Virus record (IMG/VR): IMGVR_UViG_3300033995_000064
Span: 1-29,428 of that record
Length of the DNA stretch: 29,428 nucleotides
Strand: one strand, 5' to 3'
Source: a virus
Shown: one piece after another, positions 1-29,428 of the stretch
How the letters are laid out: each line of letters starts with the position of its first letter
How positions within the stretch are numbered: the first letter of the stretch is position 1
Position numbers and translations under genes: made by a program
The notes under the pieces: generated by a model
Told to the model about the DNA's origin: nothing
The model's database searches: none
Seen by the model: only the letters and a program-made list of their open reading frames with translations

Positions 1-8
1 TAAACCAA
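1..8. repeat. 8-base terminal direct repeat, left copy (TAAACCAA)
   Basis: The first eight bases are identical to the last eight (29421-29428). Merging the copies restores the ERF reading frame across the junction. This most likely marks the closing point of a circular or circularly permuted genome assembly rather than a biological repeat. Confidence 0.8.
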
Positions 9-339
9 GTGCTGCGCTTAAAGCATAGCGGCGGTAGTAAGTTACACCTGAACCAAAACCTTGATAATCATTCATACCCTTGAGTTGAACGTAAGGAATC
101 ATACAAACCGATTCCATAAACTCACCGCTCTCGTGAAAGATAACCGTTTTTAGGCAGTTTTGCCCTTCTTGGTTTGTAAGTTGTTGGGTAAATCCGAGTC
201 CGTGTTTCTTTAGGATAGGATTGATTACCTCAAAAATCTTGGGTAAATCTGCGTAAGAATACCCGTAGCCTTGTGTGGCTTTGTGAATTACTGGCACTTC
301 CTGTTGAAATGCTGCCAAACTTTTAAATAAATTTTTCAT
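1..339 (-). CDS. erf: ERF-family single-strand annealing recombinase, N-terminal part (cut by window edge)
   Basis: ERF proteins bind single-stranded DNA and anneal complementary strands during phage recombination. These 113 codons start at ATG 339 and run off the left edge. Visible family features are the segment YADLPKIFEVINPIL near residues 25-39 and the conserved patch KGMNDYQGFGSGVTYYRRYA followed by LSAALGL at the edge. The frame continues exactly in the fragment at 29223-29428 if the identical 8-base ends are merged, giving a 178-residue protein. The start is preceded by AACGCT directly before the ATG, as at two other early genes. YqaJ exonuclease follows in the same operon, a classic recombination pair. 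The ERF call is confident. The closure is inferred from the in-frame join. Confidence 0.9.
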   Translation of the reverse strand, partial: MKNLFKSLAAFQQEVPVIHKATQGYGYSYADLPKIFEVINPILKKHGLGFTQQLTNQEGQNCLKTVIFHESGEFMESVCMIPYVQLKGMNDYQGFGSGVTYYRRYALSAALGL

Positions 340-385
340 AGCGTTTATTATTGCGTGCGTTACGGATGCGCACCCCCCTGTTTAA

Positions 386-640
386 TTAATAACTATCGGA
401 GTAATACTCTTTGACACCATCTATAAATAGATAGCGCTCTGCAAGATACCCTCTTTCATTTTTTACATCAACGTACACCTTTTGTTTTGCCATCCACCCA
501 TCTGAATTTAAACCCTCTGCATTATGCTTCTTGCTTAACTTCGCTGCCAGTTTCAATGCTGCGCTTTTTGTTTTGCGCTCGTGCCATTGTAGTATATCCA
601 TACCACCGTCAATGCTACATACTTGTATTGAATACATCAT
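386..640 (-). CDS. small protein of unknown function, 84 aa
   Basis: I do not recognise this protein. The chosen start is the ATG at 640 (a second ATG follows at 637), preceded by AAACGCT as at the ERF and 5389 starts. An upstream TTG at 673 would extend the frame but lies in a promoter-like sequence and is unlikely. The product is basic in its middle (KLSKKH, MAKQKVYVDVKNERG) and ends in an aromatic, acidic tail (VKEYYSDSY). No membrane segment or cysteine cluster is visible. It lies between the NinG-like gene and ERF, so a role in DNA metabolism is possible, but that rests on context only. The 46-base gap to ERF holds a small GTGCG/CGCAC hairpin. Confidence 0.65.
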   Translation of the reverse strand: MMYSIQVCSIDGGMDILQWHERKTKSAALKLAAKLSKKHNAEGLNSDGWMAKQKVYVDVKNERGYLAERYLFIDGVKEYYSDSY

Positions 641-670
641 AGCGTTTGTTTTTATCAATGAACTTATATA

Positions 671-678
671 CAAATATA
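671..678 (-). promoter_or_regulatory. promoter-like TATATTTG element
   Basis: On the minus strand this reads TATATTTG, matching the Bacteroidetes -7 consensus TAnnTTTG, about 30 bases before the ATG at 640. No TTG is found at the usual 19-base distance upstream, so the -33 element is missing or divergent. It could give extra transcription of the 84-aa gene, ERF and exonuclease. Confidence 0.45.
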
Positions 679-699
679 AGCATTAATTACATACTAATA

Positions 700-743
700 T
701 AAATTTTAACAAAAAATTAACAATTTTAACTAAATTTTAACAA
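700..743. repeat. AT-rich direct repeats, TAAATTTTAACAA
   Basis: TAAATTTTAACAA occurs exactly at 700-712 and 731-743, with a related CAATTTTAACTA copy at 721-732 between them. The whole gap between the NinG-like gene and the promoter-like element is almost pure A/T. Possible roles are a DNA-unwinding region, iteron-like binding sites or just a low-complexity spacer. The sequence does not decide. Confidence 0.5.
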
Positions 744-755
744 CCTGATTAGTTT

Positions 756-1283
756 TTAAACATCGCTTTGTTTAATATCTAAACACTTTTTCTTGTAAAT
801 TGTGATCAATTCTTTCAATTCGTCCTTGGTAAATTTCCTTGTAACTCTTGCTCTTGCTTCAAGTTGATTAAATCTTTCAGCTCCGATTTTGGTTAGTAGG
901 TTAGCTCTATACTCAATTAGGTTACCTGATAAGAAGCTATTGCACCTCTCGCATTGAACGTGTACATTATCTTCATCAAATCTTACGTTCCAATGGTTGT
1001 TAGCGTTAAAAAAATGTCCTGCGTTTACTTTCTTTGGTACTTGCTTACAGGAAATGCAGAGTTCGTCTTTATCACGCTCTCGGATGTATTTGTTAAATAC
1101 CATTTGAGCAGCCTTTACAATGTCTTGTACGGTCTCTAAATCTGCTTTCATTCGTGTTTTAGTCTGCTTCCATTGCTTCTCTTTGGCTTCAGCTACAAAA
1201 GCACGGACGCACTCGTCTTTCAGGCAGTATTTATGATTGAAGCGGATAGGTTCAAACTTCTCCTTGCAGTTCTTGCATCGCAT
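756..1283 (-). CDS. ninG: NinG/Rap-like recombination endonuclease, 175 aa
   Basis: NinG (Rap) of lambdoid phages is a nuclease acting on branched recombination intermediates. Here an N-terminal zinc-knuckle-like cluster (C3, C6, C20, C25) is followed by a charged helical linker and a treble-clef/HNH-like core: C76-x2-C79, H90 in NAGHFF, H97, then HVQCERCN with C111 and C114 and a following GN. Length is slightly below lambda NinG. The ATG at 1283 overlaps the upstream stop by one base (TGATG), indicating translational coupling. ERF and YqaJ exonuclease in the same transcription direction support a recombination role. An HNH endonuclease of another subfamily is the main alternative. Confidence 0.82.
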   Translation of the reverse strand: MRCKNCKEKFEPIRFNHKYCLKDECVRAFVAEAKEKQWKQTKTRMKADLETVQDIVKAAQMVFNKYIRERDKDELCISCKQVPKKVNAGHFFNANNHWNVRFDEDNVHVQCERCNSFLSGNLIEYRANLLTKIGAERFNQLEARARVTRKFTKDELKELITIYKKKCLDIKQSDV

Positions 1284-1540
1284 CAGTCTAATTCGATTAC
1301 TTCCTCAATCCATTGACGAAACAATATCTGCAACTGAATCTGCTCGTCAAATATTTTACCTGCGTTCTCTCCGTCTATTCGTAGGATGTCTCGGTCTACT
1401 CGTTGGATTTCTTCTGCAAGCATATTTGCTTTGCGCTTGAGTCCTTGTTTGAAGACGTACTGGTCGTTTAAATCCTCAATGAAGTCTGCCAACACAGGAA
1501 GGAAGGCGGTCAATGCGACCAATTTTTTTTCGATTTTCAT
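1283..1540 (-). CDS. small helical protein of unknown function, 85 aa
   Basis: This is not recognised. It starts MKIEKKLVALTAFLP at ATG 1540, three bases after the preceding small gene's TAA. The rest is predominantly charged helix (KRKANMLAEEIQRVDRDI) ending in an acidic tail, EEVIELD. No enzyme motif is visible. Its stop overlaps the NinG-like ATG (TGATG), so the two are translationally coupled. Its place between helicase and NinG genes suggests a replication or recombination accessory protein, which is inference from position only. Confidence 0.7.
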   Translation of the reverse strand: MKIEKKLVALTAFLPVLADFIEDLNDQYVFKQGLKRKANMLAEEIQRVDRDILRIDGENAGKIFDEQIQLQILFRQWIEEVIELD

Positions 1541-1543
1541 ATT

Positions 1544-1645
1544 TTATTTTTTAGGTTTATATGCGTTTAATCTTAATGCTTTGTGTTCGTCTTTTGTTAG
1601 TGGTTTTACGATTGTTTCTTTGATTAATTTTTGAAGTTTAGTCAT
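1544..1645 (-). CDS. very small basic protein, 33 aa
   Basis: ATG at 1645 forms a four-base ATGA overlap with the stop of the upstream coiled-coil gene, and the frame runs to TAA just before the next ATG. The product begins MTKLQKLIKETIVKPLT and ends AYKPKK, so it is strongly basic and could touch nucleic acid. Support comes from the ATGA coupling and from filling the space between two genes exactly. Function is unknown. Confidence 0.6.
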   Translation of the reverse strand: MTKLQKLIKETIVKPLTKDEHKALRLNAYKPKK

Positions 1646-1938
1646 AGCTCAACATTTTTGTATTTAATCTCTTCTTGTAATTCTTGGTAGGCTACTCGCA
1701 GTTGAGCGTTTCGTCTTGCCAGTTGGTTAAGCTCTCGGTTTAGAGATGTTATTTCGTCTTCAAGTAGGTTAATCACCTGAATCGTCTCAAGTAAATACTC
1801 CTCGCTTTCCTTGCCTCCATTGATATAGTCTTTGGCATTAGGCTTCTCCTTTTCAAGTTTCTCTCTTACGTTCTTGATTCGTTCTTTAACCGTCCAAACC
1901 GTTGTTTTAGCCCATAGTATTTTTAGTGATAAATCCAT
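1642..1938 (-). CDS. coiled-coil protein of unknown function, 98 aa
   Basis: The ATG at 1938 lies two bases after the helicase stop. Residues 15-35 are a basic helix (VKERIKNVREKLEKEK). Residues 48-95 are a long heptad-like region rich in Leu, Glu and Asn (LLEDEITSLNRELNQLARRN), strongly suggesting a coiled coil and oligomerisation. No catalytic motif is seen. Directly downstream of the replicative helicase in the same transcript, it could be an accessory factor, but the evidence is only positional. Confidence 0.72.
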   Translation of the reverse strand: MDLSLKILWAKTTVWTVKERIKNVREKLEKEKPNAKDYINGGKESEEYLLETIQVINLLEDEITSLNRELNQLARRNAQLRVAYQELQEEIKYKNVEL

Positions 1939-1939
1939 T

Positions 1940-2884
1940 TTAAAAAGGGTTTTGGTTTGCTAATCTACGGAGTTTATCCGATGTACTTTCTATTTGTCCG
2001 TCTTTTGGTATGACCATCTGCTTTTCACTTGGTCGGAATGGCGCTAAAGGATCTACTCCGTTTATTTGGAATCCGATGCCTGAATTAAATTCACATATGA
2101 CAGGAAAATCCATCTCGGTATGTTTACCGCCTGTTTCCATATCCTTGACCTTTTCTACTTGAATCCAAGTTTTGTACTTATGTTCGGGATGTTTAATCAA
2201 TCGGTGAATTACCAACATATCATCGCAGCGGTTAGTAAAGCTCTTACCGCCTTCAATGTGGTCTTTAAGCGGTGCTTTTAAATGCCCTTTTAGCTCTCCT
2301 TCTGCATACAAGTTACCTCCTCTACCTGATTCGGAGTTAGGATGCGTGTTTATGTAGATGGTCATTCCGTTTTGATTCACAAACTGACGTGCCTTATTCA
2401 TAAATTCGTAGTTACCTGCAAAGCTCATCTCACGGTCTAAACCTGTAAAAGGGTCTATAAGTCCTACATTAGCACCGCTCTTCTTAAATAGCTCAAGTAT
2501 CTCATCAGGTTTGTACAATTTCGAGTTGTCTATAAACGTAAAGAACTGCTCCAAGTACGCAAGGTCTCCGCTGATTTGATTGTGGCTTAATTTACTGAAG
2601 TGTTTACCTCGGTACATTTGAATCATATCACGCAGGATTTGACCTTTTTGATTCTCTCCTGACCAAATGCAAAAGGTTAGTCCGTGTTTAAGTGCGAGCG
2701 TAAGGAAGTACCAGTTAATCCAATACGTCTTACCAACGTTGTCGTGTCCTAAAATGATGTTTAGTTGTTTAGGCTTGAATTTTAAATGCTCATCCAAGAA
2801 GCAGTCAAGACCGAGTCCTTGTTTGATTTTACCATCTCGCACATCCAATAGATATTGTAGTGCGTCTCCTTGTTTTAATAGCAT
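1940..2884 (-). CDS. DnaB/RepA-type replicative helicase (RecA-fold ATPase), 314 aa
   Basis: The protein has a RecA-like ATPase core without a DnaB N-terminal domain. Walker A is GHDNVGKT at 46-53. The Walker B strand is VGLID at 140-144. A sensor-like strand IYINTHPN lies at 177-184, followed by a basic arginine/lysine segment typical of ring helicases that couple ATP hydrolysis to strand translocation. At 314 residues it is shorter than DnaB (about 450) and close to phage single-domain helicases. It follows the winged-helix initiator with a TGATG overlap, the usual initiator-helicase pairing. A KaiC/RadA-like ATPase is the main alternative. The C-terminus (EKQMVIPKDGQIESTSDKLR) is probably flexible. 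Confidence 0.82.
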   Translation of the reverse strand: MLLKQGDALQYLLDVRDGKIKQGLGLDCFLDEHLKFKPKQLNIILGHDNVGKTYWINWYFLTLALKHGLTFCIWSGENQKGQILRDMIQMYRGKHFSKLSHNQISGDLAYLEQFFTFIDNSKLYKPDEILELFKKSGANVGLIDPFTGLDREMSFAGNYEFMNKARQFVNQNGMTIYINTHPNSESGRGGNLYAEGELKGHLKAPLKDHIEGGKSFTNRCDDMLVIHRLIKHPEHKYKTWIQVEKVKDMETGGKHTEMDFPVICEFNSGIGFQINGVDPLAPFRPSEKQMVIPKDGQIESTSDKLRRLANQNPF

Positions 2885-3543
2885 CAGTTATTTTTTAGTG
2901 CGGTTAATAATCTATCGTTTTCCTTTTCAAGCCAATTAGCGTTAAATCCTTTCCAAGAACGCTCTACGCATTTTCTTAAAATATGGTTTCGGTCTCCTCC
3001 GTGTTTTTCTACTTGGCTTATAAATGAGTTGAACGCAGTTTCAGTATTTACGGCTTTCAATTGTTTACGAACTTCCATCCATTCAAGAGATAACTTTTCG
3101 TCAAATCCGTTTTCAAGTAGCGAAGCTAAAAAGCTATATTTATTATTCTTTTCATTCTTTTCATTCTTGTTTGTTGTTAGTTGTTTGTTAGTCGCTTGTT
3201 GATTGTTTGTTAGTGGCTTGTTAGTCTCATCGTTTTCATCTTGGTAACATTCATATTTTGAGATAGTTACGATAGTAAATTGGCTTGTTGATTTTACTTC
3301 AATTTCGTTCGTCTTTTCCAACTTTTTTAAAATGGTTCTAATCGTTTGAATTGATATACCAGTAGCGTTAGAAATGTTACCTAAAGACGAAATAAACTGA
3401 CCTCGTTTTACTTGAATGCCTTGCCACTTACCATCCTTGTGGTTAGCTTTTAAAAGCATATAAATAAACAAGTGTACTGCCTCCGATTTATTGAACCATT
3501 CCCACTCCAAAAACTTGCGATGTATTTTAATCCATCCGCTCAT
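2884..3543 (-). CDS. phage replication initiator / replisome organiser with winged-helix N-terminus, 219 aa
   Basis: The N-terminal 110 residues (WIKIHRKFLEWEWF, then GQFISSLGNISNATGISIQTIRTILKKLE) have the layout of replisome-organiser winged-helix domains that bind the phage origin. Residues about 120-150 are a low-complexity Asn/Thr/Lys linker (TNNQQATNKQLTTNKNEKNE) encoded by T/G-rich repeats. The C-terminal 70 residues, ending ILRKCVERSWKGFNANWLEK, resemble the DnaD-like tail that contacts DNA or helicase. The gene overlaps its upstream neighbour by 17 bases and its stop overlaps the helicase ATG. The replication role is well supported by architecture and neighbours. The origin sequence itself cannot be identified; the repetitive linker coding region is one candidate. 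Confidence 0.78.
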   Translation of the reverse strand: MSGWIKIHRKFLEWEWFNKSEAVHLFIYMLLKANHKDGKWQGIQVKRGQFISSLGNISNATGISIQTIRTILKKLEKTNEIEVKSTSQFTIVTISKYECYQDENDETNKPLTNNQQATNKQLTTNKNEKNEKNNKYSFLASLLENGFDEKLSLEWMEVRKQLKAVNTETAFNSFISQVEKHGGDRNHILRKCVERSWKGFNANWLEKENDRLLTALKNN

Positions 3544-3697
3544 AAAAATATTTTAAAATTTTAATCAAGTCTGCAACCTCTTCTTTTTCAAATGTTAAAT
3601 TTGAATTTGGTTTTACAATTAACTTACCAGTCATTTCTCCAATGTAGATAGTAAATTCATCTTCATTTAATGTTACAAAAGAATCTTTTTCAGTCAT
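3527..3697 (-). CDS. small acidic protein of unknown function, 56 aa
   Basis: I use the ATG at 3697 (MTEKDSFVTLNEDEF). A longer frame from 3736 would place the start inside the stem and U-tract of a leader structure. The product is acidic with an IYIGEMTGKLIVKPNSNL beta-rich middle and a helical end (IKILKYFYERMD). No family is recognised. It sits just downstream of a structured leader and overlaps the replication initiator by 17 bases, so attenuation in the leader would affect both. Confidence 0.6.
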   Translation of the reverse strand: MTEKDSFVTLNEDEFTIYIGEMTGKLIVKPNSNLTFEKEEVADLIKILKYFYERMD

Positions 3698-3716
3698 AAT
3701 ATAATTTTTAGTCAAT

Positions 3717-3806
3717 AAAAAACCCCTGCATCTCATCGCGGCTGGACTTGCGAATCAATACAAGGGTCAATAATACCTTAAGAGTTTATGGTGTCCAGCC
3801 AACTCG
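3717..3806 (-). ncRNA. candidate structured leader or small RNA with terminator-like end
   Basis: On the minus strand, GGCTGGAC (3800-3793) pairs perfectly with GTCCAGCC (3747-3740). ACCCTTG in the intervening loop (3767-3761) can pair with CAGGGGT (3728-3722), which is followed directly by TTTTTT (3722-3717). The pairs interleave, giving either a pseudoknot or alternative folds. CTTG/CAAG and GAGTT/AACTC hairpins inside are further options. A TATATTTG promoter-like element lies just upstream at 3818-3811. This could be an attenuator controlling the 56-aa and initiator genes, or a short terminated RNA. No known riboswitch class is recognised. Confidence 0.45.
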
Positions 3807-3810
3807 TCTA

Positions 3811-3818
3811 CAAATATA
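3811..3818 (-). promoter_or_regulatory. promoter-like TATATTTG element
   Basis: The minus strand reads TATATTTG (TAnnTTTG consensus) in the gap between the DnaA-like gene and the structured leader. A TTTG lies upstream at 3834-3831, but at 12 rather than about 19 bases, so the -33 box is doubtful. Transcription from here would begin at the 5' edge of the predicted structure. Confidence 0.45.
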
Positions 3819-3847
3819 ACGTATAACTTTCAAAAAGGTTGCATCAG

Positions 3848-4240
3848 CTATAAATTTTTTTCGTATTTACCTAATTTTATGTGTCGCTGAATCTTCTTGA
3901 ACTGCGTGTACGTTTTTGCCTTTAGAACGTCTTTTATCAAGTCAGGTGAATCATCGTAGTAAGGAAGAGTTGCACCGTATAAGACCTCGTCTATTCGCCT
4001 TGTAGCTATCTTGTAGTCTTCGTATCCGAACCTGTGAAGGTCTTCGTGTTGACGTAGTCCGTGCAGGATGGTAGCGTGGTGTTTACCACCAAACATATTT
4101 CCAATTTCAGTTAACGTGTAGTCAATTTTGCGCAGTTCGTTGTAGAGGTAGTACCTGCGATATAAATAATCTCTGCTGCGGTTTTTTGATTTCAAGCCGT
4201 ATTCATTGATTAGGCTTTCTATAAGTTCTACTTTCGTCAT
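3848..4240 (-). CDS. stand-alone DnaA domain IV-like DNA-binding protein, 130 aa
   Basis: The segment IGNMFGGKHHATILHGL at 46-62 closely follows the DnaA domain IV signature, which binds DnaA boxes, and is preceded by the expected helices (RSRDYLYRRYYLYNELRKI). There is no AAA+ ATPase domain: the protein is only a DNA-binding module plus about 60 residues of unknown C-terminus. Such proteins may bind the phage origin or compete with host DnaA. That is inference. The ATG at 4240 makes an ATGA overlap with the preceding 51-aa gene, and the replication initiator and helicase follow. TrpR-like regulators share this fold and are the main alternative. Confidence 0.78.
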   Translation of the reverse strand: MTKVELIESLINEYGLKSKNRSRDYLYRRYYLYNELRKIDYTLTEIGNMFGGKHHATILHGLRQHEDLHRFGYEDYKIATRRIDEVLYGATLPYYDDSPDLIKDVLKAKTYTQFKKIQRHIKLGKYEKNL

Positions 4241-4392
4241 TTCGGTTCGATTGGTGTTACTATAAATTTTCCGTCATTGTATCTGCCTGTCACAAGTAAG
4301 TCGTGTTTCTTCCAATAGGCTAAAGACTGTGAGGTTAGTATCCATTCCTGAACTACTGCCAGTCCTATTTTGTATGTTAGTTTGTATCTCAT
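4237..4392 (-). CDS. small basic protein of unknown function, 51 aa
   Basis: Both ends are four-base ATGA overlaps: the ATG at 4392 with the stop of the 66-aa gene, and its own stop with the ATG of the DnaA-like gene. The product starts MRYKLTYKIGLAVVQEWILT, has a central WKKHDLLVTGRYNDGKF stretch and ends TPIEPK. It looks like a small helix-beta domain, possibly a compact helix-turn-helix (the SQSLAYWKKHDLL segment), but I cannot assign a family. Coupling at both ends makes it very likely a real gene. Confidence 0.7.
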   Translation of the reverse strand: MRYKLTYKIGLAVVQEWILTSQSLAYWKKHDLLVTGRYNDGKFIVTPIEPK

Positions 4393-4589
4393 AGCTTTTC
4401 TAATTCGTGTTTTACTTCATTCCAAAAATCTATTATTAATCTATTTTGCCAAGCATTCTCGTGTAAAGCCTCAATTAATTCATCAACAAATAAACCTGCA
4501 CATTTAATTGAATCATCGTATAACTCATCGTGCATTAACACGGATGCAAATTGCTCTACTAAATCTAATGCTTTTTCTTTTGGTGTCAT
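4389..4589 (-). CDS. conserved small phage protein of unknown function, 66 aa
   Basis: The product begins MTPKEKALDLVEQFASVL, contains YDDSIKCAGLFVDELIEAL and ends FWNEVKHELEKL. From memory, this acidic three-helix pattern recurs in Bacteroidetes phages and prophages as a hypothetical protein. I know of no function. ATG 4589 overlaps the end of a possible small frame as ATGA, and its own stop overlaps the next ATG. Confidence 0.72.
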   Translation of the reverse strand: MTPKEKALDLVEQFASVLMHDELYDDSIKCAGLFVDELIEALHENAWQNRLIIDFWNEVKHELEKL

Positions 4590-4720
4590 AGCTCTTGCAT
4601 TTTAATTTCACAAATTCGGTTGTATAAGTCGTGGTTAAATGATGTCCAAAATCGGTTTACCTGATAGTTATTAAATGCCCCACATATAGCCCTCGTCGTT
4701 GTAGGCTTCAACGTAGGCAT
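4586..4720 (-). CDS. possible small overlapping gene, 44 aa
   Basis: An open frame ends at 4586 with an ATGA overlap into the 66-aa gene, and its last 30 residues look protein-like (NNYQVNRFWTSFNHDLYNR). The only usable ATG nearby is at 4720, inside the preceding 102-aa gene, overlapping it by 50 bases. The first 14 residues are Thr/Pro-rich and unconvincing. It may start at a non-ATG codon near 4680, be reached by frameshifting, or not be a gene. Confidence 0.35.
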   Translation of the reverse strand: MPTLKPTTTRAICGAFNNYQVNRFWTSFNHDLYNRICEIKMQEL

Positions 4721-4979
4721 CTTCAAACGTGTTGTTCTCGTAAAGTCTTTCAAGGCATTCGTCGCATTCTCTTGTTTGTTTAATAGTGAGTTTTTCATCG
4801 TAGGTTTTTTTAGTGATTTTATAATAAGCGTAAGCATCGTAAATTTTAATCTCGTATTCGGCAAGGATTTCTCCGTTAGTGTCCGTGTCTCCTTCATCGT
4901 GTAGCGTTACCATCAGGTAAACAAAATTGAGTTCGCTTGGCGAGTAAACATCAAAATCTTTAAGTTCAGGTACAATCAT
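4671..4979 (-). CDS. acidic protein of unknown function, 102 aa
   Basis: The start is ATG 4979 (MIVPELKDFDVYSPSELNF), immediately after the stop of the membrane protein gene. A longer frame from 5084 would lie inside that gene and reads as low-complexity Arg/Thr. The product is acidic (DEGDTDTNGEILAEYE), rich in Tyr, and carries an ECDECLERLYEN helix with a C-x-x-C pair. A lone C-x-x-C does not show metal binding. The C-terminus is NDEGYMWGI. No family is recognised. Confidence 0.7.
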   Translation of the reverse strand: MIVPELKDFDVYSPSELNFVYLMVTLHDEGDTDTNGEILAEYEIKIYDAYAYYKITKKTYDEKLTIKQTRECDECLERLYENNTFEDAYVEAYNDEGYMWGI

Positions 4980-4980
4980 C

Positions 4981-5226
4981 TTATTTGAATTTATCGTTGT
5001 AAACGTGGTTAACATATTTGTCAAAAGACGGCTTGAGTTCGTAGGTCTTCTTTTTGTAGATCTGCGTGTCCGTTGTTTTAGCATCCAAGACTGGGTAGCT
5101 ATTTGTACTCTGCAACCAAATCAAGAATAACACGATTAGAACTGCGATAACTGCACCTGCTAAAGTTTCTTTCTCGTCTTGATTCAATCCCTTGAACCAA
5201 ATTACATACTGATTAATTGTTTTCAT
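4981..5226 (-). CDS. single-pass membrane protein, 81 aa
   Basis: Residues about 22-41 (AGAVIAVLIVLFLIWLQ) form one clear membrane helix after a short basic/acidic N-terminus (MKTINQYVIWFKGLNQDEKE). A 40-residue Lys/Tyr-rich tail follows. No signal peptidase site is evident, so this is probably an inner-membrane protein. It overlaps the upstream gene by 14 bases. As one of the first genes after the early promoter it could act on the host envelope or in superinfection exclusion, but that is speculation from position. Confidence 0.65.
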   Translation of the reverse strand: MKTINQYVIWFKGLNQDEKETLAGAVIAVLIVLFLIWLQSTNSYPVLDAKTTDTQIYKKKTYELKPSFDKYVNHVYNDKFK

Positions 5227-5389
5227 TCTCTTCGATTTTATCTAAAATGTTTACTAATGCACCCCATTGCGCTTGAGTGTGTAGCGTACCTCGGTCATCG
5301 TATCCGAAGTATTTACGTTGTTCCTGAAGCTCTGCGTAAAGCTCTCGTTCTTCGTTGAAGATTAGTTCTAAAATTTCTTCCTTTGTCAT
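5213..5389 (-). CDS. first gene of early unit, acidic helical protein, 58 aa
   Basis: The start is ATG 5389 (MTKEEILELIFNEERELYAEL), directly preceded by AACGCT and about 25 bases downstream of a good TATATTTG promoter element. The upstream-extended frame from 5446 would run through that promoter and is rejected. The product is Glu-rich and helical, ending ALVNILDKIEENENN. Function is unknown. Being promoter-proximal, it is expected to be among the earliest expressed proteins, where small host-modifying proteins are common. Confidence 0.72.
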   Translation of the reverse strand: MTKEEILELIFNEERELYAELQEQRKYFGYDDRGTLHTQAQWGALVNILDKIEENENN

Positions 5390-5413
5390 AGCGTTGTTTT
5401 TAAATGTTATATG

Positions 5414-5443
5414 CAAATATATATATAAGGTTTCAATTATCAA
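5414..5443 (-). promoter_or_regulatory. early promoter, TTG-N19-TATATTTG
   Basis: The minus strand has TTG at 5443-5441 and TATATTTG at 5421-5414, separated by 19 bases, matching the Bacteroidetes primary-sigma promoter form. The sigma gene promoter at 27340-27369 has the same two boxes and the same spacing. It reads into the 5389 gene and the whole replication unit. Confidence 0.75.
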
Positions 5444-5446
5444 CAA

Positions 5447-5806
5447 ACTTTTTTAACATTTTTTTAGATTTCCTTATTTTACAAGGGTTGTAGAGGCAAA
5501 CTTTTTTTCACTTCGTAACATTTACTTATGTGTTTTTGTTACAAGAATAAGGTTTTACTCTGATTTTACCCCGACTTCTTTAAGGCTATAACCGTTTTTT
5601 TCTATACATAAGCTACCTAACGTGTATAGATTTTTCGATTTTCTATACATAACGTACCCGAAAAGGTACAATATATTGTGATTTCGTCCTTTTTATGACA
5701 AATTATTACATATCGGGTATAAATAATCACACTTTAAAGTGGGTTTGATGTGCAATATAATAGGCAGAAAGTCGGAATTTTGCCGTTTATGCAGGTTATA
5801 ACTAAC
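5447..5806. promoter_or_regulatory. non-coding, dyad-rich control region between late and early units
   Basis: No convincing gene lies in these 360 bases. They hold GTAACA/TGTTAC arms at 5515-5520 and 5537-5542. Three copies of TCTATACA occur, at 5601-5608 and 5642-5649 (plus) and 5623-5630 (inverted), making perfect dyads with each neighbour. GTACC/GGTAC arms follow at 5654-5669, and there is a perfect 12-base palindrome CACTTTAAAGTG at 5730-5741. Repeated half-sites just upstream of the early promoter suggest a repressor/activator operator. A replication origin is an alternative. Confidence 0.6.
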
Positions 5807-5831
5807 AAAAAAGCCCCCGATTAAGGAGGCT
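5807..5831 (-). terminator. intrinsic terminator closing the late unit
   Basis: On the minus strand AGCCTCC pairs with GGGGGCT (one G-T wobble) around a six-base loop, followed by TTTTTT at 5812-5807. It lies just downstream of the metallophosphoesterase, the last late gene, and is preceded by TTCATAGCGT, as is the terminator at 13311. Confidence 0.85.
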
Positions 5832-5868
5832 CTTACGCTATGAATAGTGGCAGGTGTCACAAATATAA

Positions 5869-6903
5869 TCAGAATATGTGACTTAAACGTGCAATTTGTC
5901 CGTGTTTTTTATGATGTAGGAATCCTTCGATAGCTTTTGGAGCGTGCTGATAGCCGTTTCGATGATGCCAAGAGTCCGTACCTGATGCAGAGCGTAGTGA
6001 TTCTACGGTTACTCCCTGATAGTCTTTGGATAATTTGTGGTGAACGTGGTGCATATAAACGTATCTATGTTTGGTTAAGCTCCATTCTAACGGAAACTCG
6101 GTAGCCAACAAAAGCGGGAGATCCTGCTGCTTCGCTCCATCTCCGTGAGTAGTGCCGATTAGATTCTCTCCGTATCGATAAGCCTTGCGATGTTGAAGAG
6201 AGCAGTCGAAAGTAATGTTTGCAGCTTGACGAAAATGTGTTTTGATACAATCAGCAAGAAAGAATCCGTGAGTGTAGTCATGGTTAGAAGGATTGAACAC
6301 AAAATGCACATCAGCCAAAGCAATGAGTTTTTCAAGAATCTCAACATATAATTGTTTTGCGGTTAGAAAATTACGATACCACATCCCATCGGTGTCTTGT
6401 GGAGTGCCTGACGTGGTAGTTCGTCTTGGAGTATCTATGTGTAGAATGTCGTTTCCACCAACGAATAGAATCTTATCTATATGAAAGCCTGCGGACTTGT
6501 CTAAAATGCCTTGTACGCCCTCTAAAACACGTTGTACTGCTATTTGAGAGTTGTATTCTTCACCAGTTTCAAACGCATCGCATAATTTACCGATGTGGAT
6601 GTCAGCAGGATCTATGACTAACAAGTGTCCTTCTTCGCTTTGGGTTCGTGTTAACGTAGGATAATGCGGAGAATGCTCGGTAATGGAGTTGATTAGCTCA
6701 TCTTTAAACTTGTCGAAGTTGTCTTGTTGTCCGTTAAAGTTTGGATTCTTAAAGAAAAGACTTGCCTCTTTGTTTTTTATCCATCCGTGTTTGACGTCCT
6801 TTTCGTCTAATCCAAGTGCGTTTGCTTCGTGTTTGATTGCGCGGTATTGCTCAATGATTTTTACCTCATCTGATTTTAAGCGGTAGCGTGTTTGTTTTAT
6901 CAT
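5869..6903 (-). CDS. calcineurin-like metallophosphoesterase/nuclease, 344 aa
   Basis: The motif series of two-metal phosphoesterases is present in order: D101-I-H103, GGND at 149-152, NHD at 207-209, THGD around H253, and HHVHH with H286 and H288 in place of the usual G-H-x-H. The family cleaves phosphomonoesters or phosphodiesters, and SbcD/Mre11 nucleases use the same core. The first 90 residues are charged and helical, possibly DNA-binding. ATG 6903 overlaps the spanin stop as ATGA. Its position as the last late gene, after lysis, is odd. I recall similar proteins in Bacteroidetes phages but no proven function. DNA end processing or defence evasion are guesses. Confidence 0.82.
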   Translation of the reverse strand: MIKQTRYRLKSDEVKIIEQYRAIKHEANALGLDEKDVKHGWIKNKEASLFFKNPNFNGQQDNFDKFKDELINSITEHSPHYPTLTRTQSEEGHLLVIDPADIHIGKLCDAFETGEEYNSQIAVQRVLEGVQGILDKSAGFHIDKILFVGGNDILHIDTPRRTTTSGTPQDTDGMWYRNFLTAKQLYVEILEKLIALADVHFVFNPSNHDYTHGFFLADCIKTHFRQAANITFDCSLQHRKAYRYGENLIGTTHGDGAKQQDLPLLLATEFPLEWSLTKHRYVYMHHVHHKLSKDYQGVTVESLRSASGTDSWHHRNGYQHAPKAIEGFLHHKKHGQIARLSHIF

Positions 6904-7328
6904 AAAGGGTTTTTAAAGTTGCGCAGTAGCCAGTTCGTTATCATTCCTACTACAAATCCTAAAACTAACAATAATATGTTCGGTTTAGTATTTTTATGTT
7001 TCTCCGTTTTGTACTTGACTACCTCTACTTTTTCAATCATTTTCAAGGTATCTCGCTTGAGTCTATATTCAATACGCGTCTGAAATCGTGTTTTAGGCAC
7101 GTAAGAACGCTTGTAACGCACTATCGTATCTTTTTGGACTAATACCTTCTCCCACATTATAGAGTCTCTTAAAACGTAAAGAATTGAGTCTATCGAATTT
7201 ATGACAAAAGTGTCAGCTACCTCCTCGCAACGATAACCCTTGTCAAACGCTTTACGGACGTGGTAATTTACCGAGCAAGATGTCGCAAGTATAGTAGATA
7301 TTAGCGACAAAATCAGTTTACTTCGCAT
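6900..7328 (-). CDS. probable one-piece spanin (u-spanin): lipoprotein with C-terminal membrane helix, 142 aa
   Basis: U-spanins connect the outer membrane to the inner membrane and disrupt the outer membrane at lysis. Starting at ATG 7328, the protein has a basic, hydrophobic signal peptide ending LATSC, with lipid-modified Cys18 predicted. A long charged periplasmic segment follows ([20 protein letters not shown]), then a C-terminal membrane helix about 117-136 ([19 protein letters not shown]). This is the T1 gp11-like layout. It overlaps the endolysin by 11 bases, as expected in a lysis cassette. A 24-residue upstream extension would bury the signal peptide and is rejected. The lipobox has Ser at -1, slightly off consensus. 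Confidence 0.75.
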
Positions 7329-7782
7329 ACTCAAAATGCATCCAATCATAGTTCTTTTCTTTACCGAGTGAAATAAATCCGTGTTTGTAGAAGATGTCAA
7401 TCATTGCCTTGTATTCAGGACGAGCGAACCTTGCAGTCTTGCTTGTTTCTTTTAGCGTATTTCTCGCAGGATCTAAATCAATAGCAATTCCGAAAGCGTG
7501 CTTACTCCAAGACGTGCCACCTCTCATTTTGCGGTAATTAAAACATCCTCCGTAAAGGTCTATCCCTAACTCTACAAGGCGATTGTACCCATACACCGCT
7601 AAAAGCTCGTTAAACACCTTTAAAAAGGCATCTGCAACATCCTTATGGCATCGCATCTTTGTCACCATTGTTTTAGTATCCCAAGCAATGCGCATAGGAT
7701 AAGGTAGTTTGATTGTAGTTAGATACGTACCTGATTCGTTAGGTAGTCCGTATTTCGCTATGGCTTGTGCAGTTGTCAGCAT
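7318..7782 (-). CDS. endolysin, M15-family D,L-carboxypeptidase/endopeptidase, 154 aa
   Basis: This enzyme cleaves peptidoglycan peptides. The M15 zinc motif is clear: S93-K-H95 with G98, A100 and D102 in [10 protein letters not shown], and H149 in DWMHFEY. Zinc ligands are predicted to be H95, D102 and H149. [12 protein letters not shown] at 78-89 holds the conserved Arg. The start at 7782 ([12 protein letters not shown]) matches the usual family N-terminus. A longer frame from 7860 would translate through a hairpin and is rejected. No signal peptide is visible, so the holin is needed for export. Holin lies upstream and spanin downstream, a complete Gram-negative lysis cassette. Confidence 0.9.
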
Positions 7783-7820
7783 TTGTCTTGTTTTTTGTTC
7801 TAAAAAGTTGACATTAATAA

Positions 7821-7844
7821 AGCCCTGCAACAGTATCACAGGGC
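7821..7844 (-). terminator. weak terminator-like hairpin between holin and endolysin
   Basis: The minus strand reads GCCCTG, an 11-base loop, CAGGGC, then TTTATT. The stem is six perfect G/C-rich pairs but the U-run is interrupted. It may partly terminate or stabilise the mRNA between the lysis genes and so tune endolysin dose. Confidence 0.5.
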
Positions 7845-7883
7845 GGTTCTCGGTGTTCACCTATGGCAAGCAGTCGAGTGGAG

Positions 7884-8309
7884 TTATTTTAATTCTTCTA
7901 CTTGCTCTTTGCTGCGCTTAACAAATTGCATAAATTTTTCCCAAACATTGATACCAGTAACCGAGAAGTAATTTTCGTTAATGCTCTTAACTTCCGTGAA
8001 TACGCAGAAGGCAGTAAATGCTTTTGTGAGTAAAAGGTCTACCGAAATGAAGTAGGCTAATAAATCAGCGAGGATAAACTTTTCAAGCAGAAAGATAAAT
8101 ACTATCGCTCCGCTATACAAAAGGCTTTTAGAAATCGTGTTAGATAGCCTTCGAGAGCGTATTGATGCCCATCCGTTTTTCTTTACGCTGCGCCAAATAC
8201 CGAATCCCATATCCAAAATAATAGTAGCAACTGCCATTAGTACCATAGGCTTAACAGGTGCGAGGATAGTCATCAGCGAAAACACGAATAGAGTAAGTTT
8301 AGTTTTCAT
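7884..8309 (-). CDS. phage holin, 141 aa
   Basis: The protein is small and very hydrophobic with three to four membrane helices: about 5-33 (LFVFSLMTILAP and VLMAVATIILDMGF), 62-80 (SLLYSGAIVFIFLLEKF) and 82-105. The GIW...IRSRRLSNTISK region and the late ENYF segment with charged tail (RSKEQVEELK) match the holin family found with M15 endolysins. It would form lesions letting the endolysin reach the wall. The start at 8309 overlaps the upstream 93-aa gene by 11 bases. Confidence 0.85.
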   Translation of the reverse strand: MKTKLTLFVFSLMTILAPVKPMVLMAVATIILDMGFGIWRSVKKNGWASIRSRRLSNTISKSLLYSGAIVFIFLLEKFILADLLAYFISVDLLLTKAFTAFCVFTEVKSINENYFSVTGINVWEKFMQFVKRSKEQVEELK

Positions 8310-8580
8310 CCGTTACAATTTCTTGGTTTATAGGATAGCCAGCAAAGGCGTGTTTAGGATTCTTCGGTGTCACGAGGTTACTGCCAAAGTCGTAGGTCTC
8401 TATGCTCATAACGTCGTAGTGGTAGCCGTCAGCGTTCGTGTTTTCGTCCAACGCAATAACTCCGATTTCAACAACGGCTTGTACTCCGATGCCGTAGCCT
8501 TCAGCGGTTAGTATTCCTTTGCTTTCGAGGTCAGCAACTGCGGCTTCCTTGTTTGGATAAGTGAGTTTGTAGATATTCAT
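8299..8580 (-). CDS. conserved small phage protein of unknown function, 93 aa
   Basis: I choose ATG 8580 (MNIYKLTYPNKEAAVADLESKG), two bases after the fibre gene stop. An ATG at 8604 would overlap the fibre gene. The product has a repeated ferredoxin-like feel (GIGVQAVVEIGVIALDENTNA) and ends with a Pro/Gly tail. I recall similar proteins beside tail-fibre and lysis genes in Bacteroidetes phages, always hypothetical. Its place between fibre and holin suggests a fibre chaperone or minor virion protein, which is inference. Confidence 0.7.
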   Translation of the reverse strand: MNIYKLTYPNKEAAVADLESKGILTAEGYGIGVQAVVEIGVIALDENTNADGYHYDVMSIETYDFGSNLVTPKNPKHAFAGYPINQEIVTDEN

Positions 8581-8582
8581 TG

Positions 8583-10346
8583 TTACGTTGTTAAGGCGAT
8601 GCATTGAGTGTCAGTAAGCGGAGTCGGGAATAGCGCCATTGAGTTGATATATTTGGGTGTTTCGTTAGCATTTCCGCTCAAAAATTGCATTGCTGTAAAA
8701 TTAAATGCAGTAGCTGATATAACTTTAACGCCATTTTCGAAAATGTCAGCCGTTGTTCCGTTCCATTTGATGGCTACTTTTGAGGTGTTTGCTGATGTTG
8801 TGTGCAAAGTAGTTGACGCACCCGCTAAAATTTTTACAATTGTAACTCGTGTAGATGCTGCAGATGATGTTCTAAATGTAAAACCATTACCGCTTGTAGC
8901 AGAATTTAACTCATTTAAAAACATACCTACATTAGACACATCCCTTGTTAATGGAATATTATTCCTCAAATCCACAAACCAAGTACCCCCGCTTGCAGTT
9001 ATCAGCCCATTGGTGAAGATGTTGCCTCTACTGATTACGTCAGCATTCCTTGTAACTGAAGCCGATGTCGTAGGTATGTAAGATGTTGCGTAAGCGCCCG
9101 GTTCGAGTTGTGCGCCCCATAGAAAGACGGAGGTTGAGAGGGTGTTGATTTCTGCGCGTAAAGACGATGCAGATGACACAATAATATGAGCAATAAATAC
9201 CGACGAAGTAGATAATGCTGCCCCTGTTATGCTACAACGATACCACCCATTGCCCACCGACTGAATAGATGCGGTTGCTGATGAACCAACTGAACCAACT
9301 ACTCCGTTATTTAAATCGAAGTTTGCCCATACATTTGACCCAAATACAGTACTTAAAGGGGTTAGTTGCAAAAAGTTATTCGTGTTTTTCTTTGCATAAA
9401 CTGAAAAAGAATATGTTGTACCACTTATTACGCTTATTGATTGAGCAACATTGTGAGGCGCATTAGTGCCATCGGCTAAAAAAGTATCTGCGTTTTGAAC
9501 TCCGCTTGGTGAAATTGTTGAGTTAGAGGTAATACTTGAAAAACCTTTATTCCAACTCGCATTGTCAAACTCCTCGCTTCTTAAAAAAAGGTTAGTCCTC
9601 TGCGGTTCGAGTAAGATGTTAGGACATCCACCAAGTGAGTAGTCAAGGCGAGGTATGTTAAGCCGTGTTTCAGTAGCTTGGTAGTCAAGGGCAGAAGTGC
9701 CTTCGACAAGTTGTGCGCCCCAAATGAATACACCCGAAGTTCCGTCACCCGTATAGACAGTTGTAGCGTCGGGTAATGAAAGCCAACTTTGTAATTGTAA
9801 TGATGTAGATGTAATAGTTGCGGTAATAGTACAACGATACCAACCATCGCCGACATTTGTAATAGATGAGGTACAATTTATAGTTGAGAAAATAGTCCCA
9901 TTTGCAATATTGAAAAAAGCCGTTTTCGTTGTTCCGCCATCAAAAATGGCAATTCTAAACATAGTTCTACCCGCTTGCTTTGCATAACAAGTGTAAGTAT
10001 ATGAACCAAGAGAAGGGGCTGTATATGACTGAAATGTTCTATGGTTTGAATTAGATGTATTTTCAACTAATTTATCCGCTGTCAATGTCCCGTTTGGAGC
10101 GGTTGTTGTGTTTGCGGTTATGCTTGAATTTTCTTTTAACCACGCAGCATTGCTAAACATCTCGCTATACTGAAGCAAGTTGTAAGGCACTAACTCAACC
10201 AAGCCCGCAGCGTTTACACGAGTGGCAGTAGTCGCACGAGTTACGGAGAAATCGCCGTTGCCGTTTGTAGGAATAATCGAATATAACTTCCCTTCTTTCT
10301 CTGCGTTGGGTGTTACTAATAAAGATGCGTCATCAAGTAGGCTCAT
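8583..10346 (-). CDS. tail fibre / receptor-binding protein with two tandem beta-sandwich repeats, 587 aa
   Basis: The N-terminal 50 residues (virion-attachment candidate) are followed by two related units at about 56-226 and 252-436. Each opens NL(L/F)..SE.F.NA.W, contains a Y(T/S)..(C/V)YAK core, VG(D/N)GWYRC, and closes VF(I/L)WGAQL. The repeats look like carbohydrate-binding jelly rolls common in phage fibres. Residues about 440-587 (ASGGTWFVDLRNN onward) resemble a laminin-G/concanavalin-like domain. Ser/Thr/Asn-rich composition also fits a fibre. It would bind a surface glycan. Stop and start are within one to a few bases of neighbours on both sides. The exact receptor cannot be read. 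Confidence 0.78.
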   Translation of the reverse strand: MSLLDDASLLVTPNAEKEGKLYSIIPTNGNGDFSVTRATTATRVNAAGLVELVPYNLLQYSEMFSNAAWLKENSSITANTTTAPNGTLTADKLVENTSNSNHRTFQSYTAPSLGSYTYTCYAKQAGRTMFRIAIFDGGTTKTAFFNIANGTIFSTINCTSSITNVGDGWYRCTITATITSTSLQLQSWLSLPDATTVYTGDGTSGVFIWGAQLVEGTSALDYQATETRLNIPRLDYSLGGCPNILLEPQRTNLFLRSEEFDNASWNKGFSSITSNSTISPSGVQNADTFLADGTNAPHNVAQSISVISGTTYSFSVYAKKNTNNFLQLTPLSTVFGSNVWANFDLNNGVVGSVGSSATASIQSVGNGWYRCSITGAALSTSSVFIAHIIVSSASSLRAEINTLSTSVFLWGAQLEPGAYATSYIPTTSASVTRNADVISRGNIFTNGLITASGGTWFVDLRNNIPLTRDVSNVGMFLNELNSATSGNGFTFRTSSAASTRVTIVKILAGASTTLHTTSANTSKVAIKWNGTTADIFENGVKVISATAFNFTAMQFLSGNANETPKYINSMALFPTPLTDTQCIALTT

Positions 10347-10597
10347 TAAGCGATATTTTTAAGGTTGTTAAGAGTCGTAGTTAAACACGAAGATGCCTCA
10401 AAAGCACCCCCATCATTTGCTACTCTTGTTTCGAAGTTTGAAATTAATGAAGGTACAGGAGAACCAACAATGTCAGTCAATCCTGCCCAAGATACAAAGT
10501 GAGAATACCCCCAAGATATCAAATTGTTGACTGCGCCTTGCCCCCAACCAATTGCGTTGTTTGCTGCGCCATCTCCCCATCCGTTGCTATTTGCCAT
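10346..10597 (-). CDS. small Gly/Asn/Trp-repeat virion-associated protein, 83 aa
   Basis: The N-terminus has a short repeat: GWGDGAANN, GWGQGAVNN, then SWGYSHFVSWAG, followed by a flexible tail ending LTTTLNNLKNIA. I recall the GWG-x-GA-x-NN pattern in small proteins encoded beside tail fibres in Bacteroidetes phages. It could be a fibre attachment or trimer-cap peptide. Function is unproven. ATG 10597 overlaps the end of the 32-aa gene and its stop overlaps the fibre ATG. Confidence 0.68.
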   Translation of the reverse strand: MANSNGWGDGAANNAIGWGQGAVNNLISWGYSHFVSWAGLTDIVGSPVPSLISNFETRVANDGGAFEASSCLTTTLNNLKNIA

Positions 10598-10685
10598 TTT
10601 CTTGTTTGCTTAAATAGATTCGTAATTTTTCTACATTCGTGTTTTTAGGGCTATACTTCAAACCCTTCGGTCTGTTCTTCTTCAT
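10587..10685 (-). CDS. very small basic protein, 32 aa
   Basis: ATG 10685 forms an ATGA overlap with the stop of the connector gene, and the frame ends inside the start of the 83-aa gene. The product starts MKKNRPKGLKYSPKN and ends LSKQENGK, so it is very basic and without a hydrophobic core. Coupling on both sides and lack of other coding in the gap support it. Function is unknown. Confidence 0.55.
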   Translation of the reverse strand: MKKNRPKGLKYSPKNTNVEKLRIYLSKQENGK

Positions 10686-11182
10686 ATAAACCAACTGGTG
10701 TAATTGTTCGTAGTGTCAGGGTACATATCTTGGTCAACGTTTTGATTGTATTCAGGGAATAGATCTTGGTTGAAAGACATATAACTGATGAAACGCTCCG
10801 TGTAGTGTTGAGCAATTTGTCGCTCTTTTTCTAACAAGAAGTCTACTTCGTTTTTCTCTACGTTTTCAGCGTTCTCGGATGAGTGCTTGTAAACTCCTTT
10901 GTTAGCAATTGTGTAAGCTGCGAAAGGTAAATATTCAACGAGACTCCAATGGATGAGCATCGGCTTAACGTATGTTTCTACAAGTGTCTCGTAGTTACCT
11001 GTAAGAGTACCTGCGATAATTAACGTTTGTAGCTTCTCAAGTAATTTCGTGCCTAAATAGGTTTGTATGTGGATATCCTGCGCAATTTTAACGAACTGAA
11101 TGAACTTGTCAGTATCTACATTGCCGTTGACTGCGGTAAAACGAACTATATCGTCTCTTGTTATAAGTAGTGCCGTTGCCAT
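10682..11182 (-). CDS. probable head-tail connector / head completion protein (DUF6712-like), 166 aa
   Basis: The protein is all-helical: IAQDIHIQTYLGTKLLEKLQ near 33-52 and a long central helix, YVKPMLIHWSLVEYLPFAAY, near 70-89, followed by a charged segment and a flexible Tyr/Asn tail. This pattern fits the DUF6712-type family of Bacteroidetes phages, which I recall near portal genes and which resembles gp6-like adaptors that dock under the portal. It begins two bases after the portal stop. Adaptor function is inferred from fold pattern and neighbours. Confidence 0.65.
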   Translation of the reverse strand: MATALLITRDDIVRFTAVNGNVDTDKFIQFVKIAQDIHIQTYLGTKLLEKLQTLIIAGTLTGNYETLVETYVKPMLIHWSLVEYLPFAAYTIANKGVYKHSSENAENVEKNEVDFLLEKERQIAQHYTERFISYMSFNQDLFPEYNQNVDQDMYPDTTNNYTSWFI

Positions 11183-11184
11183 TA

Positions 11185-12951
11185 TTAATCGTTTTTAGGT
11201 AAGTAGCCTTTTGTAGGTGTGTCAATAGGACGAGTAGAAACCAAAGCCTCATTCTTTACAACGTAGCCTAACTTCTCTGCCTTGCGAACTGCTACTTGCT
11301 TTAATTCTTTGCTACCTACGTTCAATGCCTTGCCTGAAAAAGTTGCATACACTTGTTTGTTCCATCTATGGTGACAATTCGCACCACCTTTGTAAAGCCA
11401 AATGTCATAAGTCGCAGCGCCACGAGGCCCAAATCCTGCGTTAACTTGCTGACCACTCATTTTTTGAATGTCCTCTTTTCGGTAGATTTTACCTGCTTGC
11501 ATCATTTGAGTGCAGAACGGACGTCCTTTACCACTCTTGCCGCCAGTCTCACCTTGATAAACATAGCGAGTGATAAACTTGATTCCGTCAATGACCTTAT
11601 CTTGCTTTGATGTGATGTTAGGACGAGCGTCTCCTGTGCTTACAAAGTTCCATACCTTGCTCATTAAGGTCGGTTCAAGCTCTTTAGAGAGCATTTCGTT
11701 CTCTAACTCATCCGAATCATAGTCTACAGGTGCTTCGTCTATTAGAAGCCAATTCTCGTCAGGTGTCTCACCAAGTGCGATGAGCTGCTCGGCTACTTCT
11801 TTTGGCATATGTGCGCTTAACTCCGTACCTGTTTCCTCCGCAACTTGCTCTTCCGTAACTGCATTTTCCAAGTCTACAAACTCAAGCGGCTTTAGAGTCT
11901 TGAAGAATAGGTTTAAAGAGATGTTGTTAAATGATAGAATCTTGTCAATAGCGTCAATTATCTCCTCTTGGAAAGGCTTAATCACCATATTGTTAAAGAG
12001 AATAAACGAGTTCTCAAGCTCATCAGCGTTAGACGAGAATCCGTTAGACGATGCAACACCAAAAAGCAGCGGTGAAGTTACGTTATGCCCGAGCATAATC
12101 TTACGCAAGCACTCTTCGCTTAAATATGTGTAGTGTTCAGGTGCGTCATTCAAAGGAATATCCTCAACCGTAGTACGAGTATCCATATTGTCGTTGAACG
12201 CTACGATTACTTTTTGACCTTTAGAACCAGTCAACTTACCGAGAACCTTCGCAGATATGATTTCTTGCTGCTCTAATGTAGGCACTCCGTTGTTGAAGTT
12301 AACTACTTTAGTTCCGCTGAATCCGTTTTGTACCTCGTTGATTAAGTAGTCGGATATTTCCTCTTCCAAAAGTGCATAGGGTACTGCTCCTTGATAGTCA
12401 ACGTAGGAATAGTATTTCATCCCAACTGAATAAGGCTTTGAGAATAGGATTTCTACCTTCTCGTTGGTAAATCCAAACGCAGGGAAGCGTTTAGGGACGT
12501 ATTTCTTAATATCAGTCCAATCATCCGAGTAGTAGTATCCTTCAATCTCTCCGTCTTTATTGCATTTTTCAGCACGCAACAAGTTTACAGGAATATGATA
12601 AGCCTTGAGAATCTTGTCGTGCTTATCGTTGTAGTGTACCTGAATAGCAAACTGACCAAATAACTTGCGGTCAAAAACAATCTTGCGCAAACAATCCTTT
12701 GAAATCAAGGTCATCATTTGAGCGTACTCATTCGGTTTGCGGTTAGCGTCAGTAGCTGAAAGACCTTTGCCGTAAATCAAGCGAGCAATGTTATTGATAA
12801 TTGCGTTGTTGGTTGTAGAGTTCGTGTATCGGTCAATCAAGAACTGATACGCGTTGTTATCCTCTCCGTAATCTACCCAAGCCTCACGCTTACTCTCCTG
12901 AATAACGGGAGTAGTGTAAGCAGATAGATTTAAAACGTGTATGTTACTCAT
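11185..12951 (-). CDS. portal protein with C-terminal MuF-like domain, 588 aa
   Basis: Residues about 1-360 have portal features: GEDNNAYQFLIDRYTNSTTN near 30-48, LIYGKGL, and a stem/wing region with LGKLTGSKGQKVIVAFND and GHNVTSPLLFGV. A long acidic linker (about 360-450) leads to a 90-residue domain with RPFC (C480), GKIYRKEDIQKMS and GGANCHHRW (C526, H527, H528), resembling the Cys/His C-terminus of Mu gpF-type minor head proteins. So portal and MuF functions seem fused. I take ATG 12951 (MSNIHVLNLS). The ATG at 12993 would overlap the 109-aa gene by 50 bases. Portal forms the dodecameric DNA gate. Confidence 0.85.
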   Translation of the reverse strand: MSNIHVLNLSAYTTPVIQESKREAWVDYGEDNNAYQFLIDRYTNSTTNNAIINNIARLIYGKGLSATDANRKPNEYAQMMTLISKDCLRKIVFDRKLFGQFAIQVHYNDKHDKILKAYHIPVNLLRAEKCNKDGEIEGYYYSDDWTDIKKYVPKRFPAFGFTNEKVEILFSKPYSVGMKYYSYVDYQGAVPYALLEEEISDYLINEVQNGFSGTKVVNFNNGVPTLEQQEIISAKVLGKLTGSKGQKVIVAFNDNMDTRTTVEDIPLNDAPEHYTYLSEECLRKIMLGHNVTSPLLFGVASSNGFSSNADELENSFILFNNMVIKPFQEEIIDAIDKILSFNNISLNLFFKTLKPLEFVDLENAVTEEQVAEETGTELSAHMPKEVAEQLIALGETPDENWLLIDEAPVDYDSDELENEMLSKELEPTLMSKVWNFVSTGDARPNITSKQDKVIDGIKFITRYVYQGETGGKSGKGRPFCTQMMQAGKIYRKEDIQKMSGQQVNAGFGPRGAATYDIWLYKGGANCHHRWNKQVYATFSGKALNVGSKELKQVAVRKAEKLGYVVKNEALVSTRPIDTPTKGYLPKND

Positions 12952-13273
12952 ATACGATGTATGTATTTGCGGTTGTATTTGAAACGTACTCACCTGAATT
13001 TACCGAGAAGTTCACGATGTTTTGGTCAGTACAAAAAATTCGGTCTTTGTAAACGATGTCAGTTCCTTGTTTTAGAACCAAGTCGTAGAAGTGTCCTTCT
13101 TTTAATGCGAAGGATGCAGTAATCGTGTTAACGTAGTCTCCTTGCGTTGAACTGGTGATTGTAATAGTTGCAGGTGTGTTTGTTTGGTCATCGGTAAGGA
13201 TCATTGTATTGAATGAACCTCTCGGAATGAATGAGAACGTCTGCGGTGATGTAGATGTAGTTAAAACTATCAT
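12944..13273 (-). CDS. beta-rich structural or head-tail protein of unknown function, 109 aa
   Basis: The product starts MIVLTTSTSPQTFSFIPRG and continues as alternating beta strands (ATITITSSTQGDYVNTITAS, ALKEGHFYDLVLKQGTDIVY). I recall such proteins between tail and portal genes of Bacteroidetes phages. No function is established. The start has AACGTTAT exactly six bases upstream, shared with three other virion genes, and follows a terminator. Its last codons overlap the portal start by eight bases. Confidence 0.68.
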   Translation of the reverse strand: MIVLTTSTSPQTFSFIPRGSFNTMILTDDQTNTPATITITSSTQGDYVNTITASFALKEGHFYDLVLKQGTDIVYKDRIFCTDQNIVNFSVNSGEYVSNTTANTYIVYE

Positions 13274-13279
13274 ACTATA

Positions 13280-13287
13280 ATAACGTT
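13280..13287 (-). promoter_or_regulatory. AACGTTAT box six bases before ATG (109-aa gene)
   Basis: AACGTTAT, TATAGT, ATG. Same box and spacing as at 16027, 17224 and 24376. Confidence 0.6.
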
Positions 13288-13310
13288 TAGATTTGGTTTT
13301 GTTTCCAAAT

Positions 13311-13334
13311 AAAAAAGGGAGACCGAAGCCTCCC
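13311..13334 (-). terminator. intrinsic terminator with TTCG tetraloop
   Basis: The minus strand has GGGAGGC, TTCG, GTCTCCC (one G-T pair), then TTTTTT. It lies downstream of the tail-tube candidate. TTCATAGCGT precedes it, as at the 5807 terminator. Confidence 0.88.
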
Positions 13335-13357
13335 CTTTAACGCTATGAAAAAACGAA

Positions 13358-13915
13358 TTATACAGTAACGATAGAAGCAGTACCGAAAACGTCTCCTGCG
13401 CCACCTGCAAGACCTGCCTCGTTTGAGCAGTCAAGTAGATTAGCGTAGAGTTTTTCAGTTCCTACGAATGTAAGCGTGTAGCCGTTCAAATCACCCATTG
13501 CAGTACCATTCGATACGTTTGCAGTAGTGATTTCCATTCCGTGTTCTAAACCTGCAAGGAAGAATTGGTTATTGCGGTTCTTAACAACAATGTGAGGACG
13601 TCCGTAAGCCATCAACTTAACGTTTTTGTGCGTTGTAGCATCTTGTTTTTTAAGTGTGACGGTAAGCGTCTGCTCTGCGAATGTAGTGCCATTCTCGCGG
13701 CTTGAGTTATATACTTGGTCAAAAGAGTTTGTTCCTTTGAGTTCGTATTTGTATAGATTAGTAACGTTAGCGATTGTATCGATGGTATCAGTACCAGCTA
13801 CATAAGCAACGTCAGCGGAAGAGAAGTCTCCGTAATTAATAAAGTAGATAGCGTCGATACCACCTACTGCGTCTTTACATACTTCTAAACGACCATTTGC
13901 GACTTCACAAGACAT
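13358..13915 (-). CDS. probable major tail (tube) protein, 185 aa
   Basis: The product starts MSCEVANGRLEVCKDAVGG and shows an alternating beta pattern with LTVTLKKQDATTHKNVKLMA and the pair FFLAGLEHGMEIT and LNGYTLTFVGTEK. This matches a family I associate with major tail proteins of Bacteroidetes siphoviruses and has the usual length for a tube subunit. It follows the major capsid gene but is flanked by strong terminators on both sides, which suits an abundant protein with its own expression level. Head decoration is the alternative. Two Cys near the N-terminus (C3, C13) may be incidental. Confidence 0.62.
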   Translation of the reverse strand: MSCEVANGRLEVCKDAVGGIDAIYFINYGDFSSADVAYVAGTDTIDTIANVTNLYKYELKGTNSFDQVYNSSRENGTTFAEQTLTVTLKKQDATTHKNVKLMAYGRPHIVVKNRNNQFFLAGLEHGMEITTANVSNGTAMGDLNGYTLTFVGTEKLYANLLDCSNEAGLAGGAGDVFGTASIVTV

Positions 13916-13937
13916 ATTTTTAGATTTTAAATGTTAT

Positions 13938-13962
13938 AAAAAAGGGAGGGACTTGCCCTCCC
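13938..13962 (-). terminator. strong intrinsic terminator after the capsid gene
   Basis: On the minus strand GGGAGGG pairs perfectly with CCCTCCC around a five-base loop, followed by TTTTTT. It sits 24 bases after the major capsid stop and before the tail-tube candidate. No consensus promoter is visible between them, so downstream expression must come from read-through, a phage-specific promoter or processing. Confidence 0.9.
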
Positions 13963-13985
13963 CTGTAGTTTAAGTTAAGCTAATA

Positions 13986-14936
13986 TTAGTTAGCAGAGTT
14001 TGTGATTCCGTAAGTAACAACATCGGAAGCAAAACCGTATTTAGCATCAGCAGTAAAGCGCATAATGACACGAACGTTTTGCGAACCATCAAGGTCACCC
14101 ATATCCAAAACTTTAACTTCGTTCATATCGTTCAACAAACCAGTTGCGAAGTAAAGGTTAGATTTTTGTGTAAGCAATGCAGTGTTGTTAGCAAGACCGT
14201 TAGCCATAAATACACGAACACCATCAAAGTAAACATCACCTAAAGTTTGGTTTGTACCTTTGTTGTCGTAACCGTTAGCACCTACACCTGAAGCAGCGAA
14301 GCCACCCAATGCACGAACATAAGCACGATAGATGTTAGAAGAAACGTAGAGTGTCAAGTCTTCTTTACCATAAAGGGCAGCAGGACAAGCGTCAACGATT
14401 TTACCAAGCTCTGTGATTACGTTAGCAGCAGTAACAGTAGTACCTGCAACTTCTTGAGCAGATGGCAAAGCAGCATCAGTAGTCAATTGTGTCATAATAC
14501 CTGCGAACTGACCTGCAGTTGCGTTAACACCTTGCCAAATTGAAGTCTCCATGCCTGCGGCAACTTTCTCGGCAGCGTGTGCGATTAAGAAGTCAGCGAA
14601 AGATTTAGGAAGAACGTCAAATGCAGAGTAACCCATTTGAATGGCATCCCAATCCGATCTAAAGTCTGACTTACACAATTGTAACGCAACTTGGAAGCTC
14701 TCGGGCTGTAATATCTTCTCCGTCAACGTGATAGTAGACGTAGGGTCAAAATCACAAGTAGCGTTTTTGATGATGTCATCAGTAGCAACACGCTTGATTA
14801 CTTGCTTGTATTTGACGTTAGGCATAATTGTGATACCGCCTTTGTCAAGGGTTGGAGCAGACAATAAAGCTGCTGCAATGTACTTACCTGCGAACTCGCC
14901 TGCGTAAGTAGTAGTGATTGAAGTTGTTGTTGGCAT
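13986..14936 (-). CDS. major capsid protein, HK97-fold, 316 aa
   Basis: Length and pattern fit a HK97-like capsid subunit: a flexible N-terminus (MPTTTSITTTYAGEFAGKYI), an E-loop-like region near 45-75, a long helix around DFLIAHAAEKVAAGMETSIW at 114-133, A-domain LTLYVSSNIYRAYVRALGG and a final beta region RVIMRFTADAKYGFASDVVT. The scaffold-like protein and prohead protease are just upstream, and a strong terminator follows immediately, as expected for the most abundant virion protein. No AACGTTAT box is present, but AAACGAAGA precedes the ATG. Annotation rests on fold pattern and gene context. Confidence 0.85.
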   Translation of the reverse strand: MPTTTSITTTYAGEFAGKYIAAALLSAPTLDKGGITIMPNVKYKQVIKRVATDDIIKNATCDFDPTSTITLTEKILQPESFQVALQLCKSDFRSDWDAIQMGYSAFDVLPKSFADFLIAHAAEKVAAGMETSIWQGVNATAGQFAGIMTQLTTDAALPSAQEVAGTTVTAANVITELGKIVDACPAALYGKEDLTLYVSSNIYRAYVRALGGFAASGVGANGYDNKGTNQTLGDVYFDGVRVFMANGLANNTALLTQKSNLYFATGLLNDMNEVKVLDMGDLDGSQNVRVIMRFTADAKYGFASDVVTYGITNSAN

Positions 14937-14957
14937 TTCTTCGTTTAAATTAAGTTA

Positions 14958-15560
14958 TTAAATGTTATTGAATTTTTCAAGGATTGAATCCATTGTAGAA
15001 CGGCTGCGGTTTTTAGCAACACGGAACGCTTCTACTTTAGTTTCGTTTTCAGGGTTGAATGAAATAGGTTTAGGCTCTTCGCTCAATTCAACTGGTGCGA
15101 CTTCTTCTGCAACTTCAGTTTTTGACAAAGCGATTTGTGCTTTCAACTCTTCGTTTTCTTTTTTCAAGGCTTCGATTTCGCTAAAGAAAGATTCTTTAGT
15201 TACTGATTCGATGATTTTCTTTGCAGTAGGTGCAGCAGGCTCTTGTGCCATTTCTTCTTCAGCAGGCATTTCAGCTTCAGGAGCTTCAACTTCTACCTCT
15301 ACTTCTGCTTCAGCAGCTTCACGGATGTCAGCGATAACACCTTCTTCGATAACTACCAAGATGCGACCATCTTCGAGTTCGTAGTCACCTACAGGAAGAG
15401 CGATGCGTTGTTCGTCTTCAGTTAGGATAAACACAGGTTGACCTGCTTCGAATACTTCTGCTTCAAGCATAGATACACCATCAGTAAGGCGCATAGTTTC
15501 CAACTTCACTTCCATTCCAAGAAGTGTACGGACTTTGTTTAAGATTGATTTTTCGTTCAT
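14958..15560 (-). CDS. capsid scaffold-like protein, acidic with coiled coil, 200 aa
   Basis: The N-terminal 80 residues form a small beta domain (LPVGDYELEDGRILVVIEEG). Next comes a very acidic Glu/Ala/Val/Pro-rich linker (about 81-110), a coiled coil (FFSEIEALKKENEELKAQIA at 125-144), a second acidic linker and a basic C-terminal helix (KVEAFRVAKNRSRSTMDSIL) that could dock on the capsid protein. This is typical scaffold architecture and lies directly upstream of the capsid gene, as scaffolds do. The N-terminal beta domain is unusual for a simple scaffold and may remain in the virion. Confidence 0.7.
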   Translation of the reverse strand: MNEKSILNKVRTLLGMEVKLETMRLTDGVSMLEAEVFEAGQPVFILTEDEQRIALPVGDYELEDGRILVVIEEGVIADIREAAEAEVEVEVEAPEAEMPAEEEMAQEPAAPTAKKIIESVTKESFFSEIEALKKENEELKAQIALSKTEVAEEVAPVELSEEPKPISFNPENETKVEAFRVAKNRSRSTMDSILEKFNNI

Positions 15561-15570
15561 TTGTTTTTAT

Positions 15571-16020
15571 TTATTCGTTTTCCCAAGAGTAAGAATTCAA
15601 TGCACTAACGGCAGCTTCCACATCAAAATAAAGTTTGTCGACTGCTGAATAATTTGGAATTGATTTCGGGTCTATACCTAAATCTTTTGCTTGCTTGTCA
15701 ATTTTTTCAAACATACTACCATACTTTAAAAGCGTTTTATTTGAAGAAGCAATTAACTTTTCTCCATTTGCATTTACTTTATCAGCACTTGCACTTGCAG
15801 CAGCAATCATTTTTTGAGCCTCTACTTTAACTTTGGCGATAGCATCGTCAGCAGCTTTGTATTTCGCTCTTTCATCAACGAGAGACTTAATCATAGCCTC
15901 CATATCTCCTTTGGCTTTAGCCAAATCTTCGGCAGCACCCAACTCAATTTTGTGAGCAGATAACTCAAGTGCTTTGTTGGCTTCCGCCATTCTCGCCATT
16001 ACTGATTTCATTGTGTTCAT
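15571..16020 (-). CDS. helical head-region protein with KHEVEL-like motif, 149 aa
   Basis: Residues about 1-120 are almost entirely charged/alanine helix (AEANKALELSAHKIELGAAE, then VKVEAQKMIAAASASADKVN), suggesting a coiled coil. The C-terminus holds QAKDLGIDPKSIPNYSAVDK. The 125-aa protein at 16259-16636 has the same order: a (L)(A/S).H.(V/I)E(L/F) motif early, and LAKEIGVNVDNIQ late, so the two look like distant paralogs. The start has AACGTTAT six bases upstream. A role in head assembly is likely from position; enzymatic motifs are absent. Confidence 0.68.
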   Translation of the reverse strand: MNTMKSVMARMAEANKALELSAHKIELGAAEDLAKAKGDMEAMIKSLVDERAKYKAADDAIAKVKVEAQKMIAAASASADKVNANGEKLIASSNKTLLKYGSMFEKIDKQAKDLGIDPKSIPNYSAVDKLYFDVEAAVSALNSYSWENE

Positions 16021-16026
16021 ATGTAT

Positions 16027-16034
16027 ATAACGTT
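16027..16034 (-). promoter_or_regulatory. AACGTTAT box six bases before ATG (149-aa gene)
   Basis: AACGTTAT, ATACAT, ATG. The sequence further upstream (AAAAACGCAACA, then GTAATCTA) is also shared with the 17224 box. Confidence 0.6.
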
Positions 16035-16056
16035 TTATAGATTACTTGTTGCGTTT

Positions 16057-16257
16057 TTATCCGTTTTGACGTACGATAGTTCTAACTCCGCTTACTTCAG
16101 TTCTCGTAACCGTATCTCCTGTTCCTTCCGTCTTTCCGATGCCTTGTGCCTCTAAACTTCCGTCACAACATTTAGTTGAGTATTTTCCGTCTGCGCATAG
16201 GCAACCACGTCTTGAACCTTGACGAGGACTTGCTTTACTTGGTGTTTTGAATTTCAT
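16057..16257 (-). CDS. small Cys-rich protein, 66 aa
   Basis: After a basic N-terminus (KFKTPSKASPRQGSRR) comes GCLCADGKYSTKCCDGSL with four Cys (C19, C21, C30, C31), a compact metal- or disulfide-type knuckle, then AQGIGKTEG and a Thr/Val tail. I recall this CLC.DG.YS..CCDG pattern in small proteins of Bacteroidetes phage head clusters, without known function. Position between two helical head proteins suggests a minor virion or assembly component. Confidence 0.68.
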   Translation of the reverse strand: MKFKTPSKASPRQGSRRGCLCADGKYSTKCCDGSLEAQGIGKTEGTGDTVTRTEVSGVRTIVRQNG

Positions 16258-16258
16258 A

Positions 16259-16636
16259 TTATAATGCTTTTAATTTAGTAGATAATGATTTATATTGATT
16301 TACATCTTTTATAGCCAGTTTCATATCTTTTAGTTCTTGAATATTATCCACATTAACACCTATTTCTTTAGCAAGCTGCTCATATTTATTAATTACTTTT
16401 GGCATTTCATTTGACAATTTAACTGCTTCTTCTATTTTATCAGTCAGCATTCTAATCTCTTTACTAATAGAAGAGTATTTAGAATTAATTGTATCAGTCA
16501 AACCATAATACTTATTGATTAATTGTTTTGAATCATCTGCAATACTGAACTCTACTTCGTGTTTAGCGAGTTCTACACCTTTAATCTCTGCTGCGTTACG
16601 CTCCATTTGAGCGATTTTGTTTAGGATATTGTTCAT
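16259..16636 (-). CDS. helical head-region protein, paralog-like to the 149-aa protein, 125 aa
   Basis: The product starts MNNILNKIAQMERNAAEIKG, then LAKHEVEFSIADD, a long helical middle (SISKEIRMLTDKIEEAVKLS) and LAKEIGVNVDNIQELKDMK near the C-terminus. The LAKHEVE segment is the same as in the prohead protease upstream and resembles SAHKIEL in the 149-aa protein. No catalytic residues are evident. It probably acts in head assembly, perhaps as an internal or scaffolding factor. One base separates it from the 66-aa gene. Confidence 0.68.
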   Translation of the reverse strand: MNNILNKIAQMERNAAEIKGVELAKHEVEFSIADDSKQLINKYYGLTDTINSKYSSISKEIRMLTDKIEEAVKLSNEMPKVINKYEQLAKEIGVNVDNIQELKDMKLAIKDVNQYKSLSTKLKAL

Positions 16637-16641
16637 CGTTT

Positions 16642-17217
16642 TTATTTTAATAAGTCTTTAAGTTGTTCTATGATTGCGTGTTTTTCTTGCTCCTCACGAG
16701 GTGAATCAGGCATCTTGTCAGCGAAGTATCCCTCAATTGAGAATCCTTTTACCTTGCCTTCCTTGACATCGTTCCATACCTCATCGTTGTCTACCTTCAT
16801 AGAAATCATCCACGTTCCTTTTGGTAGGTTGAATCCGTACAACTGGCTCTTGTCCATCTTTTCGTCTTCGATTAGCCACGATTCTACTACGCTCATTCCT
16901 TTGATAGCGTCTTTGTGTTCGTAGGTAGCGTTGTTTTGATTGCCTTTCTTGAAGAATAACTCCATAGCTTTACGCACGGTGTCTTCGGAAAAGTAGATAT
17001 AGAACTCTTCTTCTTTGTTTCTGCGGTAAATTTTCTTGTTCGGGATAAGCGCAGCACCCATTAGGATACGTTTCTCGGTGTCAATTTCTTTGAGTTCAAC
17101 TTCGTGTTTTGCTAACGCTACAAAGTTCTCTTCTATGGCAGGTGATTCTACCACGGATACCGCATTGATACCGCTTTGGAAGTCTTTTTCGTCAATGATT
17201 AGTTCTAATACATTCAT
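16642..17217 (-). CDS. prohead protease, XkdF-like (S78-type), 191 aa
   Basis: Prohead proteases trim scaffold and capsid proteins during maturation. Diagnostic stretches are GINAVSVVESPAIEENF near 16-32, TYEHKD (His candidate) near 98-103, VVESWLIEDEKMDKS, GTWMISMKVDNDEVWNDVK, and GKVKGFSIEGYFADK with the predicted catalytic Ser. The order and length match the XkdF-like serine protease domain without its portal-associated fusions. The tail, EEQEKHAIIEQLKDLLK, is helical. Capsid and scaffold-like genes downstream support the call. The start has the AACGTTAT box. Confidence 0.82.
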   Translation of the reverse strand: MNVLELIIDEKDFQSGINAVSVVESPAIEENFVALAKHEVELKEIDTEKRILMGAALIPNKKIYRRNKEEEFYIYFSEDTVRKAMELFFKKGNQNNATYEHKDAIKGMSVVESWLIEDEKMDKSQLYGFNLPKGTWMISMKVDNDEVWNDVKEGKVKGFSIEGYFADKMPDSPREEQEKHAIIEQLKDLLK

Positions 17218-17223
17218 AATAAA

Positions 17224-17231
17224 ATAACGTT
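17224..17231 (-). promoter_or_regulatory. AACGTTAT box six bases before ATG (prohead protease)
   Basis: AACGTTAT, TTTATT, ATG. Upstream AAAAACGCAACA and GTAACCTA blocks mirror those before the 149-aa gene. Confidence 0.6.
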
Positions 17232-17237
17232 TTTAGG

Positions 17238-19163
17238 TTACAATGTTGCGTTTTTAATTCTATTGCGGTCAAGTGCCTGTGCAGAAGTTACCTCACCACT
17301 CACGACATACGCTTGAATTGGTTGTTGTTGTATTTGCGCAAGCTGATTCATTCCTGAATTGCCTACGACATTGAATGACGGAGACATCACACCACCACCA
17401 CCTGATGGAGAATTCAAAGAAGATTCACCACCACCACTACCGCCAAATTTAGCAGCAGCAATTTTAGCAATACCTGCCGCACCAAAAGCAGCAGTTAAAC
17501 TCGCCTGAATAGCAGGATAAGCAGGCATCACCGCAGTAATAGGTGATTTTTGTGCAGTCTTCCAAGCCTCGATTGTACCTTCAATCGTTGCGATAGTAGA
17601 TGAAGCAATCTTTGCAGCCTTATCTATGTTGAAAGCAGCCTTTGCTTGACGCTCATTACGCTGACCGAACAATTCAGTAATGCTTGAAATTAAAGCTAAC
17701 GAATCTTGTGCCAATGCAACCTTCTGATCATTTACCGTCTTGATATCTTCGAGGTCTTTTTTGAGCATTTCATCGTCTTTGCGTTCTTGCTCTTTTCGCA
17801 ATTGCTCCTCAAGTTGTGCTTGCTGAATGTCTAACGCTTGCTTTTGTTCGTTGTAAGCAATCTCTGCATCTAATCTTGCTTGAGTTCCTTCTTTATGGAT
17901 GTCAATTTGCTCTTGTAATCTTGCCAGTTGCAACTCACGTTCCTGCTTTGAGATATCAATGAGCTTTTGAATTTTCCTGTCTTCTTCTTTGATAAACTCT
18001 GCCTCTGCTTTTTGACGTTCTATGCTTAAAGTTACTTCGCTCTCGGTTCGTGCTTTAACAAGTTCGTCTGCCTCTCGTTGCAATGCAAGGTCATTTGCTA
18101 ACTGCTCGGAGCGTAGTCCTTGAATCTGTGCTAAAACTCCTTCTTTGTTGGCAAGTGCTTCAGTAAGTGCTACCTGATTCTCTACGGTCTTGCTCTTGTT
18201 GTATTCCATTTGAGCTGCCTGAATCTGCAAACCTGCTTGTGCAAGCATTGCCTTCTCTTGTTGGTCTAATACATCTTTGAGTTTGTTGTTCGCAGCAATC
18301 CTTTCAGGTATAGAGTTACGTTCTTCGTCACGAATTTGACGTAGAGTCTCTGCTTGTCTATCGTAAATCTCAACGAGTCTACCTTGTTGGGCAGCAGCCA
18401 CCGCAGCGTTGTTGCGTGCGTCAACTAATGCGCTTGCTTGTTCATAGGCAGCAGTTACCGAAATTTTGCTCAAGTTTTGAATTGCCTTTCCTCCGAAATC
18501 TATTACCTCCGTTGCAGCCTCAACAAAGTTTTCTGCGATATCTTTTCCTGATTTAATAAAGTCTTTCCCTACTTGGTCAATGTCCTTTTGAGTGGCTTTG
18601 ATATTCTTACGCAGTTCCTTTATCGTCTTTGGATCTTTGTCTCCCAAGAATGATTTCTCCCAAGCTAACTGAAGTTCTTGAACACCTAATTTAATGCCAT
18701 AGAAAGCAAGTTTTAGAGGAGTGAGTGCGATGTTTAATAATCCACCCATCACTTTACCTAACGCATTGAAGCCACCAGTTGATTCATAAGCAGCCTTTGC
18801 AGCGTTCACCAATGCACCTACGGTTTGATTGAATAGGATAGATAGGGTTTCCATAATCTTTTGGAATCCACTTGCCGTCTCACCACTTGATTCAAATGCA
18901 GATTTTAATCCTGCTAATGCTCCAATGATTAAACCGATACCTGCACCCTTGAGTGCCATACCTAAACCTTTGGCAGCAGAACTGATTTTCTTAAAGCCTT
19001 TAGATGCACCATCAGCGGCATCGTCCGTCTTTTTGACCTCCTTGTTTAACCTCTTAACGCTATCGGTTGAGTCATCAATATTATCAGCAACTTTCTTAAA
19101 GTCTTTTGCTGCTTCGTCTGCGTTTGATTCAACGTCAATCTTAATTTTTCTTGTCTCTGCCAT
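17238..19163 (-). CDS. tail tape measure protein, 641 aa
   Basis: The tape measure sets tail length and is threaded through the tube. The N-terminus is charged helix, followed by a hydrophobic Gly/Ala segment around 65-92 (GMALKGAGIGLIIGALAGL), amphipathic helices, and a very long Gln/Glu/Ala coiled coil about 220-480. A second hydrophobic Ala/Pro-rich region around 540-580 precedes a Gly/Ser-rich SGGGESSLNSPSGGGGVMSP stretch. By the usual roughly 0.15 nm per residue, the tail would be near 95 nm, fitting a siphovirus. It overlaps the 54-aa gene by 23 bases. Unusually, it sits before rather than after the capsid genes. Confidence 0.88.
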   Translation of the reverse strand: MAETRKIKIDVESNADEAAKDFKKVADNIDDSTDSVKRLNKEVKKTDDAADGASKGFKKISSAAKGLGMALKGAGIGLIIGALAGLKSAFESSGETASGFQKIMETLSILFNQTVGALVNAAKAAYESTGGFNALGKVMGGLLNIALTPLKLAFYGIKLGVQELQLAWEKSFLGDKDPKTIKELRKNIKATQKDIDQVGKDFIKSGKDIAENFVEAATEVIDFGGKAIQNLSKISVTAAYEQASALVDARNNAAVAAAQQGRLVEIYDRQAETLRQIRDEERNSIPERIAANNKLKDVLDQQEKAMLAQAGLQIQAAQMEYNKSKTVENQVALTEALANKEGVLAQIQGLRSEQLANDLALQREADELVKARTESEVTLSIERQKAEAEFIKEEDRKIQKLIDISKQERELQLARLQEQIDIHKEGTQARLDAEIAYNEQKQALDIQQAQLEEQLRKEQERKDDEMLKKDLEDIKTVNDQKVALAQDSLALISSITELFGQRNERQAKAAFNIDKAAKIASSTIATIEGTIEAWKTAQKSPITAVMPAYPAIQASLTAAFGAAGIAKIAAAKFGGSGGGESSLNSPSGGGGVMSPSFNVVGNSGMNQLAQIQQQPIQAYVVSGEVTSAQALDRNRIKNATL

Positions 19164-19305
19164 TGTATAGTTTTTTTCTTAATTGTTGTTTCCACATTTT
19201 TTTTGTAGAGCTTGTCAGTTCGTGTTTTCCTTTGGCTATGTCAATCAACTCGGATTCTCCGTAGAAGTTGTCAAGTTGTAGCATTGCGATTATTTGCTTT
19301 ATCAT
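19141..19305 (-). CDS. small basic protein between baseplate and tape-measure genes, 54 aa
   Basis: ATG 19305 makes an ATGA overlap with the 755-aa gene stop. The frame runs MIKQIIAMLQLDNFYGESEL through KKMWKQQLRKKLYNG to RDKKN, overlapping the tape-measure start by 23 bases. The C-terminal half is strongly basic. The coupling pattern makes it probably genuine. A small tail chaperone acting on the neighbouring tape measure is possible but unproven. Confidence 0.6.
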   Translation of the reverse strand: MIKQIIAMLQLDNFYGESELIDIAKGKHELTSSTKKMWKQQLRKKLYNGRDKKN

Positions 19306-21569
19306 TGGATTATATAAAAAGATTCAGTTGTTGTGCTTCCGTCTAAATAAGTGTAGGTAACTACAATTGTATAAACCGTTCCTGCTGCGCCACTCGGCAA
19401 ACCTATCGTTAATGATCCGCTCGCAGTCATCGGATTAGGTGAGAAAGTTACGTCAGTATCCGAACAAGTAAAAGATGCTTGTACTGCGTTGTTTGGTAGG
19501 TTAATCAGGTACTTAACGCTTCCACCTTCAGTAGATACTTTCGGATTTGGGTTTGTAGAGTTTACAATCGGTCTAAAATCCAAGATCAACTGCAAGTCTG
19601 CGTCTCCTGTAGTTAGGTTCGTTTTCATCTCGTTGATGATATACCTTCTATCTCTAATTACAAGCCTGTCGTTTAACTGCAACCCCGTCAATAAGCTCAC
19701 AGGTAGTTTAGCTTTGACGCTAATCAAACGCTGCTTTAAATTGTAAAGGTTGTACAGGTAGCTAAAATAGTAATTAGCAAATAGCGTGTTTTGGATAGGG
19801 TAGTCAAGTATCGTGCTTGTTTCAGGTGCAAAGTTGAGAGTAAAGTCCGCGTTATTGTAGAGCAAGTCCTGCCCAAATGGAGTATAGTCTACAACCGTGC
19901 TATGCCCTCCACCATCGTTAGCCCATTTGAAATCGCACTCTTGGTTGCGGTACTGATAAAGCAAAACGGGTTTAGGTATGTATGGTGCAAACTCTGCGTT
20001 AAGTGAGTAACCTACTTGCAGTTGAGTGCCTGTAAATTTCTGCTGAAGTAAATTCTCGAAAGGTACTTCAACTACAAACTCACCGCCGTCATAGTTGTAT
20101 TGATATGTTGTATCTCCGTAAGCCTTGCTAAATGTCTGCGAAAAATACTTGTTGAGTACGCACTCGGAATCTTGGTACTTGAAAGAAATCTTTTTATAGA
20201 GCGGCATCCTTGCGTGTTCAATTGTGTTGACATCAACATATTCGGAAACGTCTACAACTCCTCCTTTTGAATACCAGTCATCTAATGGCTCAACCCAATA
20301 CTCTCCGTCCGTGATTGAATAGACCGTCATATTAAACACCTTGAGAATACCTGCGAAGAAATCTGCTATCTTCATAACAGGTGCGTTTGACGAAAGGTCT
20401 ACTGTAGATGTATAAATAACATTTGATGCAGCAATGGCAACATAATCAGTAAATAAGTTTCCGCTATCGAAATACGTTACCTCGTAGCGCATATTCAAAG
20501 CAATATTGTTTGCTCCTTGACCACGAACCTTAAACGTATAAACTGAATCTAAACCTATGACACTTTGAATTATGTCAAGCAGAAAAGACTGCACGCTCGT
20601 TCCTTGAATTGAGTTCATCAAATTTCCGTTTTGATAGACATCAATGTAGTACGGGTCGGATGACGAAACCGAAGTTACATTTAAACGGATGACGTGATTG
20701 ATTATGTTAGAGTCTATATATTGAACGTGTATAGATTCTTCAGTCGTGTTTACATAATTTGTTAAATCGTATGTAGTAAAAGTAGGAGTTACCGTTGTAA
20801 AATTAATAGTTTGCGCACTTGAGATATTAATAAACTTCTCCTTGCCTTTGTACCATAAAAACAAATCCGTAAACCGCTCATCTTGTAAAAAAGCACCTTG
20901 AAAAGTTATGCCGTACTTGTTTTGTATTTCGTCAAAGATTCTTGCAACTCGTAAGGCAGGAAATAATTCAGTTTTTGTAATTGCTCCTGCGTTAGCGTGT
21001 ATGTTATTATTTGTTGAAGTTCCTGTAGAAGTGTTAGGAATTTGTGCAGTAATGGTTTGTGATTGATACTGCCAAACACGATAGGACGTGATTAAAGGGT
21101 ACTTTACATCGTATGTGTTATTGGCATCCTCAATGCGTGTTAAAACCTCTGCAGCGGTAAACTCGTGAGCATATGCCGTATAGTCTAAATCAGAAAGTAA
21201 GTCCTCACCAAAGGTATCTTTAAGCGTTACACCTTCTCCGTAGAAAGTTAGCTTGTATGAACTCGGCTTGCCATTCGTTAGCGTTGCTCCGTCTAATTGC
21301 ACTTTGCCCTTACGGAAGGTAGTTAGGTTGATTTCTATGTATGCGTCTTTTCGTAGGTTGTTATCCGTTGTGAAATCAATATCCGAATTATACCAATGCT
21401 CAAAGAATACGTTGTTGACATCGGACGCAGGCACGGTGAATCCTTGTGAGAAATCCGTAAACGTCTTTGAGATGTCTTGAACGTTTTGAATAGAGCTTGT
21501 TACCTGTATCTGCTCGTCATTGAATAGCTCAATGCGGTTGCCTTCTATGTAGAGTTGTACCTTTCTCAT
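19302..21569 (-). CDS. large distal-tail / baseplate-hub-like structural protein, 755 aa
   Basis: The N-terminus is beta-rich with a conserved-looking segment (IQNVQDISKTFTDFSQGFTV near 27-46, then FFEHWYNSDIDF) that I recall in large tail proteins of Bacteroidetes phages. The middle alternates beta strands (TINFTTVTPTFTTYDLTNYV) and ends with an LTTGDADLQLILDFRPIV region. The last about 70 residues (NNAVQASFTCSDTDVTFSPN) look like an Ig-like or surface-binding module. Its size, position next to the tape measure and composition suggest the distal tail or baseplate hub. A dedicated enzymatic domain is not apparent. Confidence 0.7.
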   Translation of the reverse strand: MRKVQLYIEGNRIELFNDEQIQVTSSIQNVQDISKTFTDFSQGFTVPASDVNNVFFEHWYNSDIDFTTDNNLRKDAYIEINLTTFRKGKVQLDGATLTNGKPSSYKLTFYGEGVTLKDTFGEDLLSDLDYTAYAHEFTAAEVLTRIEDANNTYDVKYPLITSYRVWQYQSQTITAQIPNTSTGTSTNNNIHANAGAITKTELFPALRVARIFDEIQNKYGITFQGAFLQDERFTDLFLWYKGKEKFINISSAQTINFTTVTPTFTTYDLTNYVNTTEESIHVQYIDSNIINHVIRLNVTSVSSSDPYYIDVYQNGNLMNSIQGTSVQSFLLDIIQSVIGLDSVYTFKVRGQGANNIALNMRYEVTYFDSGNLFTDYVAIAASNVIYTSTVDLSSNAPVMKIADFFAGILKVFNMTVYSITDGEYWVEPLDDWYSKGGVVDVSEYVDVNTIEHARMPLYKKISFKYQDSECVLNKYFSQTFSKAYGDTTYQYNYDGGEFVVEVPFENLLQQKFTGTQLQVGYSLNAEFAPYIPKPVLLYQYRNQECDFKWANDGGGHSTVVDYTPFGQDLLYNNADFTLNFAPETSTILDYPIQNTLFANYYFSYLYNLYNLKQRLISVKAKLPVSLLTGLQLNDRLVIRDRRYIINEMKTNLTTGDADLQLILDFRPIVNSTNPNPKVSTEGGSVKYLINLPNNAVQASFTCSDTDVTFSPNPMTASGSLTIGLPSGAAGTVYTIVVTYTYLDGSTTTESFYIIQ

Positions 21570-22618
21570 TACACTACGGAATTAATAACGTCATAAGCAA
21601 ACTCAAACTCAAGTTGGTAGTTAATCATATGAGTATTTATGCTTTTGAATAACTCCGTGTTTTTGGTGTTTAGTTTAGCAGGCTTCTTGTTGATTAGAAT
21701 GCGCTCCGATAGCATTAACTGCTGAATCACCTCTTTGAAACTTTCGCTAACCCAATCCGTATTCACTCGAATCATCTTCTTTCCGTTGGCATTAAATACC
21801 GCTCTCTGACCTTCCAAAGTTGAGTAGTTAGGGTAGCGAGTTTGCATCAAATTATACTCCGTGTTTTCAACTGCTAAACTATCGTTGCTTGCCTTAAAGA
21901 ACCACTCGCGCTGCCAAGCTCCAAACTTGTTGACAAAGTCCAATTGAACTGGTGTGTACTTGCATTCGATTTTAGGTTGAAACGTAGCCGTAAATAATAC
22001 CGCTGCGCTGCCGTCAATGATTTCTAACTTGTTACCAACTGCGCCATAGGTTGAGTATACTCTTGGTATATCTCTCCACACGTTGTTTGTAAGAGCTACG
22101 GTTTGGCTTGCTCCTGTGGATAGGTTCGTGTATTTAACCGAGTTTCCGCTGCCTGTGTATAGCGTTAGCCATCCGTACTCACCGCTTAAATCATAGTTGT
22201 AGGTGTATGTACCTGATGAGAGTAGATAGTTTCCAAGCGCAGGGTTGTATCCTTCTTCATAGTAGCCGTAGCCATCAACACCAAAATGCGTTTGAGTAGA
22301 ACCTACCTGAACAAAGGACGTACTGATTTTCTTGAATAGCTTTAAGCCTACGTTGCACCATTGCGCTGAAGGAGTAGCCGTAAATACGTTTGTAATCGTT
22401 TGTAGTGTGTCGTGGTCTATGTACTCACGGATATAAGGTGAAACGTCATAGTAAGTCGCAGGGTTGTTCGATGAAGGTATCTTCTTACTCAAAGTGTAAG
22501 TAGGTGAAGCAGGCATTGAGCCTGTGCCGTTCCAAAGGAAGATTTGCAGCTTTGTCTCGATCTGCGATGTTTCGTTAATCGTAACTATGTACGGATTCCG
22601 TGCGTTAATTGTTGCCAT
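21569..22618 (-). CDS. tail structural protein, beta-rich, 349 aa
   Basis: The product starts MATINARNPYIVTINETSQI, continues with IFLWNGTGSMPASPTYTLSK and YYDVSPYIREYIDH, and carries repeated Tyr/Gly strands (GYGYYEEGYNPALGNYLL). It ends with WFFKAS and a long helix-beta C-terminus (INYQLEFEFAYDVINSVV). I recall the opening pattern from tail proteins next to the 755-aa-type protein in related phages. It may be a distal tail or baseplate ring component. Stop/start junctions with both neighbours overlap by one base. Confidence 0.66.
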   Translation of the reverse strand: MATINARNPYIVTINETSQIETKLQIFLWNGTGSMPASPTYTLSKKIPSSNNPATYYDVSPYIREYIDHDTLQTITNVFTATPSAQWCNVGLKLFKKISTSFVQVGSTQTHFGVDGYGYYEEGYNPALGNYLLSSGTYTYNYDLSGEYGWLTLYTGSGNSVKYTNLSTGASQTVALTNNVWRDIPRVYSTYGAVGNKLEIIDGSAAVLFTATFQPKIECKYTPVQLDFVNKFGAWQREWFFKASNDSLAVENTEYNLMQTRYPNYSTLEGQRAVFNANGKKMIRVNTDWVSESFKEVIQQLMLSERILINKKPAKLNTKNTELFKSINTHMINYQLEFEFAYDVINSVV

Positions 22619-23154
22619 TATTTCAGTATATTATCAATTTGTTGGTTGAATAGTTTTTCTGCATCCAAGCCGAAAGATGCTACCAGTTCGTCAGGTAGAT
22701 TCCTGTAAGCAGCCTCAAATGGCTTTGTAAAAAACATACTCGGTTTCATTCCTTTGTTGTAGATTCCTCGTGTAATTAGAAACGCAGTAGATTCATAGCT
22801 TAAGAACCTTCCTGATTTTCTATCCTTGAATTGAATCCGTCTTTTTTTAACCCAATTAAAGATGCCTTTTGTCAGTCCACCTTTTTGACCTGTGCCTGAA
22901 CCAAACTTAAACGGAGATTTAGGTGCTTTCGATGAACTTTTTTTACCCTTAACACCCAAGTCTTGATACGCTCCGTAATCGGACATAGAAAACTGAAGCG
23001 AGATAGAGTTAGGCATAGCCTTTACATCCCCTTTGATGGAGTTGTACAAGCTCTTGGATACGTTTTTTCGTTGGTTTGTTAAGTTGCGTTTAGATACGCT
23101 AATAACGTGGTTACGGAAACGCTCTAAAGATTTCTTTACCTCGCTTTGTTCCAT
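22618..23154 (-). CDS. tail completion protein, HK97 gp10-like, 178 aa
   Basis: Gp10-like proteins join tail and connector. Here the helical N-terminus (KKSLERFRNHVISVSKRNLT) is followed by a beta core with MSDYGAYQDLGVKG near 58-71, a Gly/Lys/Ser-rich loop, an LITRGIYNKGMKPSMFFTKP segment (127-146) and a helical end. The YQ(D)LG and ITRGI...PS(M)FF motifs are typical for the family. The neighbour at 23154-23609 is a probable tail terminator, which commonly pairs with it. High pI fits nucleoprotein contacts. Confidence 0.76.
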   Translation of the reverse strand: MEQSEVKKSLERFRNHVISVSKRNLTNQRKNVSKSLYNSIKGDVKAMPNSISLQFSMSDYGAYQDLGVKGKKSSSKAPKSPFKFGSGTGQKGGLTKGIFNWVKKRRIQFKDRKSGRFLSYESTAFLITRGIYNKGMKPSMFFTKPFEAAYRNLPDELVASFGLDAEKLFNQQIDNILK

Positions 23155-23609
23155 CAGCAGATTGTTACCTCGTTAGGGATTAAAACGTCAAATGTCATTG
23201 TCCATCCTGCAAGGTTGTTCTCAAATCTCTCAACAAAAGGCTCGCAGTTAGGGTTACCATCTACTACGACTTGTGAATCCCACATTGTGCCGTGTAGCAT
23301 TTGTGCATAAGCTCGGTTTAGGATTTCTAATTGAGTGTTTAAAACATCTTGTTCATTCGTGTTCCCCCTGAATCCGTCAGTAGTTGCATCTTTGGATATG
23401 TTGACGATGTCCATTGCAATCAGGCTAACATTGAATCTTACTACGTTGGTTTCAAACGATGCGCTATTAATCATAACGTGTACAAGCGGAAAGATAGTCT
23501 GCTTGTTTAAGTCTATCTCGAAGATGTCTCCTTCAGTTACGGTGTTCACCAGTGCATCAGCATTGAAGTGAGTTTGTAGGGCTTGTGTTATTGTGTAGAA
23601 TCCTTTCAT
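23154..23609 (-). CDS. probable tail terminator / head-tail joining protein, 151 aa
   Basis: The product starts MKGFYTITQALQTHFNADAL and continues GDIFEIDLNKQTIFPLVHVM and SLIAMDIVNISKD, then an Asn-rich loop and a LAGWTMTFDVLIPNEVTIC end. This alpha/beta pattern and length suit tail terminators that cap the tube. The key support is the gene order beside the gp10-like protein. ATG 23609 overlaps, as ATGA, the stop of the -1-frame ORF rather than the zero-frame stop, which argues that ribosomes reach it through that frame. Confidence 0.65.
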   Translation of the reverse strand: MKGFYTITQALQTHFNADALVNTVTEGDIFEIDLNKQTIFPLVHVMINSASFETNVVRFNVSLIAMDIVNISKDATTDGFRGNTNEQDVLNTQLEILNRAYAQMLHGTMWDSQVVVDGNPNCEPFVERFENNLAGWTMTFDVLIPNEVTIC

Positions 23610-23881
23610 CGTCTCATTTGTCTTTGGAGTTGTCGTTGTTCAATTTCGTTTTTTTGCTTTTCGAAGGTGAGATATGTGAGACATTTAGTAAGTCGGAGCT
23701 TCGTAATTTCATCGAACTTCGTAACGTCTCCTTTAGCGAGTCCATATATAGACTGATACCATCCCCATCGTTTGGCAAATTGAGTTGTTTCACTAAAGTC
23801 GCTGACAGGTTCTTGTCCTTCTTCATCTGCTTCTCCAAATAATTCAGGGTAGCCGTCAGTAACTCGTTTCCTAAATTGTAA
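23606..23881 (-). CDS. -1-frame extension (91 codons) of the tail-chaperone-like gene, probably made by frameshifting
   Basis: From the slippery T-run, a shift back by one base continues LQFRKRVTDGYPELFGE, an acidic linker, and FAKRWGWYQSIYGLAKGDVT, to the end RQLQRQMRR. The region has a protein-like core (WGWYQSIYGLA, FDEITKLRL, CLTYLTFEKQKNEIEQ) that I recall from phage proteins. The frame has no ATG start: only a TTG at 23905. Its stop forms an ATGA overlap with the next gene. A shifted product would be 163 common residues plus these 91, 254 in total, against 251 for the unshifted one. A homopolymer sequencing error would instead mean a single gene. Confidence 0.68.
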   Translation of the reverse strand, partial: LQFRKRVTDGYPELFGEADEEGQEPVSDFSETTQFAKRWGWYQSIYGLAKGDVTKFDEITKLRLTKCLTYLTFEKQKNEIEQRQLQRQMRR

Positions 23882-24369
23882 AAAAAAACCGATGCTGCTA
23901 TACAAACATCCAAAGGAGCAAACTGCATCAGCTCTTGATGGTCTTTACTTGGTTTGTACTCGTGGAGTTCGTACTTGTCTTTGATTCGTGTTTTGATAGG
24001 TCGGTACATCACCGCCATAGCCTTGTTATAAGTCTCCCAACTCTGCAAGTGATTCTCCAAGTCTACATATTCACCGAAAGAAATCTCCTCAAGGTTAGGT
24101 ATAAATCCAAATTCAACACCACCTATTTTAAATGTCTGCTGAAATGCAGGAGACTGACTGAACAATTCAGTAAAGTGCTGCACCATTTCGTTAAGTGATG
24201 TCATTTTAATCTTGGCTACGTCCGTTAATCGGATGCCGCAGAAAATCTCAATCATCTTTTGAGCGATGAACTCGTCATCATTAGAACCTTTCTGCACGTT
24301 CAAGAAGTCCACATAGTGTTTAAGTGGGATCTCGTTGAGTGATGTAGGTACTTTTACTTGGATTTCCAT
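23614..24369 (-). CDS. tail-assembly-chaperone-like protein, zero-frame product, 251 aa
   Basis: In siphoviruses such proteins hold the tape measure, and a -1 frameshift makes a second form. Residues 1-163 are common: IPLKHYVDFLNVQKGSNDD and QKMIEIFCGIRLTDVAKI, then VEFGFIPNLEEISFGEYVD and KAMAVMYRPIKTRIKDKYE. After VFF at the T-run, the zero frame continues YNLGNELLTATLNYLEKQM and a Lys/Asn/Ser-rich tail (PSKSKKTKLNNDNSKDK). Both C-termini look protein-like, so dual coding of about 270 bases is likely. Assignment as chaperone rests on the frameshift layout and position among tail genes. The start has the AACGTTAT box. Confidence 0.66.
   Translation of the reverse strand: MEIQVKVPTSLNEIPLKHYVDFLNVQKGSNDDEFIAQKMIEIFCGIRLTDVAKIKMTSLNEMVQHFTELFSQSPAFQQTFKIGGVEFGFIPNLEEISFGEYVDLENHLQSWETYNKAMAVMYRPIKTRIKDKYELHEYKPSKDHQELMQFAPLDVCIAASVFFYNLGNELLTATLNYLEKQMKKDKNLSATLVKQLNLPNDGDGISLYMDSLKETLRSSMKLRSSDLLNVSHISPSKSKKTKLNNDNSKDK
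23880..23888 (-). promoter_or_regulatory. T9 slippery site for -1 frameshifting
   Basis: Nine T in a row on the coding strand are read GTT TTT TTT TAC in zero frame (V161 F162 F163 Y164). It contains the heptamer T-TTT-TTT, and a -1 shift gives TTA CAA TTT. The downstream frame stays open for 91 codons. I did not identify a clear stimulatory stem by eye. Confidence 0.7.
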
Positions 24370-24375
24370 AATTGT

Positions 24376-24383
24376 ATAACGTT
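24376..24383 (-). promoter_or_regulatory. AACGTTAT box six bases before ATG (tail-chaperone-like gene)
   Basis: AACGTTAT, ACAATT, ATG, after an AAAAACG element that overlaps the previous gene's stop. Confidence 0.6.
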
Positions 24384-24385
24384 AA

Positions 24386-24568
24386 TTAGTCGTTTTTGTA
24401 TTCTTGAGCAAGGACATAAGAGTACGCTTGTGCTAACATTTGAGCGTGTTTACGCATTGAGAACACATCGTCAAAGACAATATGCACTTTCTTGCCAGTT
24501 CGTTTGTAGATATATTCCTCAACGATTGCCTTCATACGAGGCAGCTCATCGGATTGCGTATTGTCCAT
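24386..24568 (-). CDS. small protein of unknown function between terminase and tail genes, 60 aa
   Basis: ATG 24568 overlaps the terminase end by 23 bases. A later ATG at residue 12 is possible. The product has a helix-strand-helix look: KAIVEEYIYKRTGKKVHIVF, FDDVFSMRKHAQMLAQAYSY, then LAQEYKND. No family is recognised. It fills the gap before the AACGTTAT-led tail gene. Existence is moderately sure. Confidence 0.58.
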   Translation of the reverse strand: MDNTQSDELPRMKAIVEEYIYKRTGKKVHIVFDDVFSMRKHAQMLAQAYSYVLAQEYKND

Positions 24569-25706
24569 AGTTTGAATTTAAGCCGAGATTCTCCATCTCG
24601 TGGTATCGAAGTGCATCTATAGCGTGGTCGTTGCCTCCTGCGGGCTTATTTAGCCTTACTCCGTGTTTGTCTACATCCCAACAATAGGAGCGAAGTTCTT
24701 TGATTAAGTTTGTGCTTTGCTTGGTGACTAAATACTCTTGTCTCTGCATTACGTCAATTCCGTAGATGATTGAATCCTTTCCTTTGGTTACTCCTTTAAT
24801 CGTCTTTCCATAGCGTCTAATTTCGTCAATGGATTTAGGCTCACTTGAATCAGCGTAGATAGTAACGGCAGACGGCAGTATTTTAGCAATGTCGGAGTTG
24901 AGCATTCCTGTGCGGTAAACAAGTTCGTTTACTATTCGTTTTCCGTTCCAATTATACACCTCAATTGCAGAGGTAGGGTCATTCGTGTATCCAAAGTCAA
25001 GTCCTATCCCTATGAGTCGTGCGTCATCAGGTAGCTTGTCAATCTCTTTCCAATTGCCGAACACAACACCCTCAAGCATACCCACCTCACCGAGTCCGTA
25101 AACCCTCCACCAATTCGCCCAATAGTTAGACGTAACCGCCTTGTCACGATTCTTTTCAATTTGTCGGACAATACTCTCATCAAGTGCCTCGTTGTCTTTG
25201 TATGTAAGGATGATGAAATCTGCGTCAGGTTCGTCTTTTAGTTCGGTGTGTACCCAAAACTCATTGGCAGGGTTGAAGTCAAGGTAAATCTCTTTCTTTG
25301 TACGGATGGAAAGCTCAAGGTAAGCGTCAAAGGTTACGTTGTTGCACTCGTTAATGTACAAGACGTCTCTCCTTGCTCCACGTAGTTTAGATGCGTTATC
25401 AGCAGAGAAGAACTCCATCGTACTGCCGTTAGCAAATTCGTATCTTAATAGGGTTGCATTGAATCGGTCTTCTACAAACCTACCAGTCCACCGCATAATC
25501 TTTAAAAAGTCTTTCAGCGCACCTCTTCGAAGGTGTGGTATAGTCTCCGCAACTACTGATACCTCTAATCCTTTTTCACGAGCGCACTTATCTATCAGCA
25601 CAGGCAAGATCCCAAATGTCTTTCCCGCACTCGTACCTCCTTGAATTATCTTAACTCTCTTTTCGAGTTCGTAGATTTTACGAATTGCCGTTGTTACCTG
25701 AAACAT
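24546..25706 (-). CDS. terL: terminase large subunit, 386 aa
   Basis: This is the ATP-driven packaging motor and headful/cos nuclease. Walker A is GGTSAGKT at 23-30, Walker B VLYINE at 115-120, and a coupling-like DFNP lies at 143-146. The RNase H-like nuclease shows IGIGLDFGY with D237, YADSSEP with D286, and GGNDHAIDALRY with D360 and D364. This set matches the PBSX/Terminase_3 type. Length is slightly short but all motifs are present. The start at 25706 overlaps the small subunit by 29 bases. No packaging site can be read from the sequence. Confidence 0.95.
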   Translation of the reverse strand: MFQVTTAIRKIYELEKRVKIIQGGTSAGKTFGILPVLIDKCAREKGLEVSVVAETIPHLRRGALKDFLKIMRWTGRFVEDRFNATLLRYEFANGSTMEFFSADNASKLRGARRDVLYINECNNVTFDAYLELSIRTKKEIYLDFNPANEFWVHTELKDEPDADFIILTYKDNEALDESIVRQIEKNRDKAVTSNYWANWWRVYGLGEVGMLEGVVFGNWKEIDKLPDDARLIGIGLDFGYTNDPTSAIEVYNWNGKRIVNELVYRTGMLNSDIAKILPSAVTIYADSSEPKSIDEIRRYGKTIKGVTKGKDSIIYGIDVMQRQEYLVTKQSTNLIKELRSYCWDVDKHGVRLNKPAGGNDHAIDALRYHEMENLGLNSNYGQYAIR

Positions 25707-26115
25707 TAAAGTTAAATAGTGGTTGCTCGGTGACGATAGTGTTCTCGGTCTTCTCCGTGAGTCCGTTTAAACGTGCAGTTAAGTTAGCGTTGTACTGCCC
25801 TACCAAGCCTCCGTTGATTTGGTCTTGACGGATTTCTCGCTTTATATGTGTAGAGATGGGACAAAATTCTTCGTACGCTCCTTCAGTATTCTTTATGTAA
25901 TGATGAACGGTAAGGTCAAACTTATTGAAGCAGTAGACTTCGAAGCCTTCCATTGTGAGTGGACATTCGAGTGGTTCTGCAACCATATCACCAGTCCTTT
26001 GGTTTAGGGTGTATTTGTATCTTGGGTTTTCTTTAACCCATAGTTTATAGCTTTTGAATAGCTCTAATAGATGTTCAGGGCTATCTATCTTTCTTGGTCT
26101 TCCTACTTTTGCCAT
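25678..26115 (-). CDS. terS: terminase small subunit, 145 aa
   Basis: The small subunit recognises phage DNA for packaging. The N-terminus MAKVGRPRKIDSPEHLLELF is the usual helix-turn-helix entry of these proteins, followed by ECPLTMEGFEVYC and a helix ending IKREIRQDQINGGLVGQYNA, NLTARLNGLTEK. The C-terminus (TIVTEQPLFNFNVSGNNGNS) could contact the portal or large subunit. Direct overlap with terL on the downstream side and length confirm the call. It overlaps the upstream 60-aa frame by 35 bases. Confidence 0.9.
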   Translation of the reverse strand: MAKVGRPRKIDSPEHLLELFKSYKLWVKENPRYKYTLNQRTGDMVAEPLECPLTMEGFEVYCFNKFDLTVHHYIKNTEGAYEEFCPISTHIKREIRQDQINGGLVGQYNANLTARLNGLTEKTENTIVTEQPLFNFNVSGNNGNS

Positions 26116-26263
26116 TATTTATTTCGTGTTTTGTTAGTTGTATCATACATTGTGAGTGCCTTACTCCTAAATCAGGAAACTCTTTCACCATTAAGTCATC
26201 TGCTATGCATCTTTGCAGAAACTCTATTGGTAGTTCTTTAGGTAGTGGAGTTATTGTAGGCAT
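26081..26263 (-). CDS. small protein of unknown function upstream of terminase, 60 aa
   Basis: The product begins MPTITPLPKELPIEFLQRC, followed by IADDLMVKEFPDLGVRHSQC, and ends with a basic tail (KSRKTKKDR). The pattern C-x-A-D-x-M-x-x-E-F-P-x-R-x-x-C recalls short stretches I associate with phage packaging and head proteins. The two Cys may be structural. It overlaps its neighbours by 26 and 35 bases, which is more than is common but seen in this compact genome. Confidence 0.6.
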   Translation of the reverse strand: MPTITPLPKELPIEFLQRCIADDLMVKEFPDLGVRHSQCMIQLTKHEINNGKSRKTKKDR

Positions 26264-26441
26264 CTTTTACTTTCTTGAAGTGGTCTAAAAATTCGTCTTC
26301 GCTTATTTCTTCTAAACACATCAGGCCATCTGCATCGGTAAAGTATTCGATGAGGTGGTGTCCGTCTTTTCGTATCCTCGCTGACATTTCGTGAGCGTAC
26401 TCAATCAGGTCTCTTCCGTAGTCTAAAAGATAGTATCTCAT
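26238..26441 (-). CDS. small acidic protein of unknown function, 67 aa
   Basis: ATG 26441 forms an ATGA overlap with the stop of the preceding Cys-containing protein. The sequence has MRYYLLDYGRDLIEYAHEM, then SARIRKDGHHLIEYFTDADG and a Glu/Asp-rich segment LEEISEDEFLDHFKK. It looks like a small alpha/beta fold. No family is recognised. The translational coupling indicates a real gene in the packaging cluster. Confidence 0.65.
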   Translation of the reverse strand: MRYYLLDYGRDLIEYAHEMSARIRKDGHHLIEYFTDADGLMCLEEISEDEFLDHFKKVKDAYNNSTT

Positions 26442-26797
26442 TTGTTGTATTCAGCGTAGACCTTCTGCATTTTAAATACCAGTTCTCTAAAGCAAGATGC
26501 GCAGCTTGTAGGCTCTTGACGTAGATTAAAGATACGGTTGTAAATTGCGATGAGTTTAGTCTGCTCGCTTGGTTTGAATGTGTCTTGAGTGAGTACGTTA
26601 GTTTCATTTAGCCATTGGTATTCTTCTTCCGTTAGGCAGTTCGTGTTTCGGTAAGGGAATAACTCATTGAGCTTCTTCTTACGTTCTTCACATCCGCAGT
26701 CCTCACCTGCTACAAACTCTACTAACTTTTTGATCCCTGTGGCTTCCGTGATTTGTTCGATTGTATCACCTAAACCTGTTGCTTTTCTTTTTGCCAT
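26438..26797 (-). CDS. Cys-rich phage protein of unknown function, 119 aa
   Basis: The N-terminus MAKRKATGLGDTIEQITEAT leads to VEFVAGEDCGCEERKKKLNE and LFPYRNTNCLTEEEYQWLNE, and the C-terminal half has SCASCFRELVFKMQKVYAEY. The Cys pairs C34-G-C36, C54 and C98-x-x-C101 suggest a zinc-binding fold. I recall the GLGDTI...CGC..R..KLN..FPY pattern from Bacteroidetes phages near terminase and sigma genes, with no known role. It starts two bases after the sigma factor stop. Confidence 0.7.
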   Translation of the reverse strand: MAKRKATGLGDTIEQITEATGIKKLVEFVAGEDCGCEERKKKLNELFPYRNTNCLTEEEYQWLNETNVLTQDTFKPSEQTKLIAIYNRIFNLRQEPTSCASCFRELVFKMQKVYAEYNK

Positions 26798-26799
26798 AA

Positions 26800-27324
26800 T
26801 TATATTAATTCAAATTCTTCGTTTAAAAAGTCGGTATAATCATCGCCTACCGATTGACGTATTCTTTCTTTGCAGGATTTTATAGTTAGGAAAATAGACT
26901 TTAAACTAATACCTGTTTCATCTGCTATTTGACGCATTGGCTTTCTCTCGTCTTTGTATATCTTCCACAACTTTTGGTCGTACCAATTCCAACCTTTAAT
27001 TTCCCATTCAATCCTCTCGTAGATTCTCTCCAATGATTCGTGTTTTTCTGCAACTGGCTCGTCATACGATAAGTCGTAAACATCTTTCAAATCTATCATA
27101 TCCATTCTTTGCTTGCGGATGTGATCTATGTAAACGCTTCGTAATGTTAGCCACATATGCCCACGATTTATATCATCTCCGACAATCTTGTCTATATGAT
27201 TTAAACGTAAAATGCGCAGGTATGTTTCTTGCACGATGTCTTCAGCAAGGAACTCGTCACCAAATGTACGGACTACTGATAGCCATTCTTTATGATGTTT
27301 TGCTAAAAAAGTAAGTTTGTCCAT
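26800..27324 (-). CDS. phage-encoded RNA polymerase sigma factor (ECF-like), 174 aa
   Basis: Region 2 is visible at 7-73, with the core-binding helix LAEDIVQETYLRILR (26-40) and the -10-recognition helix WLTLRSVYIDHIRKQR (58-73). A short acidic linker leads to region 4 at about 117-157, whose helix-turn-helix is MRQIADETGISLKSIFLTIK. No region 1 or 3 is present, as in ECF sigma factors. It follows a terminator and a host-type promoter at the head of the late unit, so it probably reprogrammes host polymerase for late genes. Which promoters it reads is unknown. A generic HTH regulator is a less likely alternative. Confidence 0.85.
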   Translation of the reverse strand: MDKLTFLAKHHKEWLSVVRTFGDEFLAEDIVQETYLRILRLNHIDKIVGDDINRGHMWLTLRSVYIDHIRKQRMDMIDLKDVYDLSYDEPVAEKHESLERIYERIEWEIKGWNWYDQKLWKIYKDERKPMRQIADETGISLKSIFLTIKSCKERIRQSVGDDYTDFLNEEFELI

Positions 27325-27339
27325 TGGTTAAATTCTAAA

Positions 27340-27369
27340 CAAATATAAGACTATATTTTAATCAAACAA
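27340..27369 (-). promoter_or_regulatory. promoter of the sigma factor / late unit, TTG-N19-TATATTTG
   Basis: The minus strand carries TTG at 27369-27367 and TATATTTG at 27347-27340, 19 bases apart, identical in layout to the early promoter at 5414-5443. It lies just after the early terminator and 15 bases before the sigma start. Confidence 0.75.
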
Positions 27370-27378
27370 GTTGCCTAC

Positions 27379-27404
27379 AAAAAAAGCCACCTGTTAAAGT
27401 GGCT
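27379..27404 (-). terminator. intrinsic terminator closing the early unit
   Basis: The minus strand has AGCCAC, an eight-base loop, GTGGCT, then TTTTTTT (27385-27379). The stem overlaps the last codons of the HTH gene. It separates early from late transcription. Confidence 0.88.
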
Positions 27405-27615
27405 CTAATCCGTTTAAATATACCTCTCGGCTAACGTAGTTATCTAACTTGTGAAGTGTTGACAAGGTGACGTCTTTTCCTTTAAGGAAGTTGTTTACTT
27501 GGAAGTGATGCATCTTGTATCCTAATAACTTAATGTCCTCTACGATTTGGTTTCGTGTTCGGGTAAGTAGGAGTTTGTGTATCTGCTTCCGTAGGTCTTC
27601 ATCGTTGATATACAT
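27394..27615 (-). CDS. small helix-turn-helix DNA-binding protein, 73 aa
   Basis: The start ATG 27615 follows the upstream stop by one base. A longer frame from 27687 overlaps that gene and is rejected. The segment NQIVEDIKLLGYKMHHFQVN, then FLKGKDVTLSTLHKLDNYV, has the spacing of a Cro/CI-type helix-turn-helix. It is the last early gene before the terminator and the only obvious repressor-type protein, so it may bind the operator-like array at 5515-5741 or the sigma promoter. Both ideas are inference. Confidence 0.65.
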   Translation of the reverse strand: MYINDEDLRKQIHKLLLTRTRNQIVEDIKLLGYKMHHFQVNNFLKGKDVTLSTLHKLDNYVSREVYLNGLEPL

Positions 27616-27616
27616 A

Positions 27617-27850
27617 CTAAAAAGGTAGATCATCGTCAATACTATCTCCAATTGGCGCACGTTCAACTGGTGCAACATACGGCTCACTAAATGAAGCAGA
27701 GAAGAAACTTCCGTTTTTACCTTGCTTTACCCATAGAGCTACTTCCATCTCTTTGCCGTTTACGTTTACCTTTCCTTTGTAGTCGGGTTGTTTCTCATTC
27801 GTCTTTTTGTCATTCTTAAAGATTGCTCCTGTGTTTGTTTTGTTTTCCAT
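27617..27850 (-). CDS. small protein with SSB-like acidic C-terminal tip, 77 aa
   Basis: The N-terminus MENKTNTGAIFKNDKKTNEK leads to DYKGKVNVNGKEMEVALWVK, then SFFSASFSEPYVAPVERA and the tail DSIDDDLPF. The D-D-D-L-P-F ending copies the tip by which bacterial SSB binds partner proteins. The body has a beta-rich core of about 45 residues, too short for a full OB fold of classical SSB. I recall it from Bacteroidetes phages as a DUF736-like protein. It lies in the recombination unit and may recruit host or phage repair proteins. ATG 27850 overlaps the membrane peptide stop by one base. Confidence 0.72.
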   Translation of the reverse strand: MENKTNTGAIFKNDKKTNEKQPDYKGKVNVNGKEMEVALWVKQGKNGSFFSASFSEPYVAPVERAPIGDSIDDDLPF

Positions 27851-27948
27851 TATAAATTATAGATTAAATTGATTACTAAAATAATTGCTACTGCCGTTAC
27901 AAGTAGCATTGTGCAGATTGCTGCGAGGTATTCTTTTTCAGGGCTCAT
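27850..27948 (-). CDS. small single-pass membrane peptide, 32 aa
   Basis: ATG 27948 makes an ATGA overlap with the upstream gene, and the TAA overlaps the next ATG. After MSPEKEYLAA comes a hydrophobic stretch (ICTMLLVTAVAIILVINLIY) ending NL. One membrane helix is certain by composition. Function is unknown. Such peptides may modulate membranes or host proteins. Confidence 0.6.
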   Translation of the reverse strand: MSPEKEYLAAICTMLLVTAVAIILVINLIYNL

Positions 27949-28172
27949 AGGTTTAGGTTGTCTTCGTTTATTAATTCTCGGAATTTATCTCTCCAATAGT
28001 GAGTTACTTCCATTTCTGCTTCAGTTGCCTCTTTCTTTCCAATGTATCCGTGTTTAACTACCGAGCGCATTTCTTGGTCAAGCTCGTGACAAATTTGCTT
28101 CCATTTCCATCCATCGAGCGCATCTTGTAGCTCTTCCCTCTCGTCGTGGTCAAAGTGTAGTGTTGCTTTCAT
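27945..28172 (-). CDS. conserved small phage protein of unknown function, 75 aa
   Basis: The product starts MKATLHFDHDEREELQDALD, then GWKWKQICHELDQEMRSVVK and a C-terminal helix (EMEVTHYWRDKFRELINED). It resembles a family I know from many phages (MKATL.F....E...A..G.KW..V..E.D), found in replication/recombination clusters, with unknown function. The gene is probably coupled to the membrane peptide by ATGA. Confidence 0.72.
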   Translation of the reverse strand: MKATLHFDHDEREELQDALDGWKWKQICHELDQEMRSVVKHGYIGKKEATEAEMEVTHYWRDKFRELINEDNLNL

Positions 28173-28291
28173 TGTTCTTGTTGGTTAGTTCAAAAATATG
28201 CTCGTCTTTCCGAGCCGTCAGCGTTCTATTGAAAACGGGAGTTGTTGCGCCTATCCCTTATTACATTTCGTGTTTAGATACGGGGCAATTT
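28173..28291. other. short non-coding gap with two small hairpins
   Basis: No gene is visible. On the minus strand GGGG and CCCC flank a nine-base loop near 28280-28296. GCTCG and CGAGC flank a six-base loop near 28200-28215 and are followed by a T-run. A TATTTTTG promoter-like box lies at 28198-28191 without a convincing -33 partner. A weak terminator/promoter pair is possible. Confidence 0.35.
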
Positions 28292-28549
28292 TTACCCCTT
28301 ATCCTTTTCCATATTGGTTAACTCAATTAAAGCGGCTTTTTGGTTCGTTTTGTATTCGTGTTTCAGTCGCTCGCAATACAACGCTGCATCTAACATCTCC
28401 TCCTGTAAGTGCGTAACCCAGTCAATGAAGTCTAAATCAGTTCGTGTCAACATAGTGCCGTACTTCTCTATCCCTCGTTGTGAACGGTCATAAAACTTAC
28501 TCATCACTTTGAGTACAATCGGATCTTCTACTTGTAGCTTTAGGTTCAT
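28292..28549 (-). CDS. MazG-like / nucleotide-pool phage protein, 85 aa
   Basis: The start at 28549 (MNLKLQVEDPIVLKVMSKFY) gives an ATGA overlap with the exonuclease stop. A longer frame would overlap that gene by 40 bases. The segment DRSQRGIEKYGTMLTRTDLD, then DWVTHLQEEMLDAALYCERL, has the E-E-x-x-D helix pattern of all-alpha NTP pyrophosphatases. It is truncated relative to full MazG, so activity is uncertain. It is common in phages beside recombination genes by my recollection. Confidence 0.66.
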   Translation of the reverse strand: MNLKLQVEDPIVLKVMSKFYDRSQRGIEKYGTMLTRTDLDFIDWVTHLQEEMLDAALYCERLKHEYKTNQKAALIELTNMEKDKG

Positions 28550-29226
28550 AGGAATTTCATTAATGTGTCGTAATACAATCTGCAATCTTCTATACGGTCT
28601 TTGATTTGTTCAATGACTGCTTCGTCTTTTTGTACGTAGAATACTTTTACTCTGCGGTTTTTTGGGATTTGACTAAACTCGTGTTTGCGCAGAATCTCCT
28701 CACGTAAATCATAGTCCTCGTCAATCTTATGCAGTTTCCAATGCGCTCTGCGGATTTCATCCTCTACCATTTCGATAGGTGTATCAACAAGACAATAACA
28801 AAGCATTGACTGCTGCTTGCCAGTTAGCCACATATAACCCTGTAGCTGATAAAAGTAGTCTTTGTTAGGGATTTCGGTATCAAAAAACGGAAAGGTAGTA
28901 GCATCCCAAGAGCTTTTCACGTCAAGCAATACATCCTCCGTGTTTACGTCAGGTGTTCCCTTTATCCAATCGTTCTCAAAATACTGCTCGTTCTTGTAGA
29001 TAAAGTTTACGTCTAACACATCATTGACAAGTGAGATAGATAAATCCTCAACTGCGTTACCTTTGTCCGTGTAACGGCTTGAAAACTCCTTCCTGATTCC
29101 GTATTTCTCTTGCAGCACGAGTTCGTGGATGTAAGTTTTTGCCGTTTGGGATAGTAGTTCGCTTTTAGAGCGTGGTGTTGCCATAATCTTTCCTATGGCA
29201 GAACATCGAATCTTGAGAGCTTTCAT
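28546..29226 (-). CDS. YqaJ-like viral exonuclease (PD-(D/E)xK), 226 aa
   Basis: This protein is the expected partner of ERF: it resects double-stranded DNA ends to give single strands. The core is GTPDV with D93, then LLDVKSSWD with D102-V-K104, and the YFYQLQGYMW segment (Q127, Q129, Y131) typical of the YqaJ/lambda-exonuclease group. GNAVED near 56-61 supplies the upstream Glu. Length matches the family. ATG 29226 overlaps the ERF stop as ATGA. Confidence 0.88.
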   Translation of the reverse strand: MKALKIRCSAIGKIMATPRSKSELLSQTAKTYIHELVLQEKYGIRKEFSSRYTDKGNAVEDLSISLVNDVLDVNFIYKNEQYFENDWIKGTPDVNTEDVLLDVKSSWDATTFPFFDTEIPNKDYFYQLQGYMWLTGKQQSMLCYCLVDTPIEMVEDEIRRAHWKLHKIDEDYDLREEILRKHEFSQIPKNRRVKVFYVQKDEAVIEQIKDRIEDCRLYYDTLMKFL

Positions 29227-29428
29227 AGTGCGTTAAGAATATCGATTTGACCTTCCGTTAATTCGAATGATAATTCAAGTTGCTCTCGTGTAAATTGACC
29301 TTTGGAAATAGCTTTTACTGCTTCTTCAAATCTTTTAGAATCTAAAGTTCGTTTCTTATCCGTCTTTGAGTCGTCTTTCTTTACTTGCTCACCTGATGCA
29401 TCCGTGTCTTTGTCGGTTACTAAACCAA
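29223..29428 (-). CDS. erf: ERF-family recombinase, C-terminal part (cut by window edge)
   Basis: The frame enters from the right edge as GLVTDKDTDASGEQ and continues through a Lys/Asp/Ser-rich linker to a helical C-terminus (FTREQLELSFELTEGQIDIL) ending NAL. Joined over the eight shared bases it continues the LSAALGL of the left-edge fragment, giving the typical ERF segment ALGLVTDKD. The flexible linker and small C-terminal domain are usual for ERF proteins. The stop overlaps the exonuclease ATG. Confidence 0.88.
   Translation of the reverse strand, partial: GLVTDKDTDASGEQVKKDDSKTDKKRTLDSKRFEEAVKAISKGQFTREQLELSFELTEGQIDILNAL
29421..29428. repeat. 8-base terminal direct repeat, right copy (TAAACCAA)
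   Basis: This repeats positions 1-8. See the ERF fragments for the in-frame join. Confidence 0.8.

Follow-up and report, generated by a model that had tools for sequence, protein, structure and literature searches.

A conserved T9 slip site in a phage tail-chaperone-like gene and two overlapping C-terminal tails under selection

The DNA analysed here (the window, 29,428 bases from an IMG/VR virus record) carries a siphovirus-like gene set that includes, on its minus strand, a 251-codon open reading frame (ORF) whose codons 161-164 read GTT TTT TTT TAC. The run of nine T that these codons share at 23888-23880 had been picked out by the initial annotation with coordinates that proved right, and it is the sole A or T run of at least nine within the window. 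Its surroundings are as follows.

25706-24546, minus strand: terL, followed by a 60-codon ORF and then by the 251-codon ORF
24369-23614 (stop 23616-23614), minus strand: 0-frame ORF of 251 amino acids, the unshifted product, with homologues in more than 160 contigs
23881..24369, minus strand: shared N-terminal region, residues 1-163, a G-like domain (AlphaFold2 pLDDT about 73-93; matches to phrog_32199 in 72/72 and to phrog_166 in 21/72 members)
23880..23888, minus strand: T9 run, with the heptamer T_TTT_TTT at 23887-23881
23614..23880, minus strand: C-terminal tail of the 0 frame (88 codons plus stop), which stays open up to a common point throughout the window's clade and is under 0-frame selection
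23606..23881, minus strand: C-terminal tail of the -1 frame (91 codons plus stop; core WGWY...LAKGD), a T-like domain, conserved in 157 representatives and predicted to be all-helical
23154..23609, minus strand: next gene, 151 amino acids, with its ATG (23609-23607) 4 nt past the 0-frame stop
19163-17238, same strand as the frameshift gene: putative tape-measure gene
17217-16642: XkdF-type protease
14936-13986: possible major capsid gene

Reading on without a shift adds the 88 codons (counted after TTT TTT) that had been claimed for this frame, while a -1 slip leads into 91 sense codons (23881-23609) and a TGA at 23608-23606 that, as also noted initially, overlaps the start of the next gene as ATGA. 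Both products would thus have residues 1-163, the first two thirds, in common and differ in their tails, and the shifted one, at 254 as opposed to 251 amino acids, would be only 3 residues longer, about 270 bases being read in two frames for two tails of nearly equal size. The frameshift gene lies upstream of the putative tape-measure gene, with four ORFs between them. Gene order around it is unusual in that a chaperone-like gene adjoins terL and a tail-tube-like ORF (13358-13915, so named by sequence only) is found close to the capsid gene, a long way downstream and on the other side of the tape-measure gene.

For the unshifted product, AlphaFold2 predicts an ordered N-terminal domain, a helix (residues 153-184) that contains the shift point and, in the 0-frame tail, weaker helices followed by a disordered, lysine-rich end; the -1 tail is modelled as an all-helical domain with a pLDDT of 83. 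All 72 aligned members match phrog_32199, a family of unknown function, and 21 of them match phrog_166 (‘tail protein’; best 4e-4), which P2 gpE also matches at 4e-7. No family member rose above the Pfam cut-off, sequence searches of Pfam, NCBIfam and PDB gave nothing significant for either tail, a profile comparison (hhalign) with P2 E/Mu gp41 was negative and Foldseek found nothing similar to the two models in PDB; against BFVD, it returned only unnamed phage proteins and a weak ‘tail assembly chaperone’ (rank 50, E 0.38). The label of a tail-chaperone-like protein in the initial annotation is plausible, though sequence matches contribute little to it (phrog_166 in 21 of 72 members), and weak profile similarity combined with gene position makes a role as tail chaperone likely.

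Relatives were gathered by protein-based scans of viral contigs, one frame per scan, which yielded more than 300 loci from what is a large family of aquatic phages; removal of near duplicates left 157 representatives in 31 single-linkage clusters at 60% identity. Across these, codon-position variability switches at the T run: upstream of it, frame 0 is most variable at its third codon position; past it, variability at this position collapses and, from about codon 30, it is the second position (the wobble position of the -1 frame) that varies most. Rates of change, which are approximate, were obtained by placing substitutions on trees by parsimony and classing them as silent or not in each frame, with a first set restricted to the 86 sequences open in both frames and a second set based on groups defined by 0-tail length. 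In the 86 sequences, changes altering the -1 product only amount to 0.17 (transitions) and 0.07 (transversions) per site versus 2.06 and 0.92 for doubly silent ones, and the -1 tail is strongly conserved across all 157 representatives. For the 0 frame, substitutions in the window's clade that alter this frame while leaving -1 unchanged run at 0.23 of the rate of doubly silent ones (p=1e-13), and the ratio rises from 0.08 in the first third of the tail to 0.19 in the middle and 0.41 (p=0.003) in the last. A clade with 0-tails of 49-74 codons provides an internal control: here, the 0-frame ratio climbs from 0.44 ahead of the 0 stop to 1.05 (p=1) beyond it, which indicates that the method is calibrated.

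The same picture emerges from codon choice. When the -1 protein was recoded at random with synonymous codons, the 0 frame stayed open as far as observed in fewer than 1 in 400 trials per genome (0/400 for the window), with a median opening of 8 codons. In the window's clade, 292 of 293 leucine codons that stand before A or G in the -1 frame are CTC or CTT, whereas TTA is commonest upstream and TTA/CTA are preferred ahead of C or T. In shorter-tailed relatives, once their 0 frame has ended, 255 of 318 Leu/Ile/Val codons followed by A or G make 0-frame stops (about 75% without the stops themselves), in comparison to 0/630 of the same class before the 0 stop in the window's clade, a zero that is partly a matter of definition although the contrast is not. 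Codon-level conservation, which the initial annotation had seen as decisive should it turn out to concern one frame only, thus shows purifying selection in both, and the two tails encoded by the same stretch of about 270 bases are both maintained by selection.

How such an overlap may have come about is suggested by tail lengths. Among the 157 representatives, the -1 tail (including two slip-site Phe residues) measures 82-94 residues with an SD of 3, and the 0-frame tail 18-103 with an SD of 16. In a tree built from the shared domain together with the -1 tail, 0-tails form a ladder of 18 and 27, then 57, 64, 65, 67-69, 72-84 and 85-90, which depends on rooting the tree with P12024/L164 and takes the outermost relatives (18-27 codons) up to the window's clade (as many as 90). 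Stop-by-stop lengthening up to the junction with the next gene is the simplest reading. There, nearly all members with 0-tails of 88-90 codons have their 0 stop 4 nt before the next ATG and their -1 stop overlapping it, and the following gene starts between -30 and +10 nt relative to the -1 stop in 84 of the 86 representatives with 0-tails of at least 75 codons and in 11 of the 27 with tails below 58. Coupling to the next gene is likely to be part of the benefit of a long 0-tail. It is not the whole reason, since the clades with intermediate tails (49-74 codons) also keep theirs open under selection (0.44), with a 0 stop that falls 55-99 nt short of the next gene.

On this basis, the -1 tail may be seen as the older of the two, a domain under strong constraint that would be the counterpart of T in a lambda-type G/GT pair, and the 0-frame tail as a younger overlapping reading that grew step by step, its stop finally arriving where the -1 tail ends. 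We give an even chance to the fuller version of this scenario, in which the family has caught a de novo domain in stages of its growth: the 0 stop would have moved downstream through -1-coding DNA until two C-terminal domains existed, both full-length and each selected in its own right, between which a programmed shift would switch, with both stops passing ribosomes on to the next gene. A competing explanation, to our minds possible but rather doubtful, denies the 0-frame tail any protein function and sees it kept open only so that unshifted ribosomes avoid an early stop, about 200 nt of untranslated mRNA and an uncoupled next gene. Consistent with this, a gap of exactly 4 nt separates the 0 stop from the next ATG throughout the window's clade, a clade without coupling (0/13) has the shortest 0-tails apart from outgroups (41-57), and amino-acid constraint is lowest at the end of the tail, where it is modest and where the AlphaFold2 model is of low confidence or disordered. 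Yet even this last third evolves below the silent rate, the first third is constrained like ordinary protein, and selection on 0-tails of 49-74 codons operates where the 0 stop is still remote from the next gene. We favour a 0-frame tail that is selected as protein.

What would give access to both tails is a slip site of striking constancy. T9 is present in nearly every complete locus of the more than 300 found; the non-redundant set of 157 has 153 runs of T9 and 4 of T10 with none shorter, so that the length of 8 considered initially as a potential pitfall was never seen and that of 10 only rarely, and a T_TTT_TTN heptamer stands in 0-frame phase in all 157, which represent at least 31 lineages at 60% identity. 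Two isolate genomes, those of Nonlabens phages P12024L and P12024S (28% protein identity), have T9 as well. Upstream in the same genes, Phe is encoded by TTT in 69% of its codons and Val/Leu codons (GTN/CTN) end in T in 37%. A change of the second TTT to TTC would be silent in either frame (Phe in one; TTA/TTG to CTA/CTG, both Leu, in -1), yet none of the 157 representatives has TTC. In contig L193, the T run is absent and A_AAT_TTT is found instead, in the right phase and with the two frames still long. Four further contigs (L217, L286, L305 and L320) have a phase-shifted T run (T_TTT_TTA, T_TTT_TTG or T10 before C) whose codons still allow tandem -1 slippage. In the +1 frame, most relatives meet a stop no more than 4 codons past the run (23888-23866 in the window; ...ACA ATT TAG), so a slip in the opposite direction would end early.

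Programmed -1 ribosomal frameshifting typically operates on an X_XXY_YYZ heptamer, and a stimulatory 3' RNA structure is common but not obligatory. Applied to the window, most ribosomes would probably pass T9 in frame and make the 251-residue protein, while a fraction, with tRNA-Phe in both P and A sites, would slip back by one base on T_TTT_TTT and make the protein of 254 residues; as both stops flank the ATG of the next gene, ribosomes of either frame could be handed on to it. Heptamer phase, together with the L193 replacement, favours such tandem tRNA-Phe slippage. Downstream RNA structure was not detected by z-scores in windows past the slip site (mean z -0.11 to 0.10), and an Rfam scan of the window gave no matches. 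The most likely interpretation is tandem -1 ribosomal slippage that is used like lambda G/GT in tail assembly but exchanges C-termini. Conservation of the slip site, coding in two frames and the places of the stops are shown directly; what we infer is ribosomal rather than transcriptional slippage, a role in tail assembly, translational coupling and a product ratio in favour of the unshifted protein.

Slippage by RNA polymerase is the main rival to this, since nine T is the threshold length reported for it in many bacteria (PMC1088944): a U added within T9 would give a U10 mRNA, normal translation of which into the -1 tail would lead to the same products. That the run is at least nine T in all 157 representatives, when tandem slippage needs seven, that it is never broken by the doubly silent TTC and that no 3' RNA structure is seen would all suit a polymerase. 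Outer T residues, however, are mostly dictated by what the two frames encode, the run is in the phase of a T_TTT_TTN heptamer throughout, and A_AAT_TTT in L193, with its two frames intact, would be used by ribosomes but not by RNA polymerase. Adding to this that tail-gene frameshifts studied to date are ribosomal (PMC5009743), we regard transcriptional slippage as unlikely and retain tandem ribosomal slippage as our preferred mechanism.

Could the -1 tail instead be a separate gene that overlaps the first one and has a start of its own, with no frameshift involved? The initial annotation described the -1 ORF as devoid of an ATG, which holds insofar as no usable ATG exists, albeit with the qualification that the window has a TTG (23905) in this frame, 8 codons upstream of the shift point. 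As a candidate start, TTG 23905 was rejected: it merely reflects the wobble base of a Val-Cys pair, where relatives have ATG, GTG, TTG, CTG or none of these, and in 107 of the 157 representatives the -1 frame contains no ATG, GTG or TTG at all from the preceding stop to tail codon 25. Annotators of P12024 did call a separate ORF, but its start would cost the tail its conserved first quarter, FFL.FR.R included, and the conserved T run would be left unexplained. An independent start therefore strikes us as very improbable. The ORFs in question, P12024L_41 (L159 3028-3195) and its equivalent P12024S_39 in L160, are annotated as hypothetical proteins from an internal ATG and correspond to the C-terminal part of an unannotated -1 frameshift tail of the preceding gene.

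Finally, homopolymers are error-prone in sequencing and assembly, but a true T8 or T10 with a single frame has next to no probability given that independent metagenomes and two isolate genomes share T9 and that both frames are under selection, and conservation of the slip site in 157 representatives and P12024L/S means that the run is neither chance nor an assembly artefact. One contig, L055, does have T10 (near locus position 960), which would break its 0 frame; it is the sole such case among close relatives and probably a homopolymer error itself. In all, it is highly probable that a single start serves two chaperone-like proteins, made via a -1 slip and with swapped C-terminal domains; slip-site conservation and selection on the two frames strongly support the programmed -1 frameshift with exchange of C-termini that had originally been proposed.

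In textbooks, it is tail-chaperone genes that exemplify the addition of a domain by frameshifting, and G/GT chaperones bind tape-measure and tail-tube proteins while being absent from virions. Like lambda G/GT and HK97 gp13/gp14, the window's gene has a single start, a -1 shift on a slippery heptamer, a common N-terminal part and a place upstream of the tape-measure gene. It differs in that lambda has 5 codons of 0 frame past the heptamer and a 139-codon extension beyond the 0 stop, and HK97 at most 16 codons and a 96-codon extension, compared to 88 codons and a swap in the window; D29, whose overlap could be bounded only loosely (at most 73 codons, GC-rich), was left out of this comparison. 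The lambda-type shift occurs near the end of gene G and adds the T region (PMC5009743). The system in the window would work like G/GT without two of its usual features, the C-terminal extension and a gene position directly between major tail protein and tape-measure genes. P2 E/E+E' resembles it in having a T-rich slippery site (TTTTTTG), for which no downstream hairpin is reported (PMC3091744), and in the phrog_166 match that gpE shares with the window's family, but has 6 codons of 0 frame past the site and an extension of about 51 codons.

The nearest cultured relatives, genes 40-41 of Nonlabens phages P12024L/S, carry T9 in the same place and share 28% (N-terminal domain) and 26% (-1 tail) identity; unlike the window, they have a 0-tail of 27 codons counted from the second Phe, a next gene that is 130 nt off and uncoupled, and a frameshift that went unannotated. 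Overlapping frames reached by frameshift are also known from influenza PA-X and potyvirus P3N-PIPO. There, too, the shift exchanges the C-terminal part and the underlying nucleic acid codes in two frames, but viruses and proteins are others and the 0-frame product runs far past the overlap, whereas both frames end within 8 nt of each other in the window. That shifted tail proteins can have the same N-terminus and a different C-terminus is already known (PMC3091744). In the openly accessible literature, no description was found of this family or of a full-tail swap under two-frame selection.

Rather than adding a domain, the shift described here swaps domains across some 88 double-coding codons with both frames selected. 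Because the family keeps intermediate stages (0-tails from 18 to 103 codons), birth and growth of an overlapping coding region become traceable, with the shorter-tailed relatives supplying a control for selection within the same genes. For annotation, it follows as a rule that the -1 tail is missed or miscalled in these phages, P12024L/S being examples. In the early region of the window, two long ORFs of 103 and 137 codons overlap on the same strand at 4586-5084.
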